The notes beneath the pieces are model-generated. The model did not search any database and had not been told where the DNA came from. It saw only the letters and a program-made list of their open reading frames with translations. From contig NZ_JAKVIR010000005.1 in the NCBI RefSeq assembly GCF_022601975.1, positions 142,318 through 206,317 of the forward strand: a stretch of 64,000 nt of DNA. The letters run 5' to 3'. Positions 1-64,000 of the stretch are shown one piece after another. Numbering within the stretch: position 1 is the first letter of the stretch; each line of letters begins with the position of its first letter. This DNA comes from Pontibacter sp. E15-1. GTDB taxonomy: Bacteria; Bacteroidota; Bacteroidia; Cytophagales; Hymenobacteraceae. A program made the translations under genes and the position numbers.

Positions 1-472
1 CCTCGCACACTTTGGCCAGAAACTCATTCTCTGTCCGGCCGGCGTCTTCAGCATAAAACTCCACGTCTTCCACAAAGCTCTTGGCCAGGGTCACGGCCGC
101 GATGGCACGCTCCAGCACTTTGTCCTGGGTGCTGCGCAGCTTAAAGTTGATGTGCGAGTCGGAAGTGCCGATACCGGTATGGATGCGGGGGCGGCGTGCT
201 CCCATGAGCGCGTCAGCCGCCACGCGGATATCCTCTTCCACAGCCCTGGACAGGCCGCAGACAGTCGCTTCCTTTGTTTGGCTGGCGATGGCTTTCACCG
301 CCTCAAAATCACCTGGGCTCGATACAGGAAACCCTGCTTCAATCACGTCCACTCCCAGTAGTTCGAGCTGCCTTGCAATTACCAGTTTCTCATCCATGTT
401 CAGTTTGCAACCGGGCACTTGCTCGCCATCCCGCAGGGTGGTGTCAAAGATTTGTATTTTTTGAGCCGACAT
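1..472 (-). CDS. leuA: 2-isopropylmalate synthase, N-terminal part (cut by window edge)
   Basis: Condenses acetyl-CoA with 2-oxoisovalerate, the first committed step of leucine synthesis, in the cytoplasm. About 157 N-terminal residues are visible. They start [20 protein letters not shown], and the TTLRDGEQ motif carries the metal-binding Asp and catalytic Arg of the HMGL-like TIM barrel. EAGFP and the later HTGIGTSD stretch are also typical of the LeuA family. Homocitrate synthase and citramalate synthase share the fold, but the overall run fits isopropylmalate synthase best. The start is the ATG at 470-472. The gene is divergent from the helical-repeat gene, with a 166-bp shared upstream region. 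The regulatory C-terminal domain lies outside the window. Confidence 0.9.
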
Positions 473-638
473 AGTTAATTTGATCTTGATTCCAGAAATT
501 AATTCAGTACTTAGAGGGCAAGTAATACGAAAAACAGCAGCCACAAAAACTATTTTCAGATAGGCCTGTTATTTCTAATCGCAGAATATACATTCATAAC
601 TGACTGACTTGATGCGATTTAACTAATAAAACTATACA

Positions 639-2183
639 ATGTCTAACGAAACCACGGATCCTGTTTTTCAGTTAGTTAAATCACTCACCAAAACCGAAAA
701 AAGGCACTTCCGCCTGTTCGCCAAGCGGCAGGGCTCCACGGAGGGGCTTAAATTTTTGCAGTTATTCGACGCCATGGACGGGCAGGCCCTGTATGAGGAG
801 GAGAAGGTGCTGGAAAACGCGCCTGCCGTGAAGAAGACGCAGCTCCCCAACATGAAGGCCAACCTATACAGGCAGCTGCTCTCCAGCCTCCGCCTCTACC
901 ATGCCAGCCAGAACACGGACATACAGCTGCACGAGCAGATGGATTATGCGCGCGTGCTGTACAACAAGGGCTTCTACCAGCAAAGCCTGAAGATGCTGGA
1001 GAAGGTGAAAGTAAGCGCGCAGCAGGCCGAGATGCCCCATATCGCCCTGATGGCCATTGACTTCGAGAAGCTGATCGAGTCGCAGTACATCACGCGAAGC
1101 CTGGAGGGAAGGGCCGAGTCGCTCTCAGCTGAGGCCATTGACACGGCGCAGCACGTTTCGCAAATCCATGCCCTCTCCAATGCCGCCCTGCGCCTGTATG
1201 GGCTCTATATCCGGATGGGGCACTCCCGCAATGTGGAGGACTATAACCATACCACGGACTTCTTTAAGGCGAACATGCCGGAAGTAGACTTGACGAGGGC
1301 CGGATTTTACGAGAAACTCTACTACTACCAGGCACACGTCTGGTACCATTACATCAACCAGAACTTCAAGTCGTGCTACCGCTATGCCCAGAAGTGGGTG
1401 GATTTGTTTGAGCTATACCCTGAGATGAAGTACAAGCAGGACACCCTGTATATAAAAGGCCTGCACAACCTGCTCCTGTCGCTATATAACATGCTTTATT
1501 ACAGCAGGTTCGTGGAGGTCTTGAAGAAACTCGAGGACTTTTCCGCTGACCCCGACCGGCGTCCCACCCCTAACTCGGAAGTGCTGCTGTTCCTGTTCAT
1601 TTATACCAACAAGATTAACAGCTTCTTTTTGAAAGGGGAGTTTACGGAGGGATTGCAGATTATACCCGAGCTGCTCGAGAACCTGAACCGCTACCGGTCG
1701 CACCTGGATCCGCACCGCATGCTCACGTTCTACTACAAGATTGCCAGCCTCTACTTTGGCAGCGGCGACAACTACAAGGCCATTGAGTACCTCAACAAGA
1801 TCATCCAGTACAAAGACACCAGCCTGCGGGAAGACCTGCAATGCTTTGCCCGTATCCTGAACCTGATTGCCCACTACGAGGCCGGGGAGGACGAAGGGCT
1901 GGAGTATCAGATCCGGTCGGTGTACCGTTTCCTGGGCAAGATGAACGATCAGCAGGAGATGCAGGTCGAGATTTTCCGGTTTCTGCGCAACCTGGGCGAC
2001 GTGTCGCCAAACGAGCTGAAGGAAGCGTTCATCAACTTAAAGGAAAAGCTGCTGCTGATTTCGGCTGACCCCTACGAAAAGCGGCCATTCCTATACCTGG
2101 ATATCATCTCGTGGCTCGAGAGCAAGATTGAGAACGTGCCGGTGCAGGATATTGTGAAGCGCAAATACAGACACCTGAAATAA
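639..2183 (+). CDS. TPR-like helical-repeat protein, function unknown
   Basis: A 514-residue protein with no signal peptide or membrane segment, so probably cytoplasmic. It is almost wholly alpha-helical, with recurring aromatic and Tyr/Leu-rich helix pairs (for example LYNKGFYQQSLKMLEKVK near residue 105 and a YKAIEYLNKIIQYKD run near 380) resembling tetratricopeptide repeats. This suggests a scaffold or adaptor role, but no enzymatic motif is visible. I do not recognise a named family beyond Bacteroidota-type helical-repeat proteins. The final 54 bp (2129-2182) occur again at 14554-14607, at the far edge of the copper island, so this gene's 3' end marks the island boundary. Confidence 0.8.
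   Translation: MSNETTDPVFQLVKSLTKTEKRHFRLFAKRQGSTEGLKFLQLFDAMDGQALYEEEKVLENAPAVKKTQLPNMKANLYRQLLSSLRLYHASQNTDIQLHEQMDYARVLYNKGFYQQSLKMLEKVKVSAQQAEMPHIALMAIDFEKLIESQYITRSLEGRAESLSAEAIDTAQHVSQIHALSNAALRLYGLYIRMGHSRNVEDYNHTTDFFKANMPEVDLTRAGFYEKLYYYQAHVWYHYINQNFKSCYRYAQKWVDLFELYPEMKYKQDTLYIKGLHNLLLSLYNMLYYSRFVEVLKKLEDFSADPDRRPTPNSEVLLFLFIYTNKINSFFLKGEFTEGLQIIPELLENLNRYRSHLDPHRMLTFYYKIASLYFGSGDNYKAIEYLNKIIQYKDTSLREDLQCFARILNLIAHYEAGEDEGLEYQIRSVYRFLGKMNDQQEMQVEIFRFLRNLGDVSPNELKEAFINLKEKLLLISADPYEKRPFLYLDIISWLESKIENVPVQDIVKRKYRHLK
2129..2182 (+). repeat. 54-bp direct repeat, left copy (island boundary)
   Basis: The last codons of the helical-repeat gene, from tgagaacgtgcc to the final bases before its stop, are repeated at 14554-14607 in the same orientation with one substitution by my reading. 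The pair encloses the copper-related genes. It looks like an attachment-site duplication or a recombination scar. Confidence 0.85.
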
Positions 2184-3539
2184 CGTCAACCGGTCATTAG
2201 CAGCAAGCCGCCAGACTACGCCTTGGAGCAGAAGAGCTATATGTGGTTTCCGGGTGCGCTACACCACTCGCAGGGCCAGATATAGAGGCCACTGGAGAAC
2301 TTGTCTTTGCCAACACGGTTGAAGACGCTTTGATCGCGTTATGGGCGATAATGCCTTGCGAGGTGCAGAGACTGTCGAAGAAGCGCCTCTTTCTGCCTTA
2401 TGTGGCGATGTCCTCAAAATCCTCCGCCCGCTCAAAACTACTCAGCCTGTGGAGCCTGTTGCACTCTGCCCGAAAATCAGGTGCTTCTTGCAAATAATGC
2501 TCCCTCTACACGCATGCTTCACACTACCTAAGCTGTGAATGATCACTATAAAACCTGATGCGTTTACCTGGGTTTTCAAGCCCATTTTACTCCCCACTCA
2601 AAAAGCATGTACTGTCCTTTTTAATGTTTTTACCCAAAAACACTCCTACAAGATTGGTAGCTGCGCTATTTGCTTCAAAGCTATACCTTCGATATAGTTA
2701 TACCCATATATAATCCAAGTTATACACTTTAAAAAAATATAGAAATGGATTTTTAAAACTTTAGCTTTCTACTTCTAGGACTTTTTTAAGGTATAAAACA
2801 AAGAACAGACAAGAATGTCGGGTATCACTTATTAGAAGAATTCCGGGCTAAGTCAAAAGGGAAAGATCATTTTTAAATATGATCAGCGTCACTTTTTAAG
2901 AGATGATTACTTTTCATATTTGCCTAACTGTTGCAGCAATTACGCCGCTTAACGAGTAACAGGGTTTAGGGTGTAGTAAAGTAGATAAAGCGAATATGGA
3001 TTTACACACGCGTTATCTGCTAAGCAGTTTTGGTAAGACGACGGTCACGGGGATAAGCAGCTTGGTTGACAAGGCAGTTGCCCCGCTGCCTCTCTGGGCT
3101 GGAGCTAGGCAACCAGGGGTTGTGGAGGCGGGCGGAGAAACCGTGGCCTGCAGAAGAGGGCAGCTTGCTGGTCTATAGATGACTCTAGCATCGGACAACC
3201 CACACCAAGGAGCACGTGCTGCTCACGTCCCCCAGCACGATCTCAGCAAGGACAGCTACGTGAGAGGCCACAACCTGATGCCCCCCTGCTCGTGTCGGTC
3301 GGCATCTGACTGGAGCGGTGAAGGCTTACATGGAGGTGTTCCGTCCGTTCAGGCCAAGTAGGCTGGGAAGTTTGTCAAGTCTAATCGGCTGCTGGGCCTG
3401 AGGCAGGTTTACGTCAGGCAGTGGGTAGCATCACAAAGACATCTCCATAAACGGGGACGCAAGCCCCTTTCAAGTAACTAGCGCTTCTTGAGCCTGATCT
3501 TGTATAATGTCAGTCAATAATTTAACTAAAAAATATAAA
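2184..3539 (+). other. Gene-poor left flank of the copper island
   Basis: About 1.35 kb with no convincing intact gene. The first 350 bp are GC-richer, with short open frames I cannot assign. From 2540 to 2990 the DNA is strongly AT-rich. A transposase-like remnant follows at 2996-3217. The rest up to the first island gene shows only short frames broken by stops. No tRNA or integrase was seen. Confidence 0.6.
2996..3217 (+). pseudogene. Decayed transposase N-terminus (IS701-like, tentative)
   Basis: The frame opening at 2996 reads MDLHTRYLLSSFGKTTVTG, which resembles the N-terminus of IS701-type DDE transposases found in Bacteroidota (DLxTxYLxSSxGxTTATGLS). An out-of-frame stretch then reads like the following RVYR..LASDNPH part, with stops and an apparent insertion of roughly 90 bp relative to the second copy at 14431-14553. 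The catalytic DDE region is absent, so this is a relic. The family name is from memory of the motif and is uncertain. Confidence 0.45.
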
Positions 3540-3779
3540 ATGAAAAAGCATATAATCTGGATGATTATCGGCTGTGCCCTTCCGTTACTGCTGATATTTC
3601 TCGCTCCGGCCCTGGGGTTAGGCTCGGACACCTCTCTTTTCATCTTCATTGTGGCCATGTTTGCCTGCCACTTGCTGATGCCGATGCATCAGCATGGAGG
3701 GCATGAACATACTACTAAACATGATTCGCAATCAGATTCAAAAACTCTAAAAAAAGAAAAGCATGCACACCAGCATTAA
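3540..3779 (+). CDS. Small membrane protein with His-rich tail
   Basis: A 79-residue protein from the ATG at 3540 (an in-frame ATG lies upstream at 3507, but MKKHIIW makes a better start). Two hydrophobic helices (about residues 4-24 and 30-46) are followed by a cytoplasmic or periplasmic tail rich in histidine (MPMHQHGGHEHTTKH... ending KHAHQH), a likely metal-binding segment. It resembles the short DUF2933-type membrane proteins that sit beside copper genes. It overlaps the next gene by 17 bp, which indicates translational coupling and a shared operon with the oxidase downstream. Confidence 0.7.
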   Translation: MKKHIIWMIIGCALPLLLIFLAPALGLGSDTSLFIFIVAMFACHLLMPMHQHGGHEHTTKHDSQSDSKTLKKEKHAHQH

Positions 3780-4038
3780 CATCAGAAAATTTGGATTTGC
3801 TGTAGGCCTTACCGGGGCTTTGCTTTATCTGGGCTGCATACTGGTAATGGCAACGGCTGGCCCCGGAGGCACAGTGCAGTTCTTTAACAGCCTGCTGCAT
3901 GGCCTGGATGTTTCGGCTATCCTCCGGATGGATGTACCCTTGTGGGAAGCAGGCATTGGCCTGGTAGAAACATTTGTGCTTGGCTGGCTGATTGGCGCCT
4001 GCATAGCGGGTATTTATAGTGTTTCAGTCAAAAAATAA
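3763..4038 (+). CDS. DUF5676-like small membrane protein
   Basis: A 91-residue protein with two transmembrane segments, one near residues 9-31 (VGLTGALLYLGCILVMATAG) and one near 64-86 (IGLVETFVLGWLIGACIAGI), and a short loop holding FNSLLHGLDVSAI. This pattern matches the DUF5676 family of small membrane proteins, which recur in copper and silver resistance islands but have no proven role. It overlaps the preceding His-tail gene by 17 bp and ends 6 bp before the multicopper oxidase, so the three are very probably co-transcribed. Confidence 0.7.
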   Translation: MHTSINIRKFGFAVGLTGALLYLGCILVMATAGPGGTVQFFNSLLHGLDVSAILRMDVPLWEAGIGLVETFVLGWLIGACIAGIYSVSVKK

Positions 4039-4044
4039 TTTAAA

Positions 4045-5322
4045 ATGGACAGACGTGATTTTTTAGCAACCGGGGCAATGAGTACTGCGGGTGTGGTATT
4101 TTTCCCTGGTGATCTTTTAGCAAAGGAAGCAAGGATAAACGCGCCTTCAAAATTCCCTAATCCCATACCATTTAAAAAAGTGGGGGAATGGAAAGAGTTT
4201 GATCTCTACCTGGATATTAAAGTTCATGAGCCCGCCCCCGGATTTCAATACCATACACTCGCGTTTAATGATATGATTCCGGGTCCGGAAATCAGGGTGC
4301 AATATGGAGATAAGGTGAGGGTGAAGTTTAACAATAAAACAGGCCTGAACCATACCATACACTGGCATGGCCTGCACGTGCCTTGGCGTATGGATGGCGT
4401 GCCTTTTGTCACCCAGCTCCCGGTGATGCCCCAAACCGAATTTGTATATGAATTCGAGGCGAAGCCTGTAGGCACGCATTTTTACCACTGCCATTGGGGT
4501 ACCCTGATGCATATGCAGGCAGGGATGTATGGCAGCATAATCATAGAAGACCCCAGTGATCCAATCAAAAAGCAGTTTAACTATGAAAGGGAATATACAT
4601 TGGTTTATTCCTCTCATGATGTGAATTTCATCAGGACAGAGATGAACCGGATGCTTAACCGCATGAAAGAAAGGAGCTACCTGATGAAAGAAGGCCGCTT
4701 TGACCATGAACGCTGGGCCGTTTTTGATAACCGGAAGCAGTTGGAAGAATCCATGAAAAACGGATATAAGCCTCCCTATACCTTATCTCGCAGGGCTCCC
4801 GCCGATCTACCTGAATCCAATTGGTTTACAGTGAACGGCAAGTCTTATCCTGACACACCCTATTTGTTTATCAAGTCAGGAGAAAAAATCAGGGTAAGAC
4901 TAATCAATGCAGGGGCGGTAGATCATCATCTTCACCTCCATGGACATGATTTCTGGATGGTAGCCGATGATGGGATTCCCTTGCCACAGCCATGGCAACG
5001 AAATACTGTTGCGCTTACCCCTGGTAAAACCTACGACATTATTATAGAAGGCAATAACAGGGGCATCTGGACATTCCATGATCATGACACCAGAAAGGTA
5101 ACCAACAATGGCCTTTATCCGGGTGGAAATCTACTGGCACTGGTATATGAAGATTTACCGGCAGAAGAACTCATCATCTCTACATATAGCGGCAACGAGA
5201 TGTTTAAGGGTGTGAATAACATGGCCGGTCATGAAGGAATGGGGATAGAAAATAAAGATATGGATATGAAAAAAATGATGTTCGGCGAAGATAAACTCCC
5301 AAAAATAGCTTTAGACCAATAA
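4045..5322 (+). CDS. Two-domain multicopper oxidase, blue copper site in domain 1
   Basis: Exported oxidase, 425 residues, probably oxidising Cu(I) to Cu(II) in the periplasm. The N-terminus carries a twin-arginine signal (RRDFL at residues 3-7). Two cupredoxin domains are visible. In domain 1, HTIHWH (103-108) and HCH (148-150) with H156 and M161 supply type 2/3 ligands and a full type 1 set (H103, C149, H156, M161). In domain 2, HLHLHGH (295-301) and HDH (345-347) supply the remaining trinuclear-site histidines, but the Cys position is Asp346, so there is no second blue copper. The C-terminal tail is Met-rich. At this length it is shorter than three-domain CopA/CueO. The domain count and ligand assignment are my reading. 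Confidence 0.88.
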   Translation: MDRRDFLATGAMSTAGVVFFPGDLLAKEARINAPSKFPNPIPFKKVGEWKEFDLYLDIKVHEPAPGFQYHTLAFNDMIPGPEIRVQYGDKVRVKFNNKTGLNHTIHWHGLHVPWRMDGVPFVTQLPVMPQTEFVYEFEAKPVGTHFYHCHWGTLMHMQAGMYGSIIIEDPSDPIKKQFNYEREYTLVYSSHDVNFIRTEMNRMLNRMKERSYLMKEGRFDHERWAVFDNRKQLEESMKNGYKPPYTLSRRAPADLPESNWFTVNGKSYPDTPYLFIKSGEKIRVRLINAGAVDHHLHLHGHDFWMVADDGIPLPQPWQRNTVALTPGKTYDIIIEGNNRGIWTFHDHDTRKVTNNGLYPGGNLLALVYEDLPAEELIISTYSGNEMFKGVNNMAGHEGMGIENKDMDMKKMMFGEDKLPKIALDQ

Positions 5323-5347
5323 AATTTCAGAAATATAACTTAAAAGC

Positions 5348-6562
5348 ATGAAAACAATATTTTTTATATCGATGGTGGTATTACTTACCTCCCCTTTCGC
5401 CGCAAGGGCACAAAGTGAGGGGGAAGAAGTTTTACCGCAGATAGAAATCGGCTTTAAGACCATCACCACAGGAAACTATTACAGCAACAAAGGCAGGGCA
5501 TCACTGGATATACCCGTTTTGAACGAAGGAGACCAGGTATTAACAGATTTCTCTGATTCGTACCTGATGCTAGGCGTCAGCCAGAAATTGTACCATGGCT
5601 GGCGAGGCCAAATGGTGCTCGGCTTCACATTTCCCGACGTAAACTCTGGTTTAGGCCAGGTGTTCTATAACCAGATCATGTTACAGGTGGATAATCAGAA
5701 GAATATGATTAAACTGGGCAGAAGCACTTCTCAAACCACCCTTACGGAGTTTTCCACCTTCAGGGATGATGACGCAGTCCTGTATAACTATGTACTTAAT
5801 CCTTTTTCAGGAGGCATCAACTCTCAGGATAACCAATATGCGAATGTGCTGGAATATACCCGGATCCTCGGGCAAAGGTTCTATCTCACGTTTCACGGGG
5901 AGAACTACATGGATTTCCAAAACCCCAATCAGCTTGATATAAACGGCTTAGGCGGGTCGGTGGTGTACCGGGTGCCCGGAAGTCAGGTATGGAACCGGAA
6001 TGTGTTGCAGCAGGTCGGTTTTAGCGTGAACAACTTTATCGATACACCCACAGACCAAGATAATGGCAATAAAAAAACGCTCACTAATTTGATAGGGACT
6101 GCCACCTTCAATCTTTTACCAGACCCCATAAACTTTATTGATTTTAAAACGCAGATAATCAACAATATCGGATTAAATGAGGTAAAAGATATTACCGATT
6201 ATACCAGTTACAGCCGCACCAAGAGCACTGCTGTTTTTGGGATGCTGCGCTACCTGAACCGCAAACTGGAAAGGCCGAGATACCAGCTGTCTGCTGGTTT
6301 TGGATACAAGACCTTCTCTGATGTGGGGAAAGACACCAAACAATGGATGCTGATCTCCAATTTATTTTACCGGGTTGGCAATAACTTCGATCTGTTATTT
6401 CAATATAAATACAATCAGAACGAAGGGGCATTAAGGCCATTATTAGGAAACAACCAGCAGCGTTTCCAGATGGGCATAGCTTATACATTCAGTAAAATAT
6501 TTAATAACCAGTTTGACGACAGGAATTCCATTCTCAACCTTGAACATGGCTATATCAGATAA
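5348..6562 (+). CDS. Outer-membrane beta-barrel protein of the copper operon
   Basis: A 404-residue protein with a signal peptide (MKTIFFISMVVLLTSPFAARAQ). The mature part consists of alternating polar and hydrophobic strands with many aromatic girdle residues, and the last strand ends in YTFSKIFNNQFDDRN... near the C-terminus. This suggests an outer-membrane barrel or porin-like channel. I cannot name a family. It starts 25 bp after the multicopper oxidase and is followed 17 bp later by the stress-protein gene, so it is most likely part of one operon. It could let metal ions or electron donors cross the outer membrane, or simply bind at the surface. That role is inference from position only. 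Confidence 0.72.
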   Translation: MKTIFFISMVVLLTSPFAARAQSEGEEVLPQIEIGFKTITTGNYYSNKGRASLDIPVLNEGDQVLTDFSDSYLMLGVSQKLYHGWRGQMVLGFTFPDVNSGLGQVFYNQIMLQVDNQKNMIKLGRSTSQTTLTEFSTFRDDDAVLYNYVLNPFSGGINSQDNQYANVLEYTRILGQRFYLTFHGENYMDFQNPNQLDINGLGGSVVYRVPGSQVWNRNVLQQVGFSVNNFIDTPTDQDNGNKKTLTNLIGTATFNLLPDPINFIDFKTQIINNIGLNEVKDITDYTSYSRTKSTAVFGMLRYLNRKLERPRYQLSAGFGYKTFSDVGKDTKQWMLISNLFYRVGNNFDLLFQYKYNQNEGALRPLLGNNQQRFQMGIAYTFSKIFNNQFDDRNSILNLEHGYIR

Positions 6563-6579
6563 AAACAATTCTTAAAATC

Positions 6580-7047
6580 ATGAAAATATTATTAGCGACT
6601 GATGGGTCTAAATACAGTAAAACAGCAACCGAAGAAATAGCCGGCAGGACTTTTCCAGCAAATTCAGAATTAAGAATCATTTCTGTTGTCGAAAGCTCTC
6701 CAGACTATATGTATAGCCCGTTCATTGGTGGCATGGAAGGTTACTATCAGGAAGCTGATTCAATAGCACAAAAGGCTGCGAAAGAAGTAGTTGAAACAGC
6801 AGCTGAGTTAGTAAGAGAGAAAAACTCAAGCCTCTTAATATCCACTGCGGTAATAAAGGGTCCTCCAAAACAAGTTATTATAGAAGATGCGGACTCCTTT
6901 GTTGCCGATTTGATTGTGGTAGGATCACATGGCCGGAGAGGGTTAGAAAAGTTTTTGCTTGGATCGGTCTCCCAGTCGGTGGCTTTACATGCCAATTGCT
7001 CTGTAGAAATTGTGCGCACAAGAAGGTTAAAACCCGAGGATCAGTAG
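6580..7047 (+). CDS. Universal stress protein, UspA family
   Basis: A 155-residue cytoplasmic single-domain Usp. It opens MKILLATDGSKYSKTA, the usual ADGS-type beta strand and nucleotide loop. Near residues 114-130 it has GSHGRRGLEKFLLGSVSQSV, the G-x2-G-x9-G-S/T signature of ATP-binding Usp proteins. Such proteins bind ATP and help survival under stress, and their biochemical target is usually unknown. It sits 17 bp downstream of the barrel gene and its stop lies only about 75 bp before the best MFS start, so it is part of the island's long rightward operon. Confidence 0.9.
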   Translation: MKILLATDGSKYSKTATEEIAGRTFPANSELRIISVVESSPDYMYSPFIGGMEGYYQEADSIAQKAAKEVVETAAELVREKNSSLLISTAVIKGPPKQVIIEDADSFVADLIVVGSHGRRGLEKFLLGSVSQSVALHANCSVEIVRTRRLKPEDQ

Positions 7048-7120
7048 CGTGGATTCTGCCCAAACAAATAGGGAAGCATCACAAATACTGGTAAGAATTT
7101 TTGATCAAATCAAGAACCGG

Positions 7121-8398
7121 ATGAAAAAGATCAATAGCAATTTACTGATTTCAATGCTATGCCTTTTTGTGGTGATGATAGGTTATGGCGTCCTGATGCC
7201 CGTACTGCCCTTTTTTATTGAAAGGTTGATGACCGGGGTTGCTGTGAGGGAAAACATTGCTTTCCATTTCGGCATATTGACTGCTATCTATCCGGTGGCC
7301 CTAGTTTTTACCGCCCCTTTCTGGGGAAGGATTGCTGACCGAACGGGCCCAAAGATGCCCATCATTTTGGGATTAGGCGGTTTTACTTTGATGCAGGTCA
7401 TCATCTCATTTAGCACAACGCTGACCATGCTGTATGTTGCAAGAATTTTGGGAAGTCTGTTTTCTTCATTCTTAGTTCCAGTGATCATTGCTAACATCAC
7501 CGCGATCACCCAAAAAGCCGACCGCACAAAGGCAATGGCCTGGGCAGGGACAGCAGTGAGTGCCGGTGTGGTGATAGGCCCCGGAATAAGTGGTCTACTG
7601 ACACAAAGTGATCTTCATCTCAGATTACAGACAATCCATATAATGTTCAACCGCTTCAATGTTCCCTTTCTGACACTTGCAATTTTGGGGGCACTCACAC
7701 TGGCTGTAGCTCTCGTGTTTCTAAAAAACAAAAAACAAAGCGTGGTTGAACTAACAAGCAGTAAAGGCCATGTTCTTTTTCCACCGGGCAAATGGCAGCT
7801 CTTCAGGGAAATACTCTTGTTATCCCTTGTTATTCAATTGGGTATCACCTCCTTTGAAAGTGTTTTTCCCCTGTTCATTAAAGATGGCGGAAGTTTCTCC
7901 GTAGCATTTGTTGGAGCAAGTTTACTAGTCTGTGGTTTAGTGATGGCCATCCTGCAACCCGTTGTCGCTAAATGGGGAACCGTAATTATTCCAAATCCCG
8001 AAAAACAGATTGCTGCCGGCTTACTGATCGCTGGGCTGACACTGCCCTTATTTGTATTGAGTGAATCGAAAATAGCCCTCTTTCTGTTAATAGGCATTTT
8101 TGGATTAGGGGCTTCTTTGGTCATCCCTAATCTATTAGCTCGCGTGTCTTTAAAAGACGAGAGTTCATCAGGATGGGCAATAGGTATGCAGTCTTCATTT
8201 GGGGGGATAGGTCAAATAGTTGGACCTGTAACCGGTACAGCGTTATACATGCTCAGCCCATCCGTTCCGTTTTTTGTTACGGGGGGCTTGCTTATTGCGA
8301 CCTCCTGTGTTGAATTCTATGGTTTTTCGGGAAAAAGCTTCAGCGTATTTGACCACTTAATCAAAAAAAGAAAGATCCACTTAAAAGCAAAACATTGA
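7121..8398 (+). CDS. MFS exporter (TetA/multidrug-like)
   Basis: An inner-membrane proton antiporter of the major facilitator superfamily, about 425 residues with roughly 12 hydrophobic helices. The loop 2-3 motif appears as GRIADRTGPKMPIILG (canonical GxLaDrxGrkxxl), and a motif C-like AVSAGVVIGPGISG lies in helix 5, the signature of drug/H+ antiporters. I chose the ATG at 7121, which begins just before the first helix. A GTG at 7049 in the same frame would add 24 polar residues. The substrate is unknown. Its place upstream of a GAPDH gene invites comparison with the ArsJ/GAPDH arsenate pair, but the sequence does not look like ArsJ. Confidence 0.85.
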   Translation: MKKINSNLLISMLCLFVVMIGYGVLMPVLPFFIERLMTGVAVRENIAFHFGILTAIYPVALVFTAPFWGRIADRTGPKMPIILGLGGFTLMQVIISFSTTLTMLYVARILGSLFSSFLVPVIIANITAITQKADRTKAMAWAGTAVSAGVVIGPGISGLLTQSDLHLRLQTIHIMFNRFNVPFLTLAILGALTLAVALVFLKNKKQSVVELTSSKGHVLFPPGKWQLFREILLLSLVIQLGITSFESVFPLFIKDGGSFSVAFVGASLLVCGLVMAILQPVVAKWGTVIIPNPEKQIAAGLLIAGLTLPLFVLSESKIALFLLIGIFGLGASLVIPNLLARVSLKDESSSGWAIGMQSSFGGIGQIVGPVTGTALYMLSPSVPFFVTGGLLIATSCVEFYGFSGKSFSVFDHLIKKRKIHLKAKH

Positions 8399-8804
8399 AC
8401 ACTGTGTCCCAAGATGTGTAAATCAAAAATTGGCCAATCCCTCTGGCGGCATTTGAGTGAACAGGTACGTCATTCCGTTGATCAGCTTGCTTTGATAGCG
8501 CCAGTGTATGCTTGTCTGGTGCAGGTTCCCTGATCATCTTTTCGAAGGCCGCTGATTTAACTGTTTTAACTGAGCAGACACAGGTTATTTTGAGGGGGCT
8601 GAAATGGCTGGCAATTTAATTTCCTGCAAAACTATATCAGTATACCTGTTCCAATATGGGCACATTCGCATGAACTGGCTTTGGAGATGTGGTTCCTGTA
8701 GTCATACCGACAAGGATAGTGGTCATTTTGTAAATGGGAAGAGGTTTTGTGAAGGTGGCCTTTTGGCTTTCTACTATGTATACTTCAATTAAAAAATAAA
8801 AAAT
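8399..8804 (+). other. Intergenic, probable decayed DNA
   Basis: About 400 bp between the exporter and the GAPDH gene. A run of about 29 codons on the minus strand (roughly 8427-8513) stays open but matches nothing I recognise. The 62-codon open frame at 8604-8792 has no family features and I do not call it a gene. An AT-rich stretch immediately before 8805 probably holds the ribosome binding region of the next gene. Confidence 0.5.
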
Positions 8805-9824
8805 ATGAAAAAGAAAATCGCATTAATCGGATATGGGGTAATTGGCAAAAGGGTGGCAGATGCCATTGCTTTACAGGATGATATGGAACTAAGCGGAGTT
8901 TGTGATGTCATCAGCGACTGGCGCATTCAAACCGCGGCAAATAAAGGATATTCCATTTATGCTGCTACAGCGGATGCTCAGGCACAGATGAGAGAGGCGA
9001 ACATCCCAGTCGAAGGAAGCATGAGTGATCTTTTGGGTGAAGTGGATCTGGTAGTGGACTGCACACCTAAAAAGATAGCTGTTCAAAATGTGGCTTTGTA
9101 CAAGGAGCGTAACATCAAATTTATTCTGCAGGGAGGTGAAAAGCACGAAACAACTGGCCATTCATTTAGTGCAGAAAACAATTATATCTCAGCTTTAAAC
9201 CGGCAGAGCACACGGGTGGTATCCTGTAACACCACTTCTATCATCAGAACGCTTTCGGCTTTAAAAAGGGCCGATCTGCTTGAAAGTGCCCGGGGAACCT
9301 TGTTGCGCAGGGCTACAGACCCATGGGAAAGTCACCTGGGTGGTATTATGAATACCCTTCTGCCAGAAAAAGACATTCCCAGCCACCAGGGGCCTGATGC
9401 CCAGAGTGTAGATCCGGAACTAAATGTCATTACCATGGCAGTGAAAGTACCGGAAACACTAAGTCACCTGCACTTCTGGAACGTCAAACTTAACCATAAA
9501 ACTTCTAAAGAAGAGGTGCTGGAGGCATTTAAGACCTCTACCCGCATAACTCTACTCAATTACGCAGATGGCTTGGTATCCAATAATACCATCAAAGAAA
9601 AATACCTTGACATGGGCAGGCCATGGGGAGATATGTATGAAGTAGCCCTTTGGCAGGATATGCTGAAAGTAGAAGGAGACGAGCTTTTTTATGCTTATGT
9701 GGTGGATAACCAAGCTATAGTGATACCAGAAACCATAGATGCCATAAGGGCACTCACGGGACTGGAGGAAACTGCTGTAAACTCAATTCTCAAAACAAAT
9801 ACAAGCATGGGCATCCAGAAGTGA
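8805..9824 (+). CDS. Type II (archaeal-type) glyceraldehyde-3-phosphate dehydrogenase
   Basis: A 339-residue enzyme interconverting glyceraldehyde-3-phosphate and 1,3-bisphosphoglycerate with NAD(P). The N-terminal Rossmann motif is IGYGVIGKRVADAI. The catalytic cysteine is C141 in SCNTTSIIRTL, and HQGPDAQ follows near residue 200; both are hallmarks of the archaeal-type family rather than the common bacterial GapA (which has SCTTNCLAP). The length matches the archaeal family. Having it inside a metal island, after an exporter, suggests a special role rather than bulk glycolysis. A classical gapA is presumably elsewhere in the genome but is not visible here. It is likely a transferred gene. 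Confidence 0.88.
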   Translation: MKKKIALIGYGVIGKRVADAIALQDDMELSGVCDVISDWRIQTAANKGYSIYAATADAQAQMREANIPVEGSMSDLLGEVDLVVDCTPKKIAVQNVALYKERNIKFILQGGEKHETTGHSFSAENNYISALNRQSTRVVSCNTTSIIRTLSALKRADLLESARGTLLRRATDPWESHLGGIMNTLLPEKDIPSHQGPDAQSVDPELNVITMAVKVPETLSHLHFWNVKLNHKTSKEEVLEAFKTSTRITLLNYADGLVSNNTIKEKYLDMGRPWGDMYEVALWQDMLKVEGDELFYAYVVDNQAIVIPETIDAIRALTGLEETAVNSILKTNTSMGIQK

Positions 9825-9900
9825 TTGAAAGGGCGCTATGCAGTTTGGCAACTTTAAACAGATACCTCTTAATTACGCAAATGATAAGCATAGTATAAAT

Positions 9901-10320
9901 ATGAATTATACTATGCCCATTCAGAATTATTTTGAAAACAATGGGGTATTAAATCCGGAGATTTAACAGAAGGGAAACGATATACATGTAGTTTTCCGCG
10001 CTGTAAATGATGGAAATTTTTCTGCCCTAGGATACGCAAAGACGGGTGGCCCAACCGATATTATCGAAAGGCATCGGAAACCGCTTATTACAATCGAGTT
10101 TGACTATGAACGGTATGGGGCGGAGGGTCAGTGAGATCTTCCCTCCCATCTAGTTTTAGATCCAAAGGATGATTTTGAAGTGAAACATTAAGCAGCAGGA
10201 TGCCCCCTTGGAAACCCAAGTGGTATGATTGGTGATTTATCACGGGCCCAGCGAAGCTACATTTTGGGAAACTTACTATGCTGCCGCCCCATTGTTACGA
10301 TTGGATAAACCCAAAATTTA
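9901..10320 (+). pseudogene. GH130 glycoside phosphorylase/glycosidase remnant
   Basis: Fragments of a GH130 enzyme (beta-mannoside phosphorylase family) survive in two frames. From 9901 the frame reads NGVLNPEI, a stop, then HVVFRAVNDGNFSALGYA and PLITIEFDYERYG, matching the family's NPa...RAv...S..GYA...P...YE..GvEDPR order. From 10232 another frame reads VIYHGPSEATFWETYYAAAP followed by LLRLDKP, matching the conserved WLxiYHG...Y..gaaLLDLdkP part. The middle region is missing, and stops and frameshifts make it nonfunctional. A related island may carry the intact gene after GAPDH. Confidence 0.75.
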
Positions 10321-10399
10321 AAATTTAAGACTGCCTGTTTTTAATTACTTGTAAACTGCAGATCACTAACTGTGGCGGAAAACCCACAAACATATTAAA

Positions 10400-10515
10400 C
10401 AGGGCTTTCGCATCTAATCGAAACACGGAGCGAAAGCAGCCTGCCGTTATTGTGTGTTCTCACCAACAACTTGTTGGTCAAAAGACGCAACGAGGGCAGC
10501 TTTGCGAAAGTCCTG
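10400..10515 (+). repeat. Dispersed hairpin repeat, copy 1
   Basis: A 116-bp element seen again at 48600-48722 and 63101-63215, all in the same orientation. The ends are inverted (cagggctttcgc ... gcgaaagtcctg), a second inner pair follows (ctgccgtt ... gagggcag) and the centre is a perfect accaacaa-c-ttgttggt hairpin. It lies between the GH130 remnant and the next gene. It could be a non-autonomous mobile element or encode a folded RNA. Confidence 0.85.
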
Positions 10516-10758
10516 TAAAATTAAACTTTAGTAGTTCATAATAAAAGCTTGTAAAGATTAAGGTTGCTTTTAGGGATATAATTGATCTGACATAAAGAGT
10601 AAAATAGATTTTTTATTTGCATTAATTCATGAATATCAGTCCTATCATAGATACTGAACATCCGCGAATGAACACTAAACAAAATTGCAGAATATTTTAA
10701 GAACCTTAAACGGTCGATACAATCTTCTCATACACCAACACAAATTAGGTATAATGCC

Positions 10759-11421
10759 ATGAAAGCTAAATACTTTATATTTTATATACTATGGCTCACT
10801 CCTTCTATAATACTGAAAGCCCAGTCTAAGGAAATGTTCATTGAACAGATTTCAGGTAAAACCATGGTAAGAGAAAATTTTGAGGGCGGACAGCTCACTG
10901 GGAAACAAATTTTTACTGCAGAAAAAATGGAGCAGAGAGGAAAGCTTTTTTTTGTGGATATAAAAATCAAAATATATGATGAAGCGCAAAATTTAGAGTC
11001 TGTTCATACCACAACTTACCAGTGCAGGCCTGACGAATCTGATGTGCTTTTATCCGTATTCGCGCTCAACCCTAAAAAGCAAGAGATTGCAGTGTCAGCG
11101 AAATCAGGTGATTTTAAAAAAATGTATGATCTCAATCCCACTAGAATGCTACGCAGCCTAAGCTTGACCCTATATATCGAAACGGGCCTACTCAATTTTC
11201 TTGGCTCTAAAAACAATGTAACTATCAATAACCGATCGCTTAAAAAAAATGCTACTGGCTGGAGTATCACTGAAAGCATTCATATTCAAGCCTATGTGTT
11301 AGGGTTTAAAATTAAAAAAATTGATTACGAGGCGACAGAATATTTAACTAAAGCAGGCTTGTTGGAAAGGCAGATTTTCAAACAGCAAAATGGTGATTAT
11401 TTTACAATAACCTATAATTAA
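10759..11421 (+). CDS. Secreted protein of unknown function
   Basis: A 220-residue protein with a signal peptide ending near residue 21 (SIILKAQ). The mature part is rich in beta strands with Lys/Glu alternation and no cysteine pairs or metal motif. It resembles small periplasmic beta-sheet proteins, but I cannot place it in a family. The start ATG at 10759 follows an AT-rich leader. It is 65 bp upstream of the CopZ-like gene and has a run of A residues just after its stop. Codon use is AT-rich like the rest of the island. Envelope-stress sensing or metal scavenging would be guesses. Confidence 0.65.
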   Translation: MKAKYFIFYILWLTPSIILKAQSKEMFIEQISGKTMVRENFEGGQLTGKQIFTAEKMEQRGKLFFVDIKIKIYDEAQNLESVHTTTYQCRPDESDVLLSVFALNPKKQEIAVSAKSGDFKKMYDLNPTRMLRSLSLTLYIETGLLNFLGSKNNVTINNRSLKKNATGWSITESIHIQAYVLGFKIKKIDYEATEYLTKAGLLERQIFKQQNGDYFTITYN

Positions 11422-11486
11422 AAAAAAACACTCGGGTGTAGCTGGACAGCAGACCCATCATTTCATCGTTATAAACAATTTAAATC

Positions 11487-11699
11487 ATGAGAAAACCAAT
11501 CACTAATAACTACCTAATAAAAGGTATGAGTTGTGGCGGCTGTGCTGCAACAGTTCAACGAAAATTATCCGCTATACCCGGCGTGAACGCTGTAACAGTT
11601 GATCTTGCAAGCATGAAGGCAGAGATCACCTCTTATGAGGCTATAAAAAGTGAGGTACTACTGGATGCAGTGAGTAAAACGCATTACAGTATTGCTTAG
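11487..11699 (+). CDS. CopZ-like heavy-metal-associated domain protein
   Basis: A 70-residue single HMA domain with the metal-binding loop GMSCGGCAATV (residues 13-23), in which two cysteines bind Cu(I) or a similar soft metal. The ferredoxin-like beta-alpha-beta pattern follows (VNAVTVDLASMKAEI, then an alpha helix and SKTHYSI). Such proteins ferry Cu(I) to P-type ATPases. The CopB-like ATPase 430 bp downstream lacks its own HMA domain, so this separate chaperone could deliver its substrate. That pairing is inference. Confidence 0.88.
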   Translation: MRKPITNNYLIKGMSCGGCAATVQRKLSAIPGVNAVTVDLASMKAEITSYEAIKSEVLLDAVSKTHYSIA

Positions 11700-11740
11700 C
11701 TGAGTTCAAATAATTAACTATATCCATTAAATATATTCTT

Positions 11741-11950
11741 ATGCACATGTACAATGGTTTTCATTTTGGAGGAATGCACCTGATATGGTGGATCCTGTGG
11801 ATTATACTGATATTATGGATTTTCGCAACGCCCTATGATGTGCCTGGTCAACGGAAAAAGAAAGATACGCCACTGGAAATATTGCAAAAGCGGTTTGCCT
11901 CAGGGGAAATAACAGAAGAGGAATACCTGAAGCGAAGAGAAATATTGTAA
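11741..11950 (+). CDS. SHOCT-domain small membrane protein
   Basis: A 69-residue protein with a single Trp/Ile-rich transmembrane helix (about residues 13-29, IWWILWIILILWIFA). A short polar linker leads into a C-terminal SHOCT motif (LEILQKRFASGEITEEEYLKR). SHOCT tails promote oligomerisation or protein contact and are common in small proteins linked to metal ATPases in Bacteroidota. The N-terminus is His/Met containing (MHMYNGFHFGGMH), which may touch metal. It lies between the HMA chaperone and the ATPase on the same strand. The function is unproven. Confidence 0.8.
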   Translation: MHMYNGFHFGGMHLIWWILWIILILWIFATPYDVPGQRKKKDTPLEILQKRFASGEITEEEYLKRREIL

Positions 11951-12124
11951 GAGTGGGAAAAACAACTCAATAAGCAAAAGAGGAGCTAAGTTACCAGGAG
12001 ATAGCAGTTAATAACCATTAGAATACCTAAAAATTGGTTTTTTCGAACAGAGAACCCTAAGAATTCACAAAGGTATATCTTAACAAGTAAAGGTTAGCGA
12101 CATAGTTTATTAAAATTAACTATC

Positions 12125-14281
12125 ATGGAAGATCACAAAAACCAGGCGCATCATCCCCATGAAAATGGAAAGGAGTCTTTTAAAGAAGAAGCACAGGAAA
12201 GAGCGGATGATTTAAAGAGTGCTTTAACAGAAAAGACAAAACATGGGCATGAGGCAGCCATGGACCAAAATGAAATGGACCATTCAAAAATGGACCATGA
12301 CGACATCCCGATGGGCATGGAAGGCCATGACCATCATAAAATGATGATTGCCGATTTTAAAAAGCGGTTTTGGATAACGCTGGTCCTGACCGGGCCCATC
12401 CTGTTTCTTTCCCCAATGATTCAGGACTTTTTCGGTTATGCGTTTTTGCTTCCCGGCAACCCCTATATCCTGTTTGGCTTATCCAGTATTGTTTATTTCT
12501 ATGGGGGCTGGCCTTTTCTGAAGGGCTTCTGGTCCGAAGTGAAAAAAGCGTCCCCGGGAATGATGACTTTGATCGCGATGGCCATCAGTGTGGCCTATTT
12601 TTATAGTTCGGCAACCGTTTTCGGTTTACCCGGGGTGGATTTTTTCTGGGAACTGGCCACACTGATCGCGATCATGCTTCTGGGGCATTGGATAGAAATG
12701 AAAAGTGTGTTGGGGGCGTCCAAAGCGCTGCAACTACTGGTAAGCATGATGCCCGCAGAAGCACACCGGGTGAAGGGCGATGTTATAGAAGATATTAAGC
12801 TGGAAGCCTTGCTGAAGGATGATATCATTCTCATCAAGCCTGGCGAAAAGGTGCCGGCAGACGGGATCATTACTGAAGGAAGCAGCTATTTAAACGAATC
12901 CATGCTCACCGGCGAATCAAAGCCTGTTAAAAAAGAACTGAATGAAAAAGTGATCGGCGGGTCTGTGAACGGAAATGGTTCATTAAAGGTCAAGGTTGAG
13001 CATACAGGCAAAGACAGTTACCTGAACAAGGTGATTAAAATGGTAGAGGATGCCCAGAAAACCAAATCCAAAATGCAGAACCTGTCAGACAGGGCGGCAA
13101 AGTGGCTCACTTATATCGCGTTGGCTATTGGTTTCGGCACGTTGGCCACCTGGCTTATGTTAGGCTTCCCTTTTGTATATGCGCTAGAAAGAATGGTTAC
13201 TGTCATGGTGATCGCCTGCCCGCATGCCTTAGGCCTGGCTATACCTTTGGTGGTGGCTATATCCACGGCGGTATCTGCCCAGAATGGCTTATTGATCCGC
13301 AACAGGACTGCATTCGAGGAATCCAGAAAAATATCTGCCTTGCTGTTTGATAAAACCGGAACACTTACCAAAGGTGATTTTGGGGTGACCCGGATAAAAT
13401 CTGTTGACAGTGCCTATCCTGACCAGGAAATTTTACGCCTGGCAAGTGCTCTGGAGCAGAGCTCAGAACACCCTATTGCAGTTGGAATTATTAAGAAAGT
13501 AAAAGAAGGGAAGATCAGCATACCCAAGCCAGAACGATTTAAAGCCATCACAGGCAAAGGAGTGGAAGCCAATGTAGAAGGGAAAGAGGTAAAAGTGGTT
13601 AGCCCGGGATATTTAAAGGATGAAAAAATAACTATTCCTGAAGATGCCTATAGCGATGCCGCAGAAACAGTTGTTTTTATCTTGATTGATGGGGCGTTGG
13701 CAGGTTATATTGCCCTTTCTGATGAGATCAGGCCAGAATCTGCCGAAGCTATAAAAGTATTTAAAAAGAATAACATCAAAGTATTGATGGCAACTGGCGA
13801 TAACGAAAAAACCGCCAAAGCTGTTAGCGATAAACTTGGTTTGGATGGATATTATGCTGAAGTGCTTCCTCATCAAAAAGTGGAAATAGTTAAAGAACTC
13901 CAAGGAAAAGGCGAATTTGTGGCTATGACCGGCGACGGTGTGAACGATGCACCCGCATTGGCACAGGCCAATGTGGGTATTGCGGTAGGTTCAGGCACCG
14001 ATGTCGCCGCCGAAACAGCCGACATCATCCTGGTAAACAGCAACCCTCAGGATATTGCCAATCTTATCCTTTTCGGTAAAGCCACTTACCAGAAGATGAT
14101 TCAGAATCTGATTTGGGCCACAGGTTATAACGTGATTGCCATTCCTCTTGCTGCCGGTGTGCTTTATTCTTCCGGTTTTGTTTTAGGCCCTGCGGTAGGT
14201 GCGGTGTTTATGAGCCTGAGTACTATAATCGTAGCCATTAATGCACAACTATTAAAAAGTAAGATCGGGAAAAAGGAATAA
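12125..14281 (+). CDS. copB: CopB-type copper-exporting P-type ATPase
   Basis: Inner-membrane pump of 718 residues driven by ATP. It begins with a 75-residue His/Met/Asp-rich cytoplasmic segment (HHPHEN, MDHSKMDHDD, GHDHHKMM) instead of an HMA domain. In order it then has the A-domain TGES, the membrane metal-site motif CPH at 365-367, the phosphorylated D409 in DKTGTLTKG, the TGDNEKTA and GDGVNDAP loops, and the C-terminal MSLSTIIVAINAQ helix. CPH plus the MSxST helix is the P1B-3 (CopB) signature, favouring Cu(II) or Cu(I) export over the CPC-type CopA. It is separated from the SHOCT gene by 174 bp, so it may have its own promoter. Confidence 0.92.
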   Translation: MEDHKNQAHHPHENGKESFKEEAQERADDLKSALTEKTKHGHEAAMDQNEMDHSKMDHDDIPMGMEGHDHHKMMIADFKKRFWITLVLTGPILFLSPMIQDFFGYAFLLPGNPYILFGLSSIVYFYGGWPFLKGFWSEVKKASPGMMTLIAMAISVAYFYSSATVFGLPGVDFFWELATLIAIMLLGHWIEMKSVLGASKALQLLVSMMPAEAHRVKGDVIEDIKLEALLKDDIILIKPGEKVPADGIITEGSSYLNESMLTGESKPVKKELNEKVIGGSVNGNGSLKVKVEHTGKDSYLNKVIKMVEDAQKTKSKMQNLSDRAAKWLTYIALAIGFGTLATWLMLGFPFVYALERMVTVMVIACPHALGLAIPLVVAISTAVSAQNGLLIRNRTAFEESRKISALLFDKTGTLTKGDFGVTRIKSVDSAYPDQEILRLASALEQSSEHPIAVGIIKKVKEGKISIPKPERFKAITGKGVEANVEGKEVKVVSPGYLKDEKITIPEDAYSDAAETVVFILIDGALAGYIALSDEIRPESAEAIKVFKKNNIKVLMATGDNEKTAKAVSDKLGLDGYYAEVLPHQKVEIVKELQGKGEFVAMTGDGVNDAPALAQANVGIAVGSGTDVAAETADIILVNSNPQDIANLILFGKATYQKMIQNLIWATGYNVIAIPLAAGVLYSSGFVLGPAVGAVFMSLSTIIVAINAQLLKSKIGKKE

Positions 14282-14430
14282 TACAGAAATGTGAATCAAT
14301 TAAGGTTTAGAGCTGGGACCTTGAATAAAAAGCTGCAAGAGCATTTTATGCTCTACATAAAAACTGACGTGACGCAGCATCAATCAAGAGGTGTTGCCCT
14401 AACGTGGGAACAGGTGTGTTAAGAGACGTG

Positions 14431-14553
14431 GATTTACATACAGATTTTCAGCTCAGCTGTTTAGGTAAGACGACGGCCACAGGGCTAATCAGCCTGCAGG
14501 ATAGGGCGGCTTGATGGTCATAGATGACCCTTCCTTGTTAAAGCCCACACTAA
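14431..14553 (+). pseudogene. Second decayed transposase N-terminus
   Basis: The frame reads DLHTDF.LSCLGKTTATGLISL, matching the remnant at 2996 but shorter: about 90 bp present in the left copy are missing. The tail (tcatagatgac ... cccacacta) also aligns to the left copy before running directly into the 54-bp repeat. The two remnants therefore mirror each other at the island edges, in the same orientation. The rest of 14282-14430 shows nothing I can assign. Confidence 0.5.
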
Positions 14554-14607
14554 TGAGAACGTGCCGGTGCAGGAGATTGTGAAGCGCAAATACAGACACC
14601 TGAAATA
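14554..14607 (+). repeat. 54-bp direct repeat, right copy (island boundary)
   Basis: Matches 2129-2182 with one substitution, ending in a TAG instead of TAA stop. The left copy is the real 3' end of the helical-repeat gene. This right copy is detached and has no gene in front of it, so it may be the original 3' end displaced by insertion of the island. Confidence 0.85.
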
Positions 14608-14643
14608 GGCGTGAGCCCGACAATCAAAAGCAGGTATAGCTGG

Positions 14644-15270
14644 CTAAAGCTGCCCAAGGTCACGCTTGTTGAGGTAGGCGATGGCTTCGTCTACTGCGAT
14701 AAGATCGCCCTGGGTATGGTATTTCCGGATACGCTCCATCTCCCCGGCAATGAGTCCGGCCCGGGCATCCTGCACCTTCCCCTGCGAGTGGACGACCTCC
14801 TCTTTCCAGGGCATGGGTTTGCCGGGCTGGCTGTAGAGGTATAGCTCCGGGTAGATTTCTAGCGCTGCGGTTACGGCGGCCATAAACGCGCGGGGCTGCT
14901 GGAAGGGTGCCGCCGTCACGATTACGCGTCTGTACTTTTGCTCCCTGGCGTGGTGCATCATCGACTTTGCCTCAATCAGGGTATGGAGCAGGTCTGTGTC
15001 TGCCGGCACCGGTTCCACTGGCTCCAGCAAATCCTGTTTCATCCCGGCTTGCATCAACGCTTGCTTCCATACCTTAAAGCCCGGATAACCGCTCATCGGG
15101 CCCGTGTGCAGGAACATTACTTTTTTTATGTGCTCCTGCATGAGCAAACTGTGCACAGCGGCAAAAGCCGATTCCTGATTATCTTCGGTCTGTCCGAAAA
15201 GGAAAAGGGCGTCTGCCGGTTCAGCGGGCAGGGTATCGCAGAGGGTCCGGATAATCAGTTCTTCTAGCAT
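14644..15270 (-). CDS. DUF218/YdcF-like protein
   Basis: A 208-residue cytoplasmic protein. The order ADALFLFGQTEDNQESAFAA (residues 18-37), a strand reading KKVMFLHTG, and then IEAKSMMHHAREQKYRRVIVTAA follows the DUF218 (YdcF/SanA/ElyC) plan of a Rossmann-like fold: D-A-x-V-x-L-G, then a strand with a small-residue turn, then a helix and V-T. No transmembrane helix is present, unlike ElyC and SanA. YdcF of Escherichia coli binds S-adenosylmethionine, but the reaction is unknown. The gene lies just outside the right island boundary and runs toward it. Confidence 0.7.
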   Translation of the reverse strand: MLEELIIRTLCDTLPAEPADALFLFGQTEDNQESAFAAVHSLLMQEHIKKVMFLHTGPMSGYPGFKVWKQALMQAGMKQDLLEPVEPVPADTDLLHTLIEAKSMMHHAREQKYRRVIVTAAPFQQPRAFMAAVTAALEIYPELYLYSQPGKPMPWKEEVVHSQGKVQDARAGLIAGEMERIRKYHTQGDLIAVDEAIAYLNKRDLGQL

Positions 15271-15420
15271 AGCTCCTCCTATACGTCAGGCGTCTTTCGC
15301 GGATGCCTGCCATACAGGAAAAGGAAAGCGTTTTGCGTGCTGAAACAGCTATGAAACTGATTTCAGTTTAGCCGTGCCAAGGTGAGTCGATGAATCTTTT
15401 CAGCAACGCATACCCCATCA

Positions 15421-16542
15421 TTATTTTAAAGCTACTTTCTCCCCCGTTTTCACGGCCCGGTAAATGGCATCAATTATTTTCAGGTCTTTCACTCCCTCAG
15501 CGCCGTCTACGGGCACTACAGGCTGCTTGCCCTCCAGAATGATGGCGGCCATCTCGTCCATCTGAACGGTCTGGTGTGTCTTGTGCGGCTGGGTGAGCTC
15601 GCCTTTGTTGGTGCGGCCCTGGATGGGGCCATAGCCTGTGGCTGGTTGAAGCTCGGCATACCCCTCCTGCCCGTCCAGGAAAAAGCGGTCCAGGAAGTTC
15701 ATGTTATACGTGGACAGGCAGGAGGCCACCGCCCCGCTCGGGAAGCCGAACTGAAACTGAATGGTCTCGTCTACGCCCTCCTTAAATTTCTCCGGATCAG
15801 TTTTGGTTTCCTGCGCCGTGACCCATACCGGTTCCTCCCCCACCATATAGCGCGCGCCGTTCACGGCATAAATCCCGATGTCCATCATCGATCCGCCGCC
15901 AGCCAGTTCCTTGTTCAGGCGCCACTGGCTCGGGTCGCCGATCTTAAAGCCGGTGAGCCCCTGAAAGAACATGATCTTGCCCAGCTCGCCCTCCTTGCGC
16001 ATCCGGATAATCTCCAGCGTCTTCGGCTCAAAATGCATCCTATACCCCACCAGCAGCTTCACGTTTGCCTGCTTGCAGGCATCCACCATCTCCTGCCCCT
16101 CTTTAGCGTTCACGCCCATTGGCTTTTCACAAATCGCGTGCTTGCCTGCCTTTGCCACCCGGATCACCTGGTCGTGGTGCAGGGCATTGGGCGTGATCAC
16201 GTATACCGCGTCTATGTCCGGGTTATTCCTGATGCGGTCGAAGTTCTCGTAGTTGTAGCAGTTTTTCGCCGGGATGTTGTATTTGGCCTGCCACGCTTTC
16301 ACTTTAGACGGCGTGCCGCTGATCACCCCGACCAGCTTTGCTTTGGTGGAAGCCTGCATGGCCTCTGCCACCCGCGTACCGTAGCTGCCCAACCCCATGA
16401 TCGCGACGCGCAGCACAGGCCCCTGGTAGGGCGCTTTATCAAAATCAAAAACCGAAAGGGTTTGAGATCCGGCCAGGGTCATAAATGGCAGCCCGACAGC
16501 TGAGAAAGTAAACTTCTGTAAAAAGTCACGCCGTGAATTCAT
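15421..16542 (-). CDS. Exported Gfo/Idh/MocA-family oxidoreductase
   Basis: An NAD(P)-dependent sugar or sugar-derivative oxidoreductase of 373 residues. A twin-arginine signal (SRRDFLQKF) indicates folded export to the periplasm, as for glucose-fructose oxidoreductase of Zymomonas, the nearest described relative by layout. The Rossmann motif is IMGLGSYGTRVAEAM, and the conserved EKP lysine is in CEKPMGVN near residue 135. GYRMHFEP and GGGSMMDIGIY mark the substrate domain. An exported enzyme normally needs to carry its cofactor bound. The substrate is not predictable. It runs leftward alone, with 150 bp between it and the DUF218 gene. Confidence 0.85.
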   Translation of the reverse strand: MNSRRDFLQKFTFSAVGLPFMTLAGSQTLSVFDFDKAPYQGPVLRVAIMGLGSYGTRVAEAMQASTKAKLVGVISGTPSKVKAWQAKYNIPAKNCYNYENFDRIRNNPDIDAVYVITPNALHHDQVIRVAKAGKHAICEKPMGVNAKEGQEMVDACKQANVKLLVGYRMHFEPKTLEIIRMRKEGELGKIMFFQGLTGFKIGDPSQWRLNKELAGGGSMMDIGIYAVNGARYMVGEEPVWVTAQETKTDPEKFKEGVDETIQFQFGFPSGAVASCLSTYNMNFLDRFFLDGQEGYAELQPATGYGPIQGRTNKGELTQPHKTHQTVQMDEMAAIILEGKQPVVPVDGAEGVKDLKIIDAIYRAVKTGEKVALK

Positions 16543-17078
16543 AGGTTTCGCTTTAGTGATAAACTGTGGGAAAGATTAAATCCGGTAATAGCTCTAAATT
16601 AATCCAATATATAAATAAATGTAATAAAATAAGTTACAAATTGGAATACACTGTGTCTTTTATACAGTTACTTATACCTGCTCCTTAGCCGTTAGCGGTA
16701 TGGAGAAGACAGGACACAAGGTATGAAAGTAGGTAAACAAACGGAGTGTAGCTATACGTCACCACGCTATAAATCTGCCTAACAACGGAACTCGGCGCGC
16801 GTTCGCCTTGCGGCACCAAACCGCCCCGGCCACGTATGAGACGCTATTGCCATGGGGGGGAGCGCGGACGCGGCAACCGCAAAAATTTGATTCCGCAGCA
16901 TTAAAAACTATATTTGAAGAAGGACACCGGCTCAACAGCACGCAAATACACCAGAATAGTCCTTTTGTTAAAGTTTTGCCCCTAAAATGCAGGGTTGTTA
17001 ACAAAACCTTGCTTATATTGCAATAACTTTAACAATAAAACCAAAAACAATATTTCATTGCAAAAAACTACGCAACTC
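16543..17078 (+). other. Intergenic upstream of PEP carboxylase
   Basis: A 536-bp gap shared by two divergent genes. It is AT-rich near 16560-16680, GC-rich near 16790-16870, and AT-rich again just before the ppc start, where its promoter and leader should lie. No RNA gene, repeat or reliable reading frame is visible. Several short open frames overlap one another without coding features. Confidence 0.6.
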
Positions 17079-19655
17079 ATGGATGGTTCTTCCAACAGCA
17101 CAATACAAGCCTACAACAAGCAGGTAGGTCTCCGGTTTCAGTTATATAATAGCCTGTTCACGGCGCTGCCTTTCCATAGGGTGGAGAAAACGGGCGTGCT
17201 CCTGACCATTTTCCTGCTGCATTGCGAAGAAGGATACGCCAAGGGCCAAAGCCCTGTGGAGATCATCAACTCTTTTGTCAAGCAGCATACCTCCTACCAC
17301 GGCGACAAGGAATTGATCGACCTGCTCTTCCGCTTTGTGCAGTACACCGAACGGCAGGTGGTGCTTTTTGACGCGCTGGAGGATGCCGCCTACCGCGACA
17401 TACATGACATGCAGGGGGCGGGCACGCTCAAGCAGTTGCAGGGAGAGGTGCTGCAAAACAAGAAAACAACCGAGTTGGCAGATAAGCTGAAGGATTTCTC
17501 GGTACGATTGGTGCTGACGGCCCACCCAACGCAGTTTTACCCAAGCGAGGTGCTGGGCATCATCAACGACCTTTCGAAGGCGCTGATGAACGAAAATACC
17601 CCGCAGATTAACAGCTACCTGCAACAGCTGGGCAAAACGCCGTTTTTCAAGAACGAGAAACCAACGCCATACGACGAGGCGGTAAACCTGATCTGGTACC
17701 TGGAGAACGTGTTTTACCTGGCCGCCGGCAATATCCTCTCGTTCATGAAGAATGAGCTGCCCGACGTGGTAAGCCCCACCAACCCGATCGTCCGTTTTGG
17801 CTTCTGGCCCGGCGGCGACCGCGACGGAAACCCCTTTGTGAGCGCTGACATCACGCTGCGCGTGGCCGAGGCCCTGCGCGGCGGCGCCCTCAAGTCATAC
17901 TACCTGGATGTGCGACGCCTGAAGCGCCGCCTCACGTTTAAAGGCGTGGCCAACCTGGTGCTATCGCTGGAGCAGAAGCTATACAACAACCTGTTTGTGC
18001 CGAACCACGAGCTGGATATATCGAAAGAAGAAATCATCTCCTCGCTGCAGCAGATTCGCACTATCCTCAAAGAAGAGCACAACAGCCTTTTCCTGAACAT
18101 GGTGGAGAACCTCCTGCGCAAAGTGCAGCTGTTCGGATTGTTCTTCGCCTCCCTGGACATTCGCCAGGACAGCTCGGTGCACACCGAACTGCTGGAGCTG
18201 CTGGCCGATACAGGAAACGCACTCCCCGCAGACTATGCCTCCCGCTCAGACCAGGACAAAATCGCGGCGCTACTTGAGGTGCGCTCCGCGGCAGACGCCA
18301 CGCTGCTGGACAACGAGCTGCACCGTGACGTGCTCGGAAGCATGCGCGCCATGAAAACCATACAGGAGACGAACGGCGAGATTGGTTGCCACCGCTACAT
18401 CATCAGCCATTCCACCAGTGCCCTCGATGTGATGCAGGCCTATGGCTTGTTTCTGCTGAGTGGCTGGAAGCCCGAGGAGATGAGCCTGGACATTGTGCCC
18501 CTCTTCGAAACCATAGATGACCTGCAGAACGCCGCCGGTGTGATGTCTGCGCTCTATGAGAACGAGGCATACCGCCAGCACCTGCAGAAGCGCGGCAGCA
18601 TCCAGACAATCATGCTCGGCTTCTCGGACGGCACCAAAGACGGTGGCTACCTGATGGCCAACTGGGGCATTTACAAAGCGAAGGAAGAGCTGAGCGCCAT
18701 CTCTAAGCAGTATGGCGTGGAGGTGATCTTCTTCGACGGCAGAGGCGGGCCTCCGGCAAGAGGAGGAGGCAAAACGCACCAGTTCTACGCCTCTATGGGC
18801 CCGAACATCTCCAACAAAGAAATCCAGCTCACCATACAGGGCCAGACGATCAGCTCGAACTTCGGGACGGTGGACGCTGCGCAGTATAACATCGAGCAGC
18901 TGATGCACGCCGGAATCCGGAACACGCTGTTCGCCTCGCAGAGTGCCACGCTCACGCCGGAAGAAGAGGAGCTGCTGCAGCGCCTGTCGAACGAGAGCTT
19001 TGAGAAGTATAACACGCTCAAAAACCTCCCGAACTTCCTGGAGTACCTCAACTATGCCAGTCCGTTGCGCTACTACGCCGAGGCGAACATCGGAAGCCGA
19101 CCGTCGAAGCGCAAGCCGGGCAAACTGAACCTCAACGACCTGCGCGCCGTGCCGTATGTGGGCTCATGGAGCCAGCTGAAGCAAAACCTGCCGGGCTATT
19201 ACGGCGTGGGCACAGCCCTCCAGCGACTGGAAGAAGCCGGCAAGTGGGAGGAGATCGTGCAGCTCTACAACGGCTCGCTGTTCTTCAAAACCCTGATGGA
19301 CAACTGCGAGATGGCGATGACCAAATGCTTTTTCCCGCTCACCGCCTTCCTGTCCAGCCACCCGAACTACGGTGCGCTCTGGAACATGATCCATGATGAG
19401 TTTATGCTGACGAAGGGCTATATCCTGCGCCTGACGGGAGCCTCGGAGTTGATGCAGGACAAGCCGGTCAATCTGCTTTCCATCCAGATGCGCCAGCGCA
19501 TTGAGCTGCCCCTGCTCACCATCCAGCAGTATGCCCTCACCAAAATCAGGGAAATGGAGGAGCAGGACGTGCAGGGCGACCACAAAGGCGTGTATGAGAA
19601 GATGGTGATGCGCTGTTCGTTCGGCATTATCAACGCAGAGCGGAATTCTGCCTAA
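17079..19655 (+). CDS. ppc: Phosphoenolpyruvate carboxylase
   Basis: Adds bicarbonate to PEP to make oxaloacetate, refilling the TCA cycle and supplying aspartate. The protein is 858 residues from the ATG at 17079 (MDGSSNSTIQAYNKQVGLRF), a better start than the in-frame ATG at 16995, whose extension is low-complexity. Key motifs are LTAHPTQ (catalytic His) and GGDRDGNPFVS. The glycine loop reads FFDGRGGPPARGGG. In the E. coli enzyme this loop is FHGRGG, so the catalytic-site His is Asp here, while both arginines remain. The C-terminus ends RNSA instead of the usual RNTG. These may be traits of the Bacteroidota form. Confidence 0.9.
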   Translation: MDGSSNSTIQAYNKQVGLRFQLYNSLFTALPFHRVEKTGVLLTIFLLHCEEGYAKGQSPVEIINSFVKQHTSYHGDKELIDLLFRFVQYTERQVVLFDALEDAAYRDIHDMQGAGTLKQLQGEVLQNKKTTELADKLKDFSVRLVLTAHPTQFYPSEVLGIINDLSKALMNENTPQINSYLQQLGKTPFFKNEKPTPYDEAVNLIWYLENVFYLAAGNILSFMKNELPDVVSPTNPIVRFGFWPGGDRDGNPFVSADITLRVAEALRGGALKSYYLDVRRLKRRLTFKGVANLVLSLEQKLYNNLFVPNHELDISKEEIISSLQQIRTILKEEHNSLFLNMVENLLRKVQLFGLFFASLDIRQDSSVHTELLELLADTGNALPADYASRSDQDKIAALLEVRSAADATLLDNELHRDVLGSMRAMKTIQETNGEIGCHRYIISHSTSALDVMQAYGLFLLSGWKPEEMSLDIVPLFETIDDLQNAAGVMSALYENEAYRQHLQKRGSIQTIMLGFSDGTKDGGYLMANWGIYKAKEELSAISKQYGVEVIFFDGRGGPPARGGGKTHQFYASMGPNISNKEIQLTIQGQTISSNFGTVDAAQYNIEQLMHAGIRNTLFASQSATLTPEEEELLQRLSNESFEKYNTLKNLPNFLEYLNYASPLRYYAEANIGSRPSKRKPGKLNLNDLRAVPYVGSWSQLKQNLPGYYGVGTALQRLEEAGKWEEIVQLYNGSLFFKTLMDNCEMAMTKCFFPLTAFLSSHPNYGALWNMIHDEFMLTKGYILRLTGASELMQDKPVNLLSIQMRQRIELPLLTIQQYALTKIREMEEQDVQGDHKGVYEKMVMRCSFGIINAERNSA

Positions 19656-19683
19656 GTTTCATACCTTCCCATACCCATCAAAC

Positions 19684-19715
19684 CAAGACCAGCTTATGCA
19701 AATGAGCTGGTCTTG
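19684..19715 (+). terminator. Hairpin after ppc
   Basis: A perfect 11-bp stem, caagaccagct ... agctggtcttg, around a 10-base loop, 28 bp after the ppc stop. No strong T-run follows, so termination strength is uncertain. It also lies upstream of ureD and could attenuate it. Confidence 0.55.
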
Positions 19716-19767
19716 ATGTATAAAGCAGGTGTATAATTCTCTTTTCTCTCCGTTTCGCTTACTCCGT

Positions 19768-20652
19768 ATGTTCCCACAGCCAGCCTCTCCCCTTCTGAAC
19801 GCCTCTCCCGACTGGAGCGCTGTGGAGGTAGAGGTGGTGCGCGGGAAATCGAGGGTGGTGGGTTGCAGGAGCAGGCAGCCGCTCAAAATCCTGAACCCGG
19901 CCTCGCACCAGGCAAGCTGCCATGTGGTGCTCTCTAACTTTGGGGGAGGGATGGTGTCCGGCGACCAGATACAGCTGCAGCTCCGTTGCGGCGCAGGCTC
20001 CCGCCTGTTTCTCAGCACACAGGCCAACGGCAGGATCTTTAAGTCGGTGGACGGGGCCGAGGCATGCCAGACCATTGCGGGCACGCTGGCCCAAAATGCG
20101 CTGGCCGTCCTCTTCCCGGACCCCGTGGTGCTGCAGGAAGGGAGCCGCTACCGGCAGGTGCAGCACTGGGATATACAACCCAAAGCGGTGTTGCTGGTCA
20201 TCGACTGGTTTCACTCGGGCCGGATGGACACCGGGGAGCGCTTTGCCTTTCACTCGTTTTTCTCGGAGCTGAGGGTGACATCGGCCGGCAAAACACTGCT
20301 GCTCGACCGCTTTTCTTTTCAGCCCCGGCAGCACATCGCCTCCGCTCCCGCCAACTTCGGGGAGTACCAGACCATATTTTCAGCCTACCTGGTGGGCACG
20401 CCGGGCGAGGCTCTTTTTGAGCAGCTTGGCGAGCGCCTGCTCCAGCTCAGGATGCCGGAGCGCACGGCCCTCCACTTCGATATGACCAACAGGAACTTTG
20501 TGCTCTCTGTCGTGAAAGCGAAAGCGGGGGTATACCTGCTGCGGGCCATGGCCAAAACCCGTCAGGATCTGCAACCGCTCTGCGATGCGATTCTTTCGGC
20601 ACTCGCTACCGACGCATACCTGGGGTATAACCCGCTGCAGCGGAAGTACTGA
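19768..20652 (+). CDS. ureD: Urease accessory protein UreD (UreH)
   Basis: First chaperone to bind apo-urease. With UreF and UreG it loads nickel into the active site. The SNFGGGMVSGDQIQLQL stretch followed by STQANGRIFKS is the family core (GGGLVGGD..., then the TTPAATK-type segment). About 294 residues from the ATG at 19768; a GTG at 19729 would add 13 residues without family support. It faces the other urease genes convergently, with ureG ending 32 bp beyond its stop, so it is transcribed separately from the main leftward urease operon. Confidence 0.85.
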   Translation: MFPQPASPLLNASPDWSAVEVEVVRGKSRVVGCRSRQPLKILNPASHQASCHVVLSNFGGGMVSGDQIQLQLRCGAGSRLFLSTQANGRIFKSVDGAEACQTIAGTLAQNALAVLFPDPVVLQEGSRYRQVQHWDIQPKAVLLVIDWFHSGRMDTGERFAFHSFFSELRVTSAGKTLLLDRFSFQPRQHIASAPANFGEYQTIFSAYLVGTPGEALFEQLGERLLQLRMPERTALHFDMTNRNFVLSVVKAKAGVYLLRAMAKTRQDLQPLCDAILSALATDAYLGYNPLQRKY

Positions 20653-20684
20653 TAGGGTATAAACAGGGTATGGCCAACGGGCAA

Positions 20685-21437
20685 TCAGCGGCGGTCTTCG
20701 CGCACCGACAGCAACGCATTTTCTTTGGCTTTCAGGATGTGGGCGATGATCTCGTCCAGGCCGTCGCCATGCAGGGCACGCGCAAAAACAAAGGGACCAT
20801 CGCCACGCATCTTCCGGGAGTCCCGCTCCATCACCCCCAAATCGGCACGCACCAGGTCTTTCAGGTCGGTTTTGTTGATGACCAGCAAGTCAGACTGCGT
20901 GATGCCGGGGCCTCCTTTTCTCGGAATCTTATCCCCTCCCGACACGTCAATCACATAGATGGAATAGTCTACCAGCTCCCGGCTGAAATGCGCGGCCAGG
21001 TTATCGCCCCCACTCTCCACAAAGAGCAGGTCTAAGGTATAGGCGAACTTTTCCATGAGTCCCTCCAGGGCATCCATGTTCAGGGAGATGTCTTCGCGGA
21101 TGGCGGCGTGTGGGCAACCGCCCGTTTCCACACCCACAATGCGGTCTTCGCTCAGGGCGCTGTGCCGGATCAGGAACTCGGCGTCCTCACGGGTAAAGAT
21201 ATCGTTGGTGACCACGGCCAGCTCATACGTGTTCCGGAGGCGTTCGCAGAGCGCTTTCAGCAAGGCCGTTTTGCCCGTGCCCACGGGGCCGCCTATACCC
21301 ACCGTGAACGCCCGTTTCCTGAAGTTGCGGTATACCGGCAGCTTGCGCGTTTCCCGCAGCTTGTAATCCCCCGGAGAGTCGTATGCCTCGTGGGTATGCC
21401 CGTGCAGCAAAAGCGCTAATTTATCGACGAATGCCAT
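20685..21437 (-). CDS. ureG: Urease accessory GTPase UreG
   Basis: A GTP-hydrolysing nickel metallochaperone. [14 protein letters not shown] is the P-loop, [15 protein letters not shown] and [18 protein letters not shown] hold the invariant CPH nickel site, and INKTDL is the G4 base-recognition motif. The N-terminus has an unusual extra 38 residues with [13 protein letters not shown], a short His segment that may store nickel. The 250-residue length is somewhat longer than typical UreG (about 205). It is last in the leftward urease operon. Confidence 0.93.
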
Positions 21438-21538
21438 GTATGTAATTGTTAAATTGTTGGTTGTTTAATTGTTGGTTGTCAGAAGACTATGTATAAATAT
21501 TTGCATAAGATGCCTCTTGTAATAGCGCTGTAATCTCC

Positions 21539-22216
21539 CTAGTTCTGGAATAGCTTCGAGTAAATATCCTCGTGGAATACCTGCGTGGTATCCAGCAGGA
21601 AGGCTGAGCGGCAGGCTTGGGTATAGGGCACGCCCTGGGCCTGTGTCAGCAGCTCCTCGAAAACGGTATAAAAGTCGTGCTGCAGCTTGTGGCCCTGCAT
21701 CGGCCCGAGAAACCCCAACCGGATGGCGGCGCTCACCTGATCCCGAAGCGCCATGTGCAGGTACATGGTCTGTGCATCCTCCAGCGTAAAGCCCACCCTT
21801 TTCAGGCAAAGCGCATACACCAGCACAAAATGCAGTGGCAGGCCTTTGGCCGAAAACCACTCCCTCAACGCTCCCAGTCCCGCCTCGGGGTAAAACGAGG
21901 CGAGCAGGTTAAGCCAGTTTTTGCCCTGCACGATGCTTGCCTTGTGTATCGCGGGCACCAGCATCATCGCGTCATACTCCCCGGCTATACATTCCAGCGC
22001 CATACCCGGTGCGTCGGCGTCCGACTGGAAACAGGCGTGTATAAACGGGAAATCCATACTTGCCGCCTGCTGCAGAAAGGCATACAGGTGGTTGCGCAAC
22101 GCAAACTGGTCCCGGATCAGGCCAAAAGTGATGCTGCTCTCTAGCCCATAGGAATAGGCAAACGAGCCGGTCGGGATAGCGGAATCCACTAAGTGCAGCA
22201 GGCGGGCGAATTTCAT
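21539..22216 (-). CDS. ureF: Urease accessory protein UreF
   Basis: An all-helical protein of 225 residues that acts as a bridge and gate between UreD and UreG during nickel insertion. The N-terminal LVDSAIPTGSFAYSYGLESSI is the diagnostic UreF start (L-D-S-x-x-P-x-G-x-F-x-x-S-x-G-L-E). It ends 101 bp upstream of ureG; that gap contains a repetitive T/G-rich stretch (ttgttggttg repeats near 21446-21480). It begins 32 bp after the ureC stop, so the two are coupled in one transcript. Confidence 0.9.
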   Translation of the reverse strand: MKFARLLHLVDSAIPTGSFAYSYGLESSITFGLIRDQFALRNHLYAFLQQAASMDFPFIHACFQSDADAPGMALECIAGEYDAMMLVPAIHKASIVQGKNWLNLLASFYPEAGLGALREWFSAKGLPLHFVLVYALCLKRVGFTLEDAQTMYLHMALRDQVSAAIRLGFLGPMQGHKLQHDFYTVFEELLTQAQGVPYTQACRSAFLLDTTQVFHEDIYSKLFQN

Positions 22217-22248
22217 AGGGTGGTTAAAAACATTCGGAAACGCATCGG

Positions 22249-23970
<1,722 letters not shown>

Positions 23971-23977
23971 GTTGTGA

Positions 23978-24076
23978 GATGGTTAAATGGTTTGACGGCT
24001 GAATGGTTAAATGGCTAAATGGTTGAATTGCTTAATGGTTAGATTGTTAAATGGCTGAATGGTTAAATGGCTATTT
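23978..24076 (+). repeat. Degenerate short tandem repeat inside the urease operon
   Basis: About seven imperfect copies of a unit near gaatggttaaatggct, lying between the fused UreAB gene and ureC. A related T/G-rich stretch sits between ureF and ureG. Nothing coding is visible. It could be a replication-slippage tract that alters spacing or transcript stability between subunit genes. Confidence 0.75.
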
Positions 24077-24175
24077 TGAAAACCCAAATTTAAGTTAGCT
24101 GGATGTTTCAATTCCATACCCCCACAGCACACCCCGATCAACGAAAAACGATCAACTAAAAACGATCAACGCCTT

Positions 24176-24928
24176 TCATTTAGAGATAAAACCGGCATCC
24201 TTCGCCCGCTCCAGCGCGGCTGCCTTGTTCGCGTCGGAGAGTTCTCCTGCTGTCAGGTTGTTGCCCCCGTATACCACCCGCTCGCCGGCCAGGGCCACCA
24301 GCTGCACGTGCTTCCGCTCGCCCGGCTCAAAGCGCACCGCGGTCCCGGCGGGGATGTTCAGGCGGTAGCCGAAGGCCTGTGCCCGGTCAAAATCGAGCGC
24401 GGCGTTTGTTTCGAAAAAAGGATAGTGTGAGCCTACCTGCACCGGGCGGTCGCCCCTGTTAGTCACGTCGAGTTCCACGGTTTCGCGGCCCTCGTTCAGC
24501 GTGAGCGCCCCATCGCTTAACACATACGCTCCAGGGTCCGGGTTCACCACGTTGTCGTGGGCCACCTCCCGCCGCTCGTACGAAAGGCCCGAGCCATACA
24601 GCGCAAGCTCCGGGAAGCCAAGTTCGCGGCAGATAGGGTGATGCACCGTCACCAGTTTGGTACCGTCCGTAAACGTGCCCTCCACCTGCACCTCCGTTAG
24701 CATGTCGGCCACGCCGGGCATCACGTCATTCATACCCAGTATTTTCTTGCCCTTGTCCATCAGGGTAGCCACGCTCTCGCCATCGCGGATAAACTCCAGC
24801 AACTGAGTGGCAATCAGGGCAACGGCCTCGGGGTAGTTGAGCTGCAGGCCGCGTGCGTGCCGCTTCTGCGCCACAAACCCGGCATTGTGCAGGAGTAGCT
24901 TGTCGATGTCTTTTGGGGAGAGGTGCAT
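24176..24928 (-). CDS. ureAB: Fused urease gamma-beta subunit
   Basis: Residues 1-100 are the gamma subunit ([20 protein letters not shown] ... [14 protein letters not shown] ... KLVTVHHPI) and residues about 130-240 are the beta subunit, recognised by [38 protein letters not shown] and the [12 protein letters not shown] tail. Helicobacter UreA shows the same fusion; in most bacteria these are two genes. The fused chain pairs with UreC to build the structural trimer. It starts 39 bp after the nickel permease gene ends, so the leftward transcript probably begins at or before that gene. Confidence 0.93.
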
Positions 24929-24967
24929 GGATGGCGGAAGTTAGGTTAGAATCAAAATGAGCAGGAT

Positions 24968-25573
24968 TTAGAGGAGTAGGTTCTGGTACATCATCCAGCC
25001 GCCATACACGATGCAGACCAGCGAAGACACAACCACCGCCCCGAAGCGCAGGGTTCCGTTTAGCTTCATGCGCCGCGTATATGGCACGCTGAAAAGCCAG
25101 GCTGCCACTAGCATCCCCAGCATCGAACCGATGCCAAACAATAGCAGGTAGGTAACGCCAAGGTAGGGGTCCTGCAGCTCGCTCAGAACCAGCAGCACCA
25201 GCGCGCCGCTTCCGGCAAGCCCGTGCAGCAGGCCCACTGAGTAGGCCATGCTGTGCTGGTAGCGGGAGGCGCCGGCTTTGGGCAACGGCTGTTTTTTCAG
25301 CAGCCTGCTGAGGCCCATGACCACCAGCACAAACCCCACAAAAGCCTCGAAGTAACCAGAGGTAAGAAACGTGACGCGGCTCAATAGCACCACGCCCCCC
25401 ACCAGCACCAGCGTAGTGGTATGGCCCAGCCCCCAAAACAGGCCGTCCTTCAGGGCCAGCATCACGCTGTCGCGCCTGGTGATGATGTTGCCTACGGCAA
25501 GCAGGTGGTCGGCCTCAAACGCATGCCCCACCCCGACAACTGCTGCAAATAAGAGGGGTAACAGTGCTTCCAT
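24968..25573 (-). CDS. UreH/NicO-type nickel permease
   Basis: A 201-residue inner-membrane protein with about six helices. Helix 1 contains HAFEADH (residues 17-23), the HX4DH nickel signature of NiCoT-type transporters, and GLGHTTTL follows near residue 49, another motif of this family. GLLHGLAGSGALVLL is a third conserved loop. It supplies nickel for urease. It is the most upstream gene of the leftward urease operon and overlaps nothing. HupE/UreJ proteins are a possible alternative, but the HX4DH plus LGHT pair favours the UreH group. Confidence 0.85.
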   Translation of the reverse strand: MEALLPLLFAAVVGVGHAFEADHLLAVGNIITRRDSVMLALKDGLFWGLGHTTTLVLVGGVVLLSRVTFLTSGYFEAFVGFVLVVMGLSRLLKKQPLPKAGASRYQHSMAYSVGLLHGLAGSGALVLLVLSELQDPYLGVTYLLLFGIGSMLGMLVAAWLFSVPYTRRMKLNGTLRFGAVVVSSLVCIVYGGWMMYQNLLL

Positions 25574-26068
25574 ATGCTTGCCTTAGTTTGCCATACACAC
25601 AGCTATTACCAAGTATACTTAACAAAAAATCAAAAAACAACTCTTATTATTAGAACAACCCTTACAAATAAAGGTATCTTTATTGAAGCACAACAATACC
25701 AGGTTAGCTAAAACGTGGTACTATCCAAAGATTACTTACAATCCAGTTTGGCAAGTTGCCGGAAACGGGCGACTTGTTAACAGCTGACGTACCGACCATA
25801 TCAAAAGCCCTGTTTTGCACCGTTTGGTTACGGTTTCTAAAAAAAGCTTCAAAATTTGATTATTGCCAAGCTTGCAACACAGTAGGCGGATTATAGGCCC
25901 TATTTTCACAATTAAGCAGGTTAAGGGCTTTTTCGTTGACGTTTTGTTATCAAAATTCGCTCGTTCCATACAATATCTATAAATACTCTTTTGTTTTTTG
26001 ACGATTCGTGTAGTAAATTATGAATTCGTTTACACAAATAAGTAAGTGTTAACCTCAGTTTACATTAG
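25574..26068 (+). other. Divergent intergenic region, urease / glutamate synthase
   Basis: 495 bp between two divergent operons. It is AT-rich close to both starts, where the two promoters must lie. The middle (25740-25970) contains an open frame on the minus strand with no family resemblance, which I do not call. I see no riboswitch fold or known operator that I can name. Confidence 0.6.
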
Positions 26069-30570
<4,502 letters not shown>

Positions 30571-30571
<1 letters not shown>

Positions 30572-32028
30572 TGGGAAAAGCAGATGGATTTTTAAAATAT
30601 AACCGCGAGCTGCCACAAGCCCGTGACCCGAAGGAAAGAATAAACGACTCCAACGAGATTTATACCGCCTTCCCGGAAGAGAAGACAAAGCAACAGGCTG
30701 CCCGTTGCATGGACTGCGGCGTGCCTTTCTGCCACAGCGGCTGCCCCCTGGGCAACCTGATTCCGGACTTTAACGACGCCGTGTACGATGGCGAATGGGA
30801 TCGCGCAGCGCAGATTCTCTACAGCACCAACAACTTCCCGGAGTTTACGGGGCGCATCTGCCCGGCACCGTGCGAGTCGAGCTGCGTGCTGGCCATCAAC
30901 AAGCCAGCCGTTGCCATCGAGCACATCGAGAAAGCCATTGCCGAGAAATCGTTTGAGCTGGGCCTGGTAAAGCCCCAGCCGCCAAAGCACCGCACCGGCA
31001 AAAAAGTAGCCGTGATCGGCTCAGGTCCTGCGGGCCTTGCGGCCGCCGCGCAACTCAACCAGGCCGGGCACGAAGTGCACGTGTATGACAAAGACGACAA
31101 AGCGGGCGGGCTCCTCCGCTATGGTATACCGGACTTTAAACTGGAGAAATGGACCATCGACCGTCGCCTGGACATCCTGAAGGCCGAAGGCATCCGCTTT
31201 CACCTCGGCGTGGAGATCGGCACCGACACAACCATTAAAAAGCTGCACCGCAAGTACGACGCCGTGTTGGTAGCCATCGGCTCCACCAAGCCGCGCTTGC
31301 TCGACATCCCCGGAAACGACCTTAAGGGCATCCATTTTGCGATGGAGTACCTGACGCTGCACAACCGCCGCGTTGCCAATGAGGAGATTCCGGCAGAGAT
31401 AGACCTCCACGCCCAGGACAAGCATGTGCTGGTGATTGGCGGAGGTGACACCGGCTCTGACTGTGTGGGTACTGCCAACCGCCATTTCGCGCGCTCTATC
31501 AGCCAGTTGCAGTACCGCACCATGCCATCCGACACGCGTGCGCCACACAACCCGTGGCCAGAGTGGCCCATGACCTATTCCTCCTCGAGTTCCCATGACG
31601 AAGGCTGCGAGCGCAGCTGGGGCTGGCTGACGAAGGAGTTTGTGGGCGATGAGAATGGCCACGTGACAGGCCTGAAGGTGGTAGAGCTGGAATGGAAATC
31701 CAGCCGGGAGTATGATGAGAAGGCCGGAAGCGAGCGCATCCTGCCCTGCGACCTGGCCCTGATCGCGATTGGGTATGAGCGCCCGATGCACGACGACTTC
31801 CAGGCAAGCTTCGACTTCGAGTTCGACAGTCGCGGCAATTTCAAGCTGCAGGACTGGCAGACCAACATCCCGGGTATATTCTCTGCCGGCGATGCCTGCC
31901 GCGGCCAGTCGCTGGTGGTATGGGCAATCTCCGACGGGCGCGAAGCGGCCCGGGCAATGGATATATACCTAATGGGTGCCTCAGAGCTACCGTCGAAAGA
32001 ACTGTCGCAACTGGTGCTGGGCAGCTAA
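30571..32028 (+). CDS. gltD: Glutamate synthase, small subunit
   Basis: The 485-residue FAD- and NAD(P)H-binding partner that feeds electrons to GltB through two 4Fe-4S clusters. The N-terminal clusters are bound by CMDCGVPFCHSGCPLGN from residue 46 and CPAPCESSCVL near residue 91. FAD is bound by VIGSGPAGLAAAAQL and NAD(P)H by VIGGGDTGSDCVGT. It overlaps gltB by one base (TGATG). A strong hairpin terminator follows 25 bp after its stop. The order gltB-gltD is the usual one. Confidence 0.96.
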
Positions 32029-32053
32029 GGCTCCTGCCCCATACCCAAAGTAA

Positions 32054-32100
32054 AAAAAACATCAGCCCCTGGTTTAAGCACTGGGGGCTGATGTTTTTTT
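32054..32100 (+). terminator. Bidirectional terminator between gltD and the next gene
   Basis: The stem aaaacatcagcccc ... ggggctgatgtttt is flanked by A and T runs, so it works for gltD on the plus strand and for the small leftward gene on the minus strand. Confidence 0.9.
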
Positions 32101-32112
32101 GTGGCTGACTGT

Positions 32113-32457
32113 TCAGTATCCCTGAATTTCGATCGGTAGTGCGTCTTCCACGGTAATCGTGACGGCCACGTCAAGCGGCGAGTCCCAATCGACATGCAGA
32201 TAAAACGCCACACTGCCGGGGCTGCCTCTGAATTCATTCTTTCGGGGCGAGATATTGGATACCCACACAGAGGCAGCCCCGAGGTGATAGAAGAAGTTCT
32301 GGCCGGGAGGGGTTGGGCGTCGCTGGGTAGTGCCAAAGCCCACCTCGGCTGCGGTTATATGGATAACTGACCGTGCTGTGATACGGTCGTCCCATTCGAA
32401 AAAACAAGCCACCCGGCCTTTCACGCGACGGATAACCCAACGTATTGAAGTTCCCAT
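32113..32457 (-). CDS. Hypothetical protein
   Basis: A 114-residue protein from the ATG at 32455-32457, preceded by an AGGTG-type ribosome site; two in-frame codons further upstream (GTG) are less likely. The sequence is a mix of beta strands (VACFFEWDD, RSVIHITAAEV, VAFYLHVDW, VAVTITVEDALPIEI) with no signal peptide, suggesting a small cytoplasmic beta-sandwich. No family recognised. It shares the bidirectional terminator with gltD. Codon use is like its neighbours, which supports a real gene. Confidence 0.6.
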   Translation of the reverse strand: MGTSIRWVIRRVKGRVACFFEWDDRITARSVIHITAAEVGFGTTQRRPTPPGQNFFYHLGAASVWVSNISPRKNEFRGSPGSVAFYLHVDWDSPLDVAVTITVEDALPIEIQGY

Positions 32458-32815
32458 GAGCACACCTGCTTACATAAAACGATATCTCCTTCTATAGCAG
32501 ACGTTTATCGCCATAATAAGTTAAGAATCAGTTGAATAAGTCAAGCCTGCCCCGCTGGAGTTTTTCACAAGGTATAACGCGAAGGAGGCCTGTCTCCTCC
32601 CCTTTCAAATCCTGTCCAGAATTGCCCATGGGCACAGGTCCAGCTCAAGCATGCCGCACTTATCCTGTCGAAGGTGCAATTTGCCTCCTCACCACTGCCA
32701 AAGCACTGCTTCCCCACGTATAGCTACAGTAAAGACAAATTACCTGCTTTAAGGTGTTCTATGGCATTCACTTCCTGATTCCTCATAGCCACTAGAAAGT
32801 TTATACCTGTTACAT
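32458..32815 (+). other. Intergenic upstream of cphA
   Basis: 358 bp between the divergent hypothetical gene and cyanophycin synthetase. Short open frames are present but lack coding features. The promoter of cphA should lie in the last 100 bp. No repeat or RNA gene seen. Confidence 0.55.
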
Positions 32816-35452
32816 ATGAAAATTGAAGCGCTGGGCATTATGCGGGGACCAAATTACTGGTCTATTAAACATCCCAAAATCATCGTTCTGAAACTAAACA
32901 TGGAGGAGCTGCAAGAGCTGCAGACAGACGCATTGCCGCAACTGCCGCAGAAACTGCAGAAAATATTCCCGGGCATGGTGCGGCACCGGTCTTCCGAACG
33001 CACCGAGGGGGGCTTTTTGCGCCTGGTGCGGGTCGGCACCACATTCAGCAAGGTAGTGCAACACATTGCGCTGGAATTGCAGACCATGGCAGGTATGAAC
33101 TGTGGCTATGGCCGATGCTACGCCGCCAAAGAGCCCGGCATGGATTACGTGGTTTTCTCTTACCAGCAGGAACGAGCCGGGGAATATGCCGCTGAGGCGG
33201 CTGTGCGCATCACGGAGGCGCTGGCAAAGGGAGAGCGGGTCAGTGTGATTCAGGAGGTGGCCAGGCTGCACCAGATTCGGGAGGACGAGTACTTTGGCCC
33301 GAGCACCGAGGCCATTGTGCAGGAAGCCGTGTCGCGCAACATCCCCTATCTCCAGAACAAGACCAGTGGCCATATACAGTTGGGCTATGGGATGCACCAG
33401 AAGCGCATTCAGGCTGCCATTACCAGCAACACGTCTTACTTTGCCGTGGAATATGCCGGCGACAAGAACGCCACCAAGCTGATGCTGGAGGAGGCAGGCA
33501 TCCCGGTGCCCCGCGGCCTGACGGTTACCAACGCTGCCGAACTCGAGGAAGCCGCGCAAGAGCTGGGATACCCTCTGGTGACCAAACCCCTGGACGGCAA
33601 CCAGGGCAAGGGCGCCACCATCAACATCCTGCAGTGGAAAGAGGCGCTAAATGGGCTTGCGGAGGCACAGCGTTTCTCTACTGAAGTGATCGTGGAGCAG
33701 TTCATCAGCGGCCACGACTACCGCCTGCTCGTGATAAACGGCAAGTTCGTGGCCGCCGCCAAGCGCACCCCCGCCCTGGTGGTGGGCAATGGGCACTCCA
33801 CGATCCGGCAGCTGGTGAACGCGGTGAACAAGGACCCGCGTCGGGGGGTGGGCCACGAAAAGGAACTCACGCACATTAAGGTGGACAAGTTGACCCGAGG
33901 AATTTTGCGGGAACAGGGCCTCACGCTGCGGTCGGTGCTGCCGGAGGGGGAGATTTTATACCTGAAAAACACCGCCAACCTGAGCACGGGCGGCACCGCC
34001 GCCGACGTCACAGATCTCGTGCACCCTTACAACGTGTTGATGGCGGAGCGGATTGCCGGCACGGTTGGGCTTGACATCTGCGGCATCGATGTGATGACCA
34101 CCGACATCGCCATACCCCTCCCGGAAACAATGGGTGCCGTGATTGAGGTCAACGCCGCTCCTGGGCTGCGCATGCACATCTCCCCCACAGAGGGCCTGCG
34201 CCGTAACGTGGCCGAGCCGATCATTGACATGCTCTTCCCCTACCGGAGTCCGTCCCGTATCCCGATCATCGCCGTGACTGGCACCAACGGGAAAACCACC
34301 ACCACCCGCCTGATCGCGCACATACTGAAGTTTAAGGGCCACAAGGTTGGCTTCACCACCACCGACGGCATATATATACAGGACAGGAAGATCATCAAAG
34401 GCGACACAACGGGCTCGATCAGCAGTGAGTTTGTGCTCCGGGACTCCACCGTGAATTATGCCGTGCTGGAGTGCGCCCGTGGCGGGCTGCTGCGCTCCGG
34501 GCTAGCGTTTACGCAGTGCGACATTGGCATCGTCACGAACATTGCGGCCGACCACCTCGGGCTCCGCGACATCCACACGGTTGAGGAGATGGCAGATGTG
34601 AAAGCCGTGGTTCCCAAGACGGTTTGCCGGGACGGGTACGCTATCCTGAACGCCGACGACGACCTGGTGTATGCCATGGCCGCAGGGCTGCGTTGCAAGG
34701 TAGCGCTCTTCAGCCTGGAGGAAAGTAACCCCCGCATTCAGGACCATATAGCCAAGGGAGGGCTGGCCGCCGTGCTGGAAGACGGTTTTATATCGATCTT
34801 CAAAAACAGCTACAAAATTCGGGTAGACAGGGCGGCCGACGTGCCGCTTACCTTTGGCGGGAGAGCCGCGTTTAACGTGGAGAATGTATTGGCGGCCACG
34901 CTGGCCGGGTATGTCTCCCACCTCGAGGTAAGCGAGATTAAAACCGCGCTACGCACTTTTATCCCGTCTTCCGAAACCACGCCCGGGCGCATGAACCTCT
35001 TCCAGCTGCCGAAGTATGAGGTGCTGATCGACTATGCCCACAATGCGGCCGGTATGCAGGCCATCAGCGAGTTTATCGACAAAGTGAAGGCCTATCCCAA
35101 AATCGGGATTCTGGCAGGCATCGGCGACAGGCGCGACGTGGACACGCGCGATATGGGCCGGATTGCCGCCAGCGTATTCGACGAGATCATCATCCGGCAG
35201 GACACCGACCTGCGCGGCAAGTCGGGCACCGAGATCAACGCGCTTCTGAAAGAGGGTATTCTGGAAGCGAAGCCTGACATCAGACTCAAAGAGATCAACC
35301 ACGAACTGCGCGCCCTGGCCTATGCTCTGGAGTATGCCCCCGAAGGGGCTTTCATCGCGCTTTTCGCCGAGAACATACCCGAGGCGGTGAAACTGGTAGA
35401 GAGTTTCCGCATTATCCAACACCGCGAACAGGCCGCAACACAACTTAAATAA
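32816..35452 (+). CDS. cphA: Cyanophycin synthetase
   Basis: Builds the nitrogen-storage polymer multi-L-arginyl-poly-L-aspartate from ATP, Asp and Arg. 878 residues, normal length. An N-terminal domain (1-160) is followed by an ATP-grasp domain (about 215-470, with NQGKGATINI, KRTPALVVGNG and IEVNAAPGLRMH), which adds Asp. A Mur-ligase-like domain from about 480 (P-loop TGTNGKTTTT near 488-497, DYAHNAAG, RRDVDTRDMG) adds Arg. Both halves look complete. No cyanophycinase (cphB), usually its neighbour, is in the window. A strong hairpin terminator follows. Confidence 0.95.
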   Translation: MKIEALGIMRGPNYWSIKHPKIIVLKLNMEELQELQTDALPQLPQKLQKIFPGMVRHRSSERTEGGFLRLVRVGTTFSKVVQHIALELQTMAGMNCGYGRCYAAKEPGMDYVVFSYQQERAGEYAAEAAVRITEALAKGERVSVIQEVARLHQIREDEYFGPSTEAIVQEAVSRNIPYLQNKTSGHIQLGYGMHQKRIQAAITSNTSYFAVEYAGDKNATKLMLEEAGIPVPRGLTVTNAAELEEAAQELGYPLVTKPLDGNQGKGATINILQWKEALNGLAEAQRFSTEVIVEQFISGHDYRLLVINGKFVAAAKRTPALVVGNGHSTIRQLVNAVNKDPRRGVGHEKELTHIKVDKLTRGILREQGLTLRSVLPEGEILYLKNTANLSTGGTAADVTDLVHPYNVLMAERIAGTVGLDICGIDVMTTDIAIPLPETMGAVIEVNAAPGLRMHISPTEGLRRNVAEPIIDMLFPYRSPSRIPIIAVTGTNGKTTTTRLIAHILKFKGHKVGFTTTDGIYIQDRKIIKGDTTGSISSEFVLRDSTVNYAVLECARGGLLRSGLAFTQCDIGIVTNIAADHLGLRDIHTVEEMADVKAVVPKTVCRDGYAILNADDDLVYAMAAGLRCKVALFSLEESNPRIQDHIAKGGLAAVLEDGFISIFKNSYKIRVDRAADVPLTFGGRAAFNVENVLAATLAGYVSHLEVSEIKTALRTFIPSSETTPGRMNLFQLPKYEVLIDYAHNAAGMQAISEFIDKVKAYPKIGILAGIGDRRDVDTRDMGRIAASVFDEIIIRQDTDLRGKSGTEINALLKEGILEAKPDIRLKEINHELRALAYALEYAPEGAFIALFAENIPEAVKLVESFRIIQHREQAATQLK

Positions 35453-35462
35453 CACAGTAACT

Positions 35463-35524
35463 AAACCGGGGATGCGTTCCTGCTGCTATAAGTCAAATGC
35501 AGTAGGAATGCATCCCCGGTTTTA
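35463..35524 (+). terminator. Bidirectional terminator after cphA
   Basis: A long stem, aaaccggggatgc ... gcatccccggttt, with an inner cctgctg/cagtagg arm and flanking A and T runs, separates the convergent cphA and the broken secreted-protein gene. Confidence 0.9.
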
Positions 35525-35565
35525 TAGGCACTGCGGACTGTTTATCCGGACCTGACAGCACCTTT

Positions 35566-38426
35566 TTATTGCACCAAAAATTTCCTGTACCGCACCACGC
35601 CTGTCTGGGTTTGCAGTTTAATGAAGTATAGTCCCTGGTTCAGGTGTCTGTTCAAAGTAACTTCCGTTTTTATACCCCCTTGCGCATCGGAATGGGCCAA
35701 GTTCGCCTGCACGAGGCGTCCGGCGGCATCCAGCACTGCTACCGAGACAGGCGCGTTCATACCTACCCTTTGCGCCGTAATATGTATGCTGCTGCCCCTG
35801 TTCGGGTTCGGGTATACCTCCAGGTTATCGCCAAACGTGCTTTCATCGGGTAGCGCCAGCGCGGGTGAGCTGCTTTGGGCAGTCATGGTCGCCGGCGTGT
35901 TGGCCTTCAGCAAGGTCAGGTAAGGCTTGCCCTTTCCGTTGCCATCATAGTACTCCGTGATGTACAGGTTGCCTGTCCGCTCGTCTTCCACAATATCCAG
36001 CGGATTAGCGAAGGGCTTCCGGAGTCCGGGTATCTGGCTTCCGGTCACGGCACTGACAATGTCCTTGCTGGTACCGCCCGGTTGGAGCAGGATGATGTCG
36101 TCGCCTCCGCTGAAACGGCACACCAGCAGCATTCCCTTGAGCTTGCCATCAAATGCATTGCTCTTGTATTCCAGAATGCCATTTGGCGAGATGTTCAGCC
36201 CGAAATCATACGCCCATCCCCTGAAATTAGGTTCTTTGGGCGTCCCGACCGGGTACCCATATTTCTGCCCGTTGGCGGTCCATACTACTTCGCCAGGGTC
36301 AACGCCCGAGGTGGGGTTGCCCCCGGCGAGGATGTACTAGTTGCGCAACGGGTTCGGGTGCCCGTAATACCCCCCTTTTTTCACCCGGAACAGGTAATCA
36401 TTCTGGGTGTCCCGCACATCGAACATCGCGCTGACAGTGGGGCCGGTATACGCCTGCCCATTCGACCAAGCAGTTCCTGTTTTTAACTCCGGGGTGTTTC
36501 CGCCGGCCGCAGACCCGTTGGTGGGCACATACAACTCACCGTTAGAATGCCATACCAGGTCATAAGCGTTGCGGAGGCCTTTGGCATATATGGTAAGCGG
36601 TGCGCCTGTTGCGAAGGGATTGTACGTGCCACCGCCGTCGCTGGTCTTTACGTCAATAGGCAGGGGCAACTGCTTTGCAAGGGCGATGTCCAGGCGCAGC
36701 ACTGCAGCCGTCAGGAGGCGCTCCGGCCTGTTTCCCCACGCGGCGTCGGGGGCTCCCATCGCAGAGTTGCTGCCCTGGGTAAAGTACAGGGCATTGTCCG
36801 GGCCAAAATCGATGGGGTTCGTGGAGTGGTCTTTATAAGAGCGAGGCAGATTAATCACGTAATCCTGCAGTTGTGGGCTGGCTGGGTTGTTCAGGTTCAT
36901 CCGGGTAATTTTCCCGGTCCAGTCTGGCACGGCGCTGAATGCAGGCGATGAATGGCTCATCCAGGCAATGAGGTTTGAGGCCGTGGCTGTCGGGTCGAAA
37001 TGAAAGCCGATTAGCAGCCGGGAGGAAGTGCCAAAGGGGGAAATGGTGACGCGGTTCCGGATCGTGCCATCCGCATTAATGTCCCAGCGCTCTATTTTCC
37101 CGCCAGAAGTAACGGCGTATAACCGGCGGTCGGGGCCTATGGCCAGCGTGGTGAACCCGTAGCTGCCAAAGCTGTTGTCTACCAGCGTCTGTATGGTAAA
37201 GGATACCCTTCCAGGTCAGGAGGTGTGCCCTCTGACGAACTGGTGGTTGTGAAGCGTGAGGCGAAGGGGATCATGGCATAGCCATTCAAATCTTTAACCT
37301 GATCCGTGATCTGGAACTCATACGTCGTGCTGACGGCGAGCGTGGCGGAGAGCGTAATCGCGTCTCCGGCGGCGGTCGTGTTCACGGCAGTGCCCGACAC
37401 CTGGCTCAGGCCCGTGCTGGTAACCCGAAAAAGTTTTACCGTGCTGGTATTCACGGTGGCACCGTCTATAGACTTGCCACTGGGGAAGGCCAGGTCAACC
37501 GCCACCGACTGATCGAGCGGCACATTTGTGGCCCCGTCCGCTGGGCGCACCGCTGTCACGTACGGCCGTGGGGAAGATGCAACCTCCTTCACAGATAATT
37601 CATCGAAGGTATACGTCACAGCCTGAGTGGCATTGCGGTGCGTGGCATACAAACAGGCATATGCAGTGCTGGCTGTCAGCCCCATTCCGGTAATATTTAA
37701 CCCCTTGGTAGTGTATGCGGCCCCTACGTTTACATACGTGGTGCCGTCAACTGAATAGAACCCTTCTGCTGTGTTGGTCGCCAGGTCTATTTCCAGCCGT
37801 AGTCTGACATTCTGGTTGTCAAGGCCGGAGATGGTGGAGGTGATGCGTTGGTCTGCCGTGCCCGAAACATCATTGGTTTCCTTTCTTAACTCCACTTTAT
37901 TACCCGTAACGACTAATTTCAGGAAGGTCTTGTCGTTTAGCCCAAACCAAATCCCTCCCTGCTGGCCAGCGCTTCCGTTGTAAGGTTTCAGGATTAAAAG
38001 GCCTAGCTGGAGTTTCTTGCGCGAATCCACCTGCACGCCCAGGGTATTCAGCTGGTTGTTGTTGGTAATGTAGGCAATTCCCTTGTTCGAGGTCACTTTC
38101 AGCGTGCCGGAACTCACGGACAGCCTGCCAGACTCGTAGGCCTTGATTTTCTTGTTACTGGGCTTTCCATCCGCAGACAGCCTGCTTCCAGAGTAAGGTA
38201 CCACCATCCGAAAGCCGGTACCTATACCGTTCTTATCGACCATAGTGCCAGAGACGTTGCCGCTAAACGTCAGGTTTACCGGCAATGCGGCCTGCAACTG
38301 GTTACAAGGGAGTGTGCTGTAAGGCGCGCAGCTTTGGGCTACTGCCGGAGGCGCTGCAAACAGGATAAAGCCGATAAAAAATAAAGCCCACTCGCAAAAA
38401 TGGGTAATTGTAGATTTGCTTTTCAT
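35566..38426 (-). pseudogene. Broken secreted sorbosone/glucose dehydrogenase-like protein with T9SS tail
   Basis: One reading, about 950 codons long, is interrupted twice. The N-terminal frame (38426 to 37179, 415 codons) has a signal peptide ending VAQ, a lectin-like beta-sandwich, and an Ig-like domain (ADGATNVPLDQSVAVDLAF). Near 37195 a one-base change breaks the frame: the next frame continues FTIQTLVDNSFGSYGFTTLA into a six-bladed propeller resembling PQQ-dependent sorbosone dehydrogenase (NPIDFGPDNALYFTQ, YAKGLRNAYDLVWH, GYYGHPNP). A TAG at 36337-36339 then interrupts it (PLRN, stop, YILAGGNPTSG). It ends with a type IX sorting domain (VYPNPNRGS ... GLYFIKLQT). Sequencing error is possible. 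Confidence 0.8.
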
Positions 38427-39226
38427 GTTAGTCTTTGGTTAAAACAAGGAGATGTTGATCTGTAGCAAGAAAAATCCGGCATAATAAGCCGTGGATGGGA
38501 AGACTGTATCTGCGAAAACATGTTAGAAAAAGAGAGTTTAACACGTTACCCCTATATGGGCAGCAGACCTAAAGATGTCAGAAAACCAGGCAATTCATAC
38601 CGGTCATTTCGGAGGAGCAGAAAATAAGGCAGCAGGTAAAACACTGCTTTCAACGCTATAGCACTCATTGAAACTGATACTGGATACAGCCGCTCACATT
38701 CGTTATTTTTGTTTTTAGAGGTATGAGTAAAGTACTAAAATACAAATCCCTCCCTGGTATGAAGCACACTGGCTTTATATAACTTAAAGACAATCTTAAA
38801 AATATTCTGGTTGAAAAATTTACACCCTACCCATATTGTTTATAAACATATTATACAACACTCTTTATCAATACGATAAAGCATGAAGAACAATCAATTC
38901 ATTACAATTAAAAATTATTTAGATGCTTTTTAGGCTTTGAAATATTTCAAATAAGACAGACATCCTGATTAAGTTTGCCTCTTCATTCAAACTTTTCATG
39001 ACGCTTGCTATATATAAATAATCATAATAAAAGGTTTTTGCGAATCTGTAAATAGCGTACTTCGAGCCATTTTTAAAAAATATGCTTTTGCGGCAACCGA
39101 GAATGTACGGCTTCATACCTCATTGTAACAAAAGCACGCGGGGGTGCCCTTAAACGACACTAAACAATTATGCGGGTTGAACTGTAAACGTATGTATACA
39201 CACACAATTTAATACCTCACCTTTCT
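38427..39226 (+). other. Intergenic, AT-rich
   Basis: 800 bp between the divergent broken gene and the aldehyde dehydrogenase. AT-rich with no supported gene. A minus-strand frame at 38919-39116 has no family features. The promoters of both neighbours should lie near the ends. No repeats recognised. Confidence 0.55.
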
Positions 39227-40684
39227 ATGGAAGCATATACCAACCTCAACAAACAATATATCGCCGGCGAGTGGACAGACGGCACAGAAGGCCATACCCT
39301 CGAAAACCTCAACCCCTTCGACGACACAGTGCTCAACACCTTTCAGGGGGCAGGCACCGACGATGTGGACAAAGCCTTTAACGCCGCCAAAGATGCCGCG
39401 AAAGCCTGGCGCGACACACCCCCTACCGAACGGCAGCAGATTATGCTGAAAGCCGCCAGCCTTTTGCAGGACCGGAAAGACGAAGTAATGGAGTGGCTGA
39501 TGAAAGAGGTCGGAAGCACCTCGCTGAAAGCCGAGATAGAGCACACACAAACCTGCAACATGCTGCTGGAGGCCGCTTCGTTCCCGATGCGGATGCAGGG
39601 GTATACCATTCCTTCCTTCACGCCGGGCAAGCAGAGCCTGGTATACCGGAAAGCGTTAGGCGTGGTGGCCATGATCAGCCCCTGGAACTTCCCGCTATAC
39701 CTCTCGATGCGCACCGTGGCGCCTGCCCTGGCGGTTGGCAACGGCGTAGTGATGAAGCCCGCCTCCCAGTCGCCGGTTACCGGCGGCACGTTTATCGCCA
39801 GGCTGTTTGAGGAGGCCGGTGTGCCGCGGGGCGTGCTCAATGTGGTGGTGGGCAAGTCCAGCATCATCGGCGACTATGTGGTGGCGCACCCTGTCTCCAA
39901 CCTGATTTCGTTTACCGGCTCTACCCCGGTAGGCAAAGGCATCGGGAAGCTGGGCGGGGAAGGCCTGAAAAAGCTGGCGCTCGAATTGGGCGGAAACAAC
40001 CCTTTGGTGGTGCTGGAGGATGCCGATGTGGCCCATGCCGTGGATGCCGCCATTTTTGGCCGCTTCATGCACCAGGGCCAGATCTGCATGTCCACGAATC
40101 GGATTCTTATACACGAAAAGCTGCACGATGCGTTTCTGGAGCAGTTTGTGGCTAGAGCGAAGGCCCTGCCCTACGGAGACCCTGCCAAAGCAGAAACCGT
40201 TGTAGGTCCGCTGATCGACAACAAGGCGGTAAAGCGCGTGTTGGACCTGATTGACCGGGCCGTGAAAGCAGGCGCGAAAATAGAAACTGGCGGCGAGGCA
40301 ACCGGCAACGTGGTGCACCCCACCGTGCTGTCGGGCGTGACGAAAGACAACCCGCTTTTTCAGGAAGAAGTGTTCGGGCCGGTTGTCGGGTTAACCACCT
40401 TTAAAAGCGATCAGGAGGCTATTGACCTGGCCAATGCCACGGAGTATGGCCTGAGCTCGGCGCTCCATACCAAAGACCTGCAGAAAGGCCTCAGGCTGGC
40501 CAGGCAAATTGAGGCGGGCATGGTACACATCAACGACCAGTCGGTGAACGACGAGATGAACACGCCTTTCGGGGGCGAGAAGAACTCCGGTATCGGGCGC
40601 TTCGGGGGCCAGTGGATTCTGGAGGAGCTCACCACACTGCAGTGGGTCAGCTACCAGGACGAGTTCCGGGAGTATCCTTTCTAA
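39227..40684 (+). CDS. Aldehyde dehydrogenase (aromatic-aldehyde type)
   Basis: Oxidises an aldehyde to its acid with NAD(P), 485 residues, cytoplasmic. The conserved glutamate is in LELGGNNPLVVLEDAD and the catalytic Cys in HQGQICMSTNR. PWNFPLYLSMRTVAPALAVGN is the usual cofactor-domain start and EEVFGPVVG the C-terminal motif. The combination GQICMSTNR with HPTVLSGVT resembles benzaldehyde or vanillin dehydrogenases, so an aromatic aldehyde is plausible but not proven. It stands alone on the plus strand and ends in a perfect 56-bp palindrome right at its stop codon. Confidence 0.9.
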   Translation: MEAYTNLNKQYIAGEWTDGTEGHTLENLNPFDDTVLNTFQGAGTDDVDKAFNAAKDAAKAWRDTPPTERQQIMLKAASLLQDRKDEVMEWLMKEVGSTSLKAEIEHTQTCNMLLEAASFPMRMQGYTIPSFTPGKQSLVYRKALGVVAMISPWNFPLYLSMRTVAPALAVGNGVVMKPASQSPVTGGTFIARLFEEAGVPRGVLNVVVGKSSIIGDYVVAHPVSNLISFTGSTPVGKGIGKLGGEGLKKLALELGGNNPLVVLEDADVAHAVDAAIFGRFMHQGQICMSTNRILIHEKLHDAFLEQFVARAKALPYGDPAKAETVVGPLIDNKAVKRVLDLIDRAVKAGAKIETGGEATGNVVHPTVLSGVTKDNPLFQEEVFGPVVGLTTFKSDQEAIDLANATEYGLSSALHTKDLQKGLRLARQIEAGMVHINDQSVNDEMNTPFGGEKNSGIGRFGGQWILEELTTLQWVSYQDEFREYPF

Positions 40685-40740
40685 ATCCTTGGTAAACAGA
40701 GAAGCCGCTTTTAAAAGCGGCTTCTCTGTTTACCAAGGAT
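40685..40740 (+). terminator. Perfect 56-bp palindrome, terminator-like
   Basis: The sequence from 40685 to 40740 is its own reverse complement with no loop: atccttggtaaacagagaag on the left is exactly mirrored on the right, centred at aaaa|tttt-type bases (gctttt/aaaagc). It begins two bases after the ALDH stop. The centre would form a tight hairpin with a T-run, serving as a bidirectional terminator. Confidence 0.9.
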
Positions 40741-40887
40741 GCCTTCCCAACGACTCTTCACATGACATGGGCAAATGTATTTCGGCAGCCAGCATCAAGT
40801 TTTGGAAGACCGTAACATCAAAACAAGTGCTACAAACCATAATTGGGCCGTTAAAGAGCACTTTATATTGAACCCAGCGCCATGCAG

Positions 40888-41064
40888 TTAAGCTGACTTA
40901 TCGTACAGATACTTTGCGAGGCTCGGCACAAAGACAATTGCAAACAAACCCATACCTAACTGCAGAAGTCCATCAGCCCCCTGAAGGTGCAACAGTTTGA
41001 ACAGGATACTCAATGTAGTAAGCGACACCGACACTGCACCAGAAATAAACGCTATTTTTTTCAT
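40888..41064 (-). CDS. Small two-helix membrane protein
   Basis: A 58-residue protein from the ATG at 41062-41064 (MKKIAFISGAVSVSLTTLSI); the longer in-frame extension to 41154 has no supporting features. Two hydrophobic segments (residues 3-21 and 32-50) surround LHLQGADGLLQLG, a short loop resembling part of GldL-type gliding proteins, though that link is weak. Small proteins of this kind are common in Bacteroidota. Function unknown. Confidence 0.6.
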   Translation of the reverse strand: MKKIAFISGAVSVSLTTLSILFKLLHLQGADGLLQLGMGLFAIVFVPSLAKYLYDKSA

Positions 41065-41225
41065 GTTGATTATCAGTTGCTGTTTGGTTCTAATGCAAGC
41101 TAACGAAAACCCGATCAGTTGACTCCAAACTGGAGTTGATGTTCTATCTGTCATGTATGGGTTTGCGTCACAAGGCTCGACTTCCGGCCGATATTCTCCT
41201 GCCGGTATGGGTATGCTTTCTGGCC

Positions 41226-42998
41226 TTATTGATTCTCTACGAACTTTAGACGCAGTCCTTTTACTTCGGCCACGTTTTCATTTTTTACGCGAAGGGCTTT
41301 TAGCTTTACTACGTGTTTGCCCGCTGGGATTTGAAACGTACCGATGCGCAGAGCTTTCCATTCCTGCATTTCATACGCTTCCTTTCGGGGCACTCTGTCC
41401 GGACTTGGCAGTTGTTCCGAGGAAAAGGGCTCCCGGATGGAGACAGCTTTGCTTTGCTTCCCGATGCTGCACACAATCCGGGAACCCACGTTTTCGTCGG
41501 CGCACAAGTACTCCATTTCAACGAGATATTTCCCCGGCTTTTGGCAATCAATCTCCCAGTACAGGCTATCCTCGGTGCCAGGCCATTTCTCTACCCAGTC
41601 ATGTGCCCAGCCATGGCCCTCCTTAAACCTGATTCCTGCAGAAAGTGTGGCCTCATAAACGGGCAACGTTACTCCCATGGCCGAAAGCACAAGGGGCCTG
41701 TCAAGTTTTAGAGAGGAGGTAGCGCCGTTAAACCACTGCTGATACGCTTTTGTATACTGGTTGGCAAGCGCCGTTTTTTGCCGCGAGAGATCATTTTTTT
41801 CCTCGGGATCCTGCAAGAGATCATATAACTGGGGACTGCCGCTTTCATAGGCAAAACGATACTGACTGTCGCGGAAACCTCCGGAGTTGATCGTAACCGG
41901 CACCTCCATGAAGTTGACGTGCGTAAATATTTTCCTGTTAGCGGCTGGGGGCTCGCTGCCCCGCAAAATCATCGGGGCGAAGCTCATTCCGTCAAGTGGC
42001 TTGCCTGGCACGGCCTCCAATTGGCACATCTCAAAAAGGGTGGGATAAAGATCGACATGGGCCATCGGCGTTTCCATGATTTTGCCAGCCGGGATATGGT
42101 TTTTCCAACTGATAAAGAACGGGACACGCACACCACCCTCGTGCACACTGCCTTTGATGCCTCGCATCGCACCATTGTACCGAACGCCGTTTGGCCCGTT
42201 GTCAGACAGGAAAATGACGATGGTGTTTTCTTCGAGATGCTTATCTTTCAGGTAACGCAACACCCTGCCCACATTATCATCCACATTTTCCACCATGCCA
42301 TAGATGCTTGCCAGTTCATCGCTCAGGCCCTTGGCTTTATACTTCTCGAAGTAGGTATCGGGCACCTGGTGAGGGGTATGCGGCGCGTTGTAGGGGATGT
42401 AGCAGAAGAAAGGTTCCTGTCCGCTGGAAGCCATGAACTGCAGGGCGGCATCTGTCAGCACATCCGTGATATAGCCTTTGGTCTTTACTGTTTTGCCGTT
42501 GTGGTCCAGGTCGGTGTTGAAATAGTTTGACCAGTGCCCTGCGCTGAAACCCAGGAATTCGTCGAACCCCTGATCATTGGGACGGTTGGGATAGTGCTGG
42601 CCGTTGTGCCACTTGCCAAAAATACCGGTTTTATACCCATTGGCCTTAAACAGCTCGGCAAGCGTGGTTTCATCCGTGTCCATTACCTCCAGCCCTTTCG
42701 AGACAGATACGACCCCGGTCTGCAGACTATACCTACCTGTTAGGATGCTTGCCCTCGACGGAGCGCACAGGGGGCTTACATAAAAGTTCTCAAAGCGTTC
42801 TCCGCTTCTGGCCAGCTGATCCAGTTGAGGGGTTTCTACCCAAGGGTTGCCATGCAAGCTTAAGTCCCCCCATCCCTGGTCATCGGTCAGGATAAGCACC
42901 ACGTTCGGTTTTTTCTGCGCGATGGCTGACGTGGCAAAAAGCAGAAAGAGAAGGGCAATGGTATACCGTACGCGTCCTCTGTGTTCCTGATGTTTCAT
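41226..42998 (-). CDS. Secreted sulfatase with C-terminal beta domain
   Basis: Cleaves sulfate esters, probably from a glycan. 590 residues from the ATG at 42996-42998 (two in-frame ATGs upstream lack support). Signal peptide ends SAIAQ. The metal-binding pair is Asp39-Asp40 in ILTDDQGWGDLSLHG. Cys78 in PLCAPSRASILTGR is the residue converted to formylglycine, and CxPSR is the type I motif. FLSDNGPNG and KWHNGQHYP add the remaining metal ligands. Residues about 450-590 form an added beta-sandwich, perhaps carbohydrate-binding. The maturase that makes formylglycine is not in the window. Confidence 0.92.
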   Translation of the reverse strand: MKHQEHRGRVRYTIALLFLLFATSAIAQKKPNVVLILTDDQGWGDLSLHGNPWVETPQLDQLARSGERFENFYVSPLCAPSRASILTGRYSLQTGVVSVSKGLEVMDTDETTLAELFKANGYKTGIFGKWHNGQHYPNRPNDQGFDEFLGFSAGHWSNYFNTDLDHNGKTVKTKGYITDVLTDAALQFMASSGQEPFFCYIPYNAPHTPHQVPDTYFEKYKAKGLSDELASIYGMVENVDDNVGRVLRYLKDKHLEENTIVIFLSDNGPNGVRYNGAMRGIKGSVHEGGVRVPFFISWKNHIPAGKIMETPMAHVDLYPTLFEMCQLEAVPGKPLDGMSFAPMILRGSEPPAANRKIFTHVNFMEVPVTINSGGFRDSQYRFAYESGSPQLYDLLQDPEEKNDLSRQKTALANQYTKAYQQWFNGATSSLKLDRPLVLSAMGVTLPVYEATLSAGIRFKEGHGWAHDWVEKWPGTEDSLYWEIDCQKPGKYLVEMEYLCADENVGSRIVCSIGKQSKAVSIREPFSSEQLPSPDRVPRKEAYEMQEWKALRIGTFQIPAGKHVVKLKALRVKNENVAEVKGLRLKFVENQ

Positions 42999-43128
42999 AT
43001 AGCCTTGCTTCATTCGGGTGTATGGAAATGCCCTGCGCGTGGTTTCGCGGCGGCGCACAAACGCAATGACCGAATATACTATAATGAATTGAAAAAAGCA
43101 GCCTACAAATTAGTACACCACCACAACG

Positions 43129-44463
43129 CTATACCACTGCCTTCTCCGAAATCGTATCCTCAACCGGGGTATTCTCCTGCTTCTGGCCCACGATAAACCT
43201 GTTGCCGGTATCGTAAGTAAAGTAGCTCCAGAGCCAGTTCATCGTCACGACCAGCTTGTTGCGGAACCCTATCACCGACACCAGGTGGATAAACATCCAG
43301 ATTAGCCAGGCCATAAACCCCTGCGTTTTGATCTCCTTTTTTCCGAGCTTCAGGTCGGCCACCGCGCGGTTGCGGCCCACTGTGGCCATCGAGCCCTTGT
43401 CGTTATAGGTAAAAGGCTCCAGGGGCGTGCCCGCCAGCAGGTGTCCGATGTTCCTGCCCAGCAGGCGGCCCTGCTGTATCGCTGCCTGCGCCAGCATGGG
43501 GTGCCCCTGCGGGTTCTCCTCCGTCACCATGGCTGCGAGGTCGCCGATGGCGAACACGTTTTCATACCCAGACACGCGGTTGTATCGGTCTACCAGCAGG
43601 CGACTCCCGGGCAAAATGCTCTCTGGCCGGATGCCCCGCACGGGAGCCCCGGCTACGCCCGCCGCCCAGATCAGGGTGCGTGTCACGAGGGTCTCGCCTG
43701 TGTCTAACGACACGGTATAGCCGTCGTAGGATTTCACGCGGCGATTCAGCCATACCTTCACGCCAAAATCCTCCAGAAAACGCAAGGCTTCCCGCGAGGC
43801 CTCTCCCGACATCCCCTTCAGCAGATGGGGGCCGCTTTGGATCAGGTGAATGTCCATGTCCCGGAAGTTGAGCTCTTTGTAGTCGTTCGGGAAGACGTGC
43901 TTCCGCAGCTCGCTCAGCGCCCCCGCCAGTTCCACTCCCGTCGGCCCGCCGCCCACGATCACGTAATCCATCAGGCTGTTTTTCTGCTCCTCATCGGCTA
44001 CCTGCAATGCCTTCTCAAAGTTTTGCAGCATGGTGTTCCGCAAGATCAGGGCATCGTCCAGGCTCTTCATCGAGATGGCCTTCTCCTCCATCACCTTGTC
44101 GCCGAAAAAGTTTGACGTCGCGCCGGTGGCCAGCACCAGGTAATCATACTCGATCAGGCCAATCGTTGTCTCCACCATGCGGTTGCCTGTGTCGATGGAT
44201 TCTACCTCGGCCAGCCTGAAATAGAAATTCTCCTGGCCTTTGTATATTTTCCGGAAAGGGTGTATGATGGAGTCGGCCTCGACGCCCGCGGTAGCCACCT
44301 GGTAGAGCAGCGGCTGAAAGGTATGGTAGTTCTCTCGGTCTACGAGCACCACTTGCACTTCGGTGTGGCGCAGGGCTTTCGCCAGCTCGATGCCGCCAAA
44401 CCCGCCCCCGATAATGAGCACACGCGGCTTGCCGGTATGGGCTATTCTGGTTTCTTGTGTCAT
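43129..44463 (-). CDS. ndh: Type II NADH:quinone oxidoreductase (NDH-2)
   Basis: A single-subunit respiratory enzyme passing electrons from NADH to quinone at the inner face of the cytoplasmic membrane, without pumping protons. 444 residues from the ATG at 44461-44463. VLIIGGGFGGIELAKAL binds FAD and VIVGGGPTGVELAGAL binds NADH; YHTFQPLLYQVATAG near residue 47 and AQAAIQQGRLLGRNI near the C-terminus are typical of the family. An amphipathic, Trp-rich C-terminal segment (GFMAWLIWMFIHLVSVIGFRN) anchors it to the membrane. Its presence fits an aerobic lifestyle. Confidence 0.92.
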   Translation of the reverse strand: MTQETRIAHTGKPRVLIIGGGFGGIELAKALRHTEVQVVLVDRENYHTFQPLLYQVATAGVEADSIIHPFRKIYKGQENFYFRLAEVESIDTGNRMVETTIGLIEYDYLVLATGATSNFFGDKVMEEKAISMKSLDDALILRNTMLQNFEKALQVADEEQKNSLMDYVIVGGGPTGVELAGALSELRKHVFPNDYKELNFRDMDIHLIQSGPHLLKGMSGEASREALRFLEDFGVKVWLNRRVKSYDGYTVSLDTGETLVTRTLIWAAGVAGAPVRGIRPESILPGSRLLVDRYNRVSGYENVFAIGDLAAMVTEENPQGHPMLAQAAIQQGRLLGRNIGHLLAGTPLEPFTYNDKGSMATVGRNRAVADLKLGKKEIKTQGFMAWLIWMFIHLVSVIGFRNKLVVTMNWLWSYFTYDTGNRFIVGQKQENTPVEDTISEKAVV

Positions 44464-44676
44464 GTAATCTACTCGTAAATCAGGGGAGGTTAACATTGGG
44501 TATGAGGGTATGCGCAAACCGGTAACAGCCAGGAGCAGTTATACCCCGGTGCGCCCAGTATACTACGGAAGGCGCAGGCGCGTGTTCTGTCTGTCAGCAG
44601 CGATGACCGCAAAGTAGATGCGTCTAAGATACGAGGTTAGCCGCGGGGCCATATCACGCATCAGCCTGTGCGGGCG

Positions 44677-45012
44677 CTATTCCCGCGTGTCGAGGTTCTT
44701 GCCCAAGTCCCGTACCTGACTCATGAAAGTTTCGATTTTATCGTCGGCATACGTGCCGTAGGCGTCTGAGAGAGTGCCCTTTGCGCCAGTGGCGGTCTCC
44801 AGCACATAGAGGATTGCCATGTCGTCGGGGTTGCTTTCGCCCTCGAAGCGGTAGAAGTTCACGATCTGCACTTGGCCCGGCTCGAATTCCTGCGTCCCGT
44901 CCGTCGTGCTCAGGCGCCCGTTTTCGGTCACTCTAAAGTCCTGAACGTAGCCTCGCTCCCGCACCTGGGCGAGCACCGTGATTAAAGGGGTTAAATCGTT
45001 TGTGTCCTGCAT
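44677..45012 (-). CDS. Small acidic conserved hypothetical protein
   Basis: A 111-residue protein with the pattern RERGYVQDFRV, then VQIVNFYRFEGESNPDDMAILYVLET, then GTLSDAYGTYADD. This matches a short Bacteroidota family often mislabelled in databases as phosphoribosylpyrophosphate synthetase; it has no PRPP-synthetase motifs, so I give no function. Its first eight codons are duplicated at 47286-47308 as part of the 419-bp direct repeat, but the copy there is not followed by the rest of the gene. Confidence 0.75.
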   Translation of the reverse strand: MQDTNDLTPLITVLAQVRERGYVQDFRVTENGRLSTTDGTQEFEPGQVQIVNFYRFEGESNPDDMAILYVLETATGAKGTLSDAYGTYADDKIETFMSQVRDLGKNLDTRE

Positions 45013-45408
45013 TGCGCTATCGGTATGAAGTGGTATAAACTACTCCCTATACGCAAAAGCAGGACAAGGATACGCACCGCACAGCAGCAAATGGCACCAG
45101 AATCTGCGCCTTATGGCCGCTCTAGCTGCCCGACGATGCGCTCGCAGAGCTCATGGGTCAACAGCGCGTCAGTAGCCGAAACTTGAGGGGTTTGCCCTGT
45201 CTTCACAGTCTGGATGAAATCCTCTACGATCTGCTCGAAGCCGCGTTTGTGCAGCATGGGCTCCCAATCGCTGCTGCCGGGCCGCGTCTCATCTCCCCCC
45301 TTCCGGATCACCAGGTCAGAAACCTGCAAGGCCATGCGTTTCTCGCCCGCGCTCATCACCTCCACCCGTTCCTCCGACGCGCCGCTGTCGCGGTTCATGA
45401 TGCCGATG
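44990..45408 (+). repeat. 419-bp direct repeat, left copy
   Basis: From gttaaatcgtttgtg to the ccgatg at 45403-45408, this matches 47286-47704 with ten substitutions and no gaps (about 97.6% by hand). It covers the first eight codons of the small acidic gene, the intergenic space, and the last 99 codons of the oxidoreductase gene. It encloses the AT-rich insert together with its partner. Confidence 0.92.
45111..45408 (-). pseudogene. Truncated copy of the Gfo/Idh/MocA oxidoreductase C-terminus
   Basis: Encodes the last 99 residues of the oxidoreductase found whole at 47407-48318, ending in the same IVGQLERP. The upstream part is lost at 45408, where the sequence changes to unrelated AT-rich DNA. 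It has diverged slightly (for example SSDWEPML here, TSDWEPML in the full gene). It is a by-product of the 419-bp duplication and is unlikely to be expressed. Confidence 0.85.
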
Positions 45409-47285
45409 TAATGTTGGCACTACTTCTAAAAAGCTGATAAGTTCAGATAGGATGTTACTTTTTAAGTGATTTTCTAGGGTGTAATTCAGGTCTTTCACCA
45501 TGATTTAATGTTTTTAGCGAGTAAAGGTAAGTTACCTATAGAAGTATATATTCCTTTTTTAGTAATTAATATCTAATCAAATTGATGGATCTTATTACAT
45601 ACTTAACTCAATATTATGAAGAAAATTTATTACATGTTAATCGGCTTCCTACTGTTAGGTGGAGCATCAGCTTGTCAAGAAGAAGAGGTAATGGCACCGG
45701 GTTCTGCAGCTCCCTTGGCTACGTCAAGGACTTTATATGCCATTCCCTCATACTCCTTAGACTGGGAAAATATTGATTATATGCCATGGCCTAACAATGA
45801 TGCTCCTAGAGTACCATGGGAGGTCACCACCAGTTACATTCCGTTTGATATACGCTTTGATTATAAAAAAGAAGACGGATGGGAATTACTTTACAGTACA
45901 TTCAGCTCTAATAGAATCGAGAACGATCTATACTTTATACTATACAATAAGTATAGAGGAGTGATGCGCCTTTATTACTTATCAGATCCTGGTTTGCAAG
46001 AGAGTAGCTATATGGTGAGTACATTGAGAAAAGAAGGGCCTGCAGCAGGAAATTCTCCTTTACTCAACTTCTCTGACCAAGAAGTTGTAGACTTCAATGT
46101 TAAATCACCTTTTGCATCTAGAACAGAAGAAGCACAATTTAGCGGCAGAGCGTGGTATGCTTTTGAATATGAAGTGCCTTATGACCCAAGCATTGCATCT
46201 GGTAACTACAGTAATTTTTCAATGAATTGGCGCATAAATTCAGTTAACATTTCAAAATTAGAAATTAATGGTCGTGGAGCTCTTGAAGGTAAGGTGCCTT
46301 CAGTGTCATCGCCAGGTATTAACTTGAGTTTAAGCTCCAATTTCACAAATAAATCTAATAGCGGTGTACAGATTACAGGTCCTACAGTAGTTGAAAATGG
46401 TGGATCGGGAGGAGGCTCAGGATCATGGTTTACTGACGCAATCAAAGCGGGATTGTCTAAAGCCCTAACAAATGGTGTATCAGGAATTGCAACAAATATT
46501 CTGAGTGGTATCTTCACGAAGAAGAAGGATAATACGGCAAATATAGCAACTATGAAACTTAAAGCCACTATGACTTACACAGGGACAGTGCAGTCAAGTT
46601 CGGGTTTAGATAATTTTGCATTGCCACTCCCTGGGTATGGCGATTCGAGGTATCAGAACACTTATAATAAAATTCCTGGTATATTTTACATATCAGGAAG
46701 ACCTACTGTACAGCAAAAGATTTTACATTATGCTAAAAAGACCGAGTGGGGCGGTGGTTATGATTTAAATGGAAGTTATTATACGAATACATATAGTAAT
46801 CCTTCTAATTTTCAACTCATTTACAATCCTGAAATTCTTAAAATTGCCTCCATACAAAATGTTAGATATGAAATGATTTTGCTAAATTCTGGAGAGATAA
46901 CCTCTGGGCAGATAGAAACGATCGGAGACAAAATGTACGCTGTTGGATTGATAGCAGGATATAAATCAGATCAGGAACCTTCTACAGAGGGATTTGTTGG
47001 CCTGCGAGTGTCTTTTAAAGTAGTGCCTAATGACGGCTCTCCAGCTGTTTTATTAGTTAAGACATTTAAATGTAATATCAATACTACGACAGAAATTATA
47101 CCATATCAATAAAATCGGTATAGAACACGTGATCTTTTGAACAACAGCCGCTCAACTCCAGTGCGGCTGTTGTGGTTATTGCATATACGGTTGTATATCA
47201 TAACAGAGTGCCCTTCCACATTTACTTAATACTCGAGAGTGCAGCCACCTCCTTATGTACCTAGTAAAGTACCCTAGCCAAGCGC
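45409..47285 (+). other. AT-rich inserted segment between 419-bp direct repeats
   Basis: 1.88 kb, visibly much richer in A and T than the flanks. It contains one intact gene (lipoprotein, 45616-47112), plus on the minus strand the start of another frame at 45501 (MVKDLNYTLENHLKSNILSE), which is cut off at the repeat junction after about 30 codons. No transposase, integrase or short inverted ends are visible. The shape (cargo between long, slightly diverged direct repeats) resembles a single-crossover integration of foreign DNA that carried a homologous arm. Confidence 0.7.
45616..47112 (+). CDS. Lipoprotein of unknown function with Gly-rich linker and hydrophobic segment
   Basis: 498 residues. 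The lipoprotein signal peptide ends GGASAC with Cys20, followed by acidic EEE, which in Bacteroidota can signal outer-surface display. Residues about 40-250 look like a beta-rich, Tyr-rich domain (GWELLYSTFSSN, YFILYNKYRGVMRLYYL). A flexible GGSGGGSGS linker near residue 262 leads into an amphipathic, hydrophobic stretch (WFTDAIKAGLSKALTNGVSG then IATNILSGIF) that could insert in or cross a membrane. A second beta-rich domain follows to the end. I recognise no family. The gene is AT-rich, probably transferred, and is the only intact gene between the long direct repeats. Confidence 0.75.
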   Translation: MKKIYYMLIGFLLLGGASACQEEEVMAPGSAAPLATSRTLYAIPSYSLDWENIDYMPWPNNDAPRVPWEVTTSYIPFDIRFDYKKEDGWELLYSTFSSNRIENDLYFILYNKYRGVMRLYYLSDPGLQESSYMVSTLRKEGPAAGNSPLLNFSDQEVVDFNVKSPFASRTEEAQFSGRAWYAFEYEVPYDPSIASGNYSNFSMNWRINSVNISKLEINGRGALEGKVPSVSSPGINLSLSSNFTNKSNSGVQITGPTVVENGGSGGGSGSWFTDAIKAGLSKALTNGVSGIATNILSGIFTKKKDNTANIATMKLKATMTYTGTVQSSSGLDNFALPLPGYGDSRYQNTYNKIPGIFYISGRPTVQQKILHYAKKTEWGGGYDLNGSYYTNTYSNPSNFQLIYNPEILKIASIQNVRYEMILLNSGEITSGQIETIGDKMYAVGLIAGYKSDQEPSTEGFVGLRVSFKVVPNDGSPAVLLVKTFKCNINTTTEIIPYQ

Positions 47286-47704
47286 GTTAAATCGTTTGTG
47301 TCCTGCATTGCGCTATCGGTATGAAGTGGTATAAACTACTCCCTATACGCAAAAGCAGGACAAGGATACGCACCGCACAGCGGCAAATGGCACCAGTATC
47401 TGCGCCTTATGGCCGCTCTAGCTGCCCGACGATGCGCTCGCAGAGCTCATGGGTCAACAGCGCGTCAGCAGCCGAAACGTGAGGGGTTTGCCCTGTCTTC
47501 ACAGCCTGGATGAAATCCTCTACGATCTGCTCGAAGCCGCGTTTGTGCAGCATCGGCTCCCAATCGCTGGTGCCGGGCCGCGTCTCATCTCCCCCCTTCC
47601 GGATCACCAGGTCAGAAACCTGCAAGGCCATGCGTTTCTCGCCTGCGCTCATCACCTCCACCCGTTCCTCCGACGCGCCGCTGTCACGGTTCATAATGCC
47701 GATG
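47286..47704 (+). repeat. 419-bp direct repeat, right copy
   Basis: Partner of 44990-45408, same orientation, ten substitutions. Here it leads into the intact oxidoreductase gene, so this copy holds that gene's true C-terminus. Confidence 0.92.
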
Positions 47705-48318
47705 GCGGTGGCCCCATTGCTGGCTGTCATTTGCACCGTGACGTGATAAAGCAGCCCATCCTCTACTTTCCCGCGCACGAGAAGCTCCGCTACGGGGTAT
47801 GGGAAAAGGTAGCGCAGCGTGTCCGCCACATGGATAAAATCGTCGAAGACAAAGGTGCGGATCGGGGCGGGTTGCGCCACTCTGTTTTTCTGCATCAGCA
47901 CCATATTGGGCGCTTCCAGGCTCCTGAGTTGCTGGTACGCAGGGGCATACCGCCGGTTAAATCCCGCCATCAGCACCAGGCCCTGCGTTTCGGCAAGGGT
48001 AACCAGCTGCTTCGTGGAGGCGAGGTCGTAGGTGATAGGCTTGTCGACGTACACGTGTATGCCGCGGCGCAGCAGTTGCTCCACCAGTTCGGCGTGCGCC
48101 TCGGTGGCCCCATGCACAAAGGCCCCCTTTATACCGCTTTCCAGCAGCGACGCCAGGCTTGGATGCAGGTGCAGGAACCGGTACTGAGCCCCAATGCGGG
48201 AGAGCTTTTCCGGGTTTCGGGTATGGAGGTGCACTTCCACATCCGCGCGACTGCTCACCACGGGCAGGTATGCTTTGCCGGCAATGTCGCCAAGGCCAAT
48301 GATTCCTATTTTCAGCAT
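47407..48318 (-). CDS. Gfo/Idh/MocA-family oxidoreductase
   Basis: A 303-residue cytoplasmic NAD(P)-dependent oxidoreductase, probably acting on a sugar or inositol-like compound. GIIGLGDIAGKAYLPV is the Rossmann loop, and DKPITYD near residue 95 is the family EKP-type lysine site (here D-K-P). GFNRRYAP follows at about residue 120. It lacks the usual long C-terminal substrate domain features, so it may belong to a shorter MviM-like branch. The last 99 codons are duplicated at 45111-45408. Its start is the ATG at 48316-48318. Confidence 0.83.
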   Translation of the reverse strand: MLKIGIIGLGDIAGKAYLPVVSSRADVEVHLHTRNPEKLSRIGAQYRFLHLHPSLASLLESGIKGAFVHGATEAHAELVEQLLRRGIHVYVDKPITYDLASTKQLVTLAETQGLVLMAGFNRRYAPAYQQLRSLEAPNMVLMQKNRVAQPAPIRTFVFDDFIHVADTLRYLFPYPVAELLVRGKVEDGLLYHVTVQMTASNGATAIGIMNRDSGASEERVEVMSAGEKRMALQVSDLVIRKGGDETRPGTSDWEPMLHKRGFEQIVEDFIQAVKTGQTPHVSAADALLTHELCERIVGQLERP

Positions 48319-48955
48319 GTTTCTATGTTTGGGCTTTCGTGCAATCCCCTGCTATACCCGCGTCTGCGCGCTTGGGTTGGGTTACAGCGAATGTAACAAG
48401 GCTGTAGCTGAATAGCCATACCTGCCCTGATTATTTCAGTGGGTGGTCCGTCCAAATCCTGCACGGAAGGTGCGATGAAGCTGGCCCATACCCAGCCGTG
48501 CTCCTCAAGGCAACTTAGGAAGAGACAGCGCAATCAGGCGTATACCAAATAGCGATGTTGCAGGGGGGCTGGTATAAAACCGCTTATTTTTTCATCAACC
48601 AGGACTTTCGCATCTAATCGAAACACGGAGCGAACGCAATCTGCAGCCTGCCGTTGTTGTGTGTGCTCACCAACAACTTGTTTGTCAAAAGACGCAACAA
48701 GGGCAGCTTTGCGAAAGCCTTGTCAATATTATTTATACCTGCTGTTACGGAATGCCCTCATTTGTCTTTCTTTGAAGGGGGCTTTTTAAACCGTGCTGCT
48801 CTATTGCGTAACATCGGCTATACATGCACTTATGTTAGATCGATCTATTACAAAAAGAATTTTCGAAAAAAGTGCGGGGCTTCGGTCCAAATTTGCTGAT
48901 GCTGTCCGTCATTAGGGTATAAAACAGTTATCTTAATTTATCTAACGACATCAAA
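48319..48955 (+). other. Intergenic with one dispersed repeat
   Basis: 637 bp between divergent genes. Copy 2 of the dispersed hairpin repeat lies at 48600-48722. The 48312-48533 minus-strand frame and the 48654-48899 plus-strand frame are not supported as genes (the second runs through the repeat). The promoter of the DinB gene probably lies in the AT-rich stretch at 48840-48950. Confidence 0.6.
48600..48722 (+). repeat. Dispersed hairpin repeat, copy 2
   Basis: A 123-bp copy carrying a small insertion (the aatctgcagc part) and a weakened outer stem: gcgaaagccttg instead of gcgaaagtcctg. The central accaacaacttgtttgt hairpin also has one change. Same orientation as the other two copies. This looks like the most decayed copy. 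Confidence 0.85.
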
Positions 48956-49441
48956 ATGGCCAATGCTATCCATCAATCCGAACTGATCCTGAACATGAAC
49001 AGCCGCTTGTTTCTCAACTCCCTGGAGGGTGTTACAGAAGAGCAGGCAACCGAACGCATCAGCGACCACAACAACCCCCTGATATGGTTGGCGACGCATA
49101 CCGTTTGGGCGCGCTACAACATGAGTATGCTGTTGGGCAAACCGGCTGAACACAACCCTTATGATGGCAAGTTCGATAACTTCAGGCCATACGATGCCGC
49201 AGAGGATTACCCCAGCCTTGCGGAGGTAAATGCTGAGTGGCAGAAAGCAACCGCTCTGCTGGCCGAGGCCCTGCAAAGCGCAAGCGAAGCGCACCTTGCC
49301 GCCGATTGCCCGATAAAGAGCCCGATCGGCGACTTTACCAACGCCGGCACGTTCGCCTTCCTGGTACAGCACGAAAGCTATGACATCGGCCAGATGGCTT
49401 TCCTGAAGAAGTACCTCACCAAAGAGGCCATGAAATACTAA
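48956..49441 (+). CDS. DinB-family protein
   Basis: A 161-residue four-helix-bundle protein. Metal-type histidines are placed as expected for the DinB superfamily: one in the second helix (WLATHTVWARYNM, residue about 47) and one near the C-terminus (FLVQHESYDIGQM, residue about 142). Some members are bacillithiol- or mycothiol-dependent S-transferases, but many have no known reaction. It starts a rightward set of four genes that ends in an ECF sigma factor. It precedes the next gene by 29 bp. Confidence 0.85.
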   Translation: MANAIHQSELILNMNSRLFLNSLEGVTEEQATERISDHNNPLIWLATHTVWARYNMSMLLGKPAEHNPYDGKFDNFRPYDAAEDYPSLAEVNAEWQKATALLAEALQSASEAHLAADCPIKSPIGDFTNAGTFAFLVQHESYDIGQMAFLKKYLTKEAMKY

Positions 49442-49470
49442 CCTTACTCGAACCATTTAAAGCAAAAACC

Positions 49471-49821
49471 ATGAAAGAGTATCTTTTATTATTCAGAGGA
49501 GGCGATAGCGGCGAGATGCAGCAATCGCCGGAGCAACAGCAGCAGCACATGCAAAAGTGGATGGCCTGGATGGGCGCCCTAACCGAAGAGGGAAAGTTTG
49601 GCGGTGCGCAGCCGCTAAAACCTGACGGCAGAGTGATTACCGGCAGCCAGAAAGTAGTGACCGACGGCCCGTTTATGGAAGGCAAGGAGATGGTGGGCGG
49701 TTACCTGCTGTGCAAAGCCGACACGTATGACGAGGCGGTTGCGATTGCCAAAGGATGTCCCATACTGGAGTTCGACAACGGAATGGTGGAAGTAAGGGAA
49801 GTGCATGAGTTAAAAATGTAA
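49471..49821 (+). CDS. DGPF/YCII-domain protein
   Basis: A 116-residue protein with a YCII fold. It contains the TDGPFMEGKEMVGGYLLCKAD stretch (residues about 64-84), whose DGPF tetrad names the family, plus GDSGEMQQSPEQQQQHMQKW at the N-terminus. DGPF proteins regularly neighbour ECF42 sigma factors, and one is encoded two genes downstream. Their function is unknown. Start ATG at 49471. Confidence 0.92.
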   Translation: MKEYLLLFRGGDSGEMQQSPEQQQQHMQKWMAWMGALTEEGKFGGAQPLKPDGRVITGSQKVVTDGPFMEGKEMVGGYLLCKADTYDEAVAIAKGCPILEFDNGMVEVREVHELKM

Positions 49822-49827
49822 GCAGCC

Positions 49828-50262
49828 TTGGTTGATGTGACTACCTGCGCCGAGATACGCTGCCCTTTAGGCAAGGTGTCTCGGTTTGCAGCAAACCCGG
49901 ACAATGCTCCCCTTTGGTATGATAATATCAAATCTGTGGAGTGGAAGACAGCGAAAGAACTAACCGTGGGGGCCCAGGTGGCCTTCGTGGCCCATTTCCT
50001 GGGCAAGCGCCTGGCCTATACCTACACCATTCGCACCCTGACGGATACCAGCATGGTGATGGCAACCAGCGAGGGGCCGTTTCCGATGGAGACAACCTAT
50101 ACCTGGGAAAGCCTGGATGCGCACACCACCCGAATGACCCTGCGAAACAGGGGCGTGCCCTCCGGCTTCTCGAAAATCTTTGCCCCGCTGATGGGCTTCA
50201 TGATGAAGCAGGCCAATAAAAAGGACCTGAAGAAACTGAAGCAGATCCTGGAGCAGGCATAG
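49828..50262 (+). CDS. SRPBCC (START/polyketide-cyclase-like) protein
   Basis: A 144-residue single-domain protein with the SRPBCC order: beta strand, two short helices near PDNAPLWYDNIKSVEWK, then strands reading VAFVAHFLGKRLAYTYTI and MVMATSEGPFPMETTYTWES, and a long C-terminal helix. The fold binds lipids or small hydrophobic molecules. No ATG suits the start: TTG at 49828 or GTG at 49836 are the candidates, the former lying 6 bp after the preceding stop. It belongs to the same rightward set. The ligand is unknown. Confidence 0.78.
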   Translation: MVDVTTCAEIRCPLGKVSRFAANPDNAPLWYDNIKSVEWKTAKELTVGAQVAFVAHFLGKRLAYTYTIRTLTDTSMVMATSEGPFPMETTYTWESLDAHTTRMTLRNRGVPSGFSKIFAPLMGFMMKQANKKDLKKLKQILEQA

Positions 50263-50459
50263 GAAACTGCCTGTTTCTAGACCAATTTGATTACCAGAAT
50301 TTACGTTTGTTTTTATAGGAATAGAAACGGTTATTGGACTCATTTCTAATTTTTAATTTGGCGAAGCATGGGCTACATGCAAAACGAAGCCCTTGCGTAT
50401 AAATCATACAGAAAGCAGGGTGCTTTTCGCTTATTTTGCTTTACACAACCGTATCGCGC

Positions 50460-51740
50460 TTGACCACTGACCAGCTGCATATCCATACCATCTCTGACCA
50501 CCTTTTTCGGCACGAGGCCGGTAAGATGGTGGCCGTCCTGACAAAAGTCTTCGGCACAGAGAACCTGGAACTCTCCGAGGATGTGGTGCAGGAGGTATTT
50601 CTTACCGCCGTACAGGTATGGGCCCTGAAGGGTTTGCCGGAGAATCCCTCGGCCTGGCTGATGCACGCCGCGAAGAACAAGGCAATCGATGCCATCCGGC
50701 GCAACAAGTTCTCGTCGCGCATGGATTTCTCAGCGACCGACAGGAAGCTGCTGCAATCTGAATACACCATGGCTACCCAGATAGAAAAGCTATGGCAGGA
50801 AGACGAGATCCGGGATGACTTGCTGCGGATGATGTTTGCCTGCTGCCATCCGGAGGTCGCCGTTGAGAGCCAGATCACGCTGATCATGAAAACGCTTTGC
50901 GGCTTCTCTACCCACGAGATAGCCAAGGCATTCCTGACCAGCCACGACACCATTTCGAAGCGCCTCTACCGCACCAAGGCGTTTTACCGGGAGCGAAAAA
51001 TCAAGCCCGAATTTCCGGCAGCCGACCAGCTGAAAGGAAGAACAGACGCCGTGCTGAAGGCGATCTACCTGTTGTTCAACGAAGGGTATAACTCCACCGT
51101 TTCCGACCAACTGATCCGAAAGGACCTGCTGGGGCAGGCCATGTACCTGTGCAAACTGCTCTGCGACACGCCCCATACCCAGCTGCCGGAGGTATATGCC
51201 GCCATGGCCCTGATGTGTCTGCACGCTGCCAGGATCAACAGCCGTGTCAGCCCCGAGGGCGAGCTCATCTTACTGGCGCATCAGGACAGGGCTACCTGGG
51301 ATCGCGAACTAATCAGAGAGGGGAACGCATACCTCAACAAAGCCGCTTTCGGCGAGAGCATCAGCTCCTATCACATTGAAGCGGCCATCGCCTACGAGCA
51401 CTGCACAACGATTGACTTTAACGACACGAACTGGCAGCGCATCCTGGCTTACTACGATTTGCTAGTGCAGGTAACCCCGACCGCCATGGTGGCCCTGAAC
51501 CGTTTAGCCGTTATTTTCAAACTTAAAGGCCCAGGGGCGACTTTTGAGGAAATAGCACAGTCGGGCTTCACGAAAGAATGGGAAAAACTATACCTCTACC
51601 ATAGTCTGTTGGGAGAACTATACCTGGCTACTGACACAGCACAGGCGGTGACGCATCTGCAAAAAGCCATATCCCTGACTAACTCCGAAGCGGAGAAAAA
51701 TCTGCTCCGGAAGAAGGTAGCGCATGCACAGCAAGTCTAA
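50460..51740 (+). CDS. ECF42-type RNA polymerase sigma factor with long C-terminal domain
   Basis: 426 residues. The N-terminal sigma regions are ISDHLFRHEAGKMVAVLTK..., a region 2 core with SEDVVQEVFLTAV and AAKNKAIDAIRRNKF, and region 4 with GFSTHEIAKAFLTSHDTISK. The rest, about 250 residues, is helical (DUF6596-like, TPR-type), typical of ECF42, a group that lacks an anti-sigma factor and travels with DGPF proteins. No ATG suits the start; the TTG at 50460 places it 12 residues before DHLFRHEAG, as in relatives. The first DGPF gene is 640 bp upstream on the same strand. Confidence 0.87.
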   Translation: MTTDQLHIHTISDHLFRHEAGKMVAVLTKVFGTENLELSEDVVQEVFLTAVQVWALKGLPENPSAWLMHAAKNKAIDAIRRNKFSSRMDFSATDRKLLQSEYTMATQIEKLWQEDEIRDDLLRMMFACCHPEVAVESQITLIMKTLCGFSTHEIAKAFLTSHDTISKRLYRTKAFYRERKIKPEFPAADQLKGRTDAVLKAIYLLFNEGYNSTVSDQLIRKDLLGQAMYLCKLLCDTPHTQLPEVYAAMALMCLHAARINSRVSPEGELILLAHQDRATWDRELIREGNAYLNKAAFGESISSYHIEAAIAYEHCTTIDFNDTNWQRILAYYDLLVQVTPTAMVALNRLAVIFKLKGPGATFEEIAQSGFTKEWEKLYLYHSLLGELYLATDTAQAVTHLQKAISLTNSEAEKNLLRKKVAHAQQV

Positions 51741-51856
51741 ATTCCAGCGAAGTTCGGAATAGAAACCTCATACCCGCAGAGTGGGATTCGGCTTGTATAA
51801 AAGCGCTTGTATTGAAGTAGGTCGAAATACCCCACCATTTCCGTATACAAACACTA

Positions 51857-52075
51857 GCGCAAGCGTCCGCTTGTGCTGCTATGTTGGGCGGTGTCTGTCA
51901 GGTTGGATTTGCATTGTGATACCGTTCTCAAATAGATTCTGCGCATGTGAAAGTGTTTGTGCAAAACAACCCACCCCTACCCCTCCCAAGAGGGGAATTG
52001 CACTAATGAATGGCAAGGCTGTATGCGTTCATCATTTGATATTGGTATGAGATAGGCACAAGCGGACGCTTGCGC
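51857..52075 (+). repeat. Long-spaced inverted repeat, MITE-like
   Basis: A 20-bp sequence (gcgcaagcgtccgcttgtgc) at 51857-51876 recurs in inverted orientation at 52056-52075, enclosing about 180 bp with no gene. The middle includes a purine/pyrimidine stretch (cccacccctacccctccc at about 51970). This shape fits a small non-autonomous mobile element, or a decayed one. It lies between the ECF42 gene and the Sus operon terminator. Confidence 0.7.
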
Positions 52076-52120
52076 CAGTAAGAGCCATAGCGAGCACTTT
52101 TCCATTGAAAGTTTAAGCAT

Positions 52121-52166
52121 AAAAAAAAAGCTACCCCGGAAACCAGCGTTTCCAGGGTAGCTTTTT
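52121..52166 (-). terminator. Terminator of the SusE-side operon
   Basis: The arms aaaaaaagctacccc-ggaaac and gtttcc-agggtagcttttt form a strong hairpin with A and T runs on both sides, between the rightward ECF42 gene and the leftward SusE/F gene. It can serve both. Confidence 0.9.
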
Positions 52167-52231
52167 GTGTTTTAAATAAAATGTAGGTTACCAACCATTG
52201 CCGCTCAAATACGGCGGGAGGTATGGGCAGC

Positions 52232-53341
52232 TTACTTTTTGATCAGGACGTAGTTGCCTGTCAGGTCGTTGAAGATGATGCGGTAGGTGCCGGCGGCAAC
52301 TTTAATGTTATCGCTGTTCTGGCTGCCTTTGCCGTAGATAGCTGCTTGGTCTGCTCCTGCTCCCCAGTTTACGCTCCAGTCTTCCGCAATACGGAACTTC
52401 ATCTCCGTTGCTTCCGTGAAGGTGTGCTCCAGGCTCCAGTAATGCGGGTTAAAAGTAGAGTTTTCCATCGGGATGATGCTACTCCAATCCGTGAACGGAC
52501 CGATAAGGCCGATAGAGCTATACGCTGTTGCCCCGGCAGCATTGTATGGTGTCAGGGTAAAGGTATTGTTGCGGAGGTTTAGCGCAGCCGTATAATACCC
52601 GTCAGCCGCCACACTAAACGTGCCCGGGTCTGGGTCTTGCTCGGTTTCGCGGAAAGCAACGCCTGTTGCCGTTCCATCGCTTCCCCACTGTGGGGCCCAT
52701 AAGCCGTCTTTCTGCACAAACTTCAGCGCGCCCGCTTTCAGGTAACCCGTATAGGTAAACAGGAACGGATTTGCCTCGCTGCGGAACATGGGCGTACCGC
52801 CCGGGTTGTTCCATCCATTTTTCGTGGCGTCGCCTACCATATACACTGTCGCAAACTTAGGCTTGTCCAGCCAAGGCGTCAGCGACATGGTGATGGTGTT
52901 GGAGTATACCGGCGTTTGGTTATCGCCAAGGTGCGGGAACAAGCGCACCAGCACCGTGCTGGCCTTGCCTGGCTCTAACTCCATGCGGTTGAGAAGTGCG
53001 TTCAGCTCACCGTGGGTGAAGGCTTTCTCTTGGCTGCTGCCAATCTCAAATTCCTCTGGGCTCGCAAAGTTATCCCCCTCTGTATCGAACTGCAGGATGT
53101 AATTCACAGCACCGCTGTGGCTCACCGACGGGTCAGACCAGGTCAGGTCCATCGGATTCCAGGAGATAGTGAGGGCGGTTTCCTCCGCCTGCGCTTCCAC
53201 CAACACAACCTCTGAAGCCGAGGCCGTGATGGTTGGGGCACCCCCCACGGTAACGTTAACCTGCTCCTCATCCTTTTCGCAAGACACCAGGACCAGCGAC
53301 ATCAGGCAGAGCAGCGATAATTTATTTAACCAGATTTTCAT
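52232..53341 (-). CDS. SusE/SusF-like outer-membrane starch-binding lipoprotein
   Basis: 369 residues. The lipoprotein signal ends LVLVSCEKDEE, with acidic residues after the Cys that favour surface exposure. The N-terminal Ig-like SusE domain has TALTISWNPMDLTWSDPS (residues about 55-72). Two carbohydrate-binding SusE/F repeats follow, VYMVGDATKNGWNNPGG and SSIGLIGPFTDWSSIIPM, each ending near NTFTLTP or GNYVLIKK. These bind starch-like glucans at the surface. It lies downstream of susD and before the shared terminator, the last gene of the leftward operon. Confidence 0.88.
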   Translation of the reverse strand: MKIWLNKLSLLCLMSLVLVSCEKDEEQVNVTVGGAPTITASASEVVLVEAQAEETALTISWNPMDLTWSDPSVSHSGAVNYILQFDTEGDNFASPEEFEIGSSQEKAFTHGELNALLNRMELEPGKASTVLVRLFPHLGDNQTPVYSNTITMSLTPWLDKPKFATVYMVGDATKNGWNNPGGTPMFRSEANPFLFTYTGYLKAGALKFVQKDGLWAPQWGSDGTATGVAFRETEQDPDPGTFSVAADGYYTAALNLRNNTFTLTPYNAAGATAYSSIGLIGPFTDWSSIIPMENSTFNPHYWSLEHTFTEATEMKFRIAEDWSVNWGAGADQAAIYGKGSQNSDNIKVAAGTYRIIFNDLTGNYVLIKK

Positions 53342-53406
53342 ATAGATACATTAAAAAAGTGAAGGAACGGCGGCACCCGATCAGGCACCGCCGCATATCC
53401 TGTCTA

Positions 53407-55005
53407 TTAATACCCTGTGTTCTGAACCAGATTCGGATTCGCGATCAGGTCAGCGCTCGGGATCGGGTACAGCGTTCGGTAAGCATCTACTGCTTTGCCT
53501 GCACGCACCCCGCCTTTCCAAGGCCATACATACTCGCTTCCGGTAAACAGACCGTAACGAATCAGGTCTGTTCTGCGCTGTGCCTCCCAGCTGAGTTCAC
53601 GGGCGCGCTCATCCAGGATGAAGCGCAACGTGAGGTCGCCGTCTGAGATATTGCCAGCCGTGCCATTGTAGGCCCGCACGCGCAACGCGTTAACCAGGGA
53701 AAGCGCTGTTGCCCGGTCGCCACCTGTTCCGCCACGGAGCACCGCCTCGGCATACATCAGGTATACATCCGCCAACCGGAACATCGGGTAGTCCGTGTCA
53801 ACGAACACTTTGCCCGGATGCGCGCCTGCCTGACCGGTAGAGGTCACGTTCTTGTATTTAATCAGCGGATAGCCGCTTGAGAACTGGCTTATCTCCTCGA
53901 TTTCCTTTGATTGGCCATCGGTATGGAACCTGCCGCGCTCGTCAACAGCCCCGTCAGTGCCCGGATACAGATTAACGATGGCCGACGTGGTGCGCAACCC
54001 GGACCAGCCGCCGTCGATACCGAACGCGGGCGCGCTCATAGAACCACCCACAGAAGCGTGCACCAGGTAGGTTGTGCCGCCATAGGTCTGTGTTCTGAGA
54101 CCGTCGAAGGTGATCGGGAAAATAATGCCTTTCGCCTTGTTGTTGTCAGCCAGGAACAGGTTGCCGAAATCGGGCTCGAGGGTATACCCGGCATCTATCA
54201 CCTTCTTGGCAAAGGTAACGGCCTCGGTATACTTGGGCTGCCCGGCGTATACATCTGCGTTCAGATACAGTTTGGTCAGGAGCGTCCAGGCGGCTGCCTT
54301 GTCGGCACGCGCATACTCGTTTTGCATTGGGTCCTGCAGGTCGTCTTGCACGTCCAGCAACTCCGACTCTATGTAACTAAACAGCTCAGCTCTGGAGATT
54401 TGCTCCGGGAAGAAAGAACCCACTTTGTCATTTTCCGTCACGAACGGCACGTTCCCAAACAGGTCGAGGGCATGGTAGTAACTGAGTGCCCGCAAATAGC
54501 GCGCCTCGGCATGAAACAGCCGGGCCATCTCGGCGTTTGCACCCGTGATGCCGCGCTCCGACAGTTTAGCATCTGTGGTCTCGCGGATAAACTCATTCGA
54601 CAGCGTCACCTGATAGTAGATACGGGCAAACATGGCTGTGATGAACTGGTTGTTCGGTGTCCAGTCCATGTCGTGCAGGTCCGGCAAACCGGCATCACCC
54701 CACCCGATCACCGCCTCGTCCGTCGGAAGTTCCTGCAGCTGCCAGTACTGGCGCAGGTATGAGGAGAAGCCCTCATCACCGCCTGTGATATCCGGGTCGC
54801 CGGCAGGGCCTACCTGACCCGTAAGGGCATAGCCGGCATACACCTTGGCCAGCACCGCTTTGTAGTTGCTGAAGTCTTTGTACACCGACGCTGAGGTAAC
54901 CTCATACGGTGGGGTCTGGTCCAGATCTCCGGTACAAGAAACAGCCGACAGGCCAAGAATGCCCGACAGTATGATGCTTGCTATATAATTCTTTTTCATT
55001 TTCAT
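53407..55005 (-). CDS. SusD/RagB-family lipoprotein
   Basis: A 532-residue surface lipoprotein that captures glycan and lids the SusC transporter. Signal and lipobox are at LGLSAVSCTGDLDQTPP. The helical SusD core is seen in ARYLRALSYYHALDLFGNVP (a hallmark stretch, residues about 155-174), and the C-terminus has DERARELSWEAQRRTDLIRYG, the other strong signature. It starts 6 bp after the susC stop. Substrate is not readable from the sequence; the neighbouring SusE/F protein and amylase suggest a starch-type glucan. Confidence 0.94.
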   Translation of the reverse strand: MKMKKNYIASIILSGILGLSAVSCTGDLDQTPPYEVTSASVYKDFSNYKAVLAKVYAGYALTGQVGPAGDPDITGGDEGFSSYLRQYWQLQELPTDEAVIGWGDAGLPDLHDMDWTPNNQFITAMFARIYYQVTLSNEFIRETTDAKLSERGITGANAEMARLFHAEARYLRALSYYHALDLFGNVPFVTENDKVGSFFPEQISRAELFSYIESELLDVQDDLQDPMQNEYARADKAAAWTLLTKLYLNADVYAGQPKYTEAVTFAKKVIDAGYTLEPDFGNLFLADNNKAKGIIFPITFDGLRTQTYGGTTYLVHASVGGSMSAPAFGIDGGWSGLRTTSAIVNLYPGTDGAVDERGRFHTDGQSKEIEEISQFSSGYPLIKYKNVTSTGQAGAHPGKVFVDTDYPMFRLADVYLMYAEAVLRGGTGGDRATALSLVNALRVRAYNGTAGNISDGDLTLRFILDERARELSWEAQRRTDLIRYGLFTGSEYVWPWKGGVRAGKAVDAYRTLYPIPSADLIANPNLVQNTGY

Positions 55006-55011
55006 CTATTA

Positions 55012-58000
55012 TTAAAAGTCAAGGTTTACACCCAACGACATAATTCTTGGTCTTGGATAAAAGTTATTGTCGATACCGCCGGTTACCTCAGGGTCCAGGC
55101 CATCGTACTTCGTGATCACGAAAACATTCTGTCCGCTGGCCGTCAGGCGCAGGTTCACTTTTTCGTTCATGATGCGGCCAAAGTTATACCCCAGGTTGAT
55201 GTTGTCCATGCGCAGGAAAGAAGCGTTCTCCACAAAGTAGTCTGAGTACTGACGGTTCGGGTCGTTAAGGCCCACAAAGCCAAACTCCGAAACAACACTC
55301 GGGATCGTGAGCAGGTAACCTTCCCAGTCGAGGTTGTTGTAGAAGGCGTTCGCTTTGATGTTGTTGTAGGCATAGCTACCCAACGCACCGCGCAACACAA
55401 AGCCCAGGCTCCACTTGTCGTAAGAGAACTGCGAGCTCAGGCCAAGGAACACTTTCGGCTCCGGGTTTTTGTAGCGATACAAGTCCTGGTCCGTGATTTC
55501 GCCGTCGCCATTCAGATCGGCATACAAGCCCTCAATCGGTCGGCCGTTGTCATCATACACCTGCTTGTACAGATAGTATGCGTAGGTTGGGAAACCAACC
55601 GTGTGCACCTGGATCGTGTTACCCACGCCACCGCCAATGCCGCCTACCGGTATACCCACGGCATCCTTGTCCTCGATCTTACTCAGGCTAGTGATCTCAT
55701 TGATGTTGTAAGTAGCGTTCAAGCCGATATCCCAGTTAAACTTCTCCGTGTTCACGGCATTGAAGTTCAGAACAGCCTCCAGACCGCTGTTCTCGATGCT
55801 TCCCACGTTGGTATAGAGTCTGTTGGTGAGATTAGAGCCAGCTGGCACCGGTATGATGGCGAGCAGGTCCTCAGTCTTCTTGAAGTAATAGTCCAGGCTA
55901 CCGGAGATACGGTTGTTCAGCACACCGAAGTCGATACCGGCATTGTAGGTCGTCGTTTCTTCCCACTTGATGTTCTCGTCATATCCCTGCGGGCGAAGCG
56001 TGGTGTAGAACTTGTCTCCGAACTGGTAGCTGGCTTCCTGGTTGCTGGGCACATAGCGCGCCAAGTATGGGTAGTATCCCCCAATGTCCTGCTGGCCCGT
56101 GATACCATACCCTACGCGTAGCTTTAAGTCAGACACTGCGGGAATGCTTTGCATGAAAGGCTCCTCCACGATTCTCCAGGCCAGGGCCAGGGCCGGAAAC
56201 GTGCCCCAGCGGTTGTCCGGGCTGAAGCGCGATGAACCGTCTCTTCTTACAGTGGCCGTGAACAGGTAGCGGTCGTTGAAGGCATAGTTCACTCTTCCAA
56301 AGAAAGAGACCAGCACATTGTTCGTCTCACCAGGTATAGGCGCACGCGTAACGGTGTCGCCAGCTACGTTAAACGTGGCAAAGGCCGGCGATTTAGCGTT
56401 GAATTTCTGGTATGAGTAACCCGCTGTCACGTCTACCCGGCTTTTGATGGCCTCATACTCTTTGGCATAGTTCAGGTAAAAGTCCAGCAGGTTGTTCGTC
56501 TTTGTCTGCGCATACTGCGAGACGCTTCCGCCCTGGGTATAGACAGATGCCAGCGTGGCAGGCAAAAACACCGAGCCCTCGCTATCCGACACATCATAGC
56601 CAAGGTTCAGATTCGCCTTCAGCTCCGGCATGAAATGGAACTTGTAGTCGAGCTGCAGGTTACCGATGCTTCTTTTCACATCGCTCTTGTCGTCTGTCTG
56701 CTCTAACGTACTGAGCGGGTTGCGCGGCGCCTGGGTATTGATTTCGCCGCCTGCTTTTACCCATTCAAAATAACCGCCGAACAGGTTGTCCTCATAAGGG
56801 CTTTGGGTTGGGTCGAAAGCCACGGCTGCGCCGATAACGCCTTCATTGGCGAACTGGCTTCTGGAGCTGATGCCTTTCACGTTGAGGTTCACCTTCAGGT
56901 GATCCTGGAAAAACGTTGGGTTCAGGTTCACGCTGGCAGAGGCACGCTTCAACTCAGAGGTAAGCAGGATACCATCCTGATCCAGATAACCCACGGAAAC
57001 GCGGTATGGGATATTTTTAAGCGACCCACTCACACTCAGGTTGTGGTCATGGCTGATGGCGTCCCGGAAAATCAGTTCCTGCCAGTTAGTATTGGCATCG
57101 CCGAGCAACGGAATTGTCTCATCGTTGCCATACTGGCGAACTGCAGAACGGAACTCATCCCCGCGCAGCACATCTACCTGGTTGCGCAACTGAGAGATAG
57201 AAGCCAGTGAGCTCAGGCTCACTTTCATCTTGTCTCCTGCCTTGCCTTTCTTCGTGGTGATGATAATTACACCGTTAGACGCCCTGGAACCATAGATGGC
57301 CGTGGCAGAGGCATCTTTCAGGATGTTGAAAGACTCAATGTCGTTCGGGTTGATGAGCGACAGCGGGTTGGGGGAACCAGCAACAGAGCTGTTGTCAATC
57401 GGAACGCCGTCAATCACGATCAGCGGGTCGTTGCTGGCGTTCAGCGAGGAGCCGCCACGGATACGGATCCTGCTGCCAGAGCCCGGCGCGCCGCCGTTCG
57501 AGGAAATCTGCACACCGGCTACTTTACCGGTGATGAGCTGCTCCGGGTTAGTGATGTTACCCTGCTGGAAATCGTCCTGCGTTACAGAGGTAACAGAACC
57601 GGTCAGGTCGCTTTTCTTTTGGGTACCATAGCCCACCACAACCACTTCCTGCAGCGCTTTCGCGTCCTCACCGAGTGTTACGTTCAGCGTTCGCTGGTTT
57701 CCAACGGCTACTTCCTTGTTAGAATAGCCGATGTAAGAAAACACGAGCACCGCGCCCGTCTCCGGAACCGCGAGTGTAAAGTTGCCGCTAACGTCCGTAG
57801 CTGTGCCGCGTGTTGTGCCGCGCAGTACCACCGTCACGCCCGGCAAGGCCACACCAGAATTGTCGGTTACTTTACCGGTCACGGTCACATCTGCCTGCGC
57901 CTTCGCGCCTGTGCCCATACGGGCTGGGGCGGGGGCGTTGGCAGGCTTTGCCGCAGGCTGTGCGTTCTCTTTGTAGATGATGTACACCTGGTTCACCTTC

Positions 58001-58329
58001 TTGTAGTTCAGGCCGGCTGGCACGAGCATACGCGTCAGCAGAGCCTCTGCGCTGGTCTCGCCCTCCAGCGACACAGGTACCCGTAACTGCAGGTTTTGCG
58101 CCACATCGGCCTTGTACGAGAACTGAATGCCAAACTTGTTGCGCAAGTCTGTGAGCGCTGCCTTCAACGATTTGTTGGTGTACCCCTGTTCCCTCTTGCT
58201 GACATTCGCAGCTAGTTCCAGCTGGATGTCAGTAGCATACACATGCGTGGCAATGCCTGGAAGGCTAAAGCCGCACAACGCAGCAGAAAGGCCGATGGCC
58301 CGTAACCTACTGGTATATTTATTTTGCAT
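55012..58329 (-). CDS. SusC/RagA TonB-dependent transporter with STN signalling domain
   Basis: A 1105-residue outer-membrane barrel importing oligosaccharides with TonB energy. Signal peptide first, then a secretin/TonB short N-terminal (STN) domain (about 40-120, KSLKAALTDLRNKFGIQFSYK), a carboxypeptidase-like beta domain (about 150-235, VTGKVTDNSGVALPGVTVV), a plug (about 240-350, EVVVVGYGTQKKSDLTGSVT) and the barrel to the C-terminus. The STN domain indicates it talks to a FecR/ECF pair, which lies immediately upstream. Codon use is like its neighbours, so this locus looks native. Confidence 0.95.
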   Translation of the reverse strand: MQNKYTSRLRAIGLSAALCGFSLPGIATHVYATDIQLELAANVSKREQGYTNKSLKAALTDLRNKFGIQFSYKADVAQNLQLRVPVSLEGETSAEALLTRMLVPAGLNYKKVNQVYIIYKENAQPAAKPANAPAPARMGTGAKAQADVTVTGKVTDNSGVALPGVTVVLRGTTRGTATDVSGNFTLAVPETGAVLVFSYIGYSNKEVAVGNQRTLNVTLGEDAKALQEVVVVGYGTQKKSDLTGSVTSVTQDDFQQGNITNPEQLITGKVAGVQISSNGGAPGSGSRIRIRGGSSLNASNDPLIVIDGVPIDNSSVAGSPNPLSLINPNDIESFNILKDASATAIYGSRASNGVIIITTKKGKAGDKMKVSLSSLASISQLRNQVDVLRGDEFRSAVRQYGNDETIPLLGDANTNWQELIFRDAISHDHNLSVSGSLKNIPYRVSVGYLDQDGILLTSELKRASASVNLNPTFFQDHLKVNLNVKGISSRSQFANEGVIGAAVAFDPTQSPYEDNLFGGYFEWVKAGGEINTQAPRNPLSTLEQTDDKSDVKRSIGNLQLDYKFHFMPELKANLNLGYDVSDSEGSVFLPATLASVYTQGGSVSQYAQTKTNNLLDFYLNYAKEYEAIKSRVDVTAGYSYQKFNAKSPAFATFNVAGDTVTRAPIPGETNNVLVSFFGRVNYAFNDRYLFTATVRRDGSSRFSPDNRWGTFPALALAWRIVEEPFMQSIPAVSDLKLRVGYGITGQQDIGGYYPYLARYVPSNQEASYQFGDKFYTTLRPQGYDENIKWEETTTYNAGIDFGVLNNRISGSLDYYFKKTEDLLAIIPVPAGSNLTNRLYTNVGSIENSGLEAVLNFNAVNTEKFNWDIGLNATYNINEITSLSKIEDKDAVGIPVGGIGGGVGNTIQVHTVGFPTYAYYLYKQVYDDNGRPIEGLYADLNGDGEITDQDLYRYKNPEPKVFLGLSSQFSYDKWSLGFVLRGALGSYAYNNIKANAFYNNLDWEGYLLTIPSVVSEFGFVGLNDPNRQYSDYFVENASFLRMDNINLGYNFGRIMNEKVNLRLTASGQNVFVITKYDGLDPEVTGGIDNNFYPRPRIMSLGVNLDF

Positions 58330-58340
58330 AAGAAAAATTG

Positions 58341-59372
58341 TTATTTATTAGGTAGACGTATTGTGATTGTGTTGTTCTGTGTTGTAATGGCCGTGCCCAG
58401 CGTTTCCGACACTGTCTCCAGGATGCTTTCCACTCCCCTGTTGTCGAGGTTGGCGGTAAGCCTTTGGTCTGCCAGCGAGGCGTCCGCGATGACTACCTGG
58501 TAACCATACACCTCCTCCAGCATCGCGGCGATCTCCTGCAGCGGGGTGTCTTCAAATATCACCCTGTTATCCTTCCAGGCCGTGTACAGCTCGGGACGCA
58601 CCTGCTTTCGGGTCAGGGTGCGCCGGGCTGTGCCCGCCAGTTCCACGAGGTCGCCGGGCTGCATGATCAGCTGTTGCGCAGTGTGCTTTTCGCCGTCGTA
58701 GCGGAGGCGCACTTTGCCCGATGCCAGCACCACGCGGTTTTCTTCGCCACGGCCGGTCACGTTAAACTCAGTGCCGAGCACCTCTACCTGCGAGCCGTCT
58801 GGCGTCTCGACGACAAACTTCTGGTGGTTGCGCTGATGCGTGACCGAGAAATAGGCCTCACCGCTCAGATGCACGAGCCGCGGCTCATTGGCCGACCAGG
58901 CTTGGTAGGTAACGGATGAGTTCGCGTTTAGCACCATCACCGAGCTGTCCGGCAGCAGGATCGTGCGCTTCTCACCGAACGCCGTGGCATGCTTCATTGT
59001 CTCCGTCCGTAACCCCATGAAGAGGTATAGACCAGCCACTAAAAGCAAAAGCCCTACTGAGGCCGCCACCAGCATGCCCCGCTGGAGGCCAAAGCGATAG
59101 GCTACCGTGCCCGAGTTGGCATGCTGCGCGGTGTGCATCTCCTGTTGTAGTCGCTGCCATACCGCCGCCGTGTCTGTTTCCACCAGCGGGTATTCGTCCT
59201 CGGAGAGGAGGAGCACCAGTTCCCTGGCTTCCAGCACAGTCTCGCGCTTGAAAGGGTACTGCTGCAGCCATTCCCCCCAAAAGGCATCGCTCTCGGGGGT
59301 GGGGGCTATCACCCAGGTTATAAAAAAAGTGTCTGCGGCAAAGTCTGTGGCGCTTGCAAGCGGGTAATTCAT
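58341..59372 (-). CDS. FecR-family anti-sigma regulator
   Basis: A 343-residue inner-membrane protein. The cytoplasmic N-terminal part (about 1-85) meets the sigma factor. One transmembrane segment (GMLVAASVGLLLLVAGLYLF) leads to the periplasmic FecR domain, whose core reads HATAFGEKRTILLPDSSVMVLNANS. The C-terminal DUF4974-like part (ILETVSETLGTAITTQNNTITI) receives the signal from the STN domain of SusC. The gene ends 11 bp before susC starts, so they are co-transcribed. It lies 168 bp downstream of its sigma factor. Confidence 0.92.
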   Translation of the reverse strand: MNYPLASATDFAADTFFITWVIAPTPESDAFWGEWLQQYPFKRETVLEARELVLLLSEDEYPLVETDTAAVWQRLQQEMHTAQHANSGTVAYRFGLQRGMLVAASVGLLLLVAGLYLFMGLRTETMKHATAFGEKRTILLPDSSVMVLNANSSVTYQAWSANEPRLVHLSGEAYFSVTHQRNHQKFVVETPDGSQVEVLGTEFNVTGRGEENRVVLASGKVRLRYDGEKHTAQQLIMQPGDLVELAGTARRTLTRKQVRPELYTAWKDNRVIFEDTPLQEIAAMLEEVYGYQVVIADASLADQRLTANLDNRGVESILETVSETLGTAITTQNNTITIRLPNK

Positions 59373-59540
59373 CTGGCAATTAGGTATAGCACTGGGTGTT
59401 TCACTGTATGGAGCAGTCGCTCACTACTAAGAATAGACAGGGTGCGCGCAAACTATCCCTTCCTCCCTGAAATATTTATACACTTTTTTAGCAAAGGGAC
59501 TGGAAACCGCCACTTCGGAAAGCGGCATGGAGGGGAGATT

Positions 59541-60122
59541 TTAAAATATGGAGGCGAATAGCACCGGGAGCGCGCACACCAGCACCCGCTTGAGCAGGTG
59601 CTGCAGTTTATCGAGGGCCTTATAGTTTAGCTTATAGGCAGATTCCTGCGCAATACCCATGATTGAGGCGATTTCCTCGTACTTCAGGTTGGCGTAATAT
59701 TTCAGGAAAACAACCTCGCGCTGCCGGGATGGCAGTTTCTCGAGAACCGCGCTCAGGCGCTTTTTTGTGTGCTCGGAGCCTTGTTCCGTGATCAGGTCTT
59801 CCTCGTAAGAAGCTTCGAGCTCGAAACAATAATCCTCTGGCAAGGCCTCGTGCACAGGCTGGCGGCTCAGCTTTTTCAGCAGTTCGGAGCGCATAGCCTT
59901 TAGCAGATAGTAGGTGACGTTGGCCGGGGTAGACAGGTTCGCCTTGCTTTTCCATAGCGTAAAAAACACCTGCTGCAGGCTGTCTTTCACCATCTCCCGG
60001 TCTTTGGTCACCCTGTTGCCATAGCGGAGCAACACCGGAGCAAACCTATGGTATAAAAGTGTAAAGTCAGCTTCGCTGCCTTGCATAAAGTTCGACCACA
60101 ACTCACGTTCACTTGCTACCAT
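59541..60122 (-). CDS. ECF RNA polymerase sigma factor of the Sus locus
   Basis: 193 residues. Region 2 is seen in FTLLYHRFAPVLLRYGNRVT and SLQQVFFTLWKSK. Region 4, LPSRQREVVFLKYYANLKYE then EIASIMGIAQESAYKLNY, binds the -35 element. A short hydrophobic C-terminal tail (VLVCALPVLFASIF) may anchor it to the membrane, a feature of some Bacteroidota ECF factors. It likely directs transcription of the susCDE genes when SusC senses its substrate through FecR. The next gene downstream is the FecR regulator. Confidence 0.92.
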   Translation of the reverse strand: MVASERELWSNFMQGSEADFTLLYHRFAPVLLRYGNRVTKDREMVKDSLQQVFFTLWKSKANLSTPANVTYYLLKAMRSELLKKLSRQPVHEALPEDYCFELEASYEEDLITEQGSEHTKKRLSAVLEKLPSRQREVVFLKYYANLKYEEIASIMGIAQESAYKLNYKALDKLQHLLKRVLVCALPVLFASIF

Positions 60123-60666
60123 ATCGGAAGTATCTCTATCTATCCCTTACGCTCCACCAACGCATGAACGGCTATCGGAAATAGCCGTCAAACCCTGGAG
60201 TAACTGTGCAAAATTCAAGAACTATATTTATAAAAACAACTAATTCTGGAGCGTGGTCAAAATTTATTGAGTAACAACTCACTTACACTAAAGGTATTCA
60301 TTTAAGGGAGATAACGCACAATATGTTTAAAAAAAGAGCAAAAAAGTATTGCTATTATTTTCGAGGCTTACTTAGGAGCTTTAACGATGTGAGGCCAGGT
60401 ACTAAATAATGTCGCAAATTTGTGTGCCAAAATTAGTAAATCTGTATGCTCCTATACTTCGGTGTATAAACACAGAGAATCCGCATGCCCATACCCCTCT
60501 ATTTTTCCCGTTGTTCCTGGTCCCTATCCGTAGCCGATAACGGGTATAGCAAAACCCCATGTACCTGGCTTTGAAGGCCTGGCACATGGGGTTCTGATCA
60601 GAAAAATATCATTATCATACCGGAAGCTGCGTACGCTACCCTGATTACAGCCTGTGTTGCAAAGGG
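60123..60666 (+). other. Intergenic between galT and the ECF sigma gene
   Basis: 544 bp separating two leftward genes. A hairpin that can end galT transcription lies at 60553-60593. The remaining AT-rich stretch, up to the ECF start at 60122, probably holds the promoter of the Sus regulator operon. A minus-strand frame at 60402-60587 has no coding features. Nothing else seen. Confidence 0.6.
60553..60593 (-). terminator. Terminator downstream of galT
   Basis: A 17-bp stem with two mismatches (aaccccatgt ... acatggggtt, inner cctggc/gcctgg arms) followed on the minus strand by a short T-run (TTTTGC). Confidence 0.7.
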
Positions 60667-61692
60667 CTAGATCAGGCTTCTCAGGCGCTCGGCACTGGAT
60701 TCCGGGGTAACGTCGCGCTGCGGATCGCCCATTAATTCGTAACCCACCATAAACTTCTTCACGGAGGCCGAGCGGAGCAGCGGCGGGAAAAAATGCATAT
60801 GCAGGTGCCAGCCGGGATGCTCCTGCCCATCGGTCGGGCTTTGGTGAATGCCGGACGAATACGGGAACGACACCTTGAACACCTTGTCATACACCATCGT
60901 CAGGTGCTTGATGGCATCGGCGAAGGCATTTTTCTCCGCTTCGTCCATCTGGCCTAGGTGCTGCATGTGCCGCCGTGGCAGAATCATCGTCTCGAAAGGC
61001 CATACCGCCCAGAACGGCACCAGCGCCACAAAAAACGGGTTCTCGTATACAATGCGGGTTTTCTCTTCCAGCTCTATCGCCAGGTAATCCTCCAGCAGGC
61101 TGCGGCCATTCGCTTCGAAATAAGCGGCCTGCTGTGCGGTTTCTTTTGCCGGTCCGCCGGGTATGGAACTCTGTGCCCAGATCTGGCCGTGCGGGTGCGG
61201 GTTGCTGCAGCCCATGGTCGCGCCTTTGTTCTCGAAGATCTGCACATGGTTGATGAAGTCGAGCATGCCCAGTTCCAGATACTCCTGTTGCCAGAGGTCC
61301 ACCACTTTTCGGATGTCCTCCACCTCCATGTCAGGCAGCGTCACGTCGTGGCGCGGCGAGAAACAGATCACTTTGCAGATGCCGCGCTCGCTTTCCGCAC
61401 GCAGCAGGCCGCCCTTCGTGAAGGAACCGGCCGGTGTGGTGGGCTGCAGCGCGCCAAAGTCGTTATCGAAGGCGTAAGTGGATTTGTAGTCCGGGTTGTG
61501 CTCGCCGTTGGCCCGCTCGTTGGTAGGGCAAAGGTAACAGCCTGGGTCGTATTCGGGGCGGTCGTCTTTCTGCACGTCCTCTTCCTGCCCCTGCCAGGGC
61601 CGCTTGGCCCGGTGTGGCGATACCAAAACCCATTCGCCGTTGAGGGGGTTATATCTGCGGTGCGGGTGTTCCGCTAAATCAAAAGCTGCCAT
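60667..61692 (-). CDS. galT: Galactose-1-phosphate uridylyltransferase
   Basis: Swaps UMP between UDP-glucose and galactose-1-phosphate in the Leloir pathway. 341 residues, class I (histidine-triad fold). [12 protein letters not shown] holds the catalytic His that carries UMP. CYLCPTN near residue 53 and RHDVTLPD near 115 are the zinc-binding positions. Cytoplasmic. It ends 54 bp before galK starts on the same strand, so the pair is likely co-transcribed. A hairpin terminator follows. Confidence 0.95.
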
Positions 61693-61746
61693 AATGTTGT
61701 GTTAAAGTTGAGGGCTGCCCCGCAAAGGGCGGCCGGGTTTCAGACG

Positions 61747-62895
61747 TTACGCGGCAAAGCTGCTTCCGTCCACGATCTCAGCGACATATGTTTTAAGCGT
61801 AACGCCGAACTCCTGGGTATACGCATCCTCCATCTGCTTTACAAACGCATCGAGGGCATCCACCCGAACAAGGTTGATGGTGCAGCCGCCAAAACCGCCG
61901 CCCATCATGCGGGCACCCAACACAGCCGAAGACTTCTTCGCCTGCTCCACCAGATAATCCAACTCGGGGCAGCTTACCTCGTAGTCGTGCTGCAAACCGG
62001 CGTGCGAGGCGTACATGCGCTCTCCGAATGCGGCCATATCGCCTTTCTCCAAATCGGCACAGGCGGCTTCCACGCGGTTGTTCTCGCTCACCACGTAAAC
62101 GCAGCGCTTGTACACTGTCGGGTCGAACTCCTGTTGGTGTTTGGCCAGCATGTCCAGGGTTGCGTCGCGGAGGCTATTCACTTCCGGATAGTGCTTTTTG
62201 AGGAGCGCCACGCCCGTCTCGCACTCCTGGCGGCGCGTGTTATAGGCCGACGAGGCTAGCGAGTGCTTTACCTGCGTGTCGCAGAGCACGATGCGATACT
62301 CCTCCATCGCGAGGTTGTAATAGGTATACTCCAGCGAGCGGCAGTCCAGTTTGATGGCGTGGTTGCGCTGGCCGAACATACTGGCAAACTGGTCCATGAT
62401 GCCGCACATCACGCCGGCATACTCATGCTCGGCCTTTTGCGCCATCTGCACGAGGGTAAACTTATCCAAGCCAAAGCCGAACAGCTCGTTCAGGCCAAAA
62501 GCCAGGCCGCATTCCACCGCCGCCGACGAGGAAAGCCCCGCCCCGATCGGCACGTTACCGCCAAACACCAGGTCGAAGCCCTGCACCTGGTGTTCCGTCT
62601 TCTGGAACTGCGCGATCACGCCCAACAGGTAATTGGCCCAGTCGGTATCGGATGGCTTGATGGTATCCAGATCAAACTCCACGCTTTCATTTAAGTTGAA
62701 GGAATAAGCCCGGAAAGTGTTGGACTGGTTGGGGGCAATGGCAAAAAATATCTCTTTGTTGATGGCTGCCGGAAGCACAAAGCCCTCGTTATAGTCGGTG
62801 TGCTCCCCGATCAGGTTTACCCTGCCCGGCGAACGCACCACAATTGGCTCTTGCTCAAACAACTCCTGAAACTTTTCCTTTATTTCGTTAATCAT
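61747..62895 (-). CDS. galK: Galactokinase
   Basis: Phosphorylates galactose at C1, the first step of the Leloir pathway. 382 residues from the ATG at 62893-62895 (MINEIKEKFQELF); a GTG seven codons upstream has no clear advantage. Motifs of the GHMP kinase family: PGRVNLIGEHTDYNEGFVLP (substrate-binding signature), GGNVPIGAGLSSSAAVECG (ATP loop), and GARMMGGGFGGCTINL (C-terminal loop). Cytoplasmic. It is followed by galT, and an alpha-amylase gene lies upstream, so released galactose or glucose residues may be handled together. Confidence 0.95.
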   Translation of the reverse strand: MINEIKEKFQELFEQEPIVVRSPGRVNLIGEHTDYNEGFVLPAAINKEIFFAIAPNQSNTFRAYSFNLNESVEFDLDTIKPSDTDWANYLLGVIAQFQKTEHQVQGFDLVFGGNVPIGAGLSSSAAVECGLAFGLNELFGFGLDKFTLVQMAQKAEHEYAGVMCGIMDQFASMFGQRNHAIKLDCRSLEYTYYNLAMEEYRIVLCDTQVKHSLASSAYNTRRQECETGVALLKKHYPEVNSLRDATLDMLAKHQQEFDPTVYKRCVYVVSENNRVEAACADLEKGDMAAFGERMYASHAGLQHDYEVSCPELDYLVEQAKKSSAVLGARMMGGGFGGCTINLVRVDALDAFVKQMEDAYTQEFGVTLKTYVAEIVDGSSFAA

Positions 62896-63219
62896 CGTAT
62901 TATCTTGTTCTACCACAATTGCAGTACGTTATTATAGATTTTCCATTTTATGAAGCGATAAAGTTAATATGTATTAACACAATTCGCCATTAACCATCGA
63001 ATTTTAAACGTTAGCACCACACTATTTTCCCAGAGCGCAATGTCAGAATATAGCCCGACAACCAACCAATTAAATTAGCTGACGGGCTATACCTATAGTT
63101 CAGGGCTTTCGCATCTAAACGGAACACGGAGCGAAAGCAGGCTGCCGTTGTTGTGTGTTCTCACCAACAACTTGTTGGTCAAAAGACGCAACAAGGGCAG
63201 CTTTGCGAAAGTCCTGTAG
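62896..63219 (+). other. Intergenic with dispersed repeat copy 3
   Basis: 324 bp between galK and the end of the alpha-amylase gene. The hairpin repeat (63101-63215) takes the right third and abuts the amylase stop codon, where it could act as a terminator. The AT-rich stretch at 62920-62990 probably contains the galK promoter. No gene. Confidence 0.65.
63101..63215 (+). repeat. Dispersed hairpin repeat, copy 3
   Basis: A 115-bp copy. Inverted ends cagggctttcgc / gcgaaagtcctg, inner arm ggctgccgttgttg / caacaagggcagc with one mismatch, and central accaacaa-c-ttgttggt. It begins after the AT-rich part of the galK leader and ends 4 bp before the amylase stop codon. Confidence 0.88.
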
Positions 63220-64000
63220 TTATTTAACTAAAAGCACTGAGCCGTTCGCAGGCAACGTTATCTGCTGCTTTCCCCTGCTAAACGGCTTGCTCTGGAACAT
63301 CACTTTTTGATACGGCTCCAGATCAGCAGGCAGTGTAAGTGTTACGCCGATGTCAGACAGGTTGTGCAGCACCAGAACGGACTCTTCTCCCTGCTTCCGG
63401 AGGAAGGCGCTGACACTTTTTGGGCCCAGGTCAAGCGGCTCCACGCTTCCGTAAGTCAGCGCGTTGCTATGGTTGCGCAGGCCGATCAGGGTTTTGTAGT
63501 GGTTCAGCATCGAGTTCGGGTCCTGCAACTGCTGGGCAGCCGGCGTCACGGTCTGGTCGGTGCTGAACTTAGGCTCCTCCCAGGTGGTGCGGCAAGCATC
63601 GGCCTCTTTTTTATCCCACAGAAACGGCTCCCGGATTAGCGGGTCTGGCTTGGTGCCGAGCATCCCGATCTCCTCGCCATAATAGATATAGGGAGAGCCC
63701 GGCAGGGTAAGCAGCAACGCAGCAGCCATTTTGCCTTTCTCTTTGTCACCGTTCAGTTCGCTCAGGATACGGTTCTGGTCGTGGTTGCTCAGGATAGTGG
63801 CGTCTATAAAGTCAGGGTTCACATTTTTATAGTAGTCCATGATGTGGCCATGCTTGATCGCCAGCGAGTCGCCCTCTCCCTGCTTCAATGCCTTCAAAAT
63901 TGCCCAGCTCATCTCGAAGTTAAACAGGGCTGGCAGGCCTTTGGTATAGGGGGCCACGATGTCCGCGGGTGCCCATACCTCACCTACCAGGTATACATCT
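63220..64000 (-). CDS. Alpha-amylase family (GH13) enzyme, C-terminal part (cut by window edge)
   Basis: About 260 codons are visible. At the window edge the frame reads DVYLVGEVWAPADIV, where the Glu of GEVW is the general acid/base of GH13. DATILSNHDQNRILSELNGD supplies the conserved late His-Asp pair (NHD), the second substrate-site signature. GSPYIYYGEEIGMLG completes the catalytic TIM barrel, and the rest is a C-terminal beta domain ending SVLLVK. It cleaves alpha-1,4 glucans such as starch. The signal peptide and front half lie outside the window. It is in the same direction as the Sus genes. Confidence 0.9.
   Translation of the reverse strand, partial: DVYLVGEVWAPADIVAPYTKGLPALFNFEMSWAILKALKQGEGDSLAIKHGHIMDYYKNVNPDFIDATILSNHDQNRILSELNGDKEKGKMAAALLLTLPGSPYIYYGEEIGMLGTKPDPLIREPFLWDKKEADACRTTWEEPKFSTDQTVTPAAQQLQDPNSMLNHYKTLIGLRNHSNALTYGSVEPLDLGPKSVSAFLRKQGEESVLVLHNLSDIGVTLTLPADLEPYQKVMFQSKPFSRGKQQITLPANGSVLLVK

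What the first reader, a model, noticed from the sequence alone, without database searches (positions are those of the whole stretch)
44990..47704. Foreign lipoprotein gene between two 419-bp direct repeats
A 1.88-kb AT-rich segment with one intact gene sits between two direct repeats of 419 bp that differ at only ten positions by my reading. One copy contains the last 99 codons of an oxidoreductase gene, the other is that gene's own end, so the insert brought or duplicated a homologous arm. No transposase or short target duplication is seen. This is the pattern expected from single-crossover capture of DNA from a related strain, and the cargo could be a surface toxin, bacteriocin or immunity-type protein. 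The duplication and the AT-richness are visible; the mechanism and role are inferred.
Basis: partly seen in the sequence, partly recalled or inferred. Interest (0 to 1): 0.8.

Follow-up and report, generated by a model that had tools for sequence, protein, structure and literature searches.

The report
Lipoprotein gene captured between homologous arms
A Pontibacter bacterium has gained a single foreign lipoprotein gene by an insertion that also doubled the end of a neighbouring gene, and relatives of this gene sit at other places with a similar scar, so it may be a travelling gene that moves without any enzyme of its own.

Summary
Direct repeats 44990-45408 and 47286-47704 (409/419 identical) enclose an 1877-bp insert (GC 0.38, flanks 0.55) with one 498-aa lipoprotein gene. 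Three of three Pontibacter genomes with the same gene order have one copy and no insert, so this is an insertion.

The cargo belongs to an unnamed Bacteroidota family (no match of weight in Pfam, NCBIfam, PHROGs or PDB). Five Pontibacter genomes carry it, in five gene contexts. Empty-site comparison shows a similar scar at two more loci: a doubled susD end in P. mucosus (86-111 bp) and a doubled TonB-receptor end in Pedobacter (36 bp). In a fourth genome it replaces the inside of a susC gene. In 400 kb of P. mucosus against a close relative, only the cargo locus of 24 length-changing junctions has an overlap of 20 bp or more. The P. mucosus arm looks chimeric, part foreign allele, part native.

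Best reading: DNA from a related strain, fixed by a crossover in a homologous arm and an illegitimate joint at the other end, as in published 'insertion with long target duplication' and duplication-type single crossovers. The scar is not a family rule: 57 of 64 loci examined have no bracketing repeats. Function is unknown; toxin or immunity is unsupported.

The parts
44990..45408 (.). left direct repeat (419 bp): first 23 bp of the 111-aa gene, intergenic DNA, last 99 codons of the oxidoreductase, cut off at 45408
   Evidence: 409/419 identity to the right copy; outer flank collinear with three congeners
45111..45398 (-). remnant ORF of the oxidoreductase 3' end (95 aa from an internal ATG)
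45409..47285 (.). AT-rich insert, 1877 bp, absent from three syntenic congeners
45616..47112 (+). cargo: 498-aa lipoprotein of an unnamed Bacteroidota family (lipobox Cys20 invariant in 23 of 23 aligned members)
47141..47173 (+). stem-loop 28 bp after the cargo's stop codon; a similar one follows the cargo in G019; read by eye, not called by the terminator scan
   Evidence: absent from the list
47286..47704 (.). right direct repeat (419 bp), continues into the complete oxidoreductase gene
47407..48318 (-). complete oxidoreductase gene, Gfo/Idh/MocA type, 303 aa
44677..45012 (-). 111-aa gene without a Pfam match, conserved in the three congeners; its start codon lies in the left repeat
43129..44517 (-). 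NDH-2 type NADH dehydrogenase, native flank used to recognise the empty site

Best explanation
The locus is a one-gene gain from a related strain. DNA carrying the lipoprotein gene next to a stretch homologous to the 3' end of the oxidoreductase entered the cell; a crossover in that stretch fixed one side, and an illegitimate joint (inside the incoming molecule, which then integrates as a circle by one crossover, or directly with the chromosome) fixed the other. The result is the cargo between two copies of the homologous arm: the oxidoreductase stays whole at the right, a truncated copy is left at the left. No transposase is involved. The same family has landed by a similar event at other loci, with duplications of 36 and 86-111 bp in two cases and a deletion type in one. 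Shown: insertion, duplication, and repeated independent placement of the family. Inferred: the homologous crossover, the strain origin of the arm, and that the 419-bp repeats now allow RecA-dependent loss of the cargo. The cargo is most likely an outer-surface lipoprotein useful only under some conditions, hence its patchy distribution; what it binds or blocks is not known.
For: Empty site with one copy in G025, G215, G210. The family at two other sites with a similar scar: in G013 (P. mucosus) against G208 the flanking alignments overlap by 86 bp on the empty genome at the susD end; in Pedobacter miscanthi L082 the flanking alignments overlap at a TonB-receptor end, typically by about 36 bp, in 8 of 9 relatives (not in L228; L229 ends near this point, so its emptiness is not shown). 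Control: of 24 junctions with a length difference of at least 300 bp in 400 kb of G013 against G208, only the cargo locus has an overlap of 20 bp or more (92 bp in that run); two others overlap by 17 and 12 bp. The right arm in G013 looks chimeric: first 84 bp nearest the G021 susD (63/84; own susD 50/80; G208 48/82), last 56 bp nearest G208 (54/56; own susD 50/56); G022 matches it at 83% over 137 bp. In G019 the cargo stands in place of about 2.35 kb of susC relative to G025, the deletion outcome predicted for homology-facilitated illegitimate recombination. In E. coli, most recombinants examined (56 of 60 by PCR) had a duplication of the homologous locus, 109-950 bp in 14 sequenced, explained by single crossover of a circular molecule (PMC3240628, passages). 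In the window the copy attached to the intact gene carries at least as many derived bases as the truncated one.
Against: No strain of the same species was at hand, so donor and recipient alleles in the window cannot be told apart; polarity rests on ten sites and three outgroups at about 72-80% nucleotide identity. The P. mucosus chimera rests on 140 bp with a break point that I set after viewing the alignment, and a later swap of its SusCD operon could explain it. A circle with one crossover would make the end of the left P. mucosus copy donor-like, but it is nearer G208 (52/59) than G021 (45/59). A donor that already had the cargo beside this gene has not been seen. The scar is not a rule: 7 of 64 loci have a bracketing pair at E<=1e-10, and of these L090 and L091 look like dispersed repeats, L185 lies beside a second cargo copy, and L155 is a 78% match 1.7 kb away.
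Confidence: 0.55

Rival explanations
1. In-situ 'insertion with long target duplication': the insertion process itself (staggered break or template switch during replication) copied 36-419 bp of target; the two copies were identical at first and have diverged since.
For: In the window and in Pedobacter L082 the two copies are closer to each other (97.6%, 97%) than to the relatives compared; long and variable target duplication was described for restriction-modification genes in Helicobacter pylori (Nobusato et al. 2000, seen only as cited in PMC1643837 and PMC3031569, passages).
Against: The two copies in P. mucosus look like different susD alleles. In the window derived bases are not concentrated in the useless copy.
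Confidence: 0.27
2. A transposon or integrative element that has lost, or borrows, its transposase moved the gene; the repeats are then secondary.
For: Some family members lie near transposase genes: IS66 near L042, an integrase-core remnant near L090, a Tn3 family and another transposase on the Spirosoma plasmid.
Against: No transposase or integrase ORF in the insert, no inverted repeats joining the two insert ends, no common ends visible between the three clean inserts, whose left edges lie 207, 1151 and 150 bp before the gene, and no short fixed target duplication.
Confidence: 0.1
3. Tandem duplication of the locus followed by replacement or decay of the DNA between, with the lipoprotein gene resident all along.
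For: Repeats in direct order with native outer flanks fit a tandem-duplication joint.
Against: Three syntenic congeners lack the gene; GC of the insert is 0.38 against 0.55.
Confidence: 0.05
4. Assembly artefact of a draft genome.
For: The genome is a draft of 55 contigs.
Against: The window lies inside a 237-kb contig, the copies differ at ten sites and their outer flanks are different native DNA; a similar anatomy occurs in other genomes.
Confidence: 0.03

Closest known systems
Insertion with long target duplication (Nobusato, Uchiyama, Ohashi and Kobayashi, Gene 2000; known here only through passages of PMC1643837 and PMC3031569)
   Same: Gene gained relative to an empty site, bracketed by long and variable direct repeats of target sequence.
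   Different: There frequently a restriction-modification gene in Helicobacter pylori; here a single lipoprotein gene in Bacteroidota. The arms in P. mucosus look like different alleles.
Single crossover or homology-facilitated illegitimate recombination of incoming DNA (PMC3240628, E. coli conjugation, passages)
   Same: Homology on one side, illegitimate joint on the other; most recombinants had a duplication of 109-950 bp, a deletion being predicted for the illegitimate type.
   Different: A laboratory event; the natural route of entry and the donor are unknown here, and the 36-bp and 86-111-bp cases lie below or at the edge of that range.
Integrative elements that restore the 3' end of their target gene (recalled)
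   Same: Intact target gene plus a truncated copy of its 3' end on the other side of the insert.
   Different: No integrase, a different target gene each time, arms of 36-419 bp, break points at arbitrary positions.

Membership tests
Insertion with long target duplication | insert present against an empty site in a related genome | tested here: met
   three congeners with one copy and no insert
Insertion with long target duplication | long, variable direct repeats of target sequence bracket the insert | tested here: met
   419 bp here, 86-111 bp in G013, about 36 bp in L082
Insertion with long target duplication | usual, not defining: cargo is a restriction-modification gene complex | tested here: not met
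   cargo has no match of weight in Pfam, NCBIfam or PADLOC
Single-crossover / homology-facilitated capture of incoming DNA | arm of different strain origin, with a crossover point inside it | tested here: inconclusive
   arm in P. mucosus looks chimeric over 140 bp, break point set after viewing; in the window ten differences of mixed polarity
Single-crossover / homology-facilitated capture of incoming DNA | duplication size in the range seen by experiment (109-950 bp) | tested here: met
   419 bp in the window; L082 at about 36 bp falls outside; range from PMC3240628
Single-crossover / homology-facilitated capture of incoming DNA | cell takes up DNA (competence or conjugation) | not tested
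Transposon or insertion sequence | transposase gene in the element | tested here: not met
   one long ORF in 45409-47285, three short ones without a Pfam match
Transposon or insertion sequence | terminal inverted repeats | tested here: not met
   no inverted pair of at least 12 nt joins the two ends
Integrase-driven 3'-end element | integrase gene and fixed attachment site | tested here: not met
   no integrase ORF; different target genes and lengths
Known toxin, bacteriocin or immunity family | sequence or fold match to such a family | tested here: inconclusive
   no match of weight in Pfam, NCBIfam, PHROGs or PDB sequences; PADLOC one member at 0.0052; Foldseek on PDB none at E<=0.001; VIA best Z 4.3

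The most novel reading that the evidence does not exclude
This lipoprotein family is a nomadic single gene of Bacteroidota: it spreads between strains and species as a bare gene with its own upstream region and stem-loop, with no element around it, by repeated homologous-arm capture, and lands preferentially at the ends of, or inside, TonB-receptor and SusCD genes. The arm duplication leaves it excisable by RecA, so carriers can lose it again, and selection on the outer surface, for instance against phages or rivals that use those receptors, keeps bringing it back.
Probability: 0.25. Interest if true: 0.65.

Novelty: new variant of a known kind. Interest (0 to 1): 0.45.

Why it matters
Long target duplications around a gained gene were described as frequently associated with restriction-modification genes. 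A similar scar around one single-gene, uncharacterised lipoprotein family at three independent sites suggests that it can be a general sign of arm-assisted capture, and gives a way to find travelling genes that carry no transposase. It also points to an unnamed lipoprotein family, found in Pontibacter, Pedobacter, Niastella, Longitalea, Mucilaginibacter and Spirosoma records, whose function is open.

Tried and rejected
Cargo function: Pfam (window protein, then all 23 members), NCBIfam (5 members), PHROGs and PADLOC (23 members), PDB sequences (profile of 5), an AlphaFold2 model (mean pLDDT 75.4, pTM 0.79) with Foldseek on PDB (none at E<=0.001) and on viral models (one at 3.4e-4 with TM 0.11, not meaningful), and VIA-align 2 (best Z 4.3) gave nothing usable. 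The weak CBM64 hit (E 0.043, below its cut-off) is taken as chance. A pore-forming reading of the helical stretch near residues 271-289 was dropped: no fold match, and by eye that stretch is not kept in members such as L078 and L092.

Plasmids and phages: one Spirosoma plasmid at 30.6% identity, no phage match. Rfam: nothing at gathering score in 44000-49000.

Repeats as a family-wide rule: rejected. At E<=1e-10, 7 of 64 cargo loci have a bracketing pair within 2.5 kb against 2 of 235 control genes of the same loci, the two being one and the same pair (one-sided p 0.0004; without the window 6 of 63 against 2 of 229, p 0.0016). Of the seven, three are shown as target duplications by empty sites (window, L074 which is the P. 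mucosus locus, L082). The 'tight' version (5 of 64 against 0 of 235) was set after seeing the data and includes the doubtful L090 and L091; none of the 41 later loci passes it. G019, whose cargo is closest to the window's, has no pair bracketing its cargo in this test. Left out of the 64: partial or truncated matches L084-L087 and L099-L101 (the genome of L084 comes in through L189), and, the partial or truncated hits of G824, G956, G686 and G1173, the near-full hit of G1219 at a contig start, and the second copy in G1111. L039-L041 are the same loci as L076, L074 and L080.

Of the 24 junctions only ten have a shorter side of 50 bp or less; the others are replaced on both sides, so the clean comparison is 1 of 10.

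Landing beside TonB receptors or SusD: 14 of 64 cargo loci against 24 of 326 other genes in the same loci (one-sided p 0.001), with home-made profiles seeded from these loci; suggestive only.
Full report
Observation. Between them lie 1877 bp at GC 0.376 (flanks 0.553) with one long ORF, 45616-47112, 498 aa; three short ORFs there have no Pfam match. The right repeat runs on into a complete Gfo/Idh/MocA-type oxidoreductase gene (47407-48318, minus; Pfam). The left repeat runs on into the 111-aa gene (44677-45012, minus), whose start codon lies in it. The left copy of the oxidoreductase end stops after 99 codons and the right copy of the 111-aa gene after 23 bp. Both break points are inside genes.

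Insertion. The genome is a draft of 5.59 Mb in 55 contigs. The oxidoreductase is found at E<=1e-40 in 5 of 50 genomes of the genus, the window's included. In the three with the same neighbours, G025, G215 and G210, the NADH dehydrogenase, the 111-aa gene and the oxidoreductase are adjacent, with one copy and no cargo; G019 has the oxidoreductase in another context. So the window has the derived, inserted state.

Which arm is native. Against G025, G215 and G210 the ten differences split as follows: the left copy has the better outgroup support at six (two of these by one outgroup only), the right copy at three, one is undecided. At the two sites where all three outgroups agree, one is derived in each copy. 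The copy that belongs to the working gene is thus not the more conserved one. This does not fit a useless copy decaying beside a constant original, but ten sites are few. The closeness of the copies (97.6%) suggests an event younger than the split from those relatives.

The cargo. The protein has a lipobox with a cysteine that is invariant in 23 of 23 aligned members, followed by acidic residues, which by recall marks surface export in this phylum. There is no match of weight in Pfam, NCBIfam, PHROGs or PDB sequences; PADLOC gives one member at E 0.0052. The predicted fold is mostly beta (pLDDT 75.4, pTM 0.79) with no usable structural match. Relatives occur at E<=0.001 in 27 of 204 genomes of the family, some only partial; at E<=1e-20 in 5 of 395 genomes drawn from the class, the window's own included; at E<=1e-40 in 37 of 351 of the family of Pedobacter miscanthi and in 7 of 294 of that of Niastella yeongjuensis; and once on a plasmid of Spirosoma. 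In the window's genus five genomes carry it (50 genomes of the genus are held), each in a different context: here, inside a susC gene (G019), after susD (G013), between a beta-lactamase-fold hydrolase and a DEAD-box helicase gene (G025), and between a lantibiotic dehydratase gene and genes for an HNH protein and an IS66 transposase (G002). The closest, in G019, is 61% identical in protein.

A similar scar elsewhere. In P. mucosus (G013) the cargo sits between a complete susD and a second copy of its 3' end. Against G208, which has no cargo match, the left flank aligns up to the susD stop and the right flank starts 86 bp before that point; 111 bp are shared by the two copies at 78%. In Pedobacter miscanthi (L082) the last 12 codons of a TonB receptor gene (Pfam) stand on both sides, 36 bp at 97%. 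Of nine relatives compared, eight show one such region without the insert and one (L229) ends near this point; the left copy finds its match in eight and not in L228. The inserts are 2853 and 1906 bp, with the cargo as the only long gene. In G019 the cargo stands in place of about 2.35 kb of a susC gene compared with G025, and is followed by about 110-135 bp resembling the start of the S9-peptidase gene further on (73% to its own, 76% to G025).

Controls. In 400 kb of G013 against 400 kb of G208 the collinear chain has 24 junctions with a length difference of at least 300 bp; one, the cargo locus, has an overlap of 20 bp or more, and two others overlap by 17 and 12 bp; ten of the 24 have a shorter side of 50 bp or less. 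Flank-against-flank comparison in 64 loci finds a repeat pair at E<=1e-10 around 7 cargo genes and around 2 of 235 control genes. Cross pairing of flanks from 23 loci gave no hit at that level in 506 pairs. Only three of the seven are shown to be target duplications; two look like dispersed repeats. 57 of the 64 have no such pair, as expected if many residents are old or arrived otherwise, but also as expected if the scar is incidental.

Mechanism. The duplicated arm in P. mucosus does not look like a copy of its own susD end. Its first 84 bp are nearest to G021 (63/84, against 50/80 for the own gene and 48/82 for G208), and its last 56 bp nearest to G208 (54/56); the break point was set after viewing the alignment. 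A crossover inside an imported arm explains this; a later swap of the SusCD operon could too. The end of the left copy is nearer G208 (52/59) than G021 (45/59), which favours a one-sided joint over a circle there. In E. coli, most recombinants of incoming DNA with a homologous end had a duplication of the homologous locus (56 of 60 by PCR; 109-950 bp in 14 sequenced), explained by single crossover of a circular molecule, while the homology-facilitated illegitimate type is predicted to leave a deletion (PMC3240628, passages). The window fits the first outcome, P. mucosus and Pedobacter are shorter versions of it, and G019 fits the second. Long and variable target duplication was earlier described for restriction-modification genes in Helicobacter pylori (PMC1643837 and PMC3031569, passages; the original paper was not read). 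A search for that phrase found 19 papers, of which 15 were listed and none by title or start of abstract concerns Bacteroidota; a second search with Bacteroidetes found three papers, on Helicobacter plasticity zones, a polymerase family and archaeal islands.

Verdict. The finding is real, and its main reading, capture from a related strain, is the best supported. It is not a new kind of element. What is new, as far as these searches go, is that one unnamed single-gene lipoprotein family shows this scar at three independent sites. The suggested toxin or immunity role has no support yet.

Noticed in passing
L198 1105-2194 (G000:C53 51104-52193): Two 424-bp repeats 666 bp apart, 93% identical: internal repeats of one open reading frame, not an insertion.
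   Followed up: yes
L197 5259-6020: A 55-bp direct repeat pair (93%) about 700 bp apart in the window's genome.
   Followed up: no
L042 2556-5636 and 10041-11516: In G002 the cargo relative lies under 1 kb from a lantibiotic dehydratase gene and near an IS66 transposase.
   Followed up: no
L107 8001-9506: A cargo relative on a 268-kb Spirosoma rhododendri plasmid, a few genes from a Tn3 family transposase.
   Followed up: no
L185 (G1111 C72); G889 C8, C9, C11: Two copies of the cargo family about 3 kb apart in G1111, and three at separate places in G889.
   Followed up: no
L091 flanks of the cargo: A 59-bp repeat (81%) on both sides of the cargo relative that by eye is part of a palindrome and looks like a dispersed repeat.
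   Followed up: partly
L099 and L100 (G134, G083): Longer proteins (open frames of about 825-876 aa) in several genomes of the window's family share regions with the cargo, so the family has a larger cousin.
   Followed up: no
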